The position numbers were made by a program, and so were the translations under genes. 64,000 nt of DNA from Natronosalvus caseinilyticus (GTDB lineage Archaea; Halobacteriota; Halobacteria; Halobacteriales; Natrialbaceae). Location of the stretch: NCBI RefSeq assembly GCF_017357105.1, contig NZ_CP071596.1, forward strand, positions 744,001 to 808,000, in the 5' to 3' direction. The first letter of the stretch is position 1; every line of letters begins with the position of its first letter. Of this stretch, positions 1 to 64,000 are shown in pieces. The notes below the pieces were generated by a model. That model ran no database searches. It had not been told where the DNA came from and worked only from the letters and a program-made list of their open reading frames with translations.

Positions 1-1
1 G

Positions 2-475
2 ACGGTGGTCGGCATCGACATGACCGACGACCAGCTCGAGAACGGTCGGAGATACCGCGACGACGGCGGGTTCGACAACGTCAGCTTCGAAAAGGGGTAC
101 ATCGAGGACCTGCCGTTCGACGACGAGTCGTTCGACGCGGTCATCTCCAATGGCGTGATCAACCTCTCGGCCGAGAAAGATCGCGTCTTCGCAGAGGTGC
201 GTCGCGTCCTCGCTCCGGGCGGCCGACTCGCGCTGTCGGACATCACCAGCGAGGAGCAGATGCCCGACTCCATCAAGACGAACGCGGACCTCTGGGCGGC
301 CTGTATCGGCGGAGCGGTGCAAGTCGACGACTACGCCGACGCCATCGAGACGCCAGGGTTCGACGTGGTCGACCGCCGAGCGAACGATCGGTACGAATTT
401 ACCTCGGATCGAGCACAGAGCGCGTGCCAGACCTACGGGGTCAAGAGTATCTCGCTGGTGGCTCGCAAGCGTTGA
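2..475 (+). CDS. SAM-dependent methyltransferase, ArsM-like (5' truncated by window edge)
   Basis: C-terminal portion of a class I SAM-dependent methyltransferase. The frame stays open to the left edge, so the N-terminus and the glycine-rich SAM motif lie outside. Visible are an acidic SAM-binding region (VVGIDMT), the post-I motif with LPFDDESFDAVISNGV, and RVLAPGGRLALSDI. CIGGA and a later Cys (SACQTYG) match the spacing expected of arsenite methyltransferases, which use cysteines to bind As(III). Methylation of arsenite is therefore the best guess; a generic UbiE/ArsM-family methyltransferase is the alternative. The 14-bp palindrome at 480-493 follows the stop closely. Confidence 0.65.
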   Translation, partial: TVVGIDMTDDQLENGRRYRDDGGFDNVSFEKGYIEDLPFDDESFDAVISNGVINLSAEKDRVFAEVRRVLAPGGRLALSDITSEEQMPDSIKTNADLWAACIGGAVQVDDYADAIETPGFDVVDRRANDRYEFTSDRAQSACQTYGVKSISLVARKR

Positions 476-479
476 ACGG

Positions 480-493
480 GCCCCAATTGGGGC
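480..493. terminator. Perfect GC-rich palindrome just after the ArsM-like stop
   Basis: GCCCCAATTGGGGC is a perfect 14-bp palindrome starting 5 bp after the stop codon. It could be a 3'-end hairpin or a protein site. No T-tract follows, so terminator function is uncertain. Confidence 0.35.
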
Positions 494-678
494 TCGCTCG
501 AGTGGACCACACTCTACTCACGAGCGTCCGGAGCCACCCATGAGCCCCTCGTGAGCCGTTCGGAACCCACTCGAAAACCACTCGAGCAGAGCCGATCGCA
601 CACGTCTGGCGCTCCGACGTTTCCATGGCTGGCGATTCGCCTTTCAGGTTTTTGTGACTGCCCGTCAAACGCGTGACC

Positions 679-1107
679 ATGTGGCGAGCAATCGTCCTCG
701 GGTTCACCGTCGTCGAAATCCTGTTCCCCGACCAGATCATCGCCTGGGGAGAACGAAGAGCGTTCGAGAATCCGAACGACGGCGAGTTGCGCACGTGGAC
801 CATGCCGATGGCTCGCCTCGAGGGCGTGCTGTTCGCGTGGCTCGCCCTCGGCGGGCGTCGTCGGACCCCCACGGTCGCCGGGCTGCTCGCCGTCCTCGGC
901 GTACCAGCCCTCCTGGCCCCGGAGCGATTCGTTCGAACGGCGCTCAAACTCGCCTACCGGAATCCGGACGACCTCGAGTTGAAACCGTGGGTGGTTCCGG
1001 CGACGCGAGCGATCGGTCTCTGCTACGTCGTCCTCGGCACGGTCGCCGGGCGCGTGTCGGCACCCGCCGAGGACTCCCGGTCGAAGTCGAATGCGCGCCC
1101 GGAGTAG
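679..1107 (+). CDS. Small haloarchaeal membrane protein
   Basis: A 142-residue protein with hydrophobic segments near residues 2-20, 50-80 and 115-130, and a hydrophilic Arg/Lys/Asp tail, so probably three short membrane helices. The repeated R(N)P(N/D)D and W motifs (ENPNDGELRTW, RNPDDLELKPW) suggest an internally duplicated two-part architecture. I do not recognise a named family and infer no function. An in-frame GTG lies two codons upstream of the chosen ATG. It stands alone between the methyltransferase and the oppositely oriented rpiA. Confidence 0.7.
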   Translation: MWRAIVLGFTVVEILFPDQIIAWGERRAFENPNDGELRTWTMPMARLEGVLFAWLALGGRRRTPTVAGLLAVLGVPALLAPERFVRTALKLAYRNPDDLELKPWVVPATRAIGLCYVVLGTVAGRVSAPAEDSRSKSNARPE

Positions 1108-1152
1108 CGCCCGGTCTCGTCGACGTACGTGGGACACGATACGCAGAACGGG

Positions 1153-1866
1153 TTAGTACGACCGCACCTCGAGTCCGTCGTCGGTTCCGACGTACGTCGC
1201 GTCGGCGAGATCGACGAACAGGCCGTGTTCGAGGACGCCGGGAATCGACGCGAGGTCGCGGCCGAGGGCGGCCGGGTCGTCGATCGAACCGAACGCGCAG
1301 TCGAGGACGAGGTTCCCGTTGTCGGTGACCACGGGGCCGTCCTTGTGCGTCGCCATGCGGAGGGTCGGTTCACCGCCGAGGTCCGCAACGCGATTCGCGA
1401 CCACGGTGTGTGCCGCGGGGAGCACTTCGACTGGAACCGGTGCCTCGAGTGCGGAGACAAGTTTCGAGGAATCCGCGACGACGACGAACCGGTCGGCCGC
1501 GGCGGCGACGAGTTTTTCGCGGGCATGGGCCGCGCCGCCACCCTTGATCAGTACCCCGTGGGCGGGGGAGTCGGGGTCGTCGACGACCTGGTCCGCTCCG
1601 TCGATGGCCAGGTCGATCCCGTCGACGGCGTCGAGGTCGGTCAGCGGGATTCCGACCTCGAGGGCCAGTTGCCTGGACTGGAAGGAGGTCGCGATTCCCC
1701 GGATCTCGAGGCCGTCTGCGACTGCACGGCCGAGTGCTTCGATGGCGTAGGCGGTCGTGGATCCGGTGCCGAGGCCGACGACCATCCCGTCTTCGATCTC
1801 CTCGGCTGCTCGTTCCCCCGCACGGCGCTTGTGGGCGTCGGCGCCGCCCGACGATTTCGCGCTCAT
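1153..1866 (-). CDS. rpiA: Ribose-5-phosphate isomerase A
   Basis: Interconverts ribose 5-phosphate and ribulose 5-phosphate. In haloarchaea, which lack a full oxidative pentose pathway, it supplies ribose for nucleotides. The 237-residue protein carries [16 protein letters not shown] (phosphate-binding loop near residue 30), AIDGADQV (catalytic Asp region) and [13 protein letters not shown] (Lys and catalytic Glu region), all diagnostic of RpiA. The length is typical. The start is the ATG at 1866 (MSAKSSGG); the open frame continues upstream but is not homologous there. Divergent from the ABC exporter genes, with about 150 bp between. Confidence 0.95.
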
Positions 1867-1931
1867 ACCGTCACGAGCGGGCGGCGGGGGGAAAAGCGTA
1901 GCCCTCGAGGCCGACCCCTGGTCGGCTGAGC

Positions 1932-1993
1932 GAGTTGAGACCAACTCAATCGGGCGATTGTTCGAGCCAACCACACCCGCCAAAGCTTTTGGC
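1932..1993. promoter_or_regulatory. Two inverted repeats in the rpiA/ABC-exporter divergent region
   Basis: GAGTTG-AGAC-CAACTC (1932-1947) and GCCAAA-GCT-TTTGGC (1979-1993) are perfect dyads. The second ends 23 bp before the exporter ATPase ATG, where a leaderless haloarchaeal promoter would sit. Either could be a repressor or activator site. This is inferred from position and symmetry only. Confidence 0.4.
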
Positions 1994-2016
1994 TCGAGCG
2001 GCCCTGTAGAGGGACG

Positions 2017-2934
2017 ATGGGACCGAGCGACGACGCGGTGACGATGACCGACGTACGGAAGACGTACCGCGTCGGCGAGCCGGTACACGCCCTCGACGGC
2101 GTCTCGCTGTCGATCCCGCGCGGATCGTACACGGCCATCATGGGCCCGAGCGGGTCGGGAAAGTCGACGCTGATGAACCTCGTCGGCTGTCTCGACACCC
2201 CGACGTCGGGCACCGTCGCCGTCGACGGGGAGGACATTTCGACGCTCTCGGAACGCGAACGTACCCGCCTGCGAGGAACCAGGGTCGGGTTCGTCTTCCA
2301 GACGTTCAACCTGATGCCGCGACTCGACGCCCTCGAGAACGTGGCCCTCCCTCAACTGTTCCGCGGCGTCGGTCGGACGGAGCGCCACGACCGCGCGCAG
2401 GACCTGCTCGAGCGCGTCGGACTCGGCGACCGACTCGATCACCTCCCGAACGAGTTATCGGGCGGTCAGCGCCAGCGGGTCGCCCTCGCCCGCGCACTGG
2501 TGAACGATCCGGCGATCGTTCTCGCCGACGAGCCCTCCGGCAACCTGGACACCAAAACGGAGGCGGACGTGCTCGACCTCTTCGAGGAGTTCCACGACGC
2601 CGGGACGACGCTCGTCGTCGTCACCCACGAGCGCCACGTCGCCGAACGTGCCGAGCGCATCGTCCACCTTCTGGACGGGAACGTCGAGCGAATCGAACTC
2701 CTGGAAGGTGGGGGTGAGAAGGCGTCCCCCGGTGGCGATTCTCGAGTGGAAACGAAGGGGTCTGGCGAGGGTGGTCGAGACGGAGTCGCGGACGAAGGTC
2801 CTGCTGGCCGACCCTCGAGTGACGGTGTGCTCTCGAGCAAAGATGTGTCCTCCGGCAATAATGATCCCACCGCAAGTAACCAGGGTTCCACCACGAGCGA
2901 TGACGACCCCACCACGAGCGAGGAGAAACGCTGA
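2017..2934 (+). CDS. ABC transporter ATP-binding protein (MacB/LolD family)
   Basis: ATPase subunit of a MacB/LolD-type transporter (lipoprotein, peptide or drug export). Walker [10 protein letters not shown] is at residues 43-51. The Q-loop region [18 protein letters not shown], signature [15 protein letters not shown] and Walker [12 protein letters not shown] are all present, with the SGNLD variant typical of this family. The ATPase domain ends near residue 230; about 75 further residues form a low-complexity Gly/Ser/Asp/Thr tail ([14 protein letters not shown] at the end) that family members do not need. That tail's DNA contains an origin-box-like motif (2739-2761). The ATGA overlap with the downstream permease shows translational coupling. 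Confidence 0.93.
2739..2761 (+). repeat. ORB-like motif inside the ABC ATPase tail
   Basis: A 23-bp element with core GTGGAAACGAAGGGGT. It matches the element at 11088-11110 at 22 of 23 positions. It lies in the low-complexity 3' part of the ATPase gene and resembles haloarchaeal origin recognition boxes (G-string-containing). The function here is unknown. Confidence 0.5.
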
Positions 2935-4247
2935 TGAGTCCACTCGAGTCGCTCCGGCTCTCCTGGCGGTCGATTCGCGGTCACCGACTTCGGTCGGCGC
3001 TGACGACGCTCGGAGTGATCATCGGCGTCGCCGCCGTCATCGCCTTCGTCGCCCTCGGTGCGAGCCTACAGGCCGGCATCATCGGCGACATCAGCCCTGA
3101 CGACCAGCGGAACCTCTACGGCTGGGCGGCCGACCCGGACACCGAGGGCGGTCCGCTCGCCGGCGCCCAGTTCGTCTTCAGCCAGGACGACCTCGAGGCC
3201 GTCGAGGAACTCGAGGCCGTCGACGCCGCCTACGGCTACGCGACCATCGACGCCCAGTCGGTGACCCACGAGGGTGAGACCAGGCTACAGAGCAACGGCC
3301 TGATCGCCGCCGGCCCGTCCTACATTCGCGAGTCCTCCCTGCGCGAGGGACGCCAGTTCGAGATGGGCGAACGCGAGGCAGTCATCAATCCCGCCGCGGC
3401 CGAGCAGTTCGAGGAGAACGTCAGCGTCGGCGACGAACTCGAGGTCCGGATCGCTACTGGCGGAACCGAGACGGTCACCGTCGTCGGGATCACCGACACT
3501 TCGGAGGGGCTGAGCCCGTTCGAGGGGTTCGACGCAGCGCCACGGATGTACGTCCCGACGGATCCGTTCTACCTCGAACAGGCGGTCGGTCCGGCGGGTG
3601 GAGGTGGCGATTCGGGTGAGGGGAACGACGATAGCGAATCGGATAACGACGAGACAGGTTCGGAAACCGACGTCCGCTACCTCGCCATCGTCGTCGAGGC
3701 TCCCAGTGCCGACGAGGACGACGTCGACGCCGCTCGAGAGGCCGCCACTGCGTACTTCGAGAGCGAGGAATCCGACGCGAGCGAGTTCCTCGGCGAGGAC
3801 GTCGCCGTCTCGCTCCAGACGAGCACCGAGTTACTCCAGCAACTCGAGGACATCCTCGACATCCTCCAGAGTTTTATCGTCGGCATCGCCGCCATCTCGC
3901 TCGTCGTCGGTTCGATCGGTATCGCGAACATCATGCTCGTGTCGGTCACCGAGCGAACCCGCGAGATCGGAATCATGAAAGCCGTCGGCGCGCAGAACCG
4001 GGACGTTCTCGGACTGTTCCTCACCGAAGCCGTGATCCTCGGCGTCATCGGAGCGGTTCTGGGAACCGTCCTCGGCCTCGTCGTCGCCGCACTCGCAGCC
4101 AGGTACATCGACATTCCGCTGGTGTACCCACTCGAGTACGTCGCTCTCGCGATTGTCGCCGGCATTCTGGTCGGCGTCGTGTCCGGGTTGTATCCGGCGT
4201 GGCGAGCCGCGAGGACGGATCCGATCGACGCGCTTCGATACGAGTGA
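2934..4247 (+). CDS. ABC transporter permease (MacB/FtsX family)
   Basis: Permease partner of the preceding ATPase, start overlapping its stop. The 437-residue protein has TM1 near residues 18-45 ([22 protein letters not shown]), a large extracytoplasmic MacB-type periplasmic-core-like domain (about 50-300), and three C-terminal helices (about 310-425) including [23 protein letters not shown], the conserved FtsX/MacB coupling motif. The extracellular domain contains an acidic Gly/Asp loop (about residues 222-243). This is a type VII ABC mechanotransmission fold; the substrate is not deducible. The shared operon with the ATPase indicates a two-gene exporter. Confidence 0.93.
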
Positions 4248-4337
4248 GCGTCGGTCGCGGCCAATCGCGTCGGAACTATCAGTGGTCGCAGCCGTTCGGA
4301 CTGGAACAATCGCCGGTATTGGCCCGGTGGACCGGAA

Positions 4338-4874
4338 CTATCGGCGGTCCCGCTCGTGTCGGCGTTCCGATTCTGGCTCGAGCTCCGTTCCTCGCCGTTC
4401 TGCCTCAAATTCTGCATCGGGTTCTCGACGATCCGGCCCACGAGAGAGGGTGTCCGCGTCGCTCGCCGGCGTGAGCCCGATCGATCGCTGGAGTCGACGC
4501 CGCTCGTCCGGGTATTCGGCAGCGAGCATCGATCCCACGAACCCGCCGACGGCCGCACCGCCAATGGTGTAGAGACAGGTGGCGATGCCGAACGTGAGGA
4601 CGAAGAACAGTACCAGAGCGAATCCCTCAACGGGGAACCCACTAAGGGCGGCACCGAAGCCGAACAGTCCGAGGAACAAGAAGAGCACACCGGCGATCGG
4701 CACGGTCATGATCGCTCCCGCGAGCGCACCCGAAACGGTCCCCCTACGAGCGTCGCGGCCCTCGAGGAAGCCAGACGCTGCACCGCCCAGAACGGTCGAG
4801 AACGGGAGAAACGAGAGAACGACCCCGACGATCGCTCCAATGACCGCGTGAACTGGCGTCGACGAGCGGACCAT
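4338..4874 (-). CDS. DUF5518-like four-helix membrane protein
   Basis: A 178-residue membrane protein. Hydrophobic, Gly/Ala-rich helices span about residues 8-35, 46-72, 80-95 and 100-118, with Gly-zipper-like spacing (GGAASGFLEG, SGALAGAIM, IGGAAVGGFVGSML). A highly charged cytosolic tail of about 55 residues rich in Arg and Glu follows. The layout fits the haloarchaeal DUF5518 family, whose function is unknown. A TATA-like GGTATTTTTCC on the minus strand (about 4899-4909) lies at the distance expected for a leaderless ATG at 4874. Confidence 0.7.
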   Translation of the reverse strand: MVRSSTPVHAVIGAIVGVVLSFLPFSTVLGGAASGFLEGRDARRGTVSGALAGAIMTVPIAGVLFLFLGLFGFGAALSGFPVEGFALVLFFVLTFGIATCLYTIGGAAVGGFVGSMLAAEYPDERRRLQRSIGLTPASDADTLSRGPDRREPDAEFEAERRGTELEPESERRHERDRR

Positions 4875-5059
4875 ACGCCCATGTAGGACGCCGAGGTGGA
4901 AAAATACCGTGCCCCCGAGAGAGGTATCGTAGATCCGACGCCCGTGGCGAGTGTGAGCGTGAAGGTCGATTCTCGAGAGGTGTCAGGAAACGATACGATA
5001 TCAGGGGACCGAGAAGCAACGCAGTCTCGAGCGAAAACCTTTGAACGCGCTGACATCGG

Positions 5060-5067
5060 ACTTAAGC
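5060..5067 (+). promoter_or_regulatory. TATA-like box for the thiamine-type binding protein
   Basis: ACTTAAGC lies about 28 bp upstream of the ATG at 5092, consistent with leaderless initiation. It excludes the in-frame upstream TTG at 5041 as a start. Confidence 0.5.
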
Positions 5068-5091
5068 ACCAGCACGTCGATATCTCGCACG

Positions 5092-6453
5092 ATGGGACTG
5101 GATCGACGGTCGTACCTTCGCGTCGCAACCGGATCCACGACGCTCGCCCTGACGTCGCTCGCGGGCTGTGCCACCCGCGAATCGGAACCAGAGCCACAGG
5201 AGCCAAACGGCGACGACGAACCGGACGAACCTGAGGACGAAGGCGTCCTCCGAGTCGCGACGACGGACGCGTTCGCCCATGGCGAGAATCCCGCCTCAGC
5301 CTGGCTCAAAACCCAGTTCGAGGAGACGTTCGACAACGTCGAAGTCGACTGGGTGATTCCCGAATCCGGCATCGGCCACTACATCGAACGCGAGCAGCGC
5401 GGATTTCTCCCGGACGTCGACGCCTACGTCGGCCTCTCGGCCGCCAACCTCGCGACCGTCGACCGTAATCTCGAGGAGGGCGGCCTGTTTCGCGAACTCA
5501 ACCGGGATCGAATCGAGACGCTCGACGGCGTCGTCGACGAACTCGGCCTCGATGATCCCGCCGGACGAATCGTCCCGGTCAGCACGCAGTACTCCTGTCT
5601 AATGGTCGATGAGACGCGTATCGACCCACCGACCAAACTCGAGGAGCTCGGGGAACCGACCTACGCCGACTCGCTGCTCACCCCGACGCCATCCCGCGGT
5701 CGCGGCAGCGCCTTCCTCGACTGGCTGTTCGAATCCGCCGGTCCCGACGACGCGCTGACCGTCTGGGCCGAACTCGAGGACAACGGACTCGACATCTACG
5801 ACACCTGGGTCGAGACGCTGCTGGCCTACGCCGAGCGCACTCGACCGATGACCGTCGCCTACGCGGCGGATGCGCTCGCGGCGATCGACCGGGCAGTGAC
5901 GTCAGATACCGACGAAACCCGGGGAAGCGAGCGAAACGAAACTGATGGCTCGGACAATGCGACCGATGGAACCGAGGCCGACGGCGACGGTTCCACCGAT
6001 TCGGGGACGGACGACGCCAACGAATCGGGTGCCGACGACGAGTCGGATGCGGACGGCGGCGGTTCCAACGGCGACGACTCGAGCGCAGACGACGACTCGG
6101 ACGACGAATCGGTCGACGTCGGCGGCGATCCCGATCAGTACCAGGTCACGTACCTCGACGAGGAGGCCTACGCCGAACCCCTCCAGATGGCCATCTTCGA
6201 AAACGCGATCAACGTCGACCTGGCCTACACGTTCCTCGAGTTCGCGCTCTCGCCGGAGATTCAGGCCGGACTCGCTCCACGCCTCGGACAGTACCCGGTG
6301 CGACCCATTGCCGAACTCGAGTTCTCCGAGGAGTTCGACGTCTACGCCGACCACGCCGAAGACCCCCCATCCGTCGTGACGTTTTCGTACGAAACCCGGC
6401 GGGACGACCTTCCAGCGTGGCGCGGTGCCTGGGAGGAGGAGTTCGATTACTGA
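5092..6453 (+). CDS. Thiamine-type ABC substrate-binding lipoprotein (ThiB/TbpA-like)
   Basis: Extracellular substrate-binding lipoprotein of 453 residues. The N-terminus has a twin-arginine signal (RRSYLRVATG) and lipobox LAGC. The body reads VLRVATTDAF, VPVSTQYSCLMVDE and the C-terminal FLEFALSPEIQAGLAPRLGQYPVRP, which resembles thiamine/iron ABC binding proteins of the ThiB type. Thiamine is the probable ligand by family resemblance only. Unusually, about 75 residues (roughly 272-346) made almost only of Asp, Ser, Thr, Gly and Glu are inserted within the second lobe. No permease or ATPase gene is adjacent, so the partners must be encoded elsewhere or this acts as an orphan receptor. Confidence 0.82.
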   Translation: MGLDRRSYLRVATGSTTLALTSLAGCATRESEPEPQEPNGDDEPDEPEDEGVLRVATTDAFAHGENPASAWLKTQFEETFDNVEVDWVIPESGIGHYIEREQRGFLPDVDAYVGLSAANLATVDRNLEEGGLFRELNRDRIETLDGVVDELGLDDPAGRIVPVSTQYSCLMVDETRIDPPTKLEELGEPTYADSLLTPTPSRGRGSAFLDWLFESAGPDDALTVWAELEDNGLDIYDTWVETLLAYAERTRPMTVAYAADALAAIDRAVTSDTDETRGSERNETDGSDNATDGTEADGDGSTDSGTDDANESGADDESDADGGGSNGDDSSADDDSDDESVDVGGDPDQYQVTYLDEEAYAEPLQMAIFENAINVDLAYTFLEFALSPEIQAGLAPRLGQYPVRPIAELEFSEEFDVYADHAEDPPSVVTFSYETRRDDLPAWRGAWEEEFDY

Positions 6454-6517
6454 TAACACCCCGCGAGAGCACTGAAGCGGGCGCTACCGAAATTTCCAGT
6501 AGCGAGAAGTTTGAGGG

Positions 6518-6601
6518 GTTTCGACGAGAAGTTGAGGCGTCGCGACGGGAGGTCGGGGCGTCACGGCGGAAAGTCAGAGTCGTCGCGGCGAGAACTCGAG
6601 G
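6518..6601. repeat. Four degenerate 21-bp tandem units
   Basis: Units at 6518-6538, 6539-6559, 6560-6580 and 6581-6601 share the skeleton GTCxCGxCGxxAxGTCxxxG. They sit in the gap between the convergent ThiB-like and helicase genes. A 21-bp period equals seven codons, so this may be a decayed heptad-coding segment or a minisatellite. Confidence 0.5.
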
Positions 6602-6628
6602 ACATCTTGCCGCGAAAATTAGACTACC

Positions 6629-9121
6629 TTACTGGCTCGACTCGAGCCGCTCGCGAAATCGCTCGAGGCCGAACTCGAGCATGTCGGGACTGACCGGCTG
6701 AAACTCGTCGTCGTCCGGAAGGAACTGTCGGACCGAATCCCAGCTGTCGCGAGCGTACCGTTCGTCGAGCAGGACCCGGACGCCGACGTCTTCGGGCGAT
6801 CGGATCACCCGACCGATCGCCTGCCTGGCCTTCCGAACCGCCGGAACCGTCAGCGCGTAGGTGAACCCGTCGCCGAACGCGTCGTCGTAGGCTCGCCGAA
6901 TCGCCTTCGTCCGCGGGCTCGCCGTGTTGACGATCGGAACGCCACAGATGGCTGCCGCCGCCAACCGGTCTCCGCTGTAATCGACGCCCTCCGTCAGGGT
7001 CCCGCGGAGGCTCGTGACGAGTACCTTCCCCCCACCCGCGAAGAACTCGTCTTTCAGCGATTCCGTGGCGTCGTCGCTGCTCGAGGCGTCGAGCAAGACG
7101 GGCTTGTCGACTCCCGAATGTGCCTCGAGGACCGACGCGGCCCACTCGGCCTCGCCGTAGCTCGGCATTCCGACGAGGACGTTCCCCGGAACTCGGGCGA
7201 CCTGCGCCAGCGCGTCCGCGTACGCAGTTCGCGTCGGCGTCTCCTCGCCAGGCGGCCCCCGGTTGTCGTAGGTAAACTTCGGCACCGACACTGCGAAGCT
7301 CTCGCGATTCGCCTCGGGGAAGTGCAAGCCGTACTGCCGTTCGACGACCGGACGCCCCTCCTCACGCGCGAGGTACTCGAGGCCCGTGACCTCCCGGAAG
7401 GCGTCCATCGGCTCGAGGGTCGCGCTCATCAAGATCCCGCCGCCGAACCCCGACAGTCGCGACCCGATGGCGTCGCTGGGAACGCAGCTGTGCAACGCGA
7501 GTCGAGCCGTGTACGCTCGCCGCCAGGAGTCGGCCGGTTCCATCTCGTCCCAGGTTCGCTCGAGTTCGATCTCTCGGAAGTTCGTCGTGTGATCGCGACG
7601 GTACCACTCCCCGAGCAAGCGGCCGACGGCGGGCGACGCCCGAGTCTTCTCCTCGTCCTCGGCCTCGTTGAGAATCCGTTCGACGACCGCGCCGACCGAC
7701 TCGGCTCGCACCCAGATCGCGTCGCTGTACCCCGCCCCGGTCGCCCACTCGGAAATCTCGTCCTCGGCCGGCACCGTCGGATCGCGAAGCGGGATTTCGT
7801 CGTCCTCGAGCGACGTCAGATCGGTCTGCCAGGCCCGATTTGTCCGCTCCAGGTGGGCGCGAACTCGACGGTCGAGTTCCCCGCGGAGGTCCTGGACGAA
7901 CTCGAGGGTACGCTCGAGTTCCTCGATCGAGACGTCGGTGTCGTTCAGTTCGGCGCGAACGAGGTCCGCATCGGCAGTCTTCGAGCCACCCTGGGTCTGG
8001 CGACCCTCCTGGTCGAATCGAACCGGCTGGAGCACCCGCGAGAGTTCCGTTTCGGCGTCGCGAAGCGTGGTATCCGCGACTCTGTCGCTCACTAGATCGC
8101 GAACCCGGGGCTCGAGCATGTGCGCTTCGTCACAGACGACGAACGTCGAGTCGTCGAGCAAGGCGCCGGTGAACGCGGCGGTCGTCGTCGGGTCGAAGGC
8201 GTGGTAGTAGTTGCCGATGACGACTTCCACGTGGCCCAGCACGGCCCCCATCACCGAGTGCGGGCAGGTGCCGTGTCGAACCGACTCAGCGACGAGGTCT
8301 TCGGGCGTGAGCAGTCCGGTTTCGGTCACGTCGAATGGAGCCGCTTCGACTGGATCGGCGTCGCCCCCCTCTTCCGGCAGGTCCTCGAGATACTGGGCGT
8401 AAAACGGACAGTACTCGACCTCGCTTCCCGCGGGGCCGCCAGTGTTGTACTCCGGCATCTCCGGTGGGTACGGCGTCGGTTCGCCGGCCGTCTCGAGATA
8501 GCGTGCGCCGGCGCTGCTGACGGTCGATCCGCCCGTTCCTGCGCCGCCGTTTCCGCCATCGGTACCCCCTTCGGTTCCACTGGAACTGCTGCGCCCGTGC
8601 CGGCTCCCGCGACCGCTATCGGCCAGACCGAGCTGCTGGCTCCGAGCCTGGGCAGCGAGCGCGCCGGCCGTCGTCGAGCCACCCTCGCCGGTAAGGTCGC
8701 GCGTCCGATCGCGGAGGGTTTCGCATCGGTCGTAGACGGTGTCGTCGCTGATTCCGCCTGCATTTTCACGGTTGTACGGGCAGACGTCGGCTTTGCCGAC
8801 GAGCGTGAGTCCCGAAATCGGGTTCCAGTCGGTGGGCAGGTTCTCGTTGATCGTCTCGAGGTCCGTCTCGAACTGGCGCAGTTGCTGTTTGACGCTGGTG
8901 AGGACGAACACCCGTTCGTACTGGCTGTCGGGGTCGCGAACCAGGTCGATGCCCGCCGTGAGTGCGATCATCGTCTTGCCGGTCCCGCAGGCTCCTTCGA
9001 TAACCGTGTACCCGCCCTCGGTAGCGGTTTCGATGGCCGTCTCGATCCCGTCGACTTGCTCGTCGTAGGGTTCGTCGTGGCCGAACACTGGGCGCCAGTC
9101 CGTCATCTCCTCCGTACTCAT
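6629..9121 (-). CDS. ATP-dependent DNA helicase, XPD/Rad3/DinG family
   Basis: Superfamily 2 helicase of 830 residues, probably 5'-3' and Fe-S dependent. Walker A GACGTGKT is at residues 43-50, the DEAH box is in VVCDEAHML, and motif VI is QAIGRVIRSPEDVGVR near the C-terminus. Four cysteines placed as in XPD (VCPYN, DRCE, EYCPFY, GTCPHS) could ligate a 4Fe-4S cluster. Between the second and third lies a Gly/Ser/Thr-rich insert of roughly 85 residues, longer than usual. Probable role in DNA repair or recombination intermediate unwinding. The gene follows hemL on the same strand but has its own TATA box at 9167-9174. Confidence 0.92.
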   Translation of the reverse strand: MSTEEMTDWRPVFGHDEPYDEQVDGIETAIETATEGGYTVIEGACGTGKTMIALTAGIDLVRDPDSQYERVFVLTSVKQQLRQFETDLETINENLPTDWNPISGLTLVGKADVCPYNRENAGGISDDTVYDRCETLRDRTRDLTGEGGSTTAGALAAQARSQQLGLADSGRGSRHGRSSSSGTEGGTDGGNGGAGTGGSTVSSAGARYLETAGEPTPYPPEMPEYNTGGPAGSEVEYCPFYAQYLEDLPEEGGDADPVEAAPFDVTETGLLTPEDLVAESVRHGTCPHSVMGAVLGHVEVVIGNYYHAFDPTTTAAFTGALLDDSTFVVCDEAHMLEPRVRDLVSDRVADTTLRDAETELSRVLQPVRFDQEGRQTQGGSKTADADLVRAELNDTDVSIEELERTLEFVQDLRGELDRRVRAHLERTNRAWQTDLTSLEDDEIPLRDPTVPAEDEISEWATGAGYSDAIWVRAESVGAVVERILNEAEDEEKTRASPAVGRLLGEWYRRDHTTNFREIELERTWDEMEPADSWRRAYTARLALHSCVPSDAIGSRLSGFGGGILMSATLEPMDAFREVTGLEYLAREEGRPVVERQYGLHFPEANRESFAVSVPKFTYDNRGPPGEETPTRTAYADALAQVARVPGNVLVGMPSYGEAEWAASVLEAHSGVDKPVLLDASSSDDATESLKDEFFAGGGKVLVTSLRGTLTEGVDYSGDRLAAAAICGVPIVNTASPRTKAIRRAYDDAFGDGFTYALTVPAVRKARQAIGRVIRSPEDVGVRVLLDERYARDSWDSVRQFLPDDDEFQPVSPDMLEFGLERFRERLESSQ

Positions 9122-9166
9122 CGTCGGTCGTCCATAGCGTTGACGGACTGATCTGGCCGCGCCATT

Positions 9167-9174
9167 GTATATAA
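9167..9174 (-). promoter_or_regulatory. TATA box of the XPD-like helicase gene
   Basis: TTATATAC on the minus strand is a near-consensus haloarchaeal TATA element. Transcription would start about 25 bp downstream, leaving a leader of about 20 nt before the ATG at 9121. Confidence 0.7.
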
Positions 9175-9552
9175 GGGATCGGCAGCGGCGTTTGCAGTCG
9201 GAAAACGAATCGTCGGTCGGTAGCGACGAGATGAATCGTCGTCACTCGAGTTTGCAGTCGAATCGACTCGTCGGGCGAGCCCGGTGGATCGGCGCCTCGA
9301 CTGGAACGCGGGGTGGTGCTAGTGCGCAAAGCGACGTTGGAACGCGAGGCGATGTAGAGCGCAACACTGCGCTGAAACGCGAGGCTCGCTAGAACACCAC
9401 CTGACGATTCAGAAACCCACCACTGAACGCACCACAAAAGACACGGGCCGGCCATCGGAACGACCAGCCGCGACCCTGTATTCCCAGGTGGCCACCCCCC
9501 AGTGGCCACTCGAAGAGGCGATGGCTCGAAACGTAAACCTTTGGATAGCTTT

Positions 9553-9595
9553 CACACAGTGAAGCGACTGGTGTCCAGGCACACAGTGAAACGAC
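9553..9595. repeat. Direct repeat pair near the hemL 3' end
   Basis: CACACAGTGAAGCGAC (9553-9568) and CACACAGTGAAACGAC (9580-9595) differ at one base and are 27 bp apart, just beyond the hemL stop. Confidence 0.55.
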
Positions 9596-9626
9596 GCCAG
9601 CCGGCGACTCCGAGGCGCGGGCGCGA

Positions 9627-10979
9627 TCAGAGCGCGTCCTTGTACGCCTCGAGCGTCCGCTCGACGTCCTCCTCGGTGTGACCGTAACTGACGAACTGGC
9701 TCTCGAACTGGTTCTGGGAGAGGAAGATGCCCTGTTCGCGCATCTCGCCCCAGAAGATCCGCCGCCAGCGTTCGGTTTCGGCTCGTTTGACGTCGGCCGC
9801 GTTCTTCGGACAGTACTCGTAGCGCGGGCAGTCGGGATCCTGGCGACAGCCGGCTTCGCACTGGTCACCGGCCTCGAGTTCGTCTCGAGAGGGGCCCTCG
9901 CGCGTAAAGATTACTTTGAACATGCTGTCGATTCCGACCACGGTGTAATTCGGCGCCTGATCAGCGAGAATGTCGGTGAGACCGGCCCGAAGCGTCTCGC
10001 CGAGCCCGTTGACGTGGTCGTAGACGTCGTTTTCGGCCGCGAACGTGAGCGTCTCGAGGCCGGCGGCCATCGTCACGGGGTGGCCGGAGAAGGTGCCGGC
10101 CTGGAAGACCTCCCCGGTGGGCGCGAATTCCTCGATCAACTCGGCGCGGCCGCCGATGGCGCCGACGGGAAACCCGCCGCCGATGATCTTGCCGAAGGTG
10201 GTGAGGTCGGGCGTGATGCCGAAGTGACTCTGGGCGCAGCCCAGCCCGCCGACGCGAAAGCCGGTGATGACCTCGTCGAAGATCAGGAGCGAGTCGTGAT
10301 CGTCGGTGAGCTCGCGAAGGGTCTCGAGGTAGCCGTCGACAGGGTGGACGATACCGTAGTTGGCGAGGATCGGTTCGACGAGGACGCCCGCGATGTCGTC
10401 GCCGTGTTCCTGGAAGACTTCGCGAACGGCCGCTTCGTCGTTGAACGGGACAGGAAGAGTGTGCTCGGCGAACGCCTGCGGGATGCCGGCGGAGGAGGGA
10501 GCGGGATGTTCGGCGTCGCCTTCGACCAGCGTCGACTCCTGGGCGCCGTGGTACCCGCCCTGCATGATGACGATCTTGTTCCGGCCGGTCGTTCCGCGGG
10601 CGAGACGGACGGCCGAGACGGTCGCTTCCGTCCCGGAGTTGACGAACCGAATCTTCTCGACGCTCGGGACGTGCCGGACGACGAACTCGGCGAGGTCAAC
10701 CTCGAGTTCGGTCGGCGTACCGTACATCGGACCCTCGCTGGCCGCTCGCTGGATCGCCGCCTGGACGGGGTCGGGGAGATCGTGTCCGAGAAGCAGGGGG
10801 CCGAGACCCATGACCCAGTCGACGAGTCGGTTGCCGTCGGCGTCGACGACGTGGCCGCCGTCGCCCTTCCGAACGAAAAAGGGATACGGCTCGATGGCCG
10901 CCCGGACGGCGGAGTTGACGCCGCCGGGCATGACGGACAGCGCCCGGTCGTACAGCGCGCGTGAGCGTTCGTCGTTCAT
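9627..10979 (-). CDS. hemL: Glutamate-1-semialdehyde 2,1-aminomutase
   Basis: PLP enzyme converting glutamate-1-semialdehyde to 5-aminolevulinate in the C5 pathway to haem and corrinoids. The 450-residue protein shows [30 protein letters not shown] and [17 protein letters not shown], with the PLP lysine at about K264. An unusual cysteine-bearing segment lies near the C-terminus: cysteines at about 374, 378, 384 and 390 (C-x3-C-x5-C-x5-C) in a loop between the conserved VIFT strand and the [20 protein letters not shown] segment. Bacterial HemL lacks this, and it looks like a metal or Fe-S site. Transcribed away from the origin-like block. Confidence 0.95.
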
Positions 10980-11087
10980 GGTATGGTCGGCGCTTTGGTC
11001 GCGGACGGCAAAGATGTACCGAGGTCTGGTTCCGTCGAGATCTGGGCTGGTGTGAGAGTGTTTGGACCGTGCCTGAAAGCGAAGTGA

Positions 11088-11543
11088 TTCTCGAGTTGAA
11101 ACGAAGGGGTGTTAGGCCCTACAGAGGTTGATATTAGATATTTGTTATTATCACGAAGAGAGGCAAAGTGAATTATTCTGAGAGGTTTGCCGGGGTTAGA
11201 ACACCCCCACCCCTTCGTTTCAGGTGGAGATGGTCGAAGGGGTGGTGGGTTTCGTGGGTCGGGAGGGCTGGCTCGGTGATTGAGTGGGGACGATCTCTGC
11301 TCGAGACGGCAGGAGAAGCCGTGAGAGTCGTGAATTCGAAGAGAAGAGGCGGTCTAGTAACTCAAGCCGTCTAGAACGACGTTTCTAGTAGGGTCTAGTA
11401 ACAAAAACCAACTTATCTAGTAAGATGCGTTATTTGCTAGTGCTGCGGACAAATTTCTCAGGAGGTATCTTAAACCTTCCCGTCCTAGAAACCCCTCCCA
11501 CCCCCACCCCTCCATTTCGGTCTCCACCTGAAACAAAGGGGTG
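11088..11543. other. Candidate replication origin (ORB-like inverted elements around AT-rich core)
   Basis: Three 23-bp elements share the core GAAACRAAGGGGT. The copy at 11208-11230 is on the minus strand; those at 11088-11110 and 11521-11543 are on the plus strand. The 11208 and 11521 copies match at 22 of 23 positions as inverted repeats and both run on into a G-string. Between the first two lies AT-rich DNA (GATATTAGATATTTGTTATT near 11129-11148). Inverted G-string ORBs around an AT-rich unwinding element is the known haloarchaeal oriC design bound by Orc1/Cdc6. Against this, no orc gene is adjacent; the only one in view is 48 kb away. Confidence 0.5.
11353..11442 (+). repeat. TCTAGTA repeat array
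   Basis: TCTAGTA(A) occurs at 11353-11360, 11384-11390, 11394-11401 and 11416-11423, with variants TCTAGAA at 11370-11376 and GCTAGTG at 11436-11442. Spacings between the intact copies (31, 10, 22 bp) and to the last variant (20 bp) are close to whole helical turns, so the copies would lie on one DNA face. Protein-binding array is an inference. Confidence 0.5.
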
Positions 11544-11928
11544 GGGGGTTCCCTCCAAATTCCCTCCCGGGAGATCGCGGTATCATACCCCATGATTCGT
11601 AGCTTCCGCTCACAACTCTCCCTAACCACAATCATCTCTTTTCCACTCACAACTCTCCAATCTCGTTGGGACTCCCGACGTCACCCGGTTCTCCCTCTCC
11701 CAAACCTGCGCTCCCTAGCACACCCCCTTCTTCCAATCCTTCTCCTACTCCTGCCCTTGACTTCTCCCACTCTCTGCCCTTGATTCCTCTCACCCTCCGC
11801 GTCTCGCCTCCTCCTGCTCTCTCCGTTCAAAATTGAGCCTTTCCCCAACCACTTCAAGCTGCAGCCAGTCATCACGACCCGCTCGAGGCGCCGACGTCCG
11901 GTCGCTCAATGATCGGAATCCCCAACAC

Positions 11929-11936
11929 AATTATAC
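11929..11936 (+). promoter_or_regulatory. TATA box of the carbonic anhydrase gene
   Basis: AATTATAC lies about 45 bp upstream of the ATG at 11978, giving a leader of about 17 nt. It lies inside the longer open frame beginning at 11909, so that upstream start is ruled out. Confidence 0.6.
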
Positions 11937-11977
11937 GGTTCTCGTCGTTCGTCTACGTGAAACTCCGGACGATTCCC

Positions 11978-12739
11978 ATGACATCCGACTCCGACTCCGA
12001 TTCAACGGACGCTCGAGACGATCACGCAACCGTCCTCTTCGACCTCCTCGAGGGGAACGAACGCCACGTCGACTCTCTCCCCGACGGCTACTTCGACGCC
12101 GTTCGAGACGAACAACACCCCGACGCCGTCACCATGTGTTGTTCGGATTCGCGGGTCTCACAGGAAGGGATGTGGTCGATTGACCGACCTGGAGCCATCT
12201 TCACGCCGAGTACGATCGGCAACCAGATCTGGGACGTCGAGGACGGCGAGCGATTCGTCGACGGGAGCGTTCTGTACCCGATTCACTACACCGATACGGA
12301 GGCAGTCGCCGTCGTCGGTCACACCGGCTGTGGTGCCGTTACGGCCGCCTACGAGGTCGCGTCGGGCGACGAGGAACCCCCGGGCCCGCGCGGGGTCACC
12401 AAGTGGGTCGAGGCGCTCGTTCCCGTCGTCGAGTCGGGTCTCGAGAGCGAACTGGTCGATACCGATAACGGTTCCGACGAAAACGCCGACGCCGACACCG
12501 GGATTATCGACCAGCTCGTCGAGTACAACGTCCACCGACAGGTCTCCTACCTTCGAATGGCGGAATCGATTCCGTCCTCGGTCACCTGCTACGGCTTCGT
12601 CTACGACTTTCACGAAACCTACGGGTCCGAGCCGGGGCGGGCGTACCTTGTTAACCTCGACGGCGAAACCGACCCGCGGGCCATAGCGATGGACCTTCCC
12701 GATGCGTACGCCGATAGCATCTCGAGCCTGCTCTACTGA
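11978..12739 (+). CDS. Beta-class carbonic anhydrase
   Basis: Zinc enzyme hydrating CO2 to bicarbonate in the cytoplasm. Residues C55, D57 and R59 (CCSDSR) and the later GHTGCGA supply the Cys-Asp/Arg-His-Cys zinc site and catalytic dyad of beta carbonic anhydrases. At 253 residues it is slightly long because of an acidic loop (DTDNGSDENADADTG, about residues 165-180) before the LVEYNVHRQVSYLR helix. The short Asp/Ser-rich N-terminus is typical of halophilic adaptation. The gene has its own TATA box and seems monocistronic. Confidence 0.92.
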   Translation: MTSDSDSDSTDARDDHATVLFDLLEGNERHVDSLPDGYFDAVRDEQHPDAVTMCCSDSRVSQEGMWSIDRPGAIFTPSTIGNQIWDVEDGERFVDGSVLYPIHYTDTEAVAVVGHTGCGAVTAAYEVASGDEEPPGPRGVTKWVEALVPVVESGLESELVDTDNGSDENADADTGIIDQLVEYNVHRQVSYLRMAESIPSSVTCYGFVYDFHETYGSEPGRAYLVNLDGETDPRAIAMDLPDAYADSISSLLY

Positions 12740-12906
12740 TCGCGGTCGCTGCAGTCGATGCGGAGGATGATCCTTCTCACCCACGTTCCGACGGCTATCG
12801 AACGATTCTGTACTCGGAAGTAATTCGATCGCGCGACAGATTTCGTCTCGAGGCGAAACGACCCGCGGACCGAACGTTATTCGTCCTCGCGTTCGAACGC
12901 TCGAGT

Positions 12907-13146
12907 ATGCCACAACCCCCGATCTGGGACTCGCTGTGGGGTTTCCTCGAGAACGACACCAACTTCTACTACGCCATTGGATTCCTGACGATTGCCGTCT
13001 TCGTCGTCGCGTTCGTCGCCGTCTCGCTGACCAGCTCGGTGGATCTCACCCAGGGCGGCTTCTTCGGAATCGTCGTCGGGTTCTCACTGTTCATGCTGGT
13101 CTTTTTCGTCTCGATCTTCGCCCAGCGACTCGAGGACGAGGAGTAA
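12907..13146 (+). CDS. Two-helix small membrane protein
   Basis: A 79-residue protein with hydrophobic helices at about 21-43 (YAIGFLTIAVFVVAFVAVSL) and 50-72 (GFFGIVVGFSLFMLVFFVSI), a short aromatic N-terminus (IWDSLWGFLE) and an acidic C-terminus. Good haloarchaeal codon usage supports a real gene. No function is known to me. Confidence 0.75.
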   Translation: MPQPPIWDSLWGFLENDTNFYYAIGFLTIAVFVVAFVAVSLTSSVDLTQGGFFGIVVGFSLFMLVFFVSIFAQRLEDEE

Positions 13147-13269
13147 CCGCGATTCGAAGCGGCGCCAGAATACGGCGGTAGAAGGGCTCTCGACCCCTGT
13201 CAATCGCCCATCTTGGCTGGAGGCTACATCGGAACGGTTATCCGTCTTCCCCGACTCTCTTCAGAAGCA

Positions 13270-13464
13270 ATGGCGAAAGGAACCGTTGATTTCTTCAACG
13301 ACACTGGCGGCTACGGATTCATCGAGACTGAGGACGCGGACGACGACGTTTTCTTCCACATGGAAGACGTTGGCGGTCCTGACCTGGAAGAAGGCCAGGA
13401 AATCGAGTTCGACATCGAGCAGGCCCCCAAGGGCCCGCGCGCGACGAACGTCGAGCGCCTGTAA
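13270..13464 (+). CDS. cspA: Cold-shock domain protein
   Basis: A 64-residue single-stranded nucleic acid-binding protein. GGYGFIET (RNP1) and DVFFHM (RNP2) are the RNA-contact motifs of the CspA family, followed by GQEIEFDIEQAPKGPRATNVERL. The ATG at 13270 gives the canonical N-terminus MAKGTVDFFND. The upstream frame extension to 13213 is non-homologous. The gene probably acts as an RNA chaperone. A T-rich stretch (GTTTTTGAACTATATTTTTA, 13487-13506) shortly after the stop is likely its transcription terminator. Confidence 0.95.
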   Translation: MAKGTVDFFNDTGGYGFIETEDADDDVFFHMEDVGGPDLEEGQEIEFDIEQAPKGPRATNVERL

Positions 13465-13486
13465 ATCGGGAATTCACTGAGGTATC

Positions 13487-13506
13487 GTTTTTGAACTATA
13501 TTTTTA
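13487..13506 (+). terminator. T-rich terminator after the cold-shock gene
   Basis: Two T-runs (TTTTTG and ATTTTTA) about 20-40 bp downstream of the csp stop match the oligo-T terminators used by archaeal RNA polymerase. Confidence 0.55.
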
Positions 13507-13758
13507 CGACCGCGAGTGACGACGCCAGTACTCGTGTCGCGGTCGCGGTTCGAACCACGAACAATCATCACTGCCCCGACTCAAGTCCTAGTCCTGGATA
13601 CGGTCCTCGACTACGACGAATCTCGCTCGACACGAAATGGTGCCCTCATCGACGAGAACCTTCGTCGCCGGGGCCTCGCCGACGCGGTCAAGCGTACCCC
13701 AAACTGATCCGGGTTGCTGAGTCCGAACCGTTTTGTCGCTCACGCGCTCACGACCACT

Positions 13759-14157
13759 ATGGACGACACCGAATCCGCCGGATCGAACCCGGACCCCGAA
13801 CCGACGATTCGCCGTACCGACGACGTCGAGTACGAATCCGTCGACGCTGCGGACGGACTCGCCAAAGGCGTCCTCATCGCGGCCGAACACGGGGCCCCGA
13901 ACTTCGCGATTCGCCGGTTCACCCTCGAGCCAGGTGCCGAGGTTCCGCCGCACACGAACGCCGTCGAGCACGAGCAGTACGTTCTCGAAGGCGAGTACGT
14001 CGTCGGAATCGGCGACGAAGAGTACGACGTCGAAGCGGGCGACTCCCTCCTGATCCCGGCCGGAACCGTTCACTGGTACCGCAACGAAACCGACGTCGAG
14101 GGCGCGTTCCTCTGTGCGGTCCCCAACGGCGACGACGAGATCGAACTCCTCGAGTAA
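13759..14157 (+). CDS. Small cupin-domain protein
   Basis: A 132-residue single-cupin protein. The first metal motif is PGAEVPPHTNAVEHEQYVLEG (two His, one Glu) and the second is PAGTVHWYRN (His). A metal-binding beta-barrel is therefore expected, with the substrate unknown. The start at MDDTESAG follows a gap of nearly 300 bp after csp that holds no clear gene. It ends 67 bp before the iron-uptake operon and its DtxR-type operator, but the promoter in between suggests separate transcription. Related proteins include sugar-binding and dioxygenase-like cupins, so function remains open. Confidence 0.8.
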   Translation: MDDTESAGSNPDPEPTIRRTDDVEYESVDAADGLAKGVLIAAEHGAPNFAIRRFTLEPGAEVPPHTNAVEHEQYVLEGEYVVGIGDEEYDVEAGDSLLIPAGTVHWYRNETDVEGAFLCAVPNGDDEIELLE

Positions 14158-14194
14158 GCGAACCGACTCGTTTCGGCCGGCCTAAATCAACGCA

Positions 14195-14219
14195 CTTTTA
14201 AACTGTTAGGCTAGCCTAA
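14195..14219 (+). promoter_or_regulatory. Iron-operon promoter with DtxR/IdeR-type palindrome
   Basis: The TATA box CTTTTAAA (14195-14202) is followed by the perfect 14-bp palindrome TTAGGCTAGCCTAA (14206-14219), 5 bp before the leaderless ATG at 14225. The palindrome matches the metal-repressor (DtxR/IdeR/SirR) box type. It sits where a bound repressor would block initiation. This predicts iron (or manganese) repression of the siderophore transporter. Confidence 0.75.
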
Positions 14220-14224
14220 AACGC

Positions 14225-15409
14225 ATGACTTCGAATCGAACGCGACGGGCGGTTCTGGCGACAGGGACGGCGGCGCTCGTCGGCCTCGCGGGGTGCGTGA
14301 GCGGTACCGGCCGGGAGGAAGATCCTGATTCTAACGACGGAAACGGCAACGGCAACGAGACAGGGAACGAAAACTCGAGCGACACTGATGAAAACGAAGG
14401 TAACGGTTCCTATTCGGTCACGATGGAACCCGTCGGCACCCTCGAGTTCGACCAGCCGCCCGAACGGTGGGCGACGTACTTCCCCGGGTACGCGGACATG
14501 GGTGTTACGCTCGGCGTCGGCGATGGTCTCCTCTCGGTCGGGAATCTCCCCCGCTATCACACCCAGCACTACGACGAACTCGAGGGCGTCTCCGTCGAGA
14601 AGGACGACCTCGTCCAGCTAATCGGCGAGGGCGGCATCGACAAGGAGGTGTTCTACGAACTCGAGGCCGACCTCCACCTGATGGACCCGAACTGGCTGAT
14701 CGAAAACGGCGCGTTCAACCTCGAACAGTCCGACGTAGACGAGATTTCGACGGAAATCGCGCCGTTCATGGGAAACGTCATTTTCCGACAGACCGACCCG
14801 TGGCACGACTACCGGTACTACTCGCTGTACGAGGCCTTCGAGATCGTCGCCCAGATCTTCCAGCGCGAGGAGCGCTACGAGGCGTTCAAATCGTTCCACG
14901 ACGAGTTCATCGCGGACGTCCAGGCGGAGTTACCGCCTGAATCCGAGCGCCCGAGCGCCCTGCTCGTCTGGGGCGGCGAGGAGCCCGAAGCGTTCTCGCC
15001 GTACCGGCTCGGCGAGGGAACGAGCAAGAAACAGTGGCGCGACCTCGGCATCGGAGACGCCCTCGAGGGAACCGGCGTCGACGGACTGAGCACGGACGAC
15101 CGCGGTCAGATCGACTACGAGACGATGCTCGAGGTCGACCCCGACGTACTCCTCGTGCGCGGACACGAGGCCAAGTCCGCCGAAGAATTCGAGGACTCCG
15201 TGCTCGCGTTCATGCAGGATCACCCCATGGCGAGCGATCTCGCCGCCGTCCAGAACGAGCGCGTGTTCCGCGGTGGTCCGCTCTACCAGGGCCCCATCAT
15301 CAACCTGTTCACGACGGAACGCGCCGCACTGGAACTGTTCCCCGATCGGTTCGAGGGCGACCTGTTCGACCGCGAGCGAGTCGCCGAAATCGTCACTGAC
15401 GGGCCCTGA
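14225..15409 (+). CDS. Iron(III)-siderophore ABC substrate-binding lipoprotein
   Basis: FecB/FepB-type extracellular receptor of 394 residues. It has a twin-arginine-like start (RTRRAVLATG), lipobox GLAGC and then an Asn/Asp/Gly/Glu-rich linker of about 45 residues that tethers the domain above the membrane. The body has TroA-fold features: TLEFDQPPERW, NWLIENGAFNL, a long connecting helix (about 190-230) and YETMLEVDPDVLLVRGHE. It leads a three-gene operon with permease and ATPase at 1- and 2-bp spacing, and its promoter carries a DtxR-type box. Fe(III) chelate (siderophore) is the likely ligand. Confidence 0.9.
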   Translation: MTSNRTRRAVLATGTAALVGLAGCVSGTGREEDPDSNDGNGNGNETGNENSSDTDENEGNGSYSVTMEPVGTLEFDQPPERWATYFPGYADMGVTLGVGDGLLSVGNLPRYHTQHYDELEGVSVEKDDLVQLIGEGGIDKEVFYELEADLHLMDPNWLIENGAFNLEQSDVDEISTEIAPFMGNVIFRQTDPWHDYRYYSLYEAFEIVAQIFQREERYEAFKSFHDEFIADVQAELPPESERPSALLVWGGEEPEAFSPYRLGEGTSKKQWRDLGIGDALEGTGVDGLSTDDRGQIDYETMLEVDPDVLLVRGHEAKSAEEFEDSVLAFMQDHPMASDLAAVQNERVFRGGPLYQGPIINLFTTERAALELFPDRFEGDLFDRERVAEIVTDGP

Positions 15410-15410
15410 A

Positions 15411-16574
15411 ATGGGTGACTCGAGGACGTCACAGGAACTATCCGCGCGACTCGAGAGCTACGAGTGGATAGACGCTCGACTGGTCGGGGTCGCCATCGGG
15501 AGCGTGGCGGTCGTGCTCGTCTCGCTGTTCGTCCAGGTGAGCTTTGGGGTGTACTCGATGTCCATCACGGAGGCGTGGTACGCCGTCCTCGACGCCGACG
15601 TCTGGTACGACGAGCGGGTGTTGCTGTCGTTCCTCCTCGGCGAGGACCTAATGCGGACCGTGCTGTTCGTGCCCGAGAGTTACGAACTCCCCAACCTGGC
15701 GCGGAACACGACGATCGTCTGGAACGGCCGCTTGCCGCGGGTACTCGCGGCGGTGCTGGTCGGATCGAATCTCGCGATATCCGGGGCGATCTTCCAGGCG
15801 GTCACGCGCAACGAACTCGCGAGTCCGTACATCCTCGGGGTCTCCTCGGGCGCCGGGCTGGCGATCTTGCTTACGCTCGTGATCTTCTCGGGGATGACGG
15901 CGTTGCTCCCGATTAGCGCGGCTTTCGGCGGTGCGCTCGCGTTCGTCCTCGTCTACGCTATCGCCTGGAAGGGCGGAACCAACCCCGTGCGACTCGTACT
16001 CGCGGGCGTGATCGTCGGCACCGTCTTCAACTCGCTCCAGACGGCCCTCCTCCTGTTCGCTCAGGACATGGCGACCGTGCAGACGGCCATCTCCTGGACG
16101 ACCGGGACGCTCACCGGCGCGGACTGGGACGAGGTTCGACTCGTCCTTCCCTGGACGATCCTCACGTCGATCCTCGCCCTGGCGGGCGCGAGGCAGTTGA
16201 ACGTCCTCCTGCTGGGAGAACGAACCGCTGGCGCGCTCGGAATGTCCGTCGAGCGCGTCCGGTTCGGCCTCTCGGGAATCGCTATCGTGGCGGCGTCGTC
16301 GTCGATCGCCGCGGCGGGCATCGTCGGCTTCGTCGGACTCATTGTCCCTCACGCCGTACGGACGCTCGTGGGCTCGGATTACAAACGCCTGATCGTGGGC
16401 TGTCTGTTCGTCGGTCCGGCGTTGCTGGTCGCCGCCGACGTCGGTGCGCGACTGGGCATGGCCGTCCTCTTCGGCAGCACCAACCAGCTCCCGGTCGGTA
16501 TCCTGACCGGCCTGATCGGCGGCCCGTACTTCCTGTACCTGATGCGTAGACGCAAGCATCTGGGTGATCTCTAA
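15411..16574 (+). CDS. Iron-siderophore ABC permease (FecCD family)
   Basis: Type II ABC importer permease of 387 residues with about ten hydrophobic helices. The family signatures RLPRVLAAVLVGSNLAISGAIFQAVTRNELASPYILGVSSGAGLA and GFVGLIVPHAVRTLVGSDYKRL (EAA-like coupling loop) are clear when read in sections. An extra loop after TM1 (about residues 58-95, WYDERVLLSFLLGEDLMRTV) is longer than in many homologues. The ATG at 15411 lies one base after the upstream stop; the longer open frame from 15273 overlaps the binding-protein gene and is not used. Forms the membrane channel for the neighbouring receptor and ATPase. Confidence 0.93.
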   Translation: MGDSRTSQELSARLESYEWIDARLVGVAIGSVAVVLVSLFVQVSFGVYSMSITEAWYAVLDADVWYDERVLLSFLLGEDLMRTVLFVPESYELPNLARNTTIVWNGRLPRVLAAVLVGSNLAISGAIFQAVTRNELASPYILGVSSGAGLAILLTLVIFSGMTALLPISAAFGGALAFVLVYAIAWKGGTNPVRLVLAGVIVGTVFNSLQTALLLFAQDMATVQTAISWTTGTLTGADWDEVRLVLPWTILTSILALAGARQLNVLLLGERTAGALGMSVERVRFGLSGIAIVAASSSIAAAGIVGFVGLIVPHAVRTLVGSDYKRLIVGCLFVGPALLVAADVGARLGMAVLFGSTNQLPVGILTGLIGGPYFLYLMRRRKHLGDL

Positions 16575-16576
16575 GC

Positions 16577-17650
16577 ATGAAACGCCTGCCAACCTTCCGT
16601 GGGAGCGATCGAGAGGAGGAGACGGACGCGACGGACGCAACCGACGCTGAACCCGAAAACGCCCCGGAGACTGACGACGAAAGGACCAGCTCGAGCTCCG
16701 TACGAACGTCGAGTCTTGAATCCACCTCGACGACCGATGGTGCCGAGGAGGGACAGGAGGTCGAGGGTGTTGAAGCAGGACAGGACTCGGTCGAATCGGA
16801 CGACTCGAGCGTCCCCGAAGCAACGCGGGCGTCCTCGAACACCGCCCGACCTGTACGAACGGGAAGCGAACTCGTCGGCACGGACCTCGAGATCGGTTAC
16901 CCCGACACCGACGAACCGGTCGTCGAGTGCGAGCGGATCGACCTCCCCGCTGGGGAAGTGACGGCCCTCGTGGGACCCAACGGGAGCGGAAAGTCGACGC
17001 TCCTGAAGTCGCTCGCCCGTCAGCTGGCACCCGACCGGGGCGCCGTCCTCCTGGACGGGGACGACACCGACGAATTCGGGAAGAAGGCCTTCGCCCGGCA
17101 GGTCGGCCTCCTCTCCCAGGAACACGACTCGCCGGGGAGCATCACCGTCGAGGAACTGGTTTACCACGGCCGCTATCCCTACCGCGGGTTCTTCGACGCG
17201 GTCGACGAGGCGGACGCGGAAGCCGTGGACCGCGCCATCGACCTGGCTGGCGTCGACCACCTCCGTGAAGCCGACGTCGGGAGCCTCAGCGGCGGCCAGA
17301 AGCAACTGGTCTGGATCGCGATGAGCTTAGCCCAGGAGACCGACGTCCTCTTGCTCGACGAACCGACGACCTACCTCGACTTACACCACCAGCTTCGGGT
17401 GCTCGAGGTCGTCGACGCACTGACGACCGAACGCGACGTGACGGTCGGCGTCGTCCTGCACGACATCGGTCAGGCGGCCCGCTACGCGGACAACCTGGTC
17501 GCACTCAGAGACGGCAGCGTCTACGACTGGGGCCCGCCGGACGAGGTGGTCACGGACGTCCTGCTCGAGGAGGTCTTCGGCGTGGTCGCGACCGTTGGCT
17601 ACGGCGAGGAGGGGCCGATCATCCAGCCCCACCATCCGGTCGACCGCTGA
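16577..17650 (+). CDS. Iron-siderophore ABC ATPase (FecE family) with long acidic N-terminus
   Basis: ATPase of the siderophore importer. Walker A GPNGSGKST lies at about residues 133-141, the Q-loop is in GLLSQEHDSPG, the signature is LSGGQKQLVWIAMSLAQ, Walker B is LLLDEPTTYLD and the H-loop is in VLHDIGQAARYADN. The first 95 or so residues before ELVGTDLEIGY are a low-complexity Glu/Asp/Ser/Thr extension absent from ordinary FecE proteins (about 260 aa), giving 357 in total. The frame starts 2 bp after the permease stop, so translation of the extension is plausible. An internal start near residue 95 has no good ATG. Confidence 0.93.
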   Translation: MKRLPTFRGSDREEETDATDATDAEPENAPETDDERTSSSSVRTSSLESTSTTDGAEEGQEVEGVEAGQDSVESDDSSVPEATRASSNTARPVRTGSELVGTDLEIGYPDTDEPVVECERIDLPAGEVTALVGPNGSGKSTLLKSLARQLAPDRGAVLLDGDDTDEFGKKAFARQVGLLSQEHDSPGSITVEELVYHGRYPYRGFFDAVDEADAEAVDRAIDLAGVDHLREADVGSLSGGQKQLVWIAMSLAQETDVLLLDEPTTYLDLHHQLRVLEVVDALTTERDVTVGVVLHDIGQAARYADNLVALRDGSVYDWGPPDEVVTDVLLEEVFGVVATVGYGEEGPIIQPHHPVDR

Positions 17651-17848
17651 CGACGCGCGAGTGCGCTCGAGGGTCATCGGGACCGGCCTGTTTGCCGCTC
17701 GACGTCTCGGCCGCGCAACGCTCGCTCGAGCCGCGTTGAACGGGAGAAAACCGAGGAAAACGGCCGCCAAATGGCGCCAAACCCCGGAAAACCGATTCCA
17801 CCGAGTTGCTGCTTGAAGTGGGTCTGGCGACCAGAGTCGAGTGCAGCC

Positions 17849-18457
17849 ATGAACCGAACAACGCTGATCGCAGCCGTGCTGGCAGTGCTCGTGGTAACGA
17901 CCGGCTTCGCCGCCGCAGTACCCGGAAATGCGCCAACGTCCGTGGGTGCGGGCGACGACAGCTCCGACGTTCCAGCGGACGATCGCGCCGGTGCTGACGA
18001 CCGTGTCGACGACCGAGCCGAGGACCGCGGCGAGAACGCAGATACTGACGACGACCGACGCGGGAACGCCGCTGGCGCCGACCGTAGTGCGGACGCTCGC
18101 CAGGGACAGGGTCCGAACGTCGACCTCCCCGCGCAGGTTTCCGATCACGTTTCCGCGATCCACGACCGAATCGCGGCCTTCCTGAACGGCAGCCTCGAGG
18201 GCACGCTCGGCGAGGCGATCCGTGACGTGACGCCGAACGATGAGGAGGAGACGGACGAGCAGGAGTCCGACGAACGCGACGAACGTAACGAGGCCGACGA
18301 CGACACCGACGAAGGTGACGAGCAGGAAGCCGACGAAAACGACGATACTGACGATAGCGACGACGAAAACGACGAAAACGACGAAAATGACGAAGGACGC
18401 GAAGACACGGAAGACGCTAACGACGACGCCGAGAAGTCGGACGACACCGACGAATAA
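17849..18457 (+). CDS. Exported highly acidic low-complexity protein
   Basis: A 202-residue protein with a Sec-type signal peptide (MNRTTLIAAVLAVLVVTTGFAAAVPG) followed by an Asp/Arg/Glu-rich segment, a short ordered central part (VDLPAQVSDHVSAIHDRIAAFLNGSLEGTLGEAIRDV, about residues 89-125) and a C-terminal tail of nearly pure Asp/Glu/Asn with tandem DEN tripeptides (9-bp DNA repeats). No cysteine and no anchor are seen. Its N-terminus resembles that of the protein at 20243, suggesting a related family. Probably a cell-surface or secreted protein; function unknown. Confidence 0.65.
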   Translation: MNRTTLIAAVLAVLVVTTGFAAAVPGNAPTSVGAGDDSSDVPADDRAGADDRVDDRAEDRGENADTDDDRRGNAAGADRSADARQGQGPNVDLPAQVSDHVSAIHDRIAAFLNGSLEGTLGEAIRDVTPNDEEETDEQESDERDERNEADDDTDEGDEQEADENDDTDDSDDENDENDENDEGREDTEDANDDAEKSDDTDE

Positions 18458-18711
18458 TACTGAATCTTCGACCCACTCCACGGAGTCATCGACTCTCGAG
18501 GTGGACGTAACGGATCCTGAACCACGTCCAACCTGAGACGTTCTTCCGACCTTCGAGACAGTTCGATACCGTCTCGACCGGCTGTTTTACAAAATTTAAA
18601 CATAACCAAAGCGACTCGAACCGGCTGACAGTTCCTTTCCAGTCCGAGTCCGACTCGATAGCTGCGATACGAACTCCGTTACTAGCCGCCTCTCTCGTTC
18701 TCACTTTCGTG

Positions 18712-18719
18712 TATTTTAA
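18712..18719 (+). promoter_or_regulatory. TATA box for the membrane-tethered regulator
   Basis: TATTTTAA about 28 bp upstream of the ATG at 18744 fits a leaderless transcript. The preceding 250 bp are AT-rich for this genome (TACAAAATTTAAACATAACC near 18589). Confidence 0.6.
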
Positions 18720-18743
18720 GCGACGTGGCAAGCATCGACTCGT

Positions 18744-20063
18744 ATGAACCGTCGCGTCGGCGCAATTGTCCTGGTGGTCTTGCTCTGCTTCTCCGGCGTC
18801 GGACCGACAGCAGGCGTATTCGGGACGACCGTGGCCGGAGCGACGCAACCCGAATCGAACGCGTTCCAGCAGGACCAGATCGACGCCGACGAGGTCCGGA
18901 TGGACGTCGCTATTCAGTCCGACGGGACCGCCGAGTGGACCCTCGAGTTCTGGATTCGGCTCGACGACGACGAGAGCGAGACGGCATTCGAATCGTTGCG
19001 CCAGGACATCCGCGATGATCCCGACAATTACACGCAATCGTTCGCCGACCGGATGACCGAGACGGCCGCGACGGCGAGTGAAGCGACGGGTCGGGAGATG
19101 ACCGTCGACGGGTTCGATGTGGAGACCCAGCGGCAGTCGCTCGCGCGCGAGTACGGCGTCGTCAGGTACACGTTCGACTGGCACGGCTTCGCCGCCGTCG
19201 AAGACGGCGAGATCCGCGTCGGCGACGCTATCGAAGGGATCTATCTCGACGAGGGGACGAGATTGCTCGTCGAGTGGCCGGAGGGCTACGAACGCACCGC
19301 GGTCGCACCCGATCCCGACGACGAACGCGACCGCGCGGTGATCTGGCGCGGCGGCGAGACCGATTTCGTCTCCGGGGAGCCTCGAGTGGTCCTCGCCGCC
19401 GGTGGGGGCCCGAGCACGACGACCATGGTCGCTGCTGCGCTCGTCGTCGTCGCACTCGCCGCCGGTGGGGCCTGGTGGTATCGAAACCGCGACCAGCCAG
19501 CCGGCCAGGACGGCGGCAGCGGGGATACGGTCACCCACTCAGGTGTACAGGCGGCGGATCGAGTCGACGAAACCGGCGCCGACCTCGGCGACTCCGGGGA
19601 CGAATCGGGAACTCGAGACGGACCAGCGTCTGAACCGCCGGCCGATCGGTCGACGTCGCCGCTCGATCAGTCGGCGTCATCGGCCGATCAGCCAACGTCA
19701 CCGGCCGAACAATCGACGTCGCCCGCCGTCGGAACGCCTGACGTGGAACTTCTAAGCAACGAAGAGCAGGTCATCCACCTCCTCGAGTCCAGTGGCGGCC
19801 GGATGAAACAGCAGTCGGTCGTCGAGGAACTCGACTGGACGGACGCGAAAACCAGCAAAGTCGTCACTGGCCTCCGCGAGGAGGGCAAACTCGAGTCCTT
19901 CCGACTGGGTCGGGAAAACGTGCTCTCGCTTCCGGAGGTGGAGGGCCCGGGAGGGGTGGATTCCGAGCGTGGCGACTCGTCGGCAACCGGTGGTGGCGGT
20001 GGTGACGGTGATGACGGAGGCGACGGAGATAACGGAGGTCACGGAGATGACGGACGACCGTGA
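18744..20063 (+). CDS. Membrane-tethered winged-helix regulator with exported sensor domain
   Basis: A 439-residue protein: signal peptide (about 1-34), an extracytoplasmic beta-rich domain (about 40-215, VRMDVAIQSDGTAEWTLEFW), one membrane helix (about 222-242, MVAAALVVVALAAGG), an acidic Ser/Thr linker with four heptads (about 301-328), a cytoplasmic winged helix (about 334-399, EEQVIHLLESSGGRMKQQSV and SKVVTGLREEGKLES) and a Gly/Asp tail. It matches the haloarchaeal DUF7345-plus-wHTH arrangement as I know it. It would bind DNA from the membrane and read an outside signal. The target genes are unknown; the adjacent exported proteins are candidates. Confidence 0.82.
   Translation: MNRRVGAIVLVVLLCFSGVGPTAGVFGTTVAGATQPESNAFQQDQIDADEVRMDVAIQSDGTAEWTLEFWIRLDDDESETAFESLRQDIRDDPDNYTQSFADRMTETAATASEATGREMTVDGFDVETQRQSLAREYGVVRYTFDWHGFAAVEDGEIRVGDAIEGIYLDEGTRLLVEWPEGYERTAVAPDPDDERDRAVIWRGGETDFVSGEPRVVLAAGGGPSTTTMVAAALVVVALAAGGAWWYRNRDQPAGQDGGSGDTVTHSGVQAADRVDETGADLGDSGDESGTRDGPASEPPADRSTSPLDQSASSADQPTSPAEQSTSPAVGTPDVELLSNEEQVIHLLESSGGRMKQQSVVEELDWTDAKTSKVVTGLREEGKLESFRLGRENVLSLPEVEGPGGVDSERGDSSATGGGGGDGDDGGDGDNGGHGDDGRP
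19644..19727 (+). repeat. Four 21-bp units encoding a heptapeptide repeat
   Basis: In-frame units at 19644, 19665, 19686 and 19707 encode DRSTSPL, DQSASSA, DQPTSPA and EQSTSPA, within the linker of the membrane-tethered regulator. Confidence 0.75.
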
Positions 20064-20242
20064 CCCGCTCGGCCGTCCGTCTCGAGTCTGCGGCGATGGC
20101 AATGCCGGAACCGCCAGAACCGGCAAATCGACGAAATCGATAGACGGAACCGAATCGAAAACGGCGTTGAATCGCGTTGATGGTCGTTGATCCGGGGCCA
20201 TCGACTCCAACGTATATCGTCGAACCAGTTCAATATCCACCA

Positions 20243-20917
20243 ATGAATCGACGCACATCGATGGCACTGACGATTGCCCTATTCGTCGTGGCGGTAGCGG
20301 TTCCATTCGCGGCGGCGAGCGTCGTCCCGAACGGCGCCGTGCAGGAGGAATCCGACACCGAGAACGAATCGGTCGCCCCCGGCGAACAGCTCTCGGCCGC
20401 CGTCGGCGTCCAGGACGCCGACCTCGAGGGCGACGTCTCCGAACGAGCGTTCGGTCTCGAACTGGCGAACGCCGAGTCCGACGAGGCGAAGGCGGCGATC
20501 ATCGCCGAGCGCCACGGAGCAGACGAAAGTCGTCTCGAGGACCTCGAGGGGAGACTCGAAACACTCAACGAGTCCCGCGAGGCGGGCGAGATCAGCGAGG
20601 GGCGCTATCGCGCCGAGGTCGCCAAGGTCGTCGCCGAGATGGGGAGCGTCGAGCGACGTGCGGCGATCGCCGCGAACGCCGCCGGTGAGTTGCCGACCGA
20701 CGTTCTCTCGGCGCAGGGCGTCGACGTCGAGGAGATTCGGACGCTCCGGGAGCGTGCTGGCGAGCGCGGAGGACCGGACACTGCAGCGACGGCGCGGTCG
20801 ATTGCCGGCGAGGGCGTCGGCCAGCCGATGGACGACCGGTCGCCCGACGGCGGCAACGAACCGGCTCGAGACGGCGGGAACGAGAGCGCCGACACGGGAT
20901 CGTCGCAGGGACGGTAA
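20243..20917 (+). CDS. Exported coiled-coil-type haloarchaeal protein
   Basis: A 224-residue exported protein with signal peptide (MNRRTSMALTIALFVVAVAVPFAAA). The mature part has a charged helical region (about 75-150, DEAKAAIIAERHGADESRLEDLEGRLETLNESREAGEISEGRYRAEVAKVVAEMGSVERRAA when read in sections) likely to form a helical hairpin, and a disordered Gly/Asn/Asp C-terminus. It resembles the haloarchaeal DUF7096 group, but this assignment is from memory. Positioned 180 bp after the membrane-tethered regulator on the same strand. Function unknown. Confidence 0.72.
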   Translation: MNRRTSMALTIALFVVAVAVPFAAASVVPNGAVQEESDTENESVAPGEQLSAAVGVQDADLEGDVSERAFGLELANAESDEAKAAIIAERHGADESRLEDLEGRLETLNESREAGEISEGRYRAEVAKVVAEMGSVERRAAIAANAAGELPTDVLSAQGVDVEEIRTLRERAGERGGPDTAATARSIAGEGVGQPMDDRSPDGGNEPARDGGNESADTGSSQGR

Positions 20918-21076
20918 TTTCGAGCAATCGCTGAACGGACAGTACTCTCGAGCAATCGTCGGCGGGAGAACTCGACATCGAAACCTGCTCTCGATACCGC
21001 TCCTCGCATTTTGCCTCGACTCGAGGTTTTTGCGCGCTGACAGAACGGTCACTGAGTCGCCCGGATTAAACTATAG

Positions 21077-21084
21077 TTATTATA
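21077..21084 (+). promoter_or_regulatory. TATA box for the DEVH helicase
   Basis: TTATTATA in an AT-rich run (21066-21087) places transcription start near 21110. The GTG at 21085 and ATG at 21091 therefore precede the transcript, which supports the GTG at 21151. Confidence 0.55.
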
Positions 21085-21150
21085 GTGTGGATGCACTGGC
21101 GATCGACCGAGTCCGAACCGCTCAAGTACGCTACGCTGTTACTGACGGGC

Positions 21151-23211
21151 GTGTCAAAACAGGTCCCCGAGGTCGAGACGCTCTTTTGTCACGAGACCGG
21201 GAACGACTACCTCGTGGTGGTCACCCGGGACGGAAAGCGGCTGTTCCGGGCAAAACTCGGCGTCTCGGAGACCTCGGCAGGACCACGACCCGCGAAGTTT
21301 CGCGTCAAGCGTAACTCGAGCGAGGAGCCCCGTCAGCCCGACGAGTTCGTCGATCTCGCTCGTCGCGCCGGCCGCATCCGCATCTCCGAGCAGACCTCCC
21401 GGGGGAGTCGTCGGGAACTCGAGGACATGTTCGCGGGCTATCAGCTCGAGGAGAAGACGAAGGTCGTCCGGACCTGTCGGTACTGTGCGTCTTCGGGCCG
21501 ATACTCCCCAATCACGACCGAGACGGCGATCAAGGACGACGAGGACTGGATCTGCACCGACTGTGCGGCCCGCGAACTCGAGCGGGAACTCTCCTACGTC
21601 GGGAACGTGACGGGGGCGGCGAAGGACCGCCTCGAGGAGCTGATGCTCGAGGTGCAGGATCTCCAGCGGATCACGAACCTGCTGAAGGGGCGACTCGATC
21701 CGGACCTCACGAAGTTCGACACCATCTCGGCGACGACCGACGAGGTCGATCCGGTGGGCGTCGACACCCTCAATCTGCATCCGGGCCTGCAGGATTTGCT
21801 CGAGGACCGGTTCGACACCCTGTTGCCGGTCCAGAGCCTCTCGGTCGAGAACGGCCTGTTCGACGGTGACGACCAGCTGGTCGTGAGCGCCACGGCAACC
21901 GGGAAGACCCTCGTAGGGGAGCTCGCGGGGCTCAACCGCGTGCTCAACGGCAAGGGCAAACTGCTCTTTCTCGTGCCCCTCGTCGCGCTGGCCAACCAGA
22001 AGTACGAGGACTTCCAGGACGAGTACGGCCACCTCGTGGACGTCTCCATTCGCGTCGGCGCGAGCCGAATTGCCGACTCGGGCAACCAGTTCGACCCGAA
22101 CGCAGACGTCATCGTCGGCACCTACGAGGGAATCGACCACGCACTCCGGACGGGCAAGGACATGGGTGACATCGGCACCGTCGTCATCGACGAGGTTCAC
22201 ACGCTCAAGGAAGAAGAACGGGGTCACCGCCTCGACGGCCTCATCTCGAGGCTGAAGTACACGGCCGAAAAGCGCGCGGCGGCCCGCGAGAACTACGGCG
22301 GCGCCCAGTGGATCTACCTCTCGGCGACCGTCGGCAACGCCGAACAGCTGGGGGCGGCGCTCGAGGCCACCCTCATCGAGTTCGAGGAGCGCCCGGTTCC
22401 CATCGAACGCCACGTCACCTTCGCCGACGGTCGCGAAAAGGTCAACGTCGAGAACAAACTCGTGAGACGCGAGTTCGACACCGAGTCCTCGAAGGGGTAT
22501 CGGGGCCAGACGATCATCTTCACCAACTCCCGCAGGCGGTGTCACGAAATTTCGCGAAAGCTCGAGTACAACGCCGCGCCGTACCACGCGGGGCTCGATT
22601 ACCGGCGGCGAAAGCGCGTCGAGAAGATGTTCGCCGACCAGGACCTCGCGGCGGTCGTCACCACCGCAGCGCTGGCGGCGGGCGTCGACTTCCCGGCCTC
22701 GCAGGTGATCTTCGACTCGCTGGCGATGGGCATCGAGTGGCTCTCGGTCCAGGAGTTCCACCAGATGCTCGGGCGGGCGGGACGCCCGGACTACCACGAC
22801 CAGGGGACCGTCTACGTCCTCGTCGAACCCGATTGCAGCTACCACAACTCGATGGAGATGACCGAGGACGAGGTGGCCTTCAAGCTCCTCAAGGGGGAGA
22901 TGGAGCCGGTGATGACCCACTACGACGAGGACGGCGCCATCGAAGAGACCCTGGCGAACATTACGGTCGGTGGGAAGGCGGCGAAGGCGCTCAACGACCG
23001 GATGCTCGGCGAGGTGCCGACGACCCACGCCATCGGCAAGTTGCTCGAGTACGACTTCATCGACGGCTTCTCGCCGACGCCGCTGGGGCGAGTGGTCACG
23101 GAACACTTCCTCTCGCCGGGGGAGGCGTTCGCCATCGTCGACGGCATCCGCAAGGACGCCCATCCCTACGACCTGATCGCTGACATCGAGTTGCGGGAAT
23201 CCGATCTGTAA
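21151..23211 (+). CDS. Haloarchaeal DEAD/DEAH (DEVH) helicase with zinc finger
   Basis: Superfamily 2 helicase related to Hel308/Ski2-like enzymes, 686 residues from a GTG start (MSKQVPEVETLF). Order: N-terminal domain (LVVVTRDGKRLFRAKL), a CxxC...CxxC zinc finger (CRYC, CTDC, about residues 109-150), Walker A ATATGKT (about 245), DEVH box VVIDEVHTL (about 345), motif III SATV, and motif VI MLGRAGRPD. A C-terminal helical part follows. Probable role in DNA repair or RNA remodelling. The chosen start agrees with the promoter and with the usual N-terminus of homologues as I remember them. Confidence 0.9.
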   Translation: MSKQVPEVETLFCHETGNDYLVVVTRDGKRLFRAKLGVSETSAGPRPAKFRVKRNSSEEPRQPDEFVDLARRAGRIRISEQTSRGSRRELEDMFAGYQLEEKTKVVRTCRYCASSGRYSPITTETAIKDDEDWICTDCAARELERELSYVGNVTGAAKDRLEELMLEVQDLQRITNLLKGRLDPDLTKFDTISATTDEVDPVGVDTLNLHPGLQDLLEDRFDTLLPVQSLSVENGLFDGDDQLVVSATATGKTLVGELAGLNRVLNGKGKLLFLVPLVALANQKYEDFQDEYGHLVDVSIRVGASRIADSGNQFDPNADVIVGTYEGIDHALRTGKDMGDIGTVVIDEVHTLKEEERGHRLDGLISRLKYTAEKRAAARENYGGAQWIYLSATVGNAEQLGAALEATLIEFEERPVPIERHVTFADGREKVNVENKLVRREFDTESSKGYRGQTIIFTNSRRRCHEISRKLEYNAAPYHAGLDYRRRKRVEKMFADQDLAAVVTTAALAAGVDFPASQVIFDSLAMGIEWLSVQEFHQMLGRAGRPDYHDQGTVYVLVEPDCSYHNSMEMTEDEVAFKLLKGEMEPVMTHYDEDGAIEETLANITVGGKAAKALNDRMLGEVPTTHAIGKLLEYDFIDGFSPTPLGRVVTEHFLSPGEAFAIVDGIRKDAHPYDLIADIELRESDL

Positions 23212-23439
23212 CGGTTTTCGGGTCTGTCGACGCCTGAAGCAGTCTGTGTGTATTTGTTGTGATTCTCGAGACCGCGTTTCAGTGAGCACGACGTGCTGTG
23301 GCTCGAAACTCCTCGAATTGTTCGAATGGTCCGAAAGGCTCGAGATGGTCGTCTGACGAGCGCTTCCCATCTCTCCGTTTGACTGCTCCCGACTAACGAT
23401 CAGTGCAGGTGAGTTACTAACTCTCTGTCGACCAATCTA

Positions 23440-23901
23440 TCAGACCAAAACCAACAGGAATATGATGACAATCGGCGGTGTCGCTACCAGCACGAAAATG
23501 TGCCGCCAGGTACCGTATGGCGGTTCCGAAACCTCTCTCGAGCGTCGATTCCACTCGTAGGCAATCCACGAACCCAGAATAACCGCCAGTATTGCGAGTA
23601 GTGCAATGGTGAACATCACGAAACTCCACCCAACCAGAACGTCGAACAGTCCAAATCCAGCGACCGTTCCCAGAATACCTCCTCCCAGGTGTGAATCCGT
23701 CGGAAGGTGAAGACTGCGACCCAAGAACACGACCCCGAGTGTAACCAGCGCAAACCAGGCGGCTGGAAGCACAACCGAAAGAGACGGGGACACCAAGGGT
23801 ACATCACTGTTATTTATTATCAGATAAAGAATTCCAACCGGAACAACCAGACCGTAAATGAAGGCTATTCCGAAGAGGACAACATCTGGTTTATCACTCA
23901 T
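23440..23901 (-). CDS. Four- to five-helix membrane protein with atypically low GC
   Basis: A 153-residue protein with helices near residues 8-28, 42-62, 73-90, 92-113 and 133-152, and a short basic loop (EWNRRSREVSEPPYGTWRH). The DNA is visibly less GC-rich and the protein less acidic than neighbours, suggesting recent acquisition. An AT-rich TATA-like AAATATAG (minus strand, about 23923-23931) at the right distance supports the ATG at 23901. No family is recognised. Confidence 0.7.
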   Translation of the reverse strand: MSDKPDVVLFGIAFIYGLVVPVGILYLIINNSDVPLVSPSLSVVLPAAWFALVTLGVVFLGRSLHLPTDSHLGGGILGTVAGFGLFDVLVGWSFVMFTIALLAILAVILGSWIAYEWNRRSREVSEPPYGTWRHIFVLVATPPIVIIFLLVLV

Positions 23902-24135
23902 ACTGTAAAATATCATCTACTCTCCTATATTTGTTTACTAGCTGTAGTGTCTGTGGGATTCAACCATTATCCGTACGAGATGGGAGTCGAAATGGAGGAC
24001 TAAGTTGCACTTTCGAGAAGAGTACACTGTGTGGCCCCTCGAGATACGGAAGCCGTAAAAATCGGAGGAACGGACACTCGAGACCAGTTCGCCGCCTTCC
24101 ACACGCTTATTCGCGTTCCTGTGTAATTTCAACCC

Positions 24136-24729
24136 ATGACGGACGTACTGATCGTCGGCGGCGGTCCAGCCGGATTGAGCGCGGCCCTGTTCACCGGAAA
24201 GAACGGCCTCGAGACGACCGTCTACGACACGGACGCGACGTGGATGCACAAGGCTCACCTGTTCAACTACCCGGGCGTCCAGTCGATGGACGGTTCCCGG
24301 TACCTCGAGACCCTCCGCGAGCAGGTCGACGACTTCGGCGTCGACCGTCAGCAGGGCGTGGAAGTCACGGGCGTCGAGTCCACGGGCGACGGCTACCGCG
24401 TCACGACCGAAGACGGCGAGGAGACGGCCCCCTACCTCGTGCTCGCGACGGGTGCCAACCGCGACCTCGCGGAGGACCTGGGCTGTGACTTCACGGACGA
24501 TGACGTCGTCGACGTCGATATCACGATGGAGACCAGCCTCGAGAACGCCTACGCGACGGGGGCGATGGGGCGTGCCGAGGAGTGGCAGGCGGTCATCTCG
24601 GCGGGCGACGGTGCGGCGGCGGCGCTCAACATCCTGACGAAGGAGAAGGGCGAGCACTACCACGACTTCGACGTGCCGGACGACGCGAAGTCGCTGTTCG
24701 GCTCGCTGGTGGACGACGGCGACGAGTAA
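24136..24729 (+). CDS. Short FAD/NAD(P)-binding protein related to thioredoxin reductase
   Basis: A 197-residue flavoprotein fold: GGGPAG dinucleotide motif at about residues 8-13, ATGANRD and the FAD-binding ATGAMGRAEEWQAVISAGDGAAAALNIL at the C-terminus, as in thioredoxin reductases. It lacks the inserted NADPH domain and the redox CxxC, so it is about 110 residues shorter than TrxR and cannot reduce thioredoxin in the usual way. Short homologues like this are common in haloarchaea, so the gene is probably intact. Substrate and electron partner are unknown. Converges with purO 79 bp downstream. Confidence 0.82.
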   Translation: MTDVLIVGGGPAGLSAALFTGKNGLETTVYDTDATWMHKAHLFNYPGVQSMDGSRYLETLREQVDDFGVDRQQGVEVTGVESTGDGYRVTTEDGEETAPYLVLATGANRDLAEDLGCDFTDDDVVDVDITMETSLENAYATGAMGRAEEWQAVISAGDGAAAALNILTKEKGEHYHDFDVPDDAKSLFGSLVDDGDE

Positions 24730-24808
24730 CGTACTCTCGAAACGCTCGAGTTCCGGACTCGCGCTTCCGTATTCGGTTCTAGACTCGGGCAGACTGCACC
24801 CGTTCTAT

Positions 24809-25402
24809 TCAGTTCTCGCCGTTGTCGATGGCCGTCTCGAACCCCTCGTCGGTTCGGACGACGCCAGCGGCACAGACCGCATACTCGAACTCGGCCTCGA
24901 GTACCTCGCTCGCCGCGTCCAGGGCGTCCGTTGGCTCGAACTCGAACACTTCCGGCGTATTTTTCTCGTAGGTGGCCACGAGTGTCGGCTCCTCGACGGT
25001 TTCGACGAGCAGGGCGTCCCGACGGACGGTGGCGATCAGAGCCTCGCCGTCGGCGTCGATGGTCGCCGCGATTCGGGGCGTGTCGTAGTCGTCTTTCTCG
25101 AAGTCTAGCGCGAGCAACGCGGTGGCGAGGGCGTCTCGAGCGGGGTAGCCAAGCTCGAGTTTCTCCGCGATGGGGTCGACGTGGGAGCCGTTGCCGAAGG
25201 CGACCGTTTCGCCGGTCGGCGTCTCGACGACGCGCAGGCAGTTGTAGGCGACGTAGGGGTTGTCCGTCTCGGGCGCGTCGGGGGTGGGGCCGACGGTGAG
25301 TGCGTCCTCGCGGGCAGTAATCTGGCGATTGGGAAACGAGCGGGAGGAGACGCGGTAGGCGCCCGCGTCCGGGCCGACGACGACGAATCGTCCGACGTAC
25401 AT
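24809..25402 (-). CDS. purO: Archaeal IMP cyclohydrolase PurO
   Basis: Catalyses closure of FAICAR to IMP, the last step of purine biosynthesis, replacing the bacterial PurH domain. The 197-residue protein begins [26 protein letters not shown] and includes [12 protein letters not shown] and [10 protein letters not shown], characteristic of archaeal PurO. The length is typical. The start is the ATG at 25402; longer open frames upstream are shadows. Divergent from the cupin/zinc-ribbon gene with 151 bp between. Confidence 0.93.
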
Positions 25403-25553
25403 ACGCGTTCGTGTGTATCTCGAGGGAAAATAGGTGTCGATGTATGCACGACCGTCCCGCTTCAGCACCGCCACCGATGTCGGCCGGGCGCTCCCACCCG
25501 CTGTCAGTCGTCCCGCCCCCGATTTTATCATCCTGTGAGCGAAACGCTCGCGT

Positions 25554-26144
25554 ATGCAACCCGTCGAGATCAACGCCCTCGAGCCCGTCGAATTCGCCGA
25601 CGGTGGCCGGCGGCGGGAACTCTCGAGGGCACTTGAAACGTCGGACCTCGCGATCAACGAGTACCGGATCCCGCCAGGCGGGGAGTTTCCGGGTGGCTTG
25701 CACGCACACCTCGATCAGGAGGAGGTGTTCGTGGTCCTGTCGGGCGTTGCGACGTTCGAGACGCTGTCGGGTATCGTGACCGTCGCGGAACACGAGGCGG
25801 TGCGATTCGGTTGCGGAACCTTTCAGTCCGGCAAAAACGGTGGTGACGCGGAACTGGTGGTGCTGGCACTCGGCGCACCACGGGAATCCGAGGACGTCCG
25901 GGTACCTGCCTCTTGTCCGGATTGTGGGAACGAACCCCTGCGACTGCGAACCGACGAGGGGACGGTCACGTTCGAGTGTCCGAACTGCGACAGGACGTTC
26001 GACCCTGGCCGCTGCCCCGTCTGTGGGGGCGAGGACCTCGCGTTCGCTCGAGGAACAGGCGTCGACGGCAGCATCGAGTCGGCGGTCGTTCGCTGTCGCG
26101 ACTGCGAGGAGACGTTCGAAGAGCCACCCCTTTCCGAGCAATGA
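25554..26144 (+). CDS. Cupin protein with C-terminal zinc-ribbon pairs
   Basis: A 196-residue two-part protein. An N-terminal cupin (about 30-110) has [22 protein letters not shown], supplying His and Glu metal ligands. The C-terminal 75 residues hold four CxxC pairs (CPDC, CPNC, CPVC, CRDC), enough for two zinc ribbons. The fusion suggests a metal-binding enzyme or a regulator that interacts with nucleic acid or protein. No substrate can be inferred. tRNA-Gln follows 65 bp downstream on the same strand. Confidence 0.82.
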
Positions 26145-26209
26145 TCGTCCCGCCCGGCCCGAGACGACAGCCATAAGTAGTGGCCGCGCGAATCTGGTTC
26201 TGCGCTCGC

Positions 26210-26282
26210 AGACCCATGGGGTAGCGGCCAATCCTGAAGCCTTCTGGGGGCTTCGACCCAGGTTCGAATCCTGGTGGGTCTA
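26210..26282 (+). tRNA. tRNA-Gln (CTG)
   Basis: A 73-nt cloverleaf. Acceptor AGACCCA pairs with TGGGTCT, followed by discriminator A. The D arm is GGGT/ATCC with AGCGGCCA loop, the anticodon stem is AAGCC/GGCTT with loop TTCTGGG (anticodon CTG), and the T arm is CCAGG-TTCGAAT-CCTGG. CCA is not encoded. The D arm and loop match other haloarchaeal glutamine tRNAs. An A/T-rich CATAAGTA near 26172-26179 is a possible TATA element. Confidence 0.85.
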
Positions 26283-26327
26283 CTTCTCACACTTCGACTC
26301 GAGTTCGATCGTAGCCCTTGCTAGCGG

Positions 26328-26350
26328 TTTCCACTCGAAATGAAGGGGTT
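26328..26350 (+). repeat. ORB-like motif downstream of tRNA-Gln
   Basis: A 23-bp element with core CCACTCGAAATGAAGGGGTT. It differs from the 11 kb elements mainly at the first bases and one core base (AT for AC/G). It lies in the short gap between tRNA-Gln and the rhodanese lipoprotein gene. Role unknown. Confidence 0.45.
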
Positions 26351-26425
26351 CTCTCATCGAAATTACTGCCGAGAAGCGGGGTGTACACCAGAAGGTTTAG
26401 ACGGTGGCACGACCTGAAAACCCGT

Positions 26426-27145
26426 ATGCGACGACGTACGGTTCTCGAGGCGGTCGGGATCGCTTCGATATCGGGTCTATCGGGCTGTCTCGGATCGATC
26501 CTCGAGGACGAGGACTCGCCCGGTGGAGACGCGACGACCGACGAGGGCTACGAGACAGAATCGCAGGGCGGCCAGACCGTCCCGCTGGTCCCGCTCGAGG
26601 ACGCCTACGAGTGGTACGAGGCCGACGAGGCGGAGTTCCTCGACACGCGCGGGGCGGGACAGTACGGCGCCTCGCACATCGAAGGGGCACACCTGAGCAC
26701 GGCGCCTGACGGCGTCGAGGACGACCCCACGACGGAGTGGAGCGAGGACACCCGGATCGTCACCTACTGCGGGTGCCCGCACTCGCTGGCCGTCCTCCGG
26801 GCGAGCGAACTGCTCGCGAACGGCTTCGAGAACGTCTACGCGCTCGACGAGGGGTACAACGGGTGGACCGACGCGGGCTATCCGATCGAAGGCGAGAGCG
26901 CCGAGTCCATCCCGACCTACGAGATCGTCGGCCGATCCTCGCCGGACCACGAGGGGGAGTACGTCTGGCTCTCGACACTCGACGAGTCCCAGCAGGAAAT
27001 TTCGCAGGTCGAGGCCGACGGCTCCTACGAACTCCTCGTCCGCTTCGCTGACGTCGACGAGGACACCGTTCTGTCGCTCGAAGCACCGGACTACGCCCTC
27101 GAGGCGACCCTCGGCGAGTTGACGAGCGGCGTCGTGGACGCCTGA
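26426..27145 (+). CDS. Rhodanese-domain lipoprotein
   Basis: A 239-residue lipoprotein with a twin-arginine start (MRRRTVLEAVG) and lipobox GLSGC. The rhodanese fold (about 50-155) has FLDTRGAGQYGASHIEGAHLS and the active-site loop YCGCPHS, with a cysteine able to carry persulfide sulfur. An additional beta-rich C-terminal domain (about 165-239) is not part of the basic rhodanese module. Probably an extracellular sulfurtransferase or redox/phosphatase-like protein anchored to the membrane. Start chosen at the lipoprotein signal; upstream in-frame sequence covers an ORB-like motif and is not coding. Confidence 0.87.
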   Translation: MRRRTVLEAVGIASISGLSGCLGSILEDEDSPGGDATTDEGYETESQGGQTVPLVPLEDAYEWYEADEAEFLDTRGAGQYGASHIEGAHLSTAPDGVEDDPTTEWSEDTRIVTYCGCPHSLAVLRASELLANGFENVYALDEGYNGWTDAGYPIEGESAESIPTYEIVGRSSPDHEGEYVWLSTLDESQQEISQVEADGSYELLVRFADVDEDTVLSLEAPDYALEATLGELTSGVVDA

Positions 27146-27188
27146 CGGACGTTCAACGTTTTTCACCTCGGATTCTGTACCGGTTCGC

Positions 27189-28190
27189 ATGCCCTCCGAT
27201 CGACTCGTACTCTCCACCCGGATGGCGGTCTCCGTCGTTGCGCTCGCCGCGGTGACCGTCGCGTTCCTGGCCGGCGTCTGGCTGATCTTCTACGGGGCGC
27301 TTCTCGCCGCCGGGTTCGGTGGTGCGGCGCCAATCGCCGGTCTCGTGACGGTCGCGACCCTCCTGTGCATCGGGTTCCTCGAGTACCACCAGCGGGAAAC
27401 GATCGAGCGTATGGCGGACGCCCACCCGGTCGACCGGGAGGCGGCGCCGGAGCTCTACCGCGTCGCGACGCGAGTCGCCGCCCAGCTCGACGTTCCTGCA
27501 CCGGCGATCGCCGTCTCGCCACGGTCGGCCCCCGAGGCGACTCTCGTCGGACTCTGTCCCCGATCCATGCACCTCGTCCTCTCGACGGGAACGCTCGACG
27601 CCCTCGAGGATCCCGCTGAACTCGAGGCGGTGATCGCCCACGAACTCGCCCACGTCGCGAACCGGGACGGGATGGTGATGACGGCGATCTCACTCCCCGT
27701 CGTCCTTGCCGACGGCGTCCGGTCGCGAATCACGGCGTTCGAGAACCCCGGCTGGTTCGTCGTCGTCATCGTCCCGCTGGGACTCGTGTCGACCGTCGTC
27801 TTGCTCGTCGGTCGGTTCCTGACGGCACACCTCTCGCGGGCACGAGAACGGGCCGCCGACCGCGCCGTGATCGACGTCACCGGGTCGCCTGCAGCCCTGG
27901 CCAGCGCCCTCGCACGCCTCGACCGATCGATCGCCGAGACGCCCGACCGCGACCTGCGAGCCGTTTCGGGGATATCCTCGCTGTCGATCCTGCCCCTCGA
28001 GCCAGCGGAACTCGAGAAGGTCATGCTCGGGCCAGAGGGCGACGTCGAACCGTCGTTCTGGTGGCTCCGCGCGCGACTGCACCGCCTCGAGCGGCGGTTC
28101 TTCGGGACGCACCCGCCGACGGCGAACCGCATCGAAGCCCTCTCCGCGTCCGCGTCGATTCGAGACGGCCCGCGCACCGAATTGTCCTGA
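27189..28190 (+). CDS. M48-family membrane metalloprotease (HtpX-like)
   Basis: A 333-residue zinc metallopeptidase. HELAHVANRDG at about 151-161 provides HExxH; the third zinc ligand is in the downstream RAADR-type segment (REREAAD-equivalent RARERAADRAVIDVTG, about 219-234). Hydrophobic pairs at about 13-40 and 45-62 and another near 190-212 anchor the protein with the protease domain in the cytoplasm, as in HtpX. The likely role is turnover of damaged membrane proteins. It lies close behind the rhodanese gene on the same strand (43 bp). Confidence 0.9.
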   Translation: MPSDRLVLSTRMAVSVVALAAVTVAFLAGVWLIFYGALLAAGFGGAAPIAGLVTVATLLCIGFLEYHQRETIERMADAHPVDREAAPELYRVATRVAAQLDVPAPAIAVSPRSAPEATLVGLCPRSMHLVLSTGTLDALEDPAELEAVIAHELAHVANRDGMVMTAISLPVVLADGVRSRITAFENPGWFVVVIVPLGLVSTVVLLVGRFLTAHLSRARERAADRAVIDVTGSPAALASALARLDRSIAETPDRDLRAVSGISSLSILPLEPAELEKVMLGPEGDVEPSFWWLRARLHRLERRFFGTHPPTANRIEALSASASIRDGPRTELS

Positions 28191-28283
28191 ACAGTCAGAT
28201 CGGCTGACCGAGGGTTTAGGGTGCTCGAGCCCCTATTACTGTCGAATAGCCCGACGACCGAATCCACCACTATCGACGCATCC

Positions 28284-28913
28284 ATGAACACAGTCGCGTC
28301 ACCGAAAGCATCGCTCCCCCTCCCGCCCCGCCGACACCTCGACGACCGGTCGGTCCGGGCGAGAACCGATCGTATGTCCGTACTCCCGCTCGGCGACGGC
28401 CTCTACGAGGTCGAGGCCGGCAGCGGCGCAACCTACCTGGTCGACCTCGAGGCCGGCCGGTGTACCTGCCCGGATCACGTCTTCCGGGACGCCCGGTGTA
28501 AGCACGTCCGCCGAATCGCCATCGAGATTACCGAGGGACGGACGCCGCCGCCGGGCCAGCTCGCCGTCCCCTGTTTCGACTGTGGCGACCCGACGTTCGT
28601 CGACGAGGACGGCCCGGAAGCCGACGGTCCGGCCTACTGCGACGAGCACGCCGTCTACCCCGGCGACCGCGTCCGCGACCGGGAAACCGGCGACCGCCTG
28701 ACGGTCGTCGACGTCTCGGACCTTCGGGCGGACGCCGTCCACATCAGCGCCGCCGACACCTCAGTCGCGGACTACGTCACCAACAGGCGCTACGACCCCG
28801 ACGTGCCGGTCGTCGGCGCGGTGTACCCCCACGCAACGGTCGCTCGAAACGGCCCCGTTCCCGAGTCGCTGCGCGTGTACGTCTTCCCGCGGACGCGCCT
28901 CGAGAAGGTCTGA
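28284..28913 (+). CDS. SWIM zinc-finger protein
   Basis: A 209-residue protein. The SWIM motif CTCPDHVFRDARCKH (CxCxnCxH, about residues 66-80) follows YEVEAGSGATYLVDLEAGR. A second metal site (CFDCGDP and YCDEH) comes later, before a beta-rich C-terminal part with PGDRVRDRETGDRLTVVDV. SWIM domains bind DNA or proteins and occur with archaeal recombination factors. The partner cannot be named from this window. The ATG at 28284 gives a plausible N-terminus; MSVLPLG at about residue 31 is an alternative. Confidence 0.78.
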   Translation: MNTVASPKASLPLPPRRHLDDRSVRARTDRMSVLPLGDGLYEVEAGSGATYLVDLEAGRCTCPDHVFRDARCKHVRRIAIEITEGRTPPPGQLAVPCFDCGDPTFVDEDGPEADGPAYCDEHAVYPGDRVRDRETGDRLTVVDVSDLRADAVHISAADTSVADYVTNRRYDPDVPVVGAVYPHATVARNGPVPESLRVYVFPRTRLEKV

Positions 28914-29024
28914 GCCTGAGCCTCCAGGTCCGAGCCTGGGCCTCCTCTGAACCCGTTCTCATCCCCGAGGGCGCCAGCGACTGCCGAAAACGAGGCGCAA
29001 CGCCCTACCCGTTGATTTCGCCCC

Positions 29025-29032
29025 GTTTTATC
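29025..29032 (+). promoter_or_regulatory. TATA box of the AidB-like gene
   Basis: GTTTTATC lies about 29 bp before the ATG at 29058, giving a leaderless transcript. Confidence 0.5.
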
Positions 29033-29057
29033 GTCGTCCGAATCCGAGTACTCGAGT

Positions 29058-30893
29058 ATGACGATCACGGACGACCGAATCGACTACGGCGCCCTCGAGG
29101 AGGGTCGCCACGTCAACTACTGGACCCTCGACCGGACGCTCCAGCGCGAGGTCGCCCGCATCTACACCGCGGACGAACTCGAGTGGGCCCGCCCGCGCCT
29201 CGAGTCCTTCGGCGACCTCGTCGGGCACACAGTCGCCGACAACGCGGACGTGATCGACGATCACGGGCCGGAACTCGAGCCCTACGACAAACACGGCGAG
29301 GTGCAGAACCGGGTTCGCTACCCGCCCGAACAGCTCGAGAACGAGCGCCTGGTCTACGAGTCGGGAATCGTCGCCGACGCGTTCGAGGCGCCACCCGGTC
29401 GCGACGACCCGATGCCCCTGGCGCACAATCTCGCGATGCAGTACCTGCTCTGTTACGCCGACGTCGGCTTCGACTGCCCGGTCGCGATGACCGCCGGCTC
29501 CGCACTGGTCCTCGAGAAGTTCGACGACGGGAGCCTCGAGTCCTACTACGACGGCCTGACGAGCCGCGCATACGACGACCTGATCGAGGGGGCGATGTTC
29601 CTCACCGAGAAGCAGGGCGGCAGCGACGTCGGCGCCACCGAAACCCGCGCCGAGTGGGACGAGGAGGGGGGTTGCTACCGCCTCACCGGCGAGAAGTGGT
29701 TCTGCTCGAATATCGACGCCCAGGGGACGCTCGCGCTCGCCCGAATCGAAGGCGCACCCGACGGCACGAGCGGGCTCTCGCTGTTTCTCGTTCCACACGA
29801 ACTCGAGGGGGAACTGAACGATCAGCTGTACCGCCGGCTGAAGGACAAGCTAGGGACCGTCGCGGTTCCAACGGGCGAAGTCGAGTTCCGGGGTACGAAG
29901 GCGTTTCTCGTCGGCGAACCGGAGAACGGGTTCCGGCAGATGGCCGAGATGCTCAACCTCGAGCGGCTCTCGAACGCTGCAGCGTCGTGCGGCCTCATTG
30001 GCCGGGCGCTCCTCGAGAGCAAAGTCAGGGCGGCCAACCGGGAGGCCTTCGGCAAACCGATCGACCAGCACCCGCTGATGCGTCGCGATCTGGTCGACAT
30101 GGCCGTCGATCACGAGGCGGCGACGGCGTTCACGATGGAGGCCGCGCGGCTGTTCTCGATCCGGGAGCGGGCCGAGCGGGCGGCGCGTGGGGACCTCGAA
30201 ATTCCGGACGACCGTCTCGAGGAACTCGAGACCGAAGGAGAACACGCCTACCGACTCATGCGACTCCTGATCCCCATCGCGAAGGCCCGGACGGGCCGAA
30301 TGGCCGTCGACACCGCCTCCTACGCGATGGAGATCCAGGGCGGCAACGGCTACGTGAACGACTTCGTCACGCACCGCCTGCTGCGCGACGCGCAGGTGCT
30401 CCCCATCTGGGAGGGAACCGAGAACGTCCTCTCGCTCGACGTGCTCCGTGCGCTCGAGCGTGAGGCCGCTCACGAACCGTTCCTCGAAGTCGTGGAGGCG
30501 CGTCTCGAGGCCGTCTCCCATCCGCTCCTCGCTGATTCCGCCGAGGCGGTCGAGAGGGAGTTTCAGGACCTCGGAACCGCTCTCGCTGACCTGGCGACGA
30601 AGGATAGCGAGTACGCCCAACTCCAGGCCAAGGAGCTGACTCACTACGTCTTCGACGTCTTCACCGCAGCGCTGTTGCTCGAGGAGGCCCAGCGTGCGCT
30701 CGAGGGTCGGCGTGATGGACGCGACGGCGGCGGTCCTGATGCCCGCCTCGCACTCGTCGCTCGGCGATTCGTCGACCGGCAGTTCGACAATCGGGCGGCC
30801 CGCGGGATCACGAGCGGCGACCGGTTCGTGCTCGAGCACTTCGACGCGATTGTCGGCTACGAGTCGATCGATCCGACGACACTCGAGGACTGA
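29058..30893 (+). CDS. Acyl-CoA dehydrogenase, AidB-like
   Basis: A 611-residue flavoenzyme of the AidB branch of acyl-CoA dehydrogenases. FLTEKQGGSDVGATETRA and GEKWFCSNIDAQG are the FAD-binding segments. NRKAFGKPID is represented by NREAFGKPIDQHPLMRRDLVDM, and EIQGGNGYVNDFVTHRLLRDAQVLPIWEGTENVLSLDVLRA shows the conserved AidB C-terminal motif when read in parts. Members either oxidise unusual acyl-CoAs or protect DNA from alkylation; which applies here cannot be told. About 60 extra C-terminal residues include an Arg/Gly/Asp-rich loop. Appears monocistronic. Confidence 0.9.
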   Translation: MTITDDRIDYGALEEGRHVNYWTLDRTLQREVARIYTADELEWARPRLESFGDLVGHTVADNADVIDDHGPELEPYDKHGEVQNRVRYPPEQLENERLVYESGIVADAFEAPPGRDDPMPLAHNLAMQYLLCYADVGFDCPVAMTAGSALVLEKFDDGSLESYYDGLTSRAYDDLIEGAMFLTEKQGGSDVGATETRAEWDEEGGCYRLTGEKWFCSNIDAQGTLALARIEGAPDGTSGLSLFLVPHELEGELNDQLYRRLKDKLGTVAVPTGEVEFRGTKAFLVGEPENGFRQMAEMLNLERLSNAAASCGLIGRALLESKVRAANREAFGKPIDQHPLMRRDLVDMAVDHEAATAFTMEAARLFSIRERAERAARGDLEIPDDRLEELETEGEHAYRLMRLLIPIAKARTGRMAVDTASYAMEIQGGNGYVNDFVTHRLLRDAQVLPIWEGTENVLSLDVLRALEREAAHEPFLEVVEARLEAVSHPLLADSAEAVEREFQDLGTALADLATKDSEYAQLQAKELTHYVFDVFTAALLLEEAQRALEGRRDGRDGGGPDARLALVARRFVDRQFDNRAARGITSGDRFVLEHFDAIVGYESIDPTTLED

Positions 30894-30921
30894 CCGTCGT
30901 CCCTTATCCCCCGACCTCCTC

Positions 30922-31182
30922 TCACTCGTCCTCCAGGCGGCTGTACCCCCACGAGTCGGTTTCGTCGCGCTCGCTCGAGTCCGCTATCGACCCGGCTCGA
31001 TCGTTTTCACTTTCCTCCGTGGGACTCCGATTTCCGCGTCCGCCGAGGCTCATCGCCTCGCGTTCGGCCGTCTCTCGATTGACGACCTCCGGGTTCGTGG
31101 TTTCGTCGCTGATCAGCACGTAGAGCACGAGCGGAACCAGTAGCGAGAGGAGGAGCACGAAGGCGATGAATCCGGCGGTCAT
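30922..31182 (-). CDS. Small single-helix membrane protein
   Basis: An 86-residue protein with one strong N-terminal helix (MTAGFIAFVLLLSLLVPLVLYVLI) and an acidic/arginine-containing cytosolic tail. The ATG at 31182 is about 27 bp from a minus-strand TATA-like TTTATTGT (about 31205-31212), supporting it over an in-frame start at 31224. Shares a divergent promoter with the zinc-ribbon gene. Function unknown. Confidence 0.68.
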   Translation of the reverse strand: MTAGFIAFVLLLSLLVPLVLYVLISDETTNPEVVNRETAEREAMSLGGRGNRSPTEESENDRAGSIADSSERDETDSWGYSRLEDE

Positions 31183-31204
31183 GGGTACGATTCGACGTCC
31201 AGCG

Positions 31205-31220
31205 ACAATAAAGTATTCAA
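31205..31220. promoter_or_regulatory. Back-to-back promoter for two small genes
   Basis: An AT-rich core (ACAATAAAGTATTCAA) carries TATA-like elements for both directions, each about 27 bp from a leaderless ATG (31182 minus, 31243 plus). Confidence 0.55.
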
Positions 31221-31242
31221 CCATCCGTCACGAACGGGGCGT

Positions 31243-31449
31243 ATGGTCTCCGATCGCGATAAGGGCTGTCCGAAGTGCGGCCACACCGAGACGGAAGTCG
31301 ACGACATCGCCACCTCCGGCACCGGCCTCTCGAAGATTTTCGACATCCAGAACCGGCGGTTCCGCGTGGTCTCGTGTACCAACTGCGGGTACTCCGAACT
31401 GTACCGCGGTAACTCGAGCAACGACATGATCGACCTCTTCCTGGGGTGA
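31243..31449 (+). CDS. Small zinc-ribbon protein
   Basis: A 68-residue protein with two zinc knuckles, CPKCGH (near residue 9) and CTNCGYSELYRG (near residue 45), separated by GTGLSKIFDIQNRRFRVV. This is the pattern of the predicted nucleic-acid-binding zinc-ribbon family (YpzJ-like, COG3478), widespread and uncharacterised. Complete at both ends and leaderless. Converges with hjc. Confidence 0.85.
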   Translation: MVSDRDKGCPKCGHTETEVDDIATSGTGLSKIFDIQNRRFRVVSCTNCGYSELYRGNSSNDMIDLFLG

Positions 31450-31552
31450 GCGCCTCGAGGTTACCGTTTCGACTCGAGACCTCCATCTCGACTCGACGGC
31501 ACTCGAGCATCGACGCCGACTGGCGGCTTACTTGAGTATCGCCGTCCCTGCC

Positions 31553-32074
31553 TTACTCGAGCATCGCGGCCGCCTCCTCGACGTCCATCACGCCCTGCTC
31601 GACCGCCTGGAGGACGCGCACGATTTCGGGATCCGGTCCCGGATCAGTGGCGTCTCCGACTTCATCGAGGGTGACCTTCGTCGAGCGGCCGACGAATTCG
31701 TCGAAGTCGGTGCCTTCGGCGACGGCGGTCTCCTTTTTCACGCGGTAGTTCCCGCCGTCGGTGACGTGGAGGTCGCCGGGGTGGAAGAAGTACCAGTCCT
31801 CGCGGTCGAACCGGACGCCGATACGGGGTTTCGCGCCGAAGTTCTGCGCGAAGTAGATGAGCGCCTCGACCTCCTCGCCGGTGAGGTAGATGGGATTGCC
31901 GGCGCTCGATTTGGCCTCGATCGCGTAGAAGGTCTCGCCGTCGCCGGCGAGCACGTCGGGCAGTTCGCGTTCGGTCGCAGAGCCGCTGGCGGGCGCTCGC
32001 ATGACGGCGAACCCGGCCTCGTCGAGCAGGTTGACGAGTTCGCGTTCCCGGCGGTCGCCCTTCGCCTGAGACAT
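31553..32074 (-). CDS. hjc: Archaeal Holliday junction resolvase Hjc
   Basis: Structure-specific endonuclease that cuts four-way DNA junctions in recombination. The 173-residue protein has the nuclease fold: [27 protein letters not shown] (catalytic Glu and Ser), ELPDVLAG (Asp) and YAIEAKSS (Glu-x-Lys). The C-terminal extension (about 125-173) with an acidic helix exceeds the core Hjc length of about 130. The ATG at 32074 is 24-31 bp from TTTATAAC (minus strand), so the transcript is leaderless and the upstream in-frame extension is not used. Confidence 0.92.
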
Positions 32075-32097
32075 GTCCCCCTCTCGCCACCGAATCG

Positions 32098-32105
32098 TTA
32101 TAAAC
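32098..32105 (-). promoter_or_regulatory. TATA box of hjc
   Basis: TTTATAAC on the minus strand, centred about 28 bp upstream of the hjc ATG. Confidence 0.6.
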
Positions 32106-32167
32106 CGGCCGACTGCAGCCGAGGCCACCAACCACCCGTCGAAGGCGCCGTCGGCTTACGCCAGCCA

Positions 32168-32180
32168 ACGGTTTAACCGT
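32168..32180 (+). promoter_or_regulatory. Palindromic TATA region of the reductase gene
   Basis: ACGGTTTAACCGT is a perfect dyad around a central T, centred 28 bp before the leaderless ATG at 32202. The TATA element TTTAA is embedded in it, so a factor binding the dyad would compete with TBP. Confidence 0.5.
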
Positions 32181-32201
32181 CGGGTCGTGGAACGCGTCGG
32201 T

Positions 32202-33290
32202 ATGTCGTCGCTCCTGCTGTACGGCTCGTACGGGTTCGTCGGGTCGCTCGTCGCCGAGGCGGCCGTCGATCGAGGCGTCGACGTGATCCTCGCCGGTCGA
32301 GACGGCGATCGGGTAGTCGACCAGGTCGACGAACTCGGGCGCCCTGGCCGACGGTTCGCTCTCGACGATCCGTCGACCGTGGCCGAGGCGCTCGACGACA
32401 TCGAGTGCGTGTTGAACTGCGCCGGACCGTTCTCGAACACCGCCGACCCGCTCGTCGAGGCCTGCATCCGCACCGGAACCGACTACGTCGACGTCACCGG
32501 CGAAATTCCCGTCATCGAGTCGATTCACGACCGCGACGGGGACGCCCGCGAGGCCGGCGTGACGCTGCTCCCGGCCGCGGGGTTCTCCGTGATCGCGATG
32601 GACTGCCTCGCCGCCCACCTCGCGGAGCGGTTCCCCGGCGCCTCGGCGCTCGCGCTGGGGGTCGATTCGATCCGGGTGCCGTCGGTCGGCACGCTCAGAA
32701 CGGTCGTCGAGGGCGTCGACACCGGCGGTGCGATTCGCCGGAACGGCCACCTCGAGCGCGTCCCGGCCGGGTGGCAGACGCGATGGCTCGACTTCGGGCA
32801 CGGCGAACGACCGGCCGTCACCGTGCCCATGGGCGACGTGTCGGCGGCGTACTACACGACCGGCGTGCCGAACGTCGAAGTGTACGCGATGGTGCCCCCG
32901 CCCGCCCGGCTCGGTCTCAAATCGCACCGGCTGCTCGCCCCGGTGCTCGCGAGAGATCCCGTCCAGCGGGCGTTGAAGGCGGCCGCCGACCTCGTCCGCG
33001 AGGGGCCGTCCGAGCGGGCGCGAGAGCGAGGGTCGGCACTCGTCTGGGGCGAGGCGCGCGAGGGCGACGTGCGCGTCGTCTCGCGGCTCGAGACGCCCGA
33101 CCCGTACGTGGTGACCGTCGACGGCGCCGTCGCGGCGGCCCGACGGGTGCTCGCCGGCGACGCCGACGAGGGATTCTGCACGCCGGCGGGCGCGTTCGGA
33201 CCCGAGTTCGTCTTCGACCTCGAGCGCGCGTCGGGGTCGTTCGACGACGACGAGAAACAGATCGAGTCGGGCGCGATGCCCGCCGAGTGA
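32202..33290 (+). CDS. Saccharopine dehydrogenase-like / trans-acting enoyl reductase family protein
   Basis: A 362-residue Rossmann oxidoreductase. LLYGSYGFVGSLVAEAAVDRG is the NAD(P)-binding start, followed by LAGRD, NCAGPFSNTADPLVEACIRTGTDYVDVTGE and LLPAAGFSVIAMDCLA. These match the saccharopine-dehydrogenase-like reductases that include mycobacterial trans-acting enoyl reductase. In haloarchaea, a lipid or isoprenoid-related reduction is plausible but not shown. Divergent from hjc. Confidence 0.87.
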   Translation: MSSLLLYGSYGFVGSLVAEAAVDRGVDVILAGRDGDRVVDQVDELGRPGRRFALDDPSTVAEALDDIECVLNCAGPFSNTADPLVEACIRTGTDYVDVTGEIPVIESIHDRDGDAREAGVTLLPAAGFSVIAMDCLAAHLAERFPGASALALGVDSIRVPSVGTLRTVVEGVDTGGAIRRNGHLERVPAGWQTRWLDFGHGERPAVTVPMGDVSAAYYTTGVPNVEVYAMVPPPARLGLKSHRLLAPVLARDPVQRALKAAADLVREGPSERARERGSALVWGEAREGDVRVVSRLETPDPYVVTVDGAVAAARRVLAGDADEGFCTPAGAFGPEFVFDLERASGSFDDDEKQIESGAMPAE

Positions 33291-33357
33291 TCCTCGAAAC
33301 CGTTACCTTTCGACGGCCGGCGTTCGACTTAGGTGCCCCGGCGGTGGACGTTCTCGC

Positions 33358-34275
33358 GTGCCGTCGAACACGCTCGACGATCGGGATCGAACGATCCTCG
33401 AGGCACTCGAGGATGGCCCCGCGGGAATCGAGGCGCTCTCGGCCCGCCTCGATACGGGGCCCGACGAGGTCGCGGACAGCCTCGAGCACCTCGCGGACAA
33501 CGCGCTCGTGAACCGCGGGGACGACGGGTACGGACTCACCGACAGCGGGCGACGCGTCCTCGAGGCGACCCCCGTCGGCGCGCGCGATTACCGGATTGAC
33601 ACCCCCGACGAGGTCGAACGGGCGCTCGAGTCGCGCGACCTGCGACCGGACGAGGCGTCGGCCGTCCGTGCGGCGTTCTCGTTCCTCCGGTACTGGGGAG
33701 AGGCCACGGCCGCGGAGGTAATCGACGCGACCTACAGCGAGGTCCCCGCGGGCTACGAGTCGGCCGAGCGGTGGTGGTCCGAGTGCGTTCGCGATCACCT
33801 CGGGGCCCTGCCGACCGTCGCGCGCTCGGGCGACGAGGACCTCGGCGAACGGTGGCGCTACGAGGAAACTCCCGTGATCGACCGTCCGGAAGACGCTGAC
33901 GGCCGGGACGTCCTGGATCCGGCCTCGGCCCGCCGGTCGATCGGAAGCGCCCGACACGCCATCGAGACCGTCGACCGTTCGCCGGCCGAGCGACGAGCCG
34001 CCCGTTCGGCGTTCGTGACGCTGGCCGAACGTGGGCGGACGAGCATCGACGACCTCCTCGAGTCGATCGACGAACCCCATCGACGCGTAGCGATCGAGAA
34101 TCGACGCGACGTGCTCGAGGCCCCGCTACTCGAGGTTCCCGGCGTCTCGCGCGACGAGGACGCCGACGGTGCGTTCGTCCTTCGGTACGACCCGGCGACC
34201 GGGGACGTCGGATCGGATCGGGACGTTGGATCGGACCACGACGACTCGCACTCGGACGGCGAGGGCTCACGCTGA
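33358..34275 (+). CDS. Winged-helix N-terminal domain protein of unknown function
   Basis: A 305-residue protein from a GTG start. The first 75 residues form a MarR/ArsR-like winged helix (DRTILEALEDGPAGIEALSARLDTGPDEVADSLEHLADNALVNR). The remaining 230 residues are mostly helical, charged and unfamiliar, with a second WEATAAEV-type helix-turn-helix-like segment (RYWGEATAAEVIDATYSEVPAGY, about 101-123), and possibly a third before the acidic end. Probably a DNA-binding regulator specific to haloarchaea. TATA-like CGACTTAGGT about 27 bp upstream supports a leaderless GTG start. Confidence 0.68.
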   Translation: MPSNTLDDRDRTILEALEDGPAGIEALSARLDTGPDEVADSLEHLADNALVNRGDDGYGLTDSGRRVLEATPVGARDYRIDTPDEVERALESRDLRPDEASAVRAAFSFLRYWGEATAAEVIDATYSEVPAGYESAERWWSECVRDHLGALPTVARSGDEDLGERWRYEETPVIDRPEDADGRDVLDPASARRSIGSARHAIETVDRSPAERRAARSAFVTLAERGRTSIDDLLESIDEPHRRVAIENRRDVLEAPLLEVPGVSRDEDADGAFVLRYDPATGDVGSDRDVGSDHDDSHSDGEGSR

Positions 34276-34342
34276 TCACCGCGGTCCGCAGGTTGCGTGA
34301 GCAGCGACCACCCGTTTCTCGTTCGAGCGCGTCGACCCGCAC

Positions 34343-34918
34343 ATGAGCGATACGGATACGAACACCGATCGAGCGTTCGAGGAGACGTTTGCAGACGTTC
34401 TCGACGCGGTTCCGGACGAACACGTCGATCGCTCGCGATTCGTTCCCGGCGTCGGATCGCAGTCGGCCGACGTGATGCTCGTCGGGGAGGCCCCAGGAAA
34501 ACAGGAGGTCGAGCAGGGAGAACCGTTCGTCGGCCAGGCCGGCGACCAGCTCGACCGGGCGCTCGAGTCGATCGGGCACGACCGGGGGGAGTGCTACATC
34601 ACGAACCTGGTCAAGGTCAGACCGCCGGAGAATCGCGACCCGTACGTCGCCGAGATCGAGGCCTGGCGGCCGGTGCTTGACGCCGAACTCGAGCGCGTCG
34701 ATCCGTCGGTCGTCGTGCCGCTGGGGAGTTTCGCGGCGCGGGAATTGCTCGACACGGACGAGACGATCACAGAGCTGAGCGGCCGGACACTCTCCTGGAA
34801 CGGGCGAACCGTCGTCCCCGCGTTTCACCCGGCCGCGGCGCTCTATGACCGCAGCAAGGTCGACGAAATCGAGTCGGCGCTCTCGCGGGCGTTCTCACAG
34901 GTGCTCGAGCAGTCGTGA
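34343..34918 (+). CDS. Family-4-like uracil-DNA glycosylase without Fe-S cysteines
   Basis: A 191-residue protein of the UDG superfamily. Motifs: VGEAPGKQEVEQGEPFVGQAGDQLDRAL, YITNLVKVRPPENRDP and FHPAAALYD, which match family 4 (thermophile-type) UDGs. Family 4 normally binds a 4Fe-4S cluster through four cysteines; here only one cysteine exists (in GECYIT), the N-terminal CxxC is absent, and the third is Val in VKVRPP. Function in base-excision repair of uracil is expected, but a cluster-free fold is implied. The DNA directly after it contains a 23-bp triple repeat. Confidence 0.85.
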   Translation: MSDTDTNTDRAFEETFADVLDAVPDEHVDRSRFVPGVGSQSADVMLVGEAPGKQEVEQGEPFVGQAGDQLDRALESIGHDRGECYITNLVKVRPPENRDPYVAEIEAWRPVLDAELERVDPSVVVPLGSFAARELLDTDETITELSGRTLSWNGRTVVPAFHPAAALYDRSKVDEIESALSRAFSQVLEQS

Positions 34919-34929
34919 GGGATGCGAAT

Positions 34930-34984
34930 GGCGGTTCGAGAGGGGTACGAACGGCGGTTCGTGGGGAACGTTGAGGGCGGTTCG
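34930..34984 (+). repeat. Three 23-bp tandem units
   Basis: GGCGGTTCG recurs at 34930, 34953 and 34976, exactly 23 bp apart, with partly similar flanks (GAG/GTGGGG/GTGAAG). It lies between the UDG and PRC-barrel genes. Confidence 0.55.
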
Positions 34985-35077
34985 TGAAGGGCGATTACAA
35001 CGCGAATAGAGGGGATGGTCGAGGCAAGACCATGCAGGCACGAACCACTTCGAACGGGCTGTGTTAGACCGACTCGT

Positions 35078-35923
35078 ATGAGTCCAGTATTCACCGCGGA
35101 CGACGTCGGCAAGTCGGTCGAGACCGCCTCGGGAGACACGGTCGGTATCGTCACCGCCGTCGACCCCGGAACGGCCTACGTCGAACCGGACCCGGAGATG
35201 GCCGACTCCACCAGGGCCGCGCTCGGGTGGGGCGGCCGGGAAGACGCCGTCCCCCTCGCGGACGACGCCGTCGACCGGGTTACGGAGGACGCGGTTCGAC
35301 TCGACCCGTCGTTCCCCGGAGAGGACCTGACGAGCGACGCGAACCCGGCCGACTCGGAGTTGCCATCGTCGGAAGCCTCGGGGAAGAACACCCCCGCTCC
35401 GGACGAGGAGTACACGCCGGGGGAACCGGTCACAGGCGACCAGGAGGAGCCGTCGCCGCCGCCCGGAGAGGAGGATCCGGACCCGGGGGCGGGCGCGGGC
35501 GAACGAATCGACGGCGACGAGGAACGACGGGGGGACCCAGCCGGCAATCCGGCGGACGTCACGGACCCCGTCGGCGAAATCGACGCCGCAGACGAGACGG
35601 ATCCGCTCGCCGACGGGGACTCGAGCGGGTCGGTCGATCCGGCCGCGGACCTCGAGGAACTCGAGGAGATCGAGGAAGCCCAGCGCCGGGAACTCGAGGT
35701 GGATCCGACGGAACTCACGGACAGCGACCCGGAAGCCGAGGTTCGTCCGGGCGAGGACGTCGGCCAGCGGACCGACGCGGCGGTCGAACCGGACGCGGTT
35801 CGCGAGGGACTCGAGGGCTCGGAGCGTTCGGGCTCCGAAGACGCCGAGGCGGAACGCGGCGACGAGGACGAGCGCCGAACGGAACGCGGTACCGACGAGC
35901 AGGACGACGAATCGAACCGGTAG
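35078..35923 (+). CDS. PRC-barrel-like protein with long acidic tail
   Basis: A 281-residue protein. The first 80 or so residues (MSPVFTADDVGKSVETASGDTVG, VDPGTAYVEPDPEMADSTRAALGWG) form a PRC-barrel-type domain. About 200 residues follow that are nearly all Asp, Glu, Gly, Pro, Arg and Thr, presumably disordered. It is paralogous to the shorter protein at 37100 and separated from it by one divergent gene. PRC barrels bind RNA or proteins; the role here is unknown. Confidence 0.75.
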   Translation: MSPVFTADDVGKSVETASGDTVGIVTAVDPGTAYVEPDPEMADSTRAALGWGGREDAVPLADDAVDRVTEDAVRLDPSFPGEDLTSDANPADSELPSSEASGKNTPAPDEEYTPGEPVTGDQEEPSPPPGEEDPDPGAGAGERIDGDEERRGDPAGNPADVTDPVGEIDAADETDPLADGDSSGSVDPAADLEELEEIEEAQRRELEVDPTELTDSDPEAEVRPGEDVGQRTDAAVEPDAVREGLEGSERSGSEDAEAERGDEDERRTERGTDEQDDESNR

Positions 35924-35981
35924 GAGACACCCTCCGTCGTTCTAGCCCGGGGTAGGAGGTACCAGTCGCACCGCCACCCGA

Positions 35982-36920
35982 TCACCCCGACGAGAGCGCC
36001 TCCTCGAGCCGTTGCTCGAGGTCGCTGAGGTCGTCGTAGAGCGACTCGTCGATCTGGCCGGCGGTTTCCGCGTCGACGTCCTCGAGGCGCTCGGCCAGCC
36101 CCTGCAGCCGGGAGTACTTCTCGCCCTCGTCGACGCCGGTCTTCTGGACGTACACCTGTTGCTCGACGTCGTAAACGGCGTCGGGCTCGAGGTCGGTGAC
36201 CGCCAGGACGACGTCCAGTTTGTCGGAGTCGACCCCGAGCACCCACTCGTGGGGGATGCCGTGCTCGTCGAGGGCGTCCAGGACGACGTCCTCGTCCTTC
36301 GGCTGGCGCCGGTCGCGGGTCGTTCGCCGGACCGTCCCGAAGCGACCGTGGAGTTGTTGATCGGGGCCGAGTCGCTCGAGGAGCGTCCCACTGGTCGTTC
36401 GCCGCACCCGGTCGGACCCTCGCTGGACGTCCGAGAGCAGGACGTACAGGTCGGTCAGGGTCTCCGTGTCGAGCGTCGACGGCTCTTCGCGACCATCCCG
36501 CTCGAGGCGCTCGAGCTGATCGGCGAGCAGGGTGGCGTCGTCGTGCACCCGCTCGAGGCTCGTCCGGGCGTCTTCGGGCGGGACGAGGTGCGGGCTCTCG
36601 CCCGCGACGGCCTCCTCCGGGGCACGCTCGAGGGTCTGGCCGTCGGAGACGTGCTCGACCGAGAGACTCAGGACGCTCGCGTACGGCTCGACGCCCGGTG
36701 GGAGTTCCGCGAGCGGGATCGGGCCGCCCTCGAGTTGCTCGGCCAGCACGTCGAACTGCTCGCGGTGGAGCGGGCGCTCCTCGCCGCTGTCGACGAACTG
36801 GATCACGAGTCGATCCTCGAGGGCGTCGGTGATCCGGAACGCACGCTCGGAGACCGGCGTCACGAGTTCGGCTCCTGGCTCGAGGCTTCTACACGCGTCG
36901 CGAAGGGCATTCCAGTCCAT
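35982..36920 (-). CDS. Conserved haloarchaeal protein between two PRC-barrel paralogues
   Basis: A 312-residue protein starting MDWNALRDACRSLEPGAELVTPVSER, a likely OB- or SH3-like N-terminal domain (about 1-60). A long charged helical middle and a C-terminal region with DEHGIPHEWVLGVDSDKLDVVLAVTDLEPDAVYDVEQQVYVQK follow. No catalytic motif or membrane segment is evident. The ATG at 36920 gives a clean N-terminus; the frame is open further upstream but reads as low-quality sequence. Function unknown; conserved neighbourhood with PRC proteins may hint at a shared role. Confidence 0.68.
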   Translation of the reverse strand: MDWNALRDACRSLEPGAELVTPVSERAFRITDALEDRLVIQFVDSGEERPLHREQFDVLAEQLEGGPIPLAELPPGVEPYASVLSLSVEHVSDGQTLERAPEEAVAGESPHLVPPEDARTSLERVHDDATLLADQLERLERDGREEPSTLDTETLTDLYVLLSDVQRGSDRVRRTTSGTLLERLGPDQQLHGRFGTVRRTTRDRRQPKDEDVVLDALDEHGIPHEWVLGVDSDKLDVVLAVTDLEPDAVYDVEQQVYVQKTGVDEGEKYSRLQGLAERLEDVDAETAGQIDESLYDDLSDLEQRLEEALSSG

Positions 36921-37099
36921 AGGGAACGGTCGACGGCCACCTCGAAAAGCCATTGCCGCGTGTGTGCCGGGTGGCGACCCGCTTCCGACGATGGGATGGC
37001 GACGCCGACGACGGACGGCGTCTACGGGACGCCCCTCCCCGGCCCTGCCAGCCGATGCAGGCACCACACTATTCGCTCGAGGCGGGGCTAGCCCAGTGT

Positions 37100-37519
37100 A
37101 TGTGCGCCACCTTCACGGCTGACGACGTCGGCAAGACGGTCGAAAACGACGAGGGAACGGCGGTCGGCGTCGTCGTTTCGGTCGAGGACGACACCGCGTT
37201 CGTCGAACCGGACCCGGGAATCGTGGATTCGCTCAGGGCAGCCCTCGGCTGGTCGTCCGACCCCCAGGACGCCGTCCCGCTCCACGAGAGCGACGTCCGT
37301 GCGGTCGACGAGACGATTCGACTCGAGGCGTTCCCCTCGAGCGAGGGGCCGTCCTGGGACGAGCGGGAGGCGGGCGACGCCGCACGCGGGGGCGGAGCTG
37401 GTACTGATACGGCGAAAACCGAGGATTCGGGCGCGTCTCGTCCCGCGGACATCGAGGACGCCCCGCCGGAGGGCGACCAGACGGTCACGAAGGAACGGGA
37501 ATTGAACGAGGAGCACTGA
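37100..37519 (+). CDS. PRC-barrel-like protein, shorter paralogue
   Basis: A 139-residue protein with the same N-terminal module as the protein at 35078 (FTADDVGKTVENDEGTAVGV, FVEPDPGIVDSLRAALGWS, QDAVPLHESDV). It has a short acidic tail instead of the long one. The paralogues are close enough in sequence to imply a duplication. Confidence 0.75.
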   Translation: MCATFTADDVGKTVENDEGTAVGVVVSVEDDTAFVEPDPGIVDSLRAALGWSSDPQDAVPLHESDVRAVDETIRLEAFPSSEGPSWDEREAGDAARGGGAGTDTAKTEDSGASRPADIEDAPPEGDQTVTKERELNEEH

Positions 37520-37623
37520 CGGTTCCGTCGCTTCGGCTCCATGGGTCGACGAAACTACATTTCTATAGTAATAACCCGAATCGATAGAATCCCCGAAGAG
37601 ATCTTCTCGAGGGATCTGGCAGA

Positions 37624-38808
37624 TCAGTAACCCAGGCCGAGGGCCCGATTCGTGACCAGCGCGAGGAGGACGACGACCAGGAGACCGGCCAGGATCGTGA
37701 AGGCGACGTTCCAGCCGAGGACGTCGGCGAAGAGGCCGGTCGCGACGGAGCCGAGCGAGCCGACGACGCCGTAGACGGTCCGGACGAGGCCGAAGCCGGC
37801 CCCGCGCTCCTCGTCCGTGAGATTGTCCATGATCCGAGGGAGCAGGGCTGCACCCCAGCCCAGGCCCGTCCCGACGAGCAAAACGGCGAGGACGATCGAG
37901 GGAAAGCCGGGGCCGAAGACGAACAGCAGGAGACCGCTCGAGCCGAGCACCATACAGCCGGCGGCGGCGAGGTCGCGGCCGTAGCGGTCGGAGACGGCGC
38001 CGACGCCGACCTGGGTGATCGCCTGCACGACGAAGTACGCCGAGAAGACGATGCCGGCGAGGGTCTGGGAGTGACCGCGGTGTTCGATCAGGAAGGTGGG
38101 GAGAAACGACGACAGCGCCTGCCAGACGAACGCCGAGAGGATCGCCAGACAGACGGTGAACGCGATGGGCGGACGCGAGAGCACCTCGAGCAGGGGCTCG
38201 AGTTCGAACCGGTCGCGCATCGGCTGGTCGGGGCGGCGCGGCTCGGTCGGTTCGACGTAGCGGGAGAACAGGACGAATATCGGGACGGCGGCGACGACGC
38301 CGAGGGCGATGGCGTAGCGCCAGCCGAGGACGACGGCGACCCAGGCGGCCAGGGCCGGGGCGACGAGGCCGGCGAGCGGGCCGCCACCGTTGTGGACACC
38401 GATGGCGGAGCCGATGTTGTCGTAGGTTCGGGTCAGGAGCGTCGTCGCGACGCTGTAGTGGAGGCCTGCGACGGCGCCGAGTACGAGCGTCGCGAGCAGG
38501 AAGATCGGAAACGCCGGGGAGACGGCGATGAGGAGGCTCGAGACGGCCGTGCCGCCGACGGCGACCAGGATGACGGGTCGTTCGCCGAAGCGGTCGGCCA
38601 GGATGCCGCTGGGAAACTGCGCGAGGAAGTAGGTCATCCAGAGGCCGGTGAGCGCGATGCCGACGACGAAGTTCGAGACGCCGAAGGCGTCGGTGACGTC
38701 GGTGACGACCGGGCTGATCACCAGGCGGGCGACCATCGTCGCGAAGAACGCGAGCGTACAGAGTGCGAGGACGGTCTCCCGGTAGCGCCATCGATTCAGC
38801 AGATTCAT
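37624..38808 (-). CDS. Major facilitator superfamily transporter
   Basis: A 394-residue 12-helix MFS carrier. The A-motif-like loop GILADRFGERPVILV follows TM2, and the second half has GAVSDRYGRDLAAAG at the corresponding position. A short cytosolic loop with RRPDQPMRDRFELEP separates the halves. The substrate cannot be inferred; the family contains drug, sugar and anion transporters. The 264 bp upstream are non-coding as far as I can see. Confidence 0.9.
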   Translation of the reverse strand: MNLLNRWRYRETVLALCTLAFFATMVARLVISPVVTDVTDAFGVSNFVVGIALTGLWMTYFLAQFPSGILADRFGERPVILVAVGGTAVSSLLIAVSPAFPIFLLATLVLGAVAGLHYSVATTLLTRTYDNIGSAIGVHNGGGPLAGLVAPALAAWVAVVLGWRYAIALGVVAAVPIFVLFSRYVEPTEPRRPDQPMRDRFELEPLLEVLSRPPIAFTVCLAILSAFVWQALSSFLPTFLIEHRGHSQTLAGIVFSAYFVVQAITQVGVGAVSDRYGRDLAAAGCMVLGSSGLLLFVFGPGFPSIVLAVLLVGTGLGWGAALLPRIMDNLTDEERGAGFGLVRTVYGVVGSLGSVATGLFADVLGWNVAFTILAGLLVVVLLALVTNRALGLGY

Positions 38809-39072
38809 CGTCGTCGGTTTCGTCTCTTGTCGTCAGTGGTCCCTCGAGGCAGCACGGGTGACTGCGTCGCAGCTTCCAACGTCTGTTCCGCCGTCGCTCG
38901 AGGTCGAGGTCGTGTACCTCTACTGAATCGCGCGACAAAGTACGGTCGGTTGCGGCAGACCGTGATCCGCCGGCTGGTCGTCGGGGCCGAGACGGTGAAC
39001 GAATACCTACCACTGAACTACCCGGGGGAGGCTCCGTTCTACCACGTCGTGAATCGCCGTCGACGCCGTCAC

Positions 39073-39342
39073 CTACGGTTTCCACGGGAGCCTCGTTCTG
39101 CCATCTGAGCGCATGACCTCTCTGTTGCGGTCGGGCCACGCCAGCAACCGATCGCGGAGTAACTCGCCATCGGCCGTCTTCGGATCGAATCCGCTGACCC
39201 TGGCAGTGAGCGTTAAGAGGAGCCAACCGCCGTATCCGAGAACGACGGTCACGCCGGTCAGGACGACGACCGAGACGACCACCCTTGCGAGGCGCGTCCT
39301 GAACGATACGTCAGAATTGGCCGATTCTTCGTCGGTTACCAT
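39073..39342 (-). CDS. Small single-helix membrane protein
   Basis: An 89-residue protein with a central hydrophobic helix (VVVSVVVLTGVTVVLGYGGWLLLTLTA, about 20-45) and charged ends (LLRDRLLAWPDRNREVMRSDGRTRLPWKP). The start at MVTDEESAN is inferred; an ATG eight codons upstream (MLSGVGTG) is possible. Function unknown. Confidence 0.55.
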   Translation of the reverse strand: MVTDEESANSDVSFRTRLARVVVSVVVLTGVTVVLGYGGWLLLTLTARVSGFDPKTADGELLRDRLLAWPDRNREVMRSDGRTRLPWKP

Positions 39343-39466
39343 GCCGGTACCCACTCCCGATAGCATCAAAAATTCAACGGGATTTTCCGATACCGAGTGG
39401 TACTTCCACGTGCACGTTCGAAAATATACGCTCGACGACGCTGTCGAGGCGGATTCGATACGACCG

Positions 39467-39760
39467 CTACTCTTGGACCTGGAACCCGCGCTCGCGAAGG
39501 AGTGGCGGCAGCCGACTGCGATGATCTCCCTGAAGCTCGATTCGGCCCTCTTCGACGGTGCCACCGGTCCCGAGCGCCTGTTTGAGTTCAGACGCGGTCG
39601 ATTTCAGGTCCGCCGTCGAGAGGTCGAACCCCTCGAGAATCGTGACGGGTTTCCCGTACCGGCGCTTCTCGAGGCGAATCGTGAGCACCTGTTCGGCGAC
39701 GGTGAGGTCGTCGTGGGAGTCGAGTTCGTCGAGCAGGTCGTCGAGGTCGTCGTTTGACAC
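39467..39760 (-). CDS. SUI1/eIF1-family translation initiation factor
   Basis: A 97-residue protein from a GTG start (MSNDDLDDLLDEL). The SUI1 core is clear: LTIRLEKRRYGKPVTILEGFDLSTADLKSTASELKQALGTGGTVEEGRIELQGDHR read in parts, with GTGGTV the invariant loop that inspects the start codon region. It ensures start-codon fidelity in archaeal translation. The length matches archaeal aIF1 (about 100). It lies on the minus strand about 124 bp from the small membrane gene and is easy to miss because of the GTG start. Confidence 0.92.
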   Translation of the reverse strand: MSNDDLDDLLDELDSHDDLTVAEQVLTIRLEKRRYGKPVTILEGFDLSTADLKSTASELKQALGTGGTVEEGRIELQGDHRSRLPPLLRERGFQVQE

Positions 39761-39836
39761 GGTAGGTGTGCTACGTCTTCGAGTGCCAAAGCGTTGTCTC
39801 TCGCCCGAATTGACTGTCACTCGAGGGAACGAGACG

Positions 39837-40331
39837 TCACTCGAGATTGAGCGTGTAGACGACCTCCCGACGGGACTCGCCACCGATGTCGACCGTGCCC
39901 TCGCCGGTTTTCTCGAACCCCAGGTCCTCGTAGAACGCCCGCCCGTCGGCGTTCGACGCGAGGTCGATCGCCCGCATACGGCGCATGTTGAAGTCCTCGA
40001 GGTTCTCGCGGAGGCGCTCGTGGAGGGCCGTCCCGATGCCCTCGCGCTGGTGGTCGGGGTGGACGTACAGCCGGAGGACGTCGCCCTCGTCCTCCTGGAC
40101 GACGCCGTGGGCGACCCCCACGATTCCACCTTCACCCGCTTCGGCGACCAGCATCGTCGTGCCGGGCGTCGAGAGCGCGCGCTCGAGATCCTCGTCGCTG
40201 TACCAGGCGTCGACGGTCTCGTCGATCTCGTCGGGATCGAGTTCCGTATACGTATCGTGCCAGGTTTCGCGGGCGAGTTCGCGGATGGCCTCGCGGTCGT
40301 CGGCCGTGGCCGGGCGGATGTCGGCGTCCAT
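39837..40331 (-). CDS. GNAT-family N-acetyltransferase
   Basis: A 164-residue acetyltransferase with the whole GNAT fold. LRLYVHPDHQREGIGTALHERL is motif A, with the Q/R-x-x-G-x-G/A acetyl-CoA loop, and ASNADGRAFYEDLGFEKTGEG is motif B. Typical length. The substrate is unknown. Confidence 0.9.
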   Translation of the reverse strand: MDADIRPATADDREAIRELARETWHDTYTELDPDEIDETVDAWYSDEDLERALSTPGTTMLVAEAGEGGIVGVAHGVVQEDEGDVLRLYVHPDHQREGIGTALHERLRENLEDFNMRRMRAIDLASNADGRAFYEDLGFEKTGEGTVDIGGESRREVVYTLNLE

Positions 40332-40426
40332 ACGCGGTCTACGTTATCGAGTACCAAAGAGGTGGTCGGGGTTCGTATCGACGGTCGGAATCGACCTGCT
40401 GACCAACCGTTCACAGTGACGACCGC

Positions 40427-42178
40427 TCACAGCCGCTCCTTGACCGTTTGCGCCGTTCGCTCGCCCACGCCAGGAACGCTCTGCAGGTCCTCGAGGCTCG
40501 CCGCCCGGACGTTCTCGACGCTGCCGAAGCGTCCCAGCAGCCGCTTTCGCGTCTCCGGCCCGATTCCCGGGACGTCGTCGAGCACCGTCGAGACCTCGTC
40601 GCGTAGCGTCTGGTGGTACTGGACGGCGAAGCGGTGGGCCTCGTCGCGCACGCGCTGGAGCAGGTGGAGGTGCGGGGCGTCCCGCGGCCAGTCGTACTCT
40701 CGATCGGGCGTGACGACGCGCTCTTCGGCTTTCGCCAGCCCGATGGCGGGGACGTCCCAGCCCACGTCCTCCAGGGCCTCGAGCGCCGCTTCCAGCTGTC
40801 CTCGACCCCCGTCGATCACCAGCAGGTCCGGGTCGGGCCGGTCGTCCCGCCCGTCGAGGGCTCGCTCGGCGCGCCAGGTGACGAGCCGACGCATGTTGGC
40901 GTAGTCGTCGTTCTCGTCGGTGAGCTTCTTTCGGCGGTAGCCCGACTTGTCGGCGCTTCCGTCGTCGAACGCGACGTTGCTGCCGACCGCCGACGAGCCC
41001 TGGGCGTGGCTCACGTCGAACCCCTCGAGGCGCCTGGCGCGCTCGAGGCCCAGCGAGTCGGCGAGCATGCCGCACTCGTCCCGCCGGCCGACGTTCTGGC
41101 GAGCGTTCTTCAGCGCCAGTTCGACGAGTTTCGCCTCGCGGCCGGCGCCCGGCACGCGGACGGCCACGCCCTCGGCCTCGAGCCAGGCGGCTACTTCCGG
41201 GTCGCCGTGGCGCTCGGGGAGCAACAGCGCGTCCGGCAGCTGTCGCTCGGCGTAGTACTGGACCAGGAAGGCCGCAAGGACGGCTGGGACAGCGCTCTCC
41301 GCCTCGTCGTCGGTCGCAGGTACCTCGAGCGTGTGGCGGTCGCGGTCGACCAGTTTGCCGCGGTCGGATCGCAGGCGGGCGACGGTCGCGTCCTCGCCGC
41401 GAATCGCGACGCCGACGACGTCGACGAGGTGTTCCTGTCCCTCGCCCATCGACTGGACGGCGTCGTCGGCGTCCCCGTGGAACGCCTCGACGGTCTCGAG
41501 GCGGTCCCGGAGGTGAGCGGCGCGCTCGAACTGCTTGCTCTCGGCGGCGGTCTCCATCCCCCGCCGGAGGGGGTCCGTGAGCACGCCCGTCTCGCCCTCG
41601 AAGAACCGGACGGCCGACTGCACGTCCTCGCGGTAGCTCTCGAGGTCGATCTCGCGGGTGCAGGGGGCGCTGCAGAGCCCCATCTCGTAGTCGAGGCAGG
41701 GGCGGTCGCGGCCCGCGTACTTGTTGTCCGAGCAGCCGCGCAGGCCGTGGGTCTCCCGCAGGGCCTTCACGACGGTTTCGAGCCGTCCCTTGTTCGTGAA
41801 CGGGCCGAAGACGGTCGCGGCCTCGGCCGGGTCGCGGGTGATTTCGATCTGCGGGGCCTCGTGGGCTGTCAATTGCACCATCGGGTAGGACTTGTCGTCC
41901 TTCAGCCGGACGTTGTACCGGGGCTGGTGGCGCTTGATCAGGTTGGCCTCGAGCAACAGCGCCTGGGTCTCGGTGTCGGTGACGGCGATCTCGAGGTCGT
42001 CGGCGCGGTCGACCATTCGCCTGATGCGGGCGCTCCGCGGGTCCGCGTACGAGCGCACCCGCGAGCGGAGGTCGACGGCCTTACCGACGTACAGCGTCGC
42101 CTCGCCGTTTCGAAACTGGTAGACGCCGGGCTCCCTGGGCAGGTCGCTGGCTCGCTCGCGAAGCGTCCCGACGTCCAT
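40427..42178 (-). CDS. uvrC: Excinuclease ABC subunit C
   Basis: Dual-incision nuclease of nucleotide excision repair, acting with UvrA and UvrB. The 583-residue protein has an N-terminal GIY-YIG domain ([18 protein letters not shown]), a Cys-rich linker ([13 protein letters not shown]), a UVR motif and an RNase-H-like endonuclease domain ([14 protein letters not shown] and [15 protein letters not shown]). It ends with tandem helix-hairpin-helix motifs ([29 protein letters not shown]). The ATG at 42178 ([14 protein letters not shown]) is the expected start. uvrB is 13 kb away on the same strand; uvrA is not in this window. Confidence 0.96.
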
Positions 42179-42358
42179 CGCTATCGACGCCCCTAGTCGG
42201 GCGAGGGGTTTCAGTGTACCGTCCTCGGACGGCGGTGCCGCCACGTCGCCAGAAGATTCTGGAGTCTTCGCTCTGTGTGACTGTCACCACACGGTCCGAC
42301 AACCGTTATACCGGTCGATGGTGTGGAAACCGCTGCCCGTACGTGGCGAGTGATTCCA

Positions 42359-42526
42359 ATGGTCAAAGAGGTACAATGCAAAGACGCGGGGTTCGAGGAC
42401 TGTGACTTCGTCATCCGGGACGAAAACGAGGACGAGATGGTCGACCTCGTCCAGCAACACGCCGAGCGGACCCACGACAAATCCGTGTCTCGAGACGACG
42501 TCCAGGGGCTGATCCACGAGGTTTGA
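42359..42526 (+). CDS. DUF1059 small protein
   Basis: A 55-residue protein, MVKEVQCKDAGFEDCDFVIRD followed by ENEDEMVDLVQQHAERTHDK. The two Cys and the histidine near residue 44 match the DUF1059 small-protein family, which is widely distributed and uncharacterised. The ATG at 42359 is chosen because it gives the canonical start MVKEVQCKD. Confidence 0.87.
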   Translation: MVKEVQCKDAGFEDCDFVIRDENEDEMVDLVQQHAERTHDKSVSRDDVQGLIHEV

Positions 42527-42690
42527 GACGACTACGGTCTCATTTTTGTCGGGGTGATACCCCGTGCCCGTTCGGCGACGAACATCCCGCCCGGCGACGA
42601 ACGCTCCGGCCAGCGACGGGCGAGGGCCGACACCGAAACCTCGCCGACGAACGCGAAACACGCTTCGTCTCGAGGACCCTCCTCGAGCAC

Positions 42691-43299
42691 ATGTCCGACG
42701 CCGAATCCACGACCACTGTCGAAATCGTCCTCTTTCCCGGTTTCGACGAACTCGACGCCATCGGCCCTTTCGAGGTCTTCCAGAACGGTGCTCGTGCCGG
42801 TGCGCCCCTCGAGACGACACTCGTCACCCTCGAGTCCGTGGACCGGGTTCGAGCGAGCCACGGCCTGCGCGTCGAGCCCGACGGGGTCCTGGGCGACCCG
42901 GACGTACTCGTCGTCCCGGGCGGGGGCTGGACGAGCGACGACGGGGGCGTTAGCCGTGTAATCGACGAGGGTCGGCTTCCGGAGGCCGTCGCCACCCGTC
43001 ATGCGAGCGGAACCGTCGTCGCGTCGATCTGTACGGGCGCGATGGTACTCGCCGACGCGGGCCTGCTGGACGGTCGGCCCGCTGTCACCCACCAGGTCGC
43101 CCTCGAGGCCCTCGAGCCGGTCGCGGACGTGCGCTCGGCGCGTGTCGTCGACGACGGCGACGTGTTGACCGCGGGCGGCGTCACGTCGGGCATCGACCTG
43201 GCGCTATGGTTCCTCGAGCGCGAGTTCGGCGAGGGGATTGCGACGGCGGTCACGGAGGAGATGGAACACGAGCGTCGGGGCGAGGTGGTTTTCCGTTGA
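42691..43299 (+). CDS. DJ-1/PfpI-family protein
   Basis: A 202-residue protein of the class I glutamine amidotransferase-like fold. FPGFDELDAIGPFEVF, VLVVPGGGWTSDDGG and the nucleophile elbow ASICTGAMVLADAGLL (Cys at about 111) are clear. Asp/Glu residues around the Cys are consistent with glyoxalase III/deglycase or protein chaperone roles assigned to this family; no exact activity is deducible. The 164-bp gap before it after DUF1059 contains no convincing gene. Confidence 0.88.
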   Translation: MSDAESTTTVEIVLFPGFDELDAIGPFEVFQNGARAGAPLETTLVTLESVDRVRASHGLRVEPDGVLGDPDVLVVPGGGWTSDDGGVSRVIDEGRLPEAVATRHASGTVVASICTGAMVLADAGLLDGRPAVTHQVALEALEPVADVRSARVVDDGDVLTAGGVTSGIDLALWFLEREFGEGIATAVTEEMEHERRGEVVFR

Positions 43300-43412
43300 A
43301 CGGAGATAGGGCGACTACACGGAACTGAAGTGATTGAACGGGCCTGAACAGCTGAACTGCCTGAGGGCCCACTCGAGGGGCCAACATCGAGCGACCCGGG
43401 AATAAAATCCGA

Positions 43413-44810
43413 TCAATCGGTACTCGAGGCCGCGACGTCGACCGCACGTTGATTCATCCCGGAGCCGGTCTCGTACCAGTAGTACAGACCTAGACCGACG
43501 GCCACGGCGACGTTCGAGATCGTGACGGCCCAGAAGGCGGCGGTCGCGTCCATGCCGAGGACGTAGATCCCGAGCGCGGCGACCGGGAGGCGAACGGCCC
43601 AGTACTGACAGAGCGTGGCGACGAAACTCGTCCGCGTTCGGCGGGCGCCGTTGAACCCAGCCATCAGCAGGTAGTTCGCACCGATGGCCCAGTAGCCGTA
43701 GGCGAGGATCTCGAGGTACGCGACGGTGTGGGCGACCTCGTCGGGCGTCGCGTCGGGCACGAAGACTGTCGTCAGCGTCTCGGGAACGAGCCACTGGACG
43801 GCACCGACGACGGTGAGGGCACCCGCGGCGATGGCGACGCCGACCCATGTCGTCCTGGTTGCCCGGCCTGGATTCTCGGCGCCGAGGTTCTGCCCGATGA
43901 CGCTCTGAGCGGCCTGCTGGAGGCCCTGGGCGGGGATGAAGGCGATGGAAGCGACTCGGGCGCCGATGGTGTAGGCAGCGACGGCGGCCGATCCGCCCGC
44001 GACGGCGATGATGGCAACCATCAGCACGCGGACGGACTGGCTCGCGACGTACTGGCCGGCGTTCGGCCAGCCGACGTCGACGATCTCGCGGGCGTCCTCG
44101 AGGTCGAAGCCGATATCACGAAGCCCGATCCGGAAGCCGTCCCGGCCGTAGACGGCGAGGCCGATCGCGAAGAAAAAGCCCGCCGTGTAGCCGATGGCGG
44201 TCGCGGCGGCCGCTCCCTCGACGCCGAGTTCTGGGAACACCCACCAGCCGAAGATGAGGAACGGATCGAGAGCGACGTTGACGACCACGGTGGCGACGTT
44301 GATGTAGAGCGCTGCACGGGCGTCGCCCCAGCCGACGAAGCCCGACTCGAGGGCGTCGCTGGCGGTCGCGAGTGGAATGCCGAGCGCGATGACCGCGAGG
44401 TAGGCGGCGGCGGCTTCGATGACCTGTGGTTCGGCCGCGAACAGCCCCATCACGTCTCGCGCGAAGACGAACGCGACGATGCCGAGGATCGTTCCGCCGA
44501 TCAGGCCGACGACGGTGCCGGTGACGGCGACGCGACGGGCTCCCTCGAGGTTCTCGCTTCCGACGCGCTGGGCGACGACGACCTGCGTACCCACCGAGAT
44601 GCCGATGGCGACGGTGAACAGCAGGGCGATGATCGGAAAGTTCAACCCGACGGCCGCGATGGCGTTGCCACCTAATCGACCGAGCCAGAAGACGTCGATC
44701 ACCTGATTGGCGACGTGCACGAGGTTCTGGACGAGCAGCGGTGCGGCGAGTACGAGGAGGACTTTCGGGAGAGAGCCGTTCGAAATTTCCTCACGCGAAG
44801 CGGATAGCAT
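43413..44810 (-). CDS. MATE-family efflux transporter
   Basis: A 465-residue twelve-helix exporter of the NorM/DinF type. The first half has PLLVQNLVHVANQVIDVFWLGRLGGNAIAAVGL and TQVVVAQRVGSENLEGARR; these features recur in the second half (IGARVASIAFIPAQGLQQAAQSVIGQNLGAENPGRA), as expected for the MATE pseudo-twofold repeat. Probably an H+- or Na+-coupled drug/cation exporter. The TATA box at 44843-44851 (minus) lies 10 bp from an upstream in-frame ATG (44837) and 33 bp from the chosen ATG, supporting 44810. Confidence 0.92.
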   Translation of the reverse strand: MLSASREEISNGSLPKVLLVLAAPLLVQNLVHVANQVIDVFWLGRLGGNAIAAVGLNFPIIALLFTVAIGISVGTQVVVAQRVGSENLEGARRVAVTGTVVGLIGGTILGIVAFVFARDVMGLFAAEPQVIEAAAAYLAVIALGIPLATASDALESGFVGWGDARAALYINVATVVVNVALDPFLIFGWWVFPELGVEGAAAATAIGYTAGFFFAIGLAVYGRDGFRIGLRDIGFDLEDAREIVDVGWPNAGQYVASQSVRVLMVAIIAVAGGSAAVAAYTIGARVASIAFIPAQGLQQAAQSVIGQNLGAENPGRATRTTWVGVAIAAGALTVVGAVQWLVPETLTTVFVPDATPDEVAHTVAYLEILAYGYWAIGANYLLMAGFNGARRTRTSFVATLCQYWAVRLPVAALGIYVLGMDATAAFWAVTISNVAVAVGLGLYYWYETGSGMNQRAVDVAASSTD

Positions 44811-44842
44811 CGTCAGTGACCTGTTACATTGGCACACGGGTC

Positions 44843-44851
44843 GTAATATAA
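44843..44851 (-). promoter_or_regulatory. TATA box of the MATE transporter gene
   Basis: TTATATTAC on the minus strand, about 33 bp upstream of the ATG at 44810. It decides between two in-frame starts. Confidence 0.6.
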
Positions 44852-44947
44852 CTGTTCATTCACGTTGACCCTTTGTCTCAACGGAACGGCGGGCGAATTT
44901 CGCCCGGAACCACCACGACTTTTCACCATCGCCGTCCAGGATCAGGT

Positions 44948-45904
44948 ATGAGTCGCTCGCGAAAGCCCGACTGGCTGAAGATGCGGCCGCCGTCGGGCCG
45001 GGAGTTCACCGGGATCAAGGAGACGCTGCGCGAGCACGACCTCAACACCGTCTGTGAGGAGGCGAACTGCCCGAATCTGGGCGAGTGCTGGAGCGGCCGA
45101 AACGGAGCAGACGAATCAGATAGCGGTGGCACGGCGACGTTCATGCTGATGGGCCATCGCTGCTCGCGCGGGTGTAACTTCTGTGACGTCGAGACCGGCG
45201 GGATGGAACCGCTCGACCCGGACGAACCCGAAAACGTTGGGAAGGCGATCGCTGAAATAGGCCTCGACTACGTCGTCCTGACGAGCGTAGACCGGGACGA
45301 CCTTCCCGACCAGGGCGCTGGCCACTTCGCGCGAACGATTCGCGAAATCAAGAAGCGCCACCCGGGCATCCTCGTCGAGGTCCTCATCCCCGACTTCCAG
45401 GGCGAGGAACGCCTCGTCCGAAAGATCATCGACGCCCAGCCGGACGTCATCGCCCACAACGTCGAGACCGTCGAGCGCCTGCAGTTCCCTGTCCGGGACC
45501 GCCGGGCCGGCTACGAACAGAGCCTGGGCGTGCTCGAGCAGGTCGAGCGCGAGTCGGACATCTACACGAAGACGTCGATCATGCTCGGCCACGGCGAGTA
45601 CGACCACGAGGTCTACCAGACGCTGGCCGACCTCCGCGAGCGCGGCGTCGATATCGTCACGCTGGGTCAGTACCTCCAGCCGTCGTTGAGTCACCTCGAG
45701 GTCAAGCGCTACGACCACCCGGACAAGTACGAGACCTGGCGACGGGTCGCCGAGGAGGAACTCGGATTTCTTTACTGTGCCAGCGGGCCGATGGTTCGCT
45801 CGTCGTACAAGGCCGGGGAACTGTTCGTCGACGCCGTGCTTCGGGAGGGCAAGAGCGTCGAGGATGCTCGAGCGAGCGCTCGTCAGAGCCCCGCGTCGAA
45901 CTGA
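44948..45904 (+). CDS. lipA: Lipoyl synthase
   Basis: Radical SAM enzyme inserting two sulfurs into octanoyl groups of lipoyl domains. The 318-residue protein has the auxiliary cluster cysteines CEEANCPNLGEC and the radical SAM CSRGCNFCDVETG, followed by DDLPDQGAGHF, VLIPDFQG and the C-terminal GPMVRSSYKAGEL containing the conserved RSSY. It starts at the ATG at 44948. Its product is needed by the E2 subunit encoded 4 kb downstream, and the pdh genes follow directly. Confidence 0.96.
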   Translation: MSRSRKPDWLKMRPPSGREFTGIKETLREHDLNTVCEEANCPNLGECWSGRNGADESDSGGTATFMLMGHRCSRGCNFCDVETGGMEPLDPDEPENVGKAIAEIGLDYVVLTSVDRDDLPDQGAGHFARTIREIKKRHPGILVEVLIPDFQGEERLVRKIIDAQPDVIAHNVETVERLQFPVRDRRAGYEQSLGVLEQVERESDIYTKTSIMLGHGEYDHEVYQTLADLRERGVDIVTLGQYLQPSLSHLEVKRYDHPDKYETWRRVAEEELGFLYCASGPMVRSSYKAGELFVDAVLREGKSVEDARASARQSPASN

Positions 45905-46214
45905 GCGGTCTCTCTTCCCGCGATTCCATCACCTTTCGACGCGTTTCGATATCGTACCGGGCCGCCGCACGAGCGGTTCGCTCCTGGAACTCGCTCGAGC
46001 GACCAACATCCGTCCAGTAACGTGGACATAATCCGCGATACTCCAAACTATTCTTGCGAATACTCGGGTTTATTTGGACGGTCGGTCGCTCTTACCCGAA
46101 AACAACGGCGAACTTTGGTAATCAATGGCAAGAATCGTGCTGATAGTAAATTATTTACGAAACTCCTTTAACGTGAGCGATAGACCATTAGGGTATGCGA
46201 AGGTGGGTATACCC
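45905..46214. other. 310-bp promoter region between lipA and the E1-alpha gene
   Basis: No gene is seen. AT-rich stretches (GTAAATTATTTACG near 46147, CTTTAAC near 46167) are candidate TATA/BRE elements for the pdh genes. The perfect palindrome GGGTATACCC occupies 46205-46214 and abuts the GTG start at 46215; a partial copy GGGTAT lies at 46192-46197. Confidence 0.5.
46205..46214. promoter_or_regulatory. 10-bp palindrome abutting the E1-alpha start
   Basis: GGGTATACCC is perfectly self-complementary and immediately precedes the GTG start. It could be an operator overlapping the translation start or a coincidental core-promoter element. Confidence 0.4.
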
Positions 46215-47324
46215 GTGAGCACGCTACAGCACGACCCCAGCGATCGAGTACAGGTACTCGACGACGACGGTCGCGTCCTCGAGGGCGTCGAGGTTCCGGA
46301 TCTCGACGAATCCGAGTTCCTCGAGCTCTACGAGCAGATGAAACTCGCCCGCCACTTCGACCAGCGGGCGGTGAGTCTCCAGCGACAGGGTCGCATGGGG
46401 ACGTATCCGCCGCTGTCGGGCCAGGAGGGCGCCCAGATCGGAAGCGCCCACGCCCTGGACGACGAGGACTGGCTCTTCCCGAGTTACCGCGAGCACGGGG
46501 CGGCGCTCGTCCGCGGCCTCTCGTTGAAACAGACGCTGCTCTACTGGATGGGCCACGAGGAGGGCAACGCGGTTCCCGAAGAGCAGAACATCTTCACGGT
46601 CGCCGTGCCCATCGCGACCCAGATTCCCCACGCCACCGGGGCCGCCTGGGCCTCTCGACTGCGCGGCGAGGAGAAGGCGTTCCTCTGTTACTTCGGCGAC
46701 GGCGCCACGAGCGAGGGCGACTTCCACGAAGGGCTGAACTTCGCGGGCGTCTTCGACGCGCCGGCCGTCTTCTTCTGTAACAACAACCAGTGGGCCATCT
46801 CGGTGCCTCGAGAGCGCCAGACCGCGAGTGACACCATCGCCCAGAAGGCCAAAGCCTACGGGTTCGAGGGCGTCCAGGTCGACGGGATGGACCCGCTGGC
46901 CGTCTACAAGGTGACCCGCGATGCCATCCAGAAGGCGAAGAATCCGGGCGAGGGCGAACTTCGCCCGACGCTCATCGAGGCGGTACAGTACCGTTTCGGG
47001 GCCCACACCACCGCGGACGACCCCTCGGTCTACCGCGACGACGAGGAGGTCGAACGCTGGAAACAGAAGGATCCGATCCCGCGCATGGAGACGTTCCTGC
47101 GCGAACACGGGATGCTCGACGACGAGCGCGCCGACGCGATCGAAGAGCGCGTCACCGACGCGGTCGCGGACGCGATCGACGCCGCCGAAGCCGTCGAGCG
47201 GCCGGACCCCGAGGAAATCTTCTCGCAGGTCTACGCCGAGATGCCGCGACGACTCGCGGAGCAACGCGAGTGGTTCGAACGGATTCGCGAACAGTACGGA
47301 GACGACGCGCTACTGGAGGACTAA
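46215..47324 (+). CDS. pdhA: Pyruvate (2-oxoacid) dehydrogenase E1 component, alpha subunit
   Basis: TPP-dependent decarboxylase subunit, 369 residues from [36 protein letters not shown], the TPP motif [36 protein letters not shown] and [16 protein letters not shown] are typical of E1-alpha. It precedes E1-beta by one base. The haloarchaeal OADH complex may use branched-chain or other 2-oxoacids rather than pyruvate, because haloarchaea use ferredoxin oxidoreductases for pyruvate; the substrate is therefore uncertain. Confidence 0.93.
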
Positions 47325-47325
47325 C

Positions 47326-48312
47326 ATGGCAGCAGAATCTGAAAACCTCACGCTGGTACAGGCGGTCCGCGACGGACTGCGTCAGGAGATGGAACGGGAC
47401 GAAGACGTCGTCGTCATGGGCGAGGACGTCGGAAAGAACGGCGGGGTCTTCCGGGCGACGGAAGGGCTCTACGACGAGTTCGGCGAGGACCGCGTCATCG
47501 ACACGCCGCTCGCCGAGTCGGGCATCGTCGGGACGGCCATCGGGATGGCCGCCTACGGACTCCGGCCCGTCCCCGAGATGCAGTTCCTCGGGTTCATCTA
47601 CCCCGCCTTCGACCAGATCGTCTCCCACGCCGCGCGCCTGCGAACGCGTTCGCGCGGTCGCTTCACCTGCCCGATGGTCATCCGCGCCCCTTACGGCGGT
47701 GGGATCCGGGCGCCCGAGCACCACTCCGAGTCGAGCGAGGCGATGTTCGTCCACCAGCCCGGTCTCAAGGTCGTCATCCCCTCGACGCCTTACGACACGA
47801 AGGGGCTGCTCACGAGCGCGATTCGCTCACCCGACCCGGTCATCTTCCTCGAGCCCAAGCTCATCTACCGGGCGTTCCGTGAGGAGGTGCCCAACGAGCC
47901 CTACGAGGTACCGATCGGCGAGGCGGCCGTCCGCCGCGAGGGATCTGATATTTCGGTGTTCACCTACGGCGCGATGACCCGCCCGACGCTCGAGGCCGCC
48001 GAAAACCTCGAGGGCGAGATCGACGTCGAGGTCGTCGACCTCCGTACGGTCTCCCCGCTGGACATCGACACCATCGTCGAGTCGTTCAAGAAGACCGGCC
48101 GTGGCGCGGTCGTCCACGAAGCGCCGAAGACGAACGGCATGGGTGCCGAAATCGCCGCGACCATCCAGGAGGAGGCCCTGATGTACCAGGAGGCGCCGAT
48201 CCAGCGCATCAGCGGGTTCGACACGCCGTTCCCGCTGTACGCGCTCGAGGACTACTACCTGCCAGAGCCGGCCCGTATCGAGACGGGAATCCGGGACGCG
48301 ATGGATTTTTAG
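47326..48312 (+). CDS. pdhB: Pyruvate (2-oxoacid) dehydrogenase E1 component, beta subunit
   Basis: A 328-residue transketolase-like subunit. LVQAVRDGLRQEMERDEDVVVMGEDVGKNGGVFRAT is the characteristic N-terminus; RFTCPMVIRAPYGGGIRAPEHHSES and VIFLEPKLIYR follow. It forms the alpha2beta2 E1 with the preceding gene (stop and start one base apart). After the stop there is a 265-bp AT-rich gap before an unrelated exported protein, so the operon with E2 is interrupted. Confidence 0.94.
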   Translation: MAAESENLTLVQAVRDGLRQEMERDEDVVVMGEDVGKNGGVFRATEGLYDEFGEDRVIDTPLAESGIVGTAIGMAAYGLRPVPEMQFLGFIYPAFDQIVSHAARLRTRSRGRFTCPMVIRAPYGGGIRAPEHHSESSEAMFVHQPGLKVVIPSTPYDTKGLLTSAIRSPDPVIFLEPKLIYRAFREEVPNEPYEVPIGEAAVRREGSDISVFTYGAMTRPTLEAAENLEGEIDVEVVDLRTVSPLDIDTIVESFKKTGRGAVVHEAPKTNGMGAEIAATIQEEALMYQEAPIQRISGFDTPFPLYALEDYYLPEPARIETGIRDAMDF

Positions 48313-48457
48313 GGTCGCCGGAAGCGACCCTGTGCGTTCAGGAACGCCGACTGCGTCGGTCTGGATTGATTCCGAGGCGGGCTATGGACTGATCAATCGT
48401 CTTCTTGCACCTCTTCGCTCGATTATTTACGGGTGATTTAGACCGTACTCCATCTAA

Positions 48458-48487
48458 TTGACGACATCTGTCAACAACACTTAAATG
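48458..48487 (+). promoter_or_regulatory. Inverted repeat and TATA box upstream of the inserted exported-protein gene
   Basis: TTGAC-N7-GTCAA (48458-48474) sits 5 bp upstream of CTTAAATG (48480-48487), a plausible TATA box with a leader of about 65 nt. The AT-rich surroundings contrast with the pdh genes. Confidence 0.4.
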
Positions 48488-48577
48488 AACGATAGATAAT
48501 CCATACACGATGAAATCTTCTGACGGTCACAAAAATCAATATCATACCGATGAGTTACTAGGTGAGGCCCGATACGA

Positions 48578-49345
48578 ATGAGTGATCGACACCGTGGGCC
48601 CCTCGAGTACGCGCTCGTCTGTATCGGTGCGGTCGTCGTTGTCCTGACCGTGCTCGGATTCGCGTCCGGTCATGCCATCGCCGCGTCGGCCGATAAATCG
48701 CCTGCGGTCGACGGTCAAAATGGAGACATCCACGGAGAGCCGCCCGAGAACGCGACGTACGTGGTCGAGATCACCCCGAGAGCACCGGATGCCGCTCAAG
48801 TCAGCGTTGAGATCAGCTACGAAGCGAGATCGACTGCAGAACTCCAGCGAGCGCGCAACGAAACGCTGGACGTAGCGTGGTTCCGCGGCGAGGAAATCGT
48901 TCAGGACGCGATGGCGGCCAACGACCTCGATTCCGACGCGGTCGAGCACCCCAGGAGAGGCTACTCGGTTCCCCGAGGCGACGACGCGGAAACCATAACG
49001 ATCCGCTACAGCGTCCAGTGGATCGACATTCCGACAACTGACGACGATCGAATCCGGATCGGGCCCGGGTTCGGTGCTGCACTCGAGTCGGGCGACGAGT
49101 TCCGGGTCGCGGTACCCGCCGAACGGTGGGAGAACTGGACCGTCAATCGGGATAAGCCCGACACTGTGACGCACGCACAGCAGATCTACGTCTGGACAAT
49201 CGGCGACGATCCGGTGCCCGAGATTGTCCTGTACCGTGGCGACGTCGCTGCAGAGAGTGACGATTCCCTCGAACGATCACCAGCAGTGGCGATTTTCGCC
49301 CTGCTTCTGATAGCCGGGTTGTTGGCGCGTCGCCGGCGGTTGTAG
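48578..49345 (+). CDS. Exported membrane-anchored protein inserted in the pdh cluster
   Basis: A 255-residue protein with an N-terminal hydrophobic helix (about 12-35, VCIGAVVVVLTVLGFASGHAIAAS), a soluble beta-rich domain (about 50-220), and a C-terminal helix plus arginine cluster (SPAVAIFALLLIAGLLARRRRL). The tail looks like an archaeosortase-type sorting signal, though the PGF tripeptide is replaced by PAV. It is unrelated to 2-oxoacid dehydrogenases, and its upstream DNA is AT-rich. Likely a surface protein; function unknown. Confidence 0.72.
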   Translation: MSDRHRGPLEYALVCIGAVVVVLTVLGFASGHAIAASADKSPAVDGQNGDIHGEPPENATYVVEITPRAPDAAQVSVEISYEARSTAELQRARNETLDVAWFRGEEIVQDAMAANDLDSDAVEHPRRGYSVPRGDDAETITIRYSVQWIDIPTTDDDRIRIGPGFGAALESGDEFRVAVPAERWENWTVNRDKPDTVTHAQQIYVWTIGDDPVPEIVLYRGDVAAESDDSLERSPAVAIFALLLIAGLLARRRRL

Positions 49346-49389
49346 TCGAGCTCACCGTCACAATCCGTTCGGGCACGGGTCGGCAGCTA

Positions 49390-49443
49390 GTTCGATCGAA
49401 CGAATCGACGGACGAACCACCGTTCTGTCCCGAGCAATATATG
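49390..49443 (+). promoter_or_regulatory. Palindrome and TATA box of the E2 gene
   Basis: GTTCGATCGAAC (49390-49401, perfect 12-bp palindrome) lies about 35 bp upstream of AATATATG (49436-49443). The TATA box predicts transcription from about 49466 and a leader of about 32 nt to the ATG at 49498. E2 thus has its own promoter. Confidence 0.5.
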
Positions 49444-49497
49444 TGCGAATCGAAAGGGTAACGAAAACCGTATGTGAGCGAACCGTGAAGGCGACGT

Positions 49498-51087
49498 ATG
49501 CGCGAATTCAAACTTCCCGACGTGGGCGAGGGCGTGGCCGAGGGTGAACTGGTCTCGTGGCTGGTTGAACCCGGCGACACGGTCAGCGAGGACCAGCCAG
49601 TCGCCGAGGTCGAGACGGACAAGGCGCTGGTCGAGGTTCCCTCGCCGTACAACGGCACGGTCGCGGAACTTCGCGCCGAGGAGGGTGAAATGGTCCCGGT
49701 CGGTGACGTGATTATCACGTTCAACGTCGAGGGCGAGGCGGATGCGGCGGAGGAGGCGAGCGCCGAAACGGAAACCGAAGCAGACGCCGACCAGGCCGAG
49801 ACGGCCGACTCGAGTTCGACCGACTCCGCGGACGCAGCGGCCGACCCCGAGTCCGTCGACGTTCCCGAGGGCCGCGTCTTCGCCCCGCCGCGGGTTCGCA
49901 AACTCGCCCGCGAGCAGGGCGTCGACATCTCGACAGTCCAAGGCAGCGGTCCTGGCGACCGGATCACCGAGGGTGACGTCGAGGCGGCCGCGGGTGGCTC
50001 GAGCGACGGTGGCGCCGAATCCGCCGAGGCCGCAGAGACGGCTCCGGCGGAGCCGACCGAGGGAACCGGCGGCGTCGACGCCGCCGCGGGTGCCCACGGT
50101 GAGACCGAGTCGGGAGCAGGAACAGGAACAGGAACTGGGGCGAATGCCTCGAGCGCTCCATCCGTCGAATCGGCCGACCGCGACCGCACGCTGGCCGCTC
50201 CCGCCACTCGCCGCGTCGCGGAGGAACAGGGCGTCGATATCAACGCCGTCCCCGCGACCGAAGAGCGCGACGGCGAGGCGTTCGTCACGCCCGAGGCCGT
50301 GATGGAGTACGCCGAGGCCCAGCAGCGCGCCCAGGAGGCCGACGCCGCCGCAGTCGCGACCGGCGAGACCGGCCCGCGTGAGACCCGCGAGCCGTTCAAG
50401 GGCGTCCGCAAGACCATCGCGAACGCGATGGAGCGCTCGAAGTACACGGCACCGCACGTCACCCACCACGACGAGGTCGACGTGACGAAACTCGTCGAAA
50501 CCCGTGAGCGGCTCAAGCCGACCGCCGAGGAACAGGGCATCCGGCTGACCTACATGCCGTTCATCATGAAGGCGGTCGTCGCGGCGCTCAAGGAGTTCCC
50601 GGAGATGAATGCGATGATCGACGACGAGAACCAGGAGATCGTCCACCGCAACTACTACAACATCGGCGTCGCGGCCGCGACCGACGCTGGGTTGATGGTA
50701 CCGGTCGTCGAGGACGCCGACCACAAGGGCATGCTCCAGCTCTCCTCGGAGACGGACGAACTGGTGACGAAGGCCCGCGAGCGAACCATCAGCCCGGACG
50801 AACTCCGGGGCTCGACGTTCACCATCACGAACATCGGCGGCATCGGCGGCGAGTACGCCACGCCGATTCTGAACTACCCCGAGGCGGGCATCCTCGCGGT
50901 TGGCGAGATCAAGCGCAAGCCACGCGTCGTCACCGACGACGAGGGTAACGAATCGATCGAACCCCGCTCGGTCATGACGCTCTCGCTCTCGTTCGACCAC
51001 CGCCTCATCGACGGCGCCGAAGGCGCGGCGTTCACCAACGAGGTCATGCAGTACCTCGAGAACCCCGAACTCCTGTTGCTCGAGTAA
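49498..51087 (+). CDS. pdhC: Dihydrolipoamide acyltransferase (E2) with two subunit-binding domains
   Basis: Core of the 2-oxoacid dehydrogenase complex, 529 residues. One lipoyl domain (VETDKALVEVPS, lipoyl Lys at residue 42) is followed by an acidic linker. A peripheral subunit-binding domain (about 124-164, RVFAPPRVRKLAREQGVDIS) comes next, then a second such segment (about 229-278, LAAPATRRVAEEQGVDINAV) after another flexible linker. The acyltransferase domain ends with SFDHRLIDGAEG (His and Asp of catalysis). Own promoter; no E3 gene follows. Confidence 0.94.
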   Translation: MREFKLPDVGEGVAEGELVSWLVEPGDTVSEDQPVAEVETDKALVEVPSPYNGTVAELRAEEGEMVPVGDVIITFNVEGEADAAEEASAETETEADADQAETADSSSTDSADAAADPESVDVPEGRVFAPPRVRKLAREQGVDISTVQGSGPGDRITEGDVEAAAGGSSDGGAESAEAAETAPAEPTEGTGGVDAAAGAHGETESGAGTGTGTGANASSAPSVESADRDRTLAAPATRRVAEEQGVDINAVPATEERDGEAFVTPEAVMEYAEAQQRAQEADAAAVATGETGPRETREPFKGVRKTIANAMERSKYTAPHVTHHDEVDVTKLVETRERLKPTAEEQGIRLTYMPFIMKAVVAALKEFPEMNAMIDDENQEIVHRNYYNIGVAAATDAGLMVPVVEDADHKGMLQLSSETDELVTKARERTISPDELRGSTFTITNIGGIGGEYATPILNYPEAGILAVGEIKRKPRVVTDDEGNESIEPRSVMTLSLSFDHRLIDGAEGAAFTNEVMQYLENPELLLLE

Positions 51088-51162
51088 GCGTACTCGAGCG
51101 TTTTTCTCCGCAGAGTAGAGCTGTCAGTCTGTCAGTGACACGAAGATTGCGATTACGCATCG

Positions 51163-51170
51163 TTTAAATA
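51163..51170 (+). promoter_or_regulatory. TATA box of the NhaC antiporter gene
   Basis: TTTAAATA about 28 bp before ATG 51194. It gives a leaderless transcript and rules out the in-frame upstream starts at 51179. Confidence 0.6.
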
Positions 51171-51193
51171 CCACTAGCGTGCTCCGTGTGTAC

Positions 51194-52867
51194 ATGGTAC
51201 AACCACATCCGTTCGGCGCGTGGTCGCTCCTGCCGCCGTTGCTGGCGATCATGCTCGCCATCCTCACCCGCCGGGCCATGCTCTCGCTGTTTCTCGGCGT
51301 CTGGTCCGGCGGCGTGCTCATCGCCTGGGACAACGCAGAGAGCGCCCTCGACATCGCCGCCGTCCCGTTCGTCGGCGTAATCGAAGCGTTCGGCTGGATC
51401 GTCGCCTCGTTCGGGGACGACACGTTCCACGCCGAGATCATCACGTTCACGTTCCTGCTGGGTGCCGGTATCGCTCTCACGTGGCGAATGGGCGGCTCGA
51501 TCGCTATAGCCCGCGCTGCGACCGATCGGGTCGACTCCCACCGGCGGGTCGGCCTGGCCGCCTGGTTGCTCGGCCTGGTGTGGTTCTTCGACGACTACGC
51601 CAACACGGCCATCGTCGGTTCGGCGGTCAAGGACATCGCCGACGAGATGCGAATGTCCCGGGAGAAACTGGCCTACATCCTCGACTCGACGGCCGCGCCG
51701 GTGGCGACCTTCGGCATCTCGAGCTGGGTCGCCTTCCAGATCAGCCTCATCCAGAACGAGTACCAGAACATCGACGGCGAGACGCCCTCGGCCGTGGCGA
51801 CGTTCCTCTGGTCGATCCCGTTCAACGTCTACTGCCTGCTGGCCCTGTTGATGGTCCTGATCGTCGTCCTCACCCGCCGAGACTTCGGAGAGATGCTCAC
51901 CGCGGAAACGCGCGCCAGGGAGACGGGGAACGTCACGCGCGAGGACGCTACGCCGCTCCAGAGCATGAAGGAGGACCTCGGTGAGCCGGTCGTCGAGGAT
52001 CCCCTGGTGCGAACGTTCGTCGTGCCGGTCGCGGTCCTGGTGATCGTCGTCATGGGAGGGGCGGCGATCACCGGCTTCCAGGCCGCCGGCGTCACGCCCG
52101 CCGAGGCTGCATCTGGCGGCGACGCGCTCATCACCCTCGTGGACAACGTCGACTTCACGGGCGCGCTCGTCTGGGGCTCGTTCGCTATGGTCGCGACCGC
52201 TGTCGCGATGTCGCTGTACTACGGCGTGATGGACCTCGAGGAGTCCATGGAGACCGTCCTGGACGGGTTCGGGATCATGCTCACCGCCGTCAGCATCCTC
52301 GTCCTGGCGTGGTCGATCGGGACCGTCGCGGAGGTGCTCGAGACTGGCCGGTACGTCACCGACATCGCCGCTGGATTCATCACACCGACGCTGCTCCCGG
52401 TTGTCGTGTTGCTGACGACCGCCGTGATCGCCTTCTCGATCGGCACCTCGTGGGGAACGATGGGGATCGTGACGCCGGTCGCCATCCCGCTGGCCTACGA
52501 GGTCGGCAACGGCTCGCCGGAAGTGCTGGCACTCGCCGTCGGAACCGTGTTCTCGGGGGCCATCTTCGGCGATCACTGCTCGCCCATTTCGGACACGACG
52601 ATCCTCTCCTCGACGTTCGCCGGCGCCGACCACATCGACCACGTCAGGACCCAGCTGTACTACGCGGTTACGGTGATCTTCGTCGCACTGATCGTCTACC
52701 TGGCGTACGGTCTGTTCGGCCTCTCGCCGTTCGTCCTGGTGCCCCTCGGCGCGATTCTGCTCGTCGGTCTCGTGTACGCCCTCTCGGAACTCGACGCCGG
52801 CCGTAAGAACATCTCTGCCAAGCCATTCGCCGGAACCCAGCGTCGAGAAGCCCCTGGTGACGACTGA
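51194..52867 (+). CDS. Na+/H+ antiporter NhaC family protein
   Basis: A 557-residue integral membrane protein with about eleven to twelve helices. WFFDDYANTAIVGSAVKDIADEMRMSREKLAYILDSTAAPVA in the first half and IGTSWGTMGIVTPVAIPLAYEVG plus AIFGDHCSPISDTTILSSTFAGADHIDHVRTQLYYA in the second half are the conserved NhaC-family segments with polar and acidic residues in membrane helices. It would export Na+ in exchange for H+, or exchange organic acids, for salt homeostasis. A cytosolic loop and the C-terminal tail are hydrophilic. Confidence 0.92.
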   Translation: MVQPHPFGAWSLLPPLLAIMLAILTRRAMLSLFLGVWSGGVLIAWDNAESALDIAAVPFVGVIEAFGWIVASFGDDTFHAEIITFTFLLGAGIALTWRMGGSIAIARAATDRVDSHRRVGLAAWLLGLVWFFDDYANTAIVGSAVKDIADEMRMSREKLAYILDSTAAPVATFGISSWVAFQISLIQNEYQNIDGETPSAVATFLWSIPFNVYCLLALLMVLIVVLTRRDFGEMLTAETRARETGNVTREDATPLQSMKEDLGEPVVEDPLVRTFVVPVAVLVIVVMGGAAITGFQAAGVTPAEAASGGDALITLVDNVDFTGALVWGSFAMVATAVAMSLYYGVMDLEESMETVLDGFGIMLTAVSILVLAWSIGTVAEVLETGRYVTDIAAGFITPTLLPVVVLLTTAVIAFSIGTSWGTMGIVTPVAIPLAYEVGNGSPEVLALAVGTVFSGAIFGDHCSPISDTTILSSTFAGADHIDHVRTQLYYAVTVIFVALIVYLAYGLFGLSPFVLVPLGAILLVGLVYALSELDAGRKNISAKPFAGTQRREAPGDD

Positions 52868-53000
52868 CGGTTCCGGGCCGCTCGAGTGACGAGTTTGCGG
52901 CTCGCTCTTTCACCCCCAAAGTGGGCGGTCACTCGAGTGAACTCCCGCCACGACCACGGTTCGTCACACCCTTCTTACCGTGTGAACCCGTACCACAAGC

Positions 53001-54092
53001 ATGGGCTTCGGGCCACCAGCGGTTTTCAGCGCAGCCGTCGACGCCCTCAGGCCACCGCCGCGCCTCGTCGACTGGTCGATCTTCGCCATCGTCGTGCTCG
53101 AGGCGGTCTCGGGACTGCTCTCGTTCACCGTCGGCAGGCCGGAGGGGTGGCCGCTCTTCTGGCTCCACCGGATCCTCGGCCTGACACTCGTCGTCTTCCT
53201 GGGGTTCAAACTCGCCAGGGTTCGTCACCGACTGACCGATCGCCGGCTGTGGCGTCGCTCCACCGCCCTGTCGGTACTCACCCTGGTCGCGGTGACGGGC
53301 GCAGTCGGCACGGGTGTCGTCTGGGTGTTCGGCGCGGACGTCCGCATCGCGTACTGGACTCTGCTGAGCGTTCACGTTGGGTTCGGTCTCGCGCTCGTTC
53401 CCCTGATGGCCTGGCACCTCGCGACCCGGTTTCGCCGCCCGCGCCGGCGCGACTTCGACCGTCGCCGGACGACGCTCACCTACGGGGCGTTGCTGCTCGG
53501 CGGGGCCGCCGCCTACCGGGTCCAGGAGACCACCAACCGACTCCTCGAGACTCGTGGCGCCGATCGGCGGTTCACCGGCTCACAGCCGCGACGCGGCGAC
53601 GGGAACGCGAGCTTCCCGGTCACCTCGTGGGCCGCGGACGATCCAGACCCGATCGACCTCGCTGAGTGGACGCTGTCCGTTCAGGGTGAGGTCGAAACGC
53701 CCCTCGAGTACGGCACCGACGAGCTGGTTCCGGACAGCGACGAGGAGGCGCTCCTCGACTGCACGAGTGGCTGGTACACCGTCCAGCGCTGGAACGGCGT
53801 TCGCGTTGGCGACCTGCTCGAGGCGGCAGACGTCGACGCGGACGCCCGATACGTCCGGTTCGTCTCGGTGACCGGCTACCGGTGGTCGCTCCCGATCGAG
53901 GAAGCGCGGGACGCGTTGCTCGCGACGCACGTTGGCGGCGAACCGTTGAGCCACGGGCACGGGGCGCCGATGCGACTCGTGGCGCCCGGTCGTCGCGGCT
54001 TCCAGTGGGTGAAGTGGGTCGAGCGAGTCGAGGTCCGTCGCCGCGGCGATCCAGTCCAGTGGCTCGCGACGCTGGTGAGTGGGTTCGAGTAA
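53001..54092 (+). CDS. Cytochrome-b-like membrane domain fused to a molybdopterin domain
   Basis: A 363-residue two-part protein. The N-terminal four helices (about 24-45, 52-72, 88-110, 117-141) carry histidines H56, H76, H125 and H139, which fit haem-b ligation. A hydrophobic segment (about 160-172) then leads to an oxidoreductase molybdopterin-binding domain (about 205-355): LSVQGEVETPLEYG, LLDCTSGWYTVQRWNGVRVGDLL with the probable Mo-ligand Cys at 254, and VGGEPLSHGHGAPMRLVAPGRRGFQWVKWVERVEV. Likely a membrane-bound sulfite- or sulfoxide-type oxidoreductase; the fused order resembles MsrPQ-like systems but in one chain. Confidence 0.85.
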   Translation: MGFGPPAVFSAAVDALRPPPRLVDWSIFAIVVLEAVSGLLSFTVGRPEGWPLFWLHRILGLTLVVFLGFKLARVRHRLTDRRLWRRSTALSVLTLVAVTGAVGTGVVWVFGADVRIAYWTLLSVHVGFGLALVPLMAWHLATRFRRPRRRDFDRRRTTLTYGALLLGGAAAYRVQETTNRLLETRGADRRFTGSQPRRGDGNASFPVTSWAADDPDPIDLAEWTLSVQGEVETPLEYGTDELVPDSDEEALLDCTSGWYTVQRWNGVRVGDLLEAADVDADARYVRFVSVTGYRWSLPIEEARDALLATHVGGEPLSHGHGAPMRLVAPGRRGFQWVKWVERVEVRRRGDPVQWLATLVSGFE

Positions 54093-54217
54093 GACGTACT
54101 CGAGTGGACGGTTCGAGTGTCGAGTGAGGGGAGTGGGACCGCCGGCCCGCCAGTCTCGACGGTTCAGTGGCGGATTCCTGGCGACGCCTTTTACGGGTCG
54201 GACCCATCAGTCGCCGC

Positions 54218-54892
54218 ATGAGCATCGTAACCGAGTTCACGCTCCCGGCCGAGGCGTTCGCCCTCGAGGATGCGCTCGAGACGGTCCCGGACCTCACGAT
54301 CGAGGCCGAGCGACTCGCCACCCACAGCCGCGAGTGGGTCATGCCGTTCCTGTGGGCGACCGCGGACGACCTCGACGCGGCGGAAGCGGCGATACGGGCC
54401 GATTCCTCGGTTACAGAACTGAATGAGATCAATCGTACCGACGACGTCGGCTACTTCAACGTCCACTGGGCCGAACGCGTCCAGGAACTGATCGACCAGG
54501 TCGTCGACCAACACGGAATCGTCCAGGAAGCAGCAGCGACGAACGGGACCTGGTATCTCAAACTCCAGTTCGTCGGGCAGGGGCGACTCGAGTCGTTCCA
54601 GCACTACTTCGACGAACGGGGCTACTCCTTCGAACTCCAGCGGCTCTACGAGGTGACGGACCCGAAGGAACGCGAGTACGACCTGACGCCCCAGCAACGG
54701 GAGGCGATGATCACCGCGCTCGAGATGGGCTACTTCGCCGTCCCGCGCGAGACGCAGATCGCCGAACTGGCGGACGCCCTCGACATCTCGACGAACGCCG
54801 TCTCACAGCGGCTCCGTCGGGCGACGAACAACCTCACCAGAAATACGCTCACGGTATCCTCGGAGCGGGCGGAGGACCTCGAGCGATCATGA
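54218..54892 (+). CDS. Bacterio-opsin activator (Bat) type HTH-10 regulator
   Basis: A 224-residue regulator. An N-terminal Bat-like sensor domain (about 1-150) is followed by the C-terminal HTH-10 (LTPQQREAMITALEMGYFAVPRETQIAELADALDISTNAVSQRLRRATNNL, read in parts, about 158-210). Such proteins act as one-component transcription activators in haloarchaea. No PAS or GAF domain is present here, so the signal is unknown. The ATG at 54218 is chosen as the Bat-family start. Confidence 0.9.
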   Translation: MSIVTEFTLPAEAFALEDALETVPDLTIEAERLATHSREWVMPFLWATADDLDAAEAAIRADSSVTELNEINRTDDVGYFNVHWAERVQELIDQVVDQHGIVQEAAATNGTWYLKLQFVGQGRLESFQHYFDERGYSFELQRLYEVTDPKEREYDLTPQQREAMITALEMGYFAVPRETQIAELADALDISTNAVSQRLRRATNNLTRNTLTVSSERAEDLERS

Positions 54893-54904
54893 TCCCATCC
54901 TCGG

Positions 54905-54913
54905 GTATATAAG
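54905..54913 (+). promoter_or_regulatory. TATA box of the small zinc-binding protein gene
   Basis: GTATATAAG, close to consensus; transcription predicted near 54935-54940, about 18 nt upstream of the first ATG. Confidence 0.6.
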
Positions 54914-54955
54914 TAGCTTCTAACTCAAAGCAGTTCGGCTTTCCTCGTTCCCGTG

Positions 54956-55219
54956 ATGGAGTATACTATGGCCGAGCCGCCACGGTCGAAGACGAGCGTC
55001 GAGCCCTCCTCGCAGTCCGAACCGCGGCCGAATGGAGTCGACAGATCGGACGAGAGCGAAAGCGACGTCAAAGAAAACGGAAAACGAAAGGTCGCGGCCG
55101 CCTGCCAATCCTGTTCGAACGTCTACGCCGCTCAGTTGTGGCCCGACGGGACGGTACAGCCGATCGGCCGGCGAACGGGCTGTCGATGCGGGTGCAAAGA
55201 GTTCGACGTCATCGAGTGA
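54956..55219 (+). CDS. Small Cys-rich haloarchaeal protein
   Basis: An 87-residue protein: a disordered Ser/Glu/Arg N-terminal half, then CQSC, AAQLWPDGTVQPIGRRTGCRCGCKEF. The CxxC plus CxCxC cluster suggests a zinc ribbon. Start is the first ATG downstream of the promoter; a second ATG at 54968 (MAEPPRSK) is possible. Ends 21 bp before the convergent uvrB. Function unknown. Confidence 0.7.
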   Translation: MEYTMAEPPRSKTSVEPSSQSEPRPNGVDRSDESESDVKENGKRKVAAACQSCSNVYAAQLWPDGTVQPIGRRTGCRCGCKEFDVIE

Positions 55220-55240
55220 GCAGCAGCGAGGGTGGAGCCG

Positions 55241-57295
55241 CTAGAACTCTTCGGCTGGCGGGGCGACACCCTCGTCCTTCCCCTCGAGGTCGAACTCTTC
55301 GCGAACCTCCCGCAACCGATCCCGGATGTCCGCCGCGAGCTCGAACTCGAGATTGCTCGCTGCCTCTTGCATGCGATCCTCAAGTTCGGCGACATAGCGG
55401 GCGGCGTCCTCTTCGTCCTCGAGGTCGGTCCCGGCGACGCTCGAGGTGTCGGTCTTGCTCCCGGGCAGGTTGGTCTCGCCGACTTCCTTCTCGATGGTCA
55501 TCGGCTCGTGGCCGTGTTCTTCGTTGAACTCGCGTTGAATCTCGCGACGGCGCCGCGTCTCCTCGATGGCCGACTCCATCGCGTTCGAGACTTCGTCGGC
55601 GTAGAGCACGACCTCGCCGTTGACGTTGCGGGCCGCCCGCCCCATCGTCTGGACGAGCGTGGTTTCGGATCGGAGGAACCCCTCCTGGTCGGCGTCCAGG
55701 ATCGCCACGAGGGAGACCTCGGGAATGTCCAGGCCCTCCCGCAGGAGGTTGATGCCGACGAGGACGTCGATCTTCCCGAGGCGGAGGGAGCGGACGATCT
55801 CGTGCCGCTCGAGGGTATCCGTCTCGTCGTGCATGTAGGCGACGTCGACGCCCGCCTCCTCGAGGTACTCGGTCAGGTCCTCGGCCATCCGCTTTGTCAG
55901 CGTCGTCACGAGGGTGCGCTCGTCGCGGTCAATGCGGGCGTCGATGCGGTCCATGAGGTCGTCGATCTGGCCGGTCGCGGGGGCCACTTCTACTTCGGGG
56001 TCGACGAGGTAGGTGGGGCGAACGATCTGTTCGACGATCTGGTCGCTCTCCTCGCGCTCGTAGTCGCCCGGCGTCGCGGAGACGTACAGCGTCTTGTCGG
56101 TTCGCTCCTCGAACTCCTCGAACGTGAGCGGGCGGTTGTCGTAGGCGGTCGGGAGCCGAAAGCCGTTCTCGACCAGCGAGTCCTTCCGGGACTTGTCGCC
56201 GGCGTACTGGCCCCGAACCTGGGGCAGGGTGACGTGGGATTCGTCGACCACGGTGAGGAAGTCGTCTGGGAAGTAATCCAGCAGGGTGTAGGGCGTGTCG
56301 CCGGGGTCGCGGTCGTCGAGGTACACCGAATAGTTCTCGATGCCCGAGCAGTAGCCCGTCTCCTCCATCATCTCGAGGTCGAACGTAGTCCGCTCCTCGA
56401 TGCGCTGGGCGGCGAGCAGGTCGCCCTTCCGCTCGAAGTACGAGATCCGCGAGTCCAGGTCGTCCCGAATCTCTTCGACGGCCTGCTCGAGGCGCGTCTC
56501 GGGCATCGAGTAGTGCTCCGCGGGGTGGACGAGGACGGCGGGTTCGGTGCTCTTGACCTCGCCCTCGAGCGGGTCGACTTTGAGCATGCGGTCAATTTCG
56601 TCGCCCCAGAACTCGATGCGGACGGCGTAGCGGCCGTACATTGGAAAAATCTCGATGGTGTCGCCGCGAACCCGGAACGTGCCCTGGGTGAAGTCGACGT
56701 CGTTGCGCTCGTAGTTCAGGTCGACCAGGCGCTTCAACAACTCGTCGCGGCCGATCTCCTCGCCCGTCTCGAGGCGCATTGCCATCTCGACGTAGTTTCG
56801 CGGGTCACCGAGGCCGTAGATGGCCGAGACCGAGGCGACGACGATCACGTCGTCTCGTGTGAGCAGCGAGCGCGTCGCCGAGTGACGGAGGCGGTCGATC
56901 TCGTCGTTGATCGAGGCGTCCTTGTCGATGTAGGTGTCGGTCTGCTCGACGTAGGCCTCGGGCTGGTAGTAGTCGTAGTAGGAGACGAAGTACTCGACGG
57001 CGTTGTCGGGGAACAGGTTCCGGAACTCCTCGTAGAGCTGGGCGGCCAGGGTCTTGTTGTGGGCGATGACCAGCGTCGGCTCCTGGACCTCCTCCATTAC
57101 CCACGAGACGGTGTTGGTCTTCCCTGACCCCGTCACGCCGAGCAGCGTCTGGCGGTCCATGCCGTCGGCGAAGCCCGCCGCCAGCTGGTCGATCGCCTCG
57201 GGCTGGTCGCCCGCGGGTTCGAACGGGGCGTCGACCGCGAACGGTTTCGCGGCCTCGGGTCGATCCGGCTGGAGGGGGCCTCGAGTGTCGCTCAT
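55241..57295 (-). CDS. uvrB: Excinuclease ABC subunit B
   Basis: Damage-verifying helicase-like subunit of nucleotide excision repair. The 684-residue protein has Walker [11 protein letters not shown] near residue 50, the beta-hairpin region [11 protein letters not shown] that threads DNA, motif DESHVTLPQ, motif [17 protein letters not shown] and a C-terminal UVR domain ([25 protein letters not shown]) that binds UvrC. A full-length, canonical UvrB. Acquired from bacteria in the haloarchaeal lineage by general knowledge. Its partner uvrC is 13 kb upstream in coordinates. Confidence 0.97.
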
Positions 57296-57425
57296 CGTAT
57301 CCGTGACCAGGGGCTCGGGCTACGTAAGCCGCTCGTCTGACGGCCACGGCTGGCTGGTCCGCTGACCGAGGCCGACGCGCATATGCCGCCCCCACGTCTT
57401 TGACGCCGGTCGTCGTCGAGAGCGT

Positions 57426-57707
57426 ATGTCCAGTTCCAGCGGAGACGCCGACTTACAGCAGGCTCGAGCCGACCTCGAGCTGGCGACCGAGACCGCCGGC
57501 GACGACGTGCGGGACGTAATCCGGGATACGGCGGCCGCTTTCGCCGAAATCGCCGCCAGCGAGAGCGAGGCCGACCACGCCGCCTTCGACGAGCACCTCA
57601 ACGCGCTCAGGCAGGCACGACGCGAGTCCGACGCCGAGACGGCAGATCGACTCGAGGACGCCATCGAACACGCCGAGAGCTATCGCCAGCGCCTCGAGCA
57701 AGCGTGA
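57426..57707 (+). CDS. Small helical (coiled-coil) haloarchaeal protein
   Basis: A 93-residue, very acidic all-helical protein (DLQQARADLELATETAGDDVRDVIRDTAAAFAEI, then EHLNALRQARRESDAETADRLEDAIEHAESYRQRLEQA). Heptad-like spacing suggests a helical hairpin. Conserved in haloarchaea as far as I recall, function unknown. Confidence 0.72.
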   Translation: MSSSSGDADLQQARADLELATETAGDDVRDVIRDTAAAFAEIAASESEADHAAFDEHLNALRQARRESDAETADRLEDAIEHAESYRQRLEQA

Positions 57708-57812
57708 GTCTTCTCGAGAATCGGTCCTCGAGGATCGGTTTTTGGAACGGTAGGGCAGCCATACGAGGGTAACGGACCCATAACAATACCCTCGTGGTCC
57801 CCTTCAACGCGT

Positions 57813-59168
57813 ATGCAATCGGCTGCGCACGACCATCCACGCGGGGCGCGAGAACGCGTCATCGTCCCCGGTATCACGGCCCCCAGCACCGTCGCCTGCC
57901 TGCGGTCGCTCGGTCCGCGCGGGATCTACACCATCGTCGGCTCCGAGGATCGGACGACGCCCGGCTCCGTCTCGAGGCACTGCGATCGATTCGTCACGCT
58001 CCCCGACCCAAGATCGGACCTCGAGGCCTACGGGGACGTCCTCCTCTCGCTCGCCGAACGCCCCGGCGTCGAGACGATCATTCCCGTCCGCGAGGAGGAC
58101 ATCTACACGCTCGCGGCGAATAAGGACGCCTTCGCCGAGTACGTCGCGACGCCGTGGCCGGACTTCGAGACCCTGCGGCAGGTGCAAGACCGGGTCGAAC
58201 TCTTCGCGGCTGCCGAGCGCGCCGGCGTCGAGACGCCCGAGACGACCCTGCTCGACGAGTGGGACGACTGGTCGCGCGAGACGATCATCAAGCCTCGCTA
58301 CACCGTCGCCGCCCCCGAGTACCTCGGTCACGACGCCGGGCTCAGCGACATCGGCTCGACCGTCTACCACGAACCCGGCACCCCGCCCGCGGTCGAATCG
58401 TCGCTCAACGAGTGGGGTCACGTCCCCATCGTCCAGGAGTACGTCCCCGACTCCCGGGAGTACGGCTTCTTCGCGCTGTACGACGAGGGGGAGGCGGTCG
58501 CCACCTTCCAGCACTGCCAGAAACGGGGTTACAAGTACAGTGGTGGGCCGAGTGCCTACCGAGAGTCGACCGACATCCCCGAACTCGAGGCCGCCGGTCT
58601 CGCGCTGCTGGACGAACTCGAGTGGCACGGCCTGGCGATGGTCGAGTTCCTGCGCAATCCCGAGACGGGGTCGTTCGAACTGATGGAGATCAACCCGCGG
58701 TTCTGGTCGTCGCTCCCGTTCTCCGTCCGTGCTGGGGCCGACTTCCCCTACTACTACTGGCAACTCGCGCGTGGCGAACCGATCAGCCAGCCCGACTACG
58801 AGGTCGGCATCGGCGGCCACCTGCTCCGAGGCGAACTCTGTCACCTCCACAGCATCCTGGCCGAGGACTACCCGCTGGTCGAACGTCCCTCGTTTCTCTC
58901 CGCCGTCAGCGACGTCGCCACGTCGATTGTTCGAGAGCCCCGGTTCGACTACGCCGTCGCGGACGACCCCGTCCCGTTCGTCCAGGACGGCTGGAATTTC
59001 GTCCGTTCGGCCGCCCGCGAGCAACTCAGCGCCGTTCGAGCGGGCGGTGAAGCCGACGAATCGTCGCCGGCCGTCGGCTCGCCAGCGCTCGCCGAGCAAG
59101 AGCCCACGCCGAAGCCGGCGACGGCCGACCTCGAGGCGCTCGAGGACCAGCGCGGTCGGACGAACTGA
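57813..59168 (+). CDS. ATP-grasp carboxylate-amine ligase family protein
   Basis: A 451-residue protein of the ATP-grasp superfamily. RVIVPGITAPSTVACLRSLG is the pre-ATP domain; IIPVREEDIYTLAANKDAFAEYVATPWPDFETLRQVQDRVE, TIIKPRYTVAAPEYLG, and FLRNPETGSFELMEINPRFWSSLPFSVRAGADFPYYY contain the ATP- and Mg2+-binding Lys, Glu and Asn residues. It resembles archaeal carboxylate-amine ligases that modify peptides or membrane glycoconjugates. The Pro/Glu/Ala tail is low complexity. Substrate unknown. A strong hairpin follows the stop. Confidence 0.87.
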   Translation: MQSAAHDHPRGARERVIVPGITAPSTVACLRSLGPRGIYTIVGSEDRTTPGSVSRHCDRFVTLPDPRSDLEAYGDVLLSLAERPGVETIIPVREEDIYTLAANKDAFAEYVATPWPDFETLRQVQDRVELFAAAERAGVETPETTLLDEWDDWSRETIIKPRYTVAAPEYLGHDAGLSDIGSTVYHEPGTPPAVESSLNEWGHVPIVQEYVPDSREYGFFALYDEGEAVATFQHCQKRGYKYSGGPSAYRESTDIPELEAAGLALLDELEWHGLAMVEFLRNPETGSFELMEINPRFWSSLPFSVRAGADFPYYYWQLARGEPISQPDYEVGIGGHLLRGELCHLHSILAEDYPLVERPSFLSAVSDVATSIVREPRFDYAVADDPVPFVQDGWNFVRSAAREQLSAVRAGGEADESSPAVGSPALAEQEPTPKPATADLEALEDQRGRTN

Positions 59169-59192
59169 CGCCGAGTCGTTGCTACTCGGCGT
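59168..59192. terminator. Hairpin between convergent ATP-grasp and orc genes
   Basis: ACGCCGAGT pairs perfectly with ACTCGGCGT across a 7-nt loop. It starts exactly at the end of the ATP-grasp stop codon and is followed by GATAAATCG. It may end transcription or protect 3' ends of the + transcript. Confidence 0.5.
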
Positions 59193-59293
59193 CGGACGAT
59201 AAATCGGCACCGAGCGGGTGGCTCACCGTTTGAGTGGACGAGGCAGTGGGTGGCACACGCTAGTGGGGGGTGGACGAATCGGCGACCGGCGGC

Positions 59294-60424
59294 TCACTCG
59301 AGTCGCTCCCGAATCGCCTCGGGTTCGTACGAGAGCGTCAGCGACCGCGACCGTCCGCGTCCGTCGATCTCGGCGTACTCGGCGTCGATCAGGCCGAGCT
59401 GGTCGAGCTTGTTGACGATTTCCGAATAGCGGGTGTAGCCGAGGTCGGTCTCCTCGCTGAACCGCTCGTACACCTCGCCGGCCTGCGCGCCGTCGTGGTC
59501 GACGAGTACCTCGAGGAGGGCTCGCTCGTTCTCGCTCAGGCTGTTGAGGCTCCTGGAGAGGTTGATGTACTTCGACGTCTCGTAGGCCTTCTCGACGTCC
59601 TCGAGTTCGACGGTTCGGCTCGCGCGCATCTCGGCGTTGAGTCCGGCCCGTCTGAGGAGGTCGATTCCCACCCGGAGATCGCCACTTTTGGCCGTGAGCG
59701 AGCCGACCTGCTCCAGGACATCTGTGGCGACGACGCCGTCGTGGAACCCGCGGGTGACGCGCTCGTGGAGGATGTCGACGATTTCCGGTTGATCGTACAC
59801 CGGGAAGTAGACGTCCTCGGGCCGGAAGACGCTCTGGACGCGAGTGTCGAGGGCGTCGATCACCTCGAGTGCCGGGTCCGAGGAGACGACAATGACGCCG
59901 ATCTTCGCCCCCGGGTGTTCCTCGTGAGCGCGAAGCAGCGAGTAGAGCGTATCTGACGCCTCGTTCTCGTAGAAGAGGTAGTTGACGTCGTCGAGCGCGA
60001 CGACGAGCACGCGGTCGTCCTCGACGAGTTTCTCGGCGATCTGGCCGAAGAGCTTCTTGAAGGAGATGCCCGACGACGGGGGTTCGTAGTCGAAACAGCC
60101 CTCGAACAGCCGCGAGAAGACCGAGTATCGCGTCGAGTTGACCTGACAGTTGACCCGGATCGTCTGGACGTCCCGGGTCTGGGCGCCGACCTCGTCGTAC
60201 AGCTTCTGGATCGCCGTCGTCTTCCCCGTTCCCGGCGGTCCGCGGACCATCACGTTGAGCGGGCGCGAGCCCCGGACCGCGGGTCGCAGCGCGTACGTGA
60301 GACTCTGCATCTGCGAATCGCGGTGGCGGAACGTCTCGGGGACGTAATCGATCTCGAAGACGTGCTCGTTCCTGAACACGGATTCGTCCCACGACAACAT
60401 CCCCTCCTCGGGGTCGCCAGTCAT
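59294..60424 (-). CDS. Orc1/Cdc6-family replication initiator
   Basis: AAA+ origin-binding protein of 376 residues. Walker A GPPGTGKT is at residues 62-69; Walker B reads VVALDDVNYLF with DD instead of the usual DE; sensor 1 is VIVVSSD; a C-terminal winged helix (LSENERALLEVLVDHDGAQAGEVYERF, about 285-376) binds origin DNA. The ATG at 60424 starts MTGDPEEGMLSWDESVFRNE. The region upstream (to the divergent small membrane gene) contains no clear G-string ORB, so this looks like a secondary Orc family member, not one at an origin. Confidence 0.92.
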   Translation of the reverse strand: MTGDPEEGMLSWDESVFRNEHVFEIDYVPETFRHRDSQMQSLTYALRPAVRGSRPLNVMVRGPPGTGKTTAIQKLYDEVGAQTRDVQTIRVNCQVNSTRYSVFSRLFEGCFDYEPPSSGISFKKLFGQIAEKLVEDDRVLVVALDDVNYLFYENEASDTLYSLLRAHEEHPGAKIGVIVVSSDPALEVIDALDTRVQSVFRPEDVYFPVYDQPEIVDILHERVTRGFHDGVVATDVLEQVGSLTAKSGDLRVGIDLLRRAGLNAEMRASRTVELEDVEKAYETSKYINLSRSLNSLSENERALLEVLVDHDGAQAGEVYERFSEETDLGYTRYSEIVNKLDQLGLIDAEYAEIDGRGRSRSLTLSYEPEAIRERLE

Positions 60425-60551
60425 CACTTTCACCACGCCCTCGAAGCTACTTAGTTGTTTGCGGTCGTTTTCGGCGTGAAGCCGGGTCCTCACCGCTCGA
60501 GACAGCCGAAACGGGAAATTGGTGCGCGAGCGCCGACACAGCGTCCGCGAC

Positions 60552-60559
60552 TTTATATA
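60552..60559 (+). promoter_or_regulatory. TATA box of the four-helix membrane protein gene
   Basis: TTTATATA about 28 bp upstream of the ATG at 60584: a leaderless promoter that fixes the start. Confidence 0.65.
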
Positions 60560-60583
60560 CGAAGCCGGGGCCAGAACGGATCG

Positions 60584-61030
60584 ATGGTCGACGTACCTGC
60601 GGACGGAAACGAGCGTCTGGCCGCCCTCGGCGGCGTATGCCTCGTCGTCAGCGCGTTCCTGCCTTGGGCCAGCATCGACGTGTTCGACATATCGACGACG
60701 ACGAACGGATTCACCGGCATGGGCTACGCCGTTCCAGTCGCCGGCTTCGTTGCCCTCGGACTGGTAACCCTGCGCGAGTGGACCGCGTTCGGGGCCAAGG
60801 TGACCGCGGCCGTGGGCGTCCTGACGCTCCTGTCGCTGGGCGTGATTTACACCTCCCTCGAGAACGTCTTCGCCGTCGGCTACCCCGCCCACTACGTCAC
60901 CGTCTCGCCGGAACCCGGCCTCTACGTCGCCGCCTTCGCCAGCGCCCTCGTCGCCGTCGCGGGGTATCGGGGGATGCAGGCGGCCGCCACCGAGACCGCG
61001 GCTCGACCCTCGAACGAGCCTCGCGGATGA
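60584..61030 (+). CDS. Four-helix membrane protein
   Basis: A 148-residue protein with helices near residues 12-30, 45-63, 68-90 and 108-128 (AALGGVCLVVSAFLPW, GYAVPVAGFVALGLVTL, VTAAVGVLTLLSLGVIY, GLYVAAFASALVAVAGY) and an Ala/Glu/Arg-rich tail. Divergent from the orc gene. No family or function known to me. Confidence 0.75.
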   Translation: MVDVPADGNERLAALGGVCLVVSAFLPWASIDVFDISTTTNGFTGMGYAVPVAGFVALGLVTLREWTAFGAKVTAAVGVLTLLSLGVIYTSLENVFAVGYPAHYVTVSPEPGLYVAAFASALVAVAGYRGMQAAATETAARPSNEPRG

Positions 61031-61096
61031 CCCGACCTCGTGGTCGCTCTCCGACGATGTTCACTCTCCGATTCCGTGATCACCCTCTGACCGCGG

Positions 61097-63127
61097 TCAC
61101 TCGAACTTCTCGAGCAACCGGTCGTAGAAGGCGGCGTTCCCATCCTGGGCAAGCTTCTCGACGATCAATTCGGGGGTCGATCGGGCGAGGTGGTCCTTGA
61201 CCGGCGACCGGTTGACCTCGAGTTTGCCGTCGACCAGGCCGACGGCCTCGATGCCGTCGACGGCCACGTCGATGGCGGCCATCTCCCGGATTTCCCCAGC
61301 CAGGTGGGAGACGAAGACGGCCGTCGCGCCGTTCTCGGCGAGTGCCTCGAGGATGCCAGCGATAATCTTCGCGCTCGCCCCGGGCTCGGTGATGCTCTCG
61401 AGTTCGTCGACGAGGACGAGCGAGCCCTCGCCACCGGTGGCGAGGGCCGCGAACTCCCGGACGGTGGACTCGAACGCCCCGGCGTCGAGGGTCCCCTGGG
61501 TCTTGGCGTGGTAGTGCACGTCGTCGAAGCGGCGCAGTCGGACGCCTTCGGCGGGAACGGGCAGACCCACGTGCGCGAGCACGACGACGCTCGCGACCAG
61601 GTCGAGCGTCGAGGTCTTCCCGCCGCTGTTGACCCCCGAGAGCAGGGTGGTGCCCGACACCGCGTAGTCGACGGGTTCGATTTCCTCGAGGGGCTCCTCG
61701 AGGACGGGCGAGCGGCCGCCTTCGATGGCGAATCCGATTTCTTCGGCGTCGTCGCCGTCCCAGACGAACTCGGGCATCGTGCACTCGAAGTCCCGCGCGA
61801 AGCGGGCGACGGCGAGTTCGACGTCGAGCTCGAGTGCCGAGCGAACCAGGTCTTGGGCGCCCTCGCGCTGGGCGGCGAGATCGGCCGCCAGGTCGCGTTT
61901 GAGCTGGGCCGCTCGCCGGTCCCGGGCGACGGTGAGTTCCTCGCGAAGCCGTGCCGTGGCGTTCTCGTCGCGCTCGACGGGGAAGGTCGGTTCGTCGCCG
62001 AAGACGTGACGGGCGAGTTCGGCCTCGCCAACGTCCAGGTCGAGGGCGTCGATCAGGTGCTCGCGGGCGGCCTCGACGGCTGCGTCGAACTCGTCGGCGA
62101 GTTCCCGGGAGAGCAGCGAGTCGACGCCGGCACCGCGCTCGACGAGCGAGAGCAGGTCGGCGCCCTCGATGGTCACGTCTCGTTTCTCGATCGCCTCGCG
62201 GAGTCGGTCGTTGGCGACGCTCTCGGCGACGCCCGCGACCGCGTCGAGGTCGTCGACGGCGACCGTCAGCCGGTCGAGTTCCGGGTCGCCCGCTACGGTG
62301 CCGTCGTCGTCGAGGCGTTCGAGGCCGTTCTCGAGGGCGTCGAGGTCGACCGTCGCGTCCAGTTGCGAGTTGGCGTCGCCACTACCACCACCGCCGACCG
62401 CCCGGTGAACTGCAACCGCCGCACGCAGTCGCTTCCGGTTGCGGGCGAAGAACGCGAGTGGGCGCTCCGGAACCACGTCGGCGGGATCTGCGAGCGCGTC
62501 CGGGCGAACCTGCACGTCGCCCTCGACCTCGACGCCGGCGAAGGACTCGTCGATCGCGACCACCGTCGAATAGCCTCTCGCCAGTTCGGCGAGCCCCTGG
62601 GCGTCCTCGACGATTTCGACGGAGAGCTCGGGAATCGTCTCGCGGGCTTCGGCGTAGCGCTCGGCGTCGGTCGTCGCCAGACAGCGGTCCCGGACGCGAA
62701 CGTCGTCGGGGCGCTCGAGCGGTTCGACGCCCTCGAGGGCCTCGAGTACGTCGGGATGGGGATCGCGTTCGATCGCTCGACGGGAGAACTCCTGCACCTC
62801 CTCGATGCGCGAGCGCCTGGGGCTGGGGTACAGGGTCTCGAGGCGGTGAGCCGCGTAGTCGGTCACCGTCCGGTCCTGGCAGAGTGAGAGCGCCTGTCGG
62901 TAGATTTCACGCGCTCGATCGGTCGCGAGAAAGCTGCCGGGGTCGTCGTGTTCGCGCCGGATCGCCCCGCGGGCGATGCGAGCGGCCCGGCCGACGGTGA
63001 CGCCGGGTGCGCTGGCGAGTGCGGCCACGTCGCCGTTCTCGAGGGCCCGTTCGGGGTCGTCGAGTTCGTCCAGTGCACGGGCGGTCTTCGCGCCGACGCC
63101 CGGGATCGACTCGAGGTCCATTGCCAT
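61097..63127 (-). CDS. MutS5-like DNA mismatch repair/recombination ATPase
   Basis: A 676-residue MutS-family ATPase. It starts with a helix-hairpin-helix-like segment (DLESIPGVGAKTARALDELDDPERALE), has a long helical core (about 240-470) and a C-terminal ABC-type ATPase with Walker A SGVNSGGKTST, VHYHAKTQGTLDAGAFESTVREF and Walker B VLVDELESITEPGASAK, all typical of MutS. It lacks the N-terminal mismatch-recognition domain, placing it in the archaeal MutS5/MutS2-like group that acts in recombination rather than classical repair. The first ATG (63127) is used; an ATG two codons later is equally likely. Confidence 0.86.
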   Translation of the reverse strand: MAMDLESIPGVGAKTARALDELDDPERALENGDVAALASAPGVTVGRAARIARGAIRREHDDPGSFLATDRAREIYRQALSLCQDRTVTDYAAHRLETLYPSPRRSRIEEVQEFSRRAIERDPHPDVLEALEGVEPLERPDDVRVRDRCLATTDAERYAEARETIPELSVEIVEDAQGLAELARGYSTVVAIDESFAGVEVEGDVQVRPDALADPADVVPERPLAFFARNRKRLRAAVAVHRAVGGGGSGDANSQLDATVDLDALENGLERLDDDGTVAGDPELDRLTVAVDDLDAVAGVAESVANDRLREAIEKRDVTIEGADLLSLVERGAGVDSLLSRELADEFDAAVEAAREHLIDALDLDVGEAELARHVFGDEPTFPVERDENATARLREELTVARDRRAAQLKRDLAADLAAQREGAQDLVRSALELDVELAVARFARDFECTMPEFVWDGDDAEEIGFAIEGGRSPVLEEPLEEIEPVDYAVSGTTLLSGVNSGGKTSTLDLVASVVVLAHVGLPVPAEGVRLRRFDDVHYHAKTQGTLDAGAFESTVREFAALATGGEGSLVLVDELESITEPGASAKIIAGILEALAENGATAVFVSHLAGEIREMAAIDVAVDGIEAVGLVDGKLEVNRSPVKDHLARSTPELIVEKLAQDGNAAFYDRLLEKFE

Positions 63128-63211
63128 CGACCGCCACGTCCCGCCGAGACGAGAAAAAGGTCCCGCCCCGTTCTCGGCTCTCGCGGACGCTCGAATCCGA
63201 TCGGACCGGGG

Positions 63212-63817
63212 CTATTCCCAGGGGTGACGCCCGCTCGTACTCGGCCACAGGGGGTACCAGTACTCCTTGTCGGGTTCGATCTCGAGTTCGCCGTCCAGGA
63301 CGGACTCGAGTTTGAACTCGGTTCCAGAGTCCCGCTCGCGACCGGCTCGCGGCGCGAAGGGGTAGTACGCGCCGCGCCGGAAGGAGTAGATCCAGTAGGC
63401 CGGTCCGCTGTCGTTTCGGTAGGCGAAGACGGCCGCGAGCAGCCGCGAGCCGTACCCTTCCTCGATGAACGTGTCCGCCGCGAAGTGGAGGCTGGTGATC
63501 AGGTCCTCGGGGTCGCTGTCCTCGAGGACGACCCAGTGGTAGCCGTGGCCGTCCTCGGTGACGCGAAAGTCGGTGCCGGTGTCTTCGCTGCCGGCCTCGA
63601 GGATCGCTTCGACGTTCTCGACGGCGTCGCGAAAGCTGCTCGAGTCGACGCCGGCGAAGCAGAGCGCGCCCGCGTCGGCGGAGTCGTAGCCGAGGTCGGC
63701 TTCCATCGTCAGGTAGGCGGTGCTCATTCCGAAGAGGTCCTCGGGCTCGGCGTCTCGGCTGGCGTCCGATTCCGCGCGGATGCCGAGCACGGATCTCAGT
63801 CCGTCGAGCAGTCCCAT
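63212..63817 (-). CDS. PspA-associated protein (PspAB-like)
   Basis: A 201-residue protein starting MGLLDGLRSVLGIRAESDASRDAEPEDLFGMSTAYLTMEADLGYDSADAGALCF, with GYHWVVLEDSDPEDLITSLHFAADTFIEEGYGSRLLAAVFAYR and the C-terminal YYPFAPRAGRERDSGTEFKLESVLDGELEIEPDKEYWYPLWP, read in parts. This is the pattern of haloarchaeal PspAB, thought to work with PspA in membrane-stress protection. No PspA gene is in the window. The ATG at 63817 was chosen over an upstream in-frame ATG at 63898. Confidence 0.8.
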   Translation of the reverse strand: MGLLDGLRSVLGIRAESDASRDAEPEDLFGMSTAYLTMEADLGYDSADAGALCFAGVDSSSFRDAVENVEAILEAGSEDTGTDFRVTEDGHGYHWVVLEDSDPEDLITSLHFAADTFIEEGYGSRLLAAVFAYRNDSGPAYWIYSFRRGAYYPFAPRAGRERDSGTEFKLESVLDGELEIEPDKEYWYPLWPSTSGRHPWE

Positions 63818-63907
63818 ACCCCTCGTTGGACGGCCAGGGTTTGAAAGCTCGCGTTTTCTCGCTCCAAGCGGTAGTTCCTCACTCGAGGAGGGCTTCACTC
63901 GATGCCA

Positions 63908-64000
63908 TCATTCGAGGAACAACCGCACGTCCGCCGCCGGCCGCTCGGGCGTTTCGTCACAGCCGTCGGGGAACGAGGTGTACCACCCGGCATCCCAGCC
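63908..64000 (-). CDS. C-terminal fragment of an unidentified protein (5' part beyond window)
   Basis: Minus-strand frame open to the right edge encodes about 30 residues ending in FPDGCDETPERPAADVRLFLE, followed by a stop at 63908-63910. Codon usage is haloarchaeal. The fragment is too short to assign a family. Confidence 0.5.
   Translation of the reverse strand, partial: GWDAGWYTSFPDGCDETPERPAADVRLFLE

Follow-up and report, generated by a model that had tools for sequence, protein, structure and literature searches.

A uracil-DNA glycosylase gene of family-4 type lacking the four cluster cysteines in Natronosalvus caseinilyticus, and its likely function without an iron-sulfur cluster

The window analyzed is a stretch of 64,000 nucleotides of the Natronosalvus caseinilyticus genome, to which coordinates refer unless another record is named. 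An open reading frame (ORF) with an ATG start occupies exactly positions 34343..34918 of the plus strand and encodes a protein of 191 amino acids, which family profiles and the predicted fold indicate to be a uracil-DNA glycosylase (UDG) of a cluster-free family-4 type. The protein matched the Pfam UDG family with an E value of 1e-31. According to the available parts of PMC10359453, family 4 is defined by a motif A of the form GE(A/G)PG and a motif B of the HPAAVL kind. The protein fits this definition with GEAPG (residues 48-52; 34484..34498, plus strand) and HPAAAL (residues 162-167; 34826..34843, plus strand); E49 and A50 correspond to E41 and G42 of Thermus thermophilus (Tth) UDGa, and H162 corresponds to H155. 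Both motifs, along with RPPENR at residues 93-98, had been noticed in a previous reading of this DNA from its letters alone (here, the sequence-only reading), and all three are present.

The NCBIfam family-4 profile TIGR00758 was matched with 157.1 bits, above its cut-off of 125.3, and the score for NF040953, the equivalog profile of archaeal type-4 UDGs, was 150.4 bits, below its cut-off of 250. The UdgX profile TIGR03914 scored 104.6 bits against a cut-off of 189.95. The available text of PMC10359453 describes UdgX by a GEQPG motif A and a KRRIH loop with the cross-linking histidine, and family 5 (UDGb) by GLAPA/HPSPLN. UdgX was ruled out by its score and by the missing GEQPG and KRRIH, in place of which the protein contains GEAPG and KVRPPEN. 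Family 5 was ruled out because GEAPG and HPAAAL stand where GLAPA and HPSPLN would be expected.

The four cysteines that hold the [4Fe-4S] cluster of family-4 enzymes are missing. Alignments with relatives place L20 (34400..34402), V23 (34409..34411), V92 (34616..34618) and W108 (34664..34666), all on the plus strand, in the ligand columns. L20 and V23 fill the columns of the N-terminal CxxC pair of four-cysteine relatives, and in a phmmer alignment with Tth UDGa (1ui0), V92 and W108 lie opposite the cysteines at chain positions 84 and 100. The only cysteine of the protein, C84 (GECYITN), is outside these sites. The sequence-only reading had described just this, namely a single cysteine and a valine in place of the one in the VKxRPP motif, here V92 of VKVRPP. 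As the four-cysteine feature fails, we classified the protein as a cluster-free variant and not as a standard member of family 4.

The same substitutions characterize a set of 41 cysteine-less rows, of which 26 are haloarchaeal (the N. caseinilyticus gene included) and 15 nanohaloarchaeal. This set, used for both counts and trees, comprises P0001, L020, L027, L036-L062 minus L046, and 12 further nanohaloarchaeal rows; L050 and L051 are identical and were each counted, and the other orthologs with G handles were left out. The ligand columns of these rows hold L or F, then V, I or L, then V or I (G in one row), and finally W in 41/41, so that a hydrophobic residue was observed in 41, 41, 40 and 41 of the 41 rows, respectively. 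Cysteine occupies all four columns in each of 57 four-cysteine rows of archaeal, bacterial and viral-contig origin.

The residues that line the uracil pocket or take part in catalysis have been retained. The available portion of PMC5387724 names E41, G42, E47, F54, N80, N89 and H155 for Tth UDGa and reports that E47 blocks thymine. Their counterparts here are E49, A50, E55 (34505..34507), F62, N88 (34604..34606), N97 (34631..34633) and H162, with the codons given on the plus strand, and these seven residues are invariant in 41/41 clade rows. N88 corresponds to the asparagine that pairs with N3 and O4 of uracil, N97 to that of the proposed water placement. The residue next to E55 is a further mark of the clade: V56 (34508..34510, plus strand) is valine in 41/41 clade rows, and aspartate in 54/57 four-cysteine rows.

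A model was predicted by AlphaFold2 from an alignment of 20 rows, with a pLDDT of 92.3 and a pTM of 0.88; the ten-residue blocks that contain the former ligand sites had pLDDT values of 89-95. Among solved structures, family-4 enzymes came closest, namely Tth UDGa (1ui1; Z score 25.5, rmsd 2.2, 181 aligned residues, 36% identity), followed by the Thermotoga and Sulfolobus enzymes. Tth UDGa matches the pocket at E41, E47, F54, N80, N89 and H155 and differs at the ligand sites, as detailed above. UdgX (6ail) shares the fold (Z 24.1) but contains GEQPG, KRRIH and a cluster, and family 5 UDGb (2d3y) likewise shares the fold (Z 19.4) but has its own motifs and a cluster. By descent, motifs and predicted fold, the protein falls within the lineage of family 4, and its mode of action is most likely that of the family.

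Orthologs were identified in 23 of 242 haloarchaeal genomes (N. caseinilyticus included), a sample from a larger group. They showed 58-77% identity and scores of 191 bits or more, and the matches below them fell to 148 bits and about 50% identity. The two other Natronosalvus genomes in the sample lack the ortholog. The four ligand columns were readable in 21 of the 22 further orthologs and held cysteine in none, the third column containing G in one case and A in another. The remaining ortholog, L018, aligned only at the last two ligand columns, and its separate N-terminal half shows L and V. Alignment A1 holds 20 of the 23 orthologs, since L018 contains a stop and L013 and L028 were missed by the motif filter. 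Two of the 23 copies appear decayed, namely L018, with its in-frame stop, and L028, which lacks the stretch that holds F62. L018 stems from the same record as L046, a Natribaculum breve plasmid, and the in-frame codon is TAA; this broken copy is one of eight plasmid records that carry the gene with 60-80% identity. The protein cores of L050 and L051, on plasmids of about 100 kb reported from Salinibaculum litoreum and Halostella pelagica, are the identical pair mentioned above. Four further haloarchaeal orthologs (L022-L025) carry an acidic, serine-rich insert of about 20-27 residues ahead of HPAAAL.

Every one of the 23 ortholog-bearing haloarchaeal genomes also contains a four-cysteine family-4 copy, namely L002 in N. 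caseinilyticus and its counterparts in 22/22 others. Two of these 22 matches (L302 and L308) are interrupted by one TGA, the four-cysteine stretch being open in each. L002 has the same catalytic motifs as the cysteine-less protein and represents its sister lineage, with about 46-50% identity for such pairs, but it keeps CxxC, VRCRPP and the fourth cysteine and has GEGPG and ED where the cysteine-less protein has GEAPG and EV. In haloarchaea the cysteine-less gene is thus a patchy extra copy. The loss may be an adaptation, as suggested by the sequence-only reading, but salt by itself does not account for it, because the same haloarchaeal genomes keep the four-cysteine enzyme.

The genome of N. 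caseinilyticus (4.2 Mb, two contigs) contains five PF03167 matches: the cysteine-less gene, L002 and three diverged paralogs. Two of the paralogs, L004 (1384-2055 of its own record, plus strand) and L005 (minus strand), keep some of the cluster-type cysteines and have E and D at the site of the catalytic histidine. Four Udg genes are listed for Haloferax volcanii in the accessible part of a review (PMC7776575), and haloarchaea have 3-4 family-4 homologs, of which generally one is active, according to the available text of PMC5295032. L004 and L005 are probably non-catalytic, and they fit the label "inactivated" since E and D replace the catalytic histidine.

A different situation was found in nanohaloarchaea. 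The phylum of nanohaloarchaeon SG9 was represented by 28 genomes, which are small and some of which may be incomplete; 19 of them contained exactly one PF03167 match and 9 contained none. The single match was of the cysteine-less type in 15 genomes and of the four-cysteine type in 3, and it was partial in 1 (L233). SG9, whose record is titled as a complete genome, has the cysteine-less type. The cysteine-less gene is thus the only UDG-superfamily match in 15 of the 28 genomes, which suggests that many nanohaloarchaea can dispense with the cluster.

Phylogenetic analysis was based on two trees, from each of which the four ligand columns were removed; of 110 rows, 18 were left out of tree 1 and 40 out of tree 2 (long branches, viral rows and near-copies). 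The cysteine-less rows of haloarchaea and nanohaloarchaea grouped in a single clade with bootstrap/SH-aLRT values of 100/98 (tree 1) and 100/97 (tree 2). This clade is sister to the haloarchaeal four-cysteine UDGs (92/90 and 100/92) and lies inside the four-cysteine archaeal and bacterial family 4, and not in a family that never had a cluster. The ligand cysteines were therefore lost in the archaeal clade, in agreement with the sequence-only reading, which had regarded the protein as a family-4 type that had lost them. Nanohaloarchaeal rows are placed among the haloarchaeal ones in the free trees; forcing the haloarchaeal rows into one clade was not rejected (p-AU 0.41), and the gene may have passed from haloarchaea to nanohaloarchaea or the other way.

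Viral origin was discarded: the relatives on viral contigs (50 loci, best identity 49%), phage records (best 46%) and viral folds are no closer than four-cysteine cellular enzymes. In pairwise alignments, 25 of the 50 viral-contig loci have cysteine in both of the last two ligand columns, and the rest vary. L083, from a Bacillaceae metagenome-assembled genome, lacks cysteine at the third and fourth sites and grouped with the cysteine-less clade in a quick tree (SH-aLRT 88), and it was kept out of the analysis owing to its long branch. It shares the motif EVEQGEPFVG with that clade and contains an insert in the RPP loop.

Family-4 genes without the ligands also exist in bacteria. One of them, L074, is from a Bacteroidota genome whose class, judged by its kin, we take to be Rhodothermia. 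In this class, 76 of 80 genomes have one family-4 UDG match each (E ≤ 1e-15), and the genes of 40 of the 76 were read, that of L074 included (L240-L259 and L280-L299 being its relatives); an alignment of the ligand columns covered 14 cysteine-less and 2 four-cysteine rows, and the remainder was read by eye. There were 37 genes without ligands, two (L292 and L293) with all four cysteines, and one (L299) too divergent to judge. The 37 ligand-less genes have K[S/H/T]RPP, and the fourth site is H, S or, once, G. A second bacterial group consists of L066, L101 and L261, from three Chloroflexota genomes; the third and fourth sites of these genes hold D and Y, and in tree 2 they lie apart from the archaeal clade. 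Their motifs are ESPLYPYR-like, VKDRPP or similar, and Y, and four-cysteine copies occur alongside in the two genomes read further. In the aligned rows of both groups, as in the archaeal genes, the four ligands are missing and the pocket residues are retained; the two groups differ from the archaeal genes in their substitutes (T/V..S..H or T/L..H..S in the Rhodothermia type, L/S..D..Y in Chloroflexota) and are found elsewhere in the tree. We know of no paper on either group. Cluster-free MutY homologs represent another glycosylase family that is said to have lost the cluster, and they belong to the helix-hairpin-helix superfamily, not to the UDG fold.

The number of losses was assessed by forcing these groups together. 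The tests disfavoured joining the archaeal clade with L074 alone (p-AU 0.018), with all Rhodothermia-type cysteine-less rows (0.016), and with Chloroflexota and L074 together (0.007); the groups had been named after the first tree, which makes these p values somewhat optimistic. Joining the Chloroflexota rows to the archaeal clade was not rejected (p-AU 0.27 and 0.21). In tree 2 the Rhodothermia-type rows without the cysteines do not form a single clade, since the four-cysteine pair is placed between them by weakly supported branches (92/73 and 81/54), which results in at least 4 changes of the cysteine-less label on this tree. The placement of that pair may account for part of the penalty on joining the Rhodothermia-type set, and L074 alone is disfavoured as well. 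The data support at least two losses, one in the halophilic archaea and another in a separate bacterial class, probably Rhodothermia; three or more losses are possible. That all cysteine-less family-4 genes instead go back to a single old cluster-free ancestor, without repeated losses, agrees with the Chloroflexota result but is improbable in view of the tests involving L074, of replacement residues that differ clade by clade, and of the two four-cysteine members in the class of L074.

Considering the intact pocket and the sole-match status in nanohaloarchaea, we propose, with a probability of roughly 0.8, that the gene encodes an active UDG that descends from cluster-bearing family 4 and functions without a [4Fe-4S] cluster, a hydrophobic plug having assumed the structural role of the latter. 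This reading relies on sequence comparison and a predicted model. Uracil would be flipped out and its N-glycosidic bond hydrolysed by the family-4 route, with H162 stabilising the leaving uracilate, N97 positioning the water, N88 reading uracil, and E55 excluding thymine. The substitutions at the ligand sites suggest that the four side chains pack as a small hydrophobic plug that would hold the N-terminal segment and the RPPENR loop together, which is the structural job of the cluster. The enzyme would initiate the base-excision repair of uracil, as a second copy beside the cluster-type enzyme in haloarchaea and alone in nanohaloarchaea. An active enzyme is also argued for by dN/dS values of 0.03-0.25, computed on stop-to-stop frames, in 8 of 9 sampled pairs giving a value, which indicate purifying selection; the 0.25 is that of L041/L042, whose frames included more than 100 codons preceding the gene, and L228/L229 had a dS of 1.49. 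Such an enzyme is mechanistically plausible, because the accessible text of PMC5295032 reports that Cys-to-Ser changes in the Pyrococcus and Archaeoglobus family-4 UDGs cost about 40% of the activity, so that most of it is kept, and that the cluster mainly stabilises. The patchy presence in haloarchaea (23/242) and the two decayed copies speak against essentiality there.

The same observations could point to a catalytically dead or regulatory paralog, an "inactivated" haloarchaeal family-4 homolog that only binds uracil-DNA. The single active homolog per haloarchaeon generally reported, the four-cysteine copy in all 23 genomes and the two broken-looking copies would agree with this. We nevertheless consider it unlikely, given that the seven pocket and catalytic residues are invariant in the clade, in contrast to the E and D at the catalytic histidine site of L004 and L005, and that the gene is the sole UDG match in 15 nanohaloarchaeal genomes.

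Slightly less probable still is an active glycosylase with a shifted substrate, such as hypoxanthine, xanthine or 5-substituted uracil. The sequence-only reading had raised the idea of a separate branch with another substrate, and the two parts of this idea fared differently: the branch is well supported and shows the replacement of aspartate by valine beside the thymine-blocking glutamate in all 41 rows, but the pocket residues of Thermus UDGa, that glutamate included, are kept, and the motifs differ from those given for families 3, 5 and UdgX. Continued binding of a metal or cluster by other ligands (Asp, His, the single cysteine, or a site formed jointly by subunits) is very improbable, as the substitutes are L/F, V/I/L, V/I/G and W, with A once, the core read contains no cysteine in 24 of 29 clade rows, and a high-confidence fold was predicted in the absence of any cofactor.

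The reading as an active cluster-free UDG has a wider implication, to which we give about even odds: the [4Fe-4S] cluster of family-4 UDGs may be a replaceable structural staple rather than an indispensable redox or damage-sensing cofactor, no fewer than two lineages (the halophilic archaea and the bacterial class that is probably Rhodothermia) having lost it independently with the active site kept, and many nanohaloarchaea having the cluster-free type only. If so, the uracil glycosylase of many nanohaloarchaea would work without iron and without a cluster-based search of DNA by charge transfer. It has long been asked why several glycosylases of DNA repair contain a cluster that is costly and sensitive to oxygen, and both structural roles and DNA-mediated redox sensing have been proposed, according to the available part of PMC9266487. 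Naturally occurring orthologs that lack the cluster but have an intact active site, present as sole match or beside a cluster-type sister in the same genome, would offer a matched comparison beyond laboratory Cys-to-Ser mutants. Among the open-access papers searched, titles and abstract openings mentioned no family-4 UDG that naturally lacks these cysteines.

The ORFs of the window were also compared with the surroundings of 27 named loci (L036-L062). The downstream gene at 34988-35920 recurred in 7 of the 27, adjoining in some and kilobases off in others, and no other window ORF recurred more than a few times around these loci. With one recurring gene at variable distance, the comparison gave no support for a conserved operon or partner. 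Three imperfect direct repeats with a spacing of 23 bases were observed at 34913-34991, starting at the stop codon of the UDG gene. Furthermore, a stretch of 141 bases occurs twice in the window (35090-35230 and 37112-37252; 72% identical), close to where two genes without a Pfam match begin.
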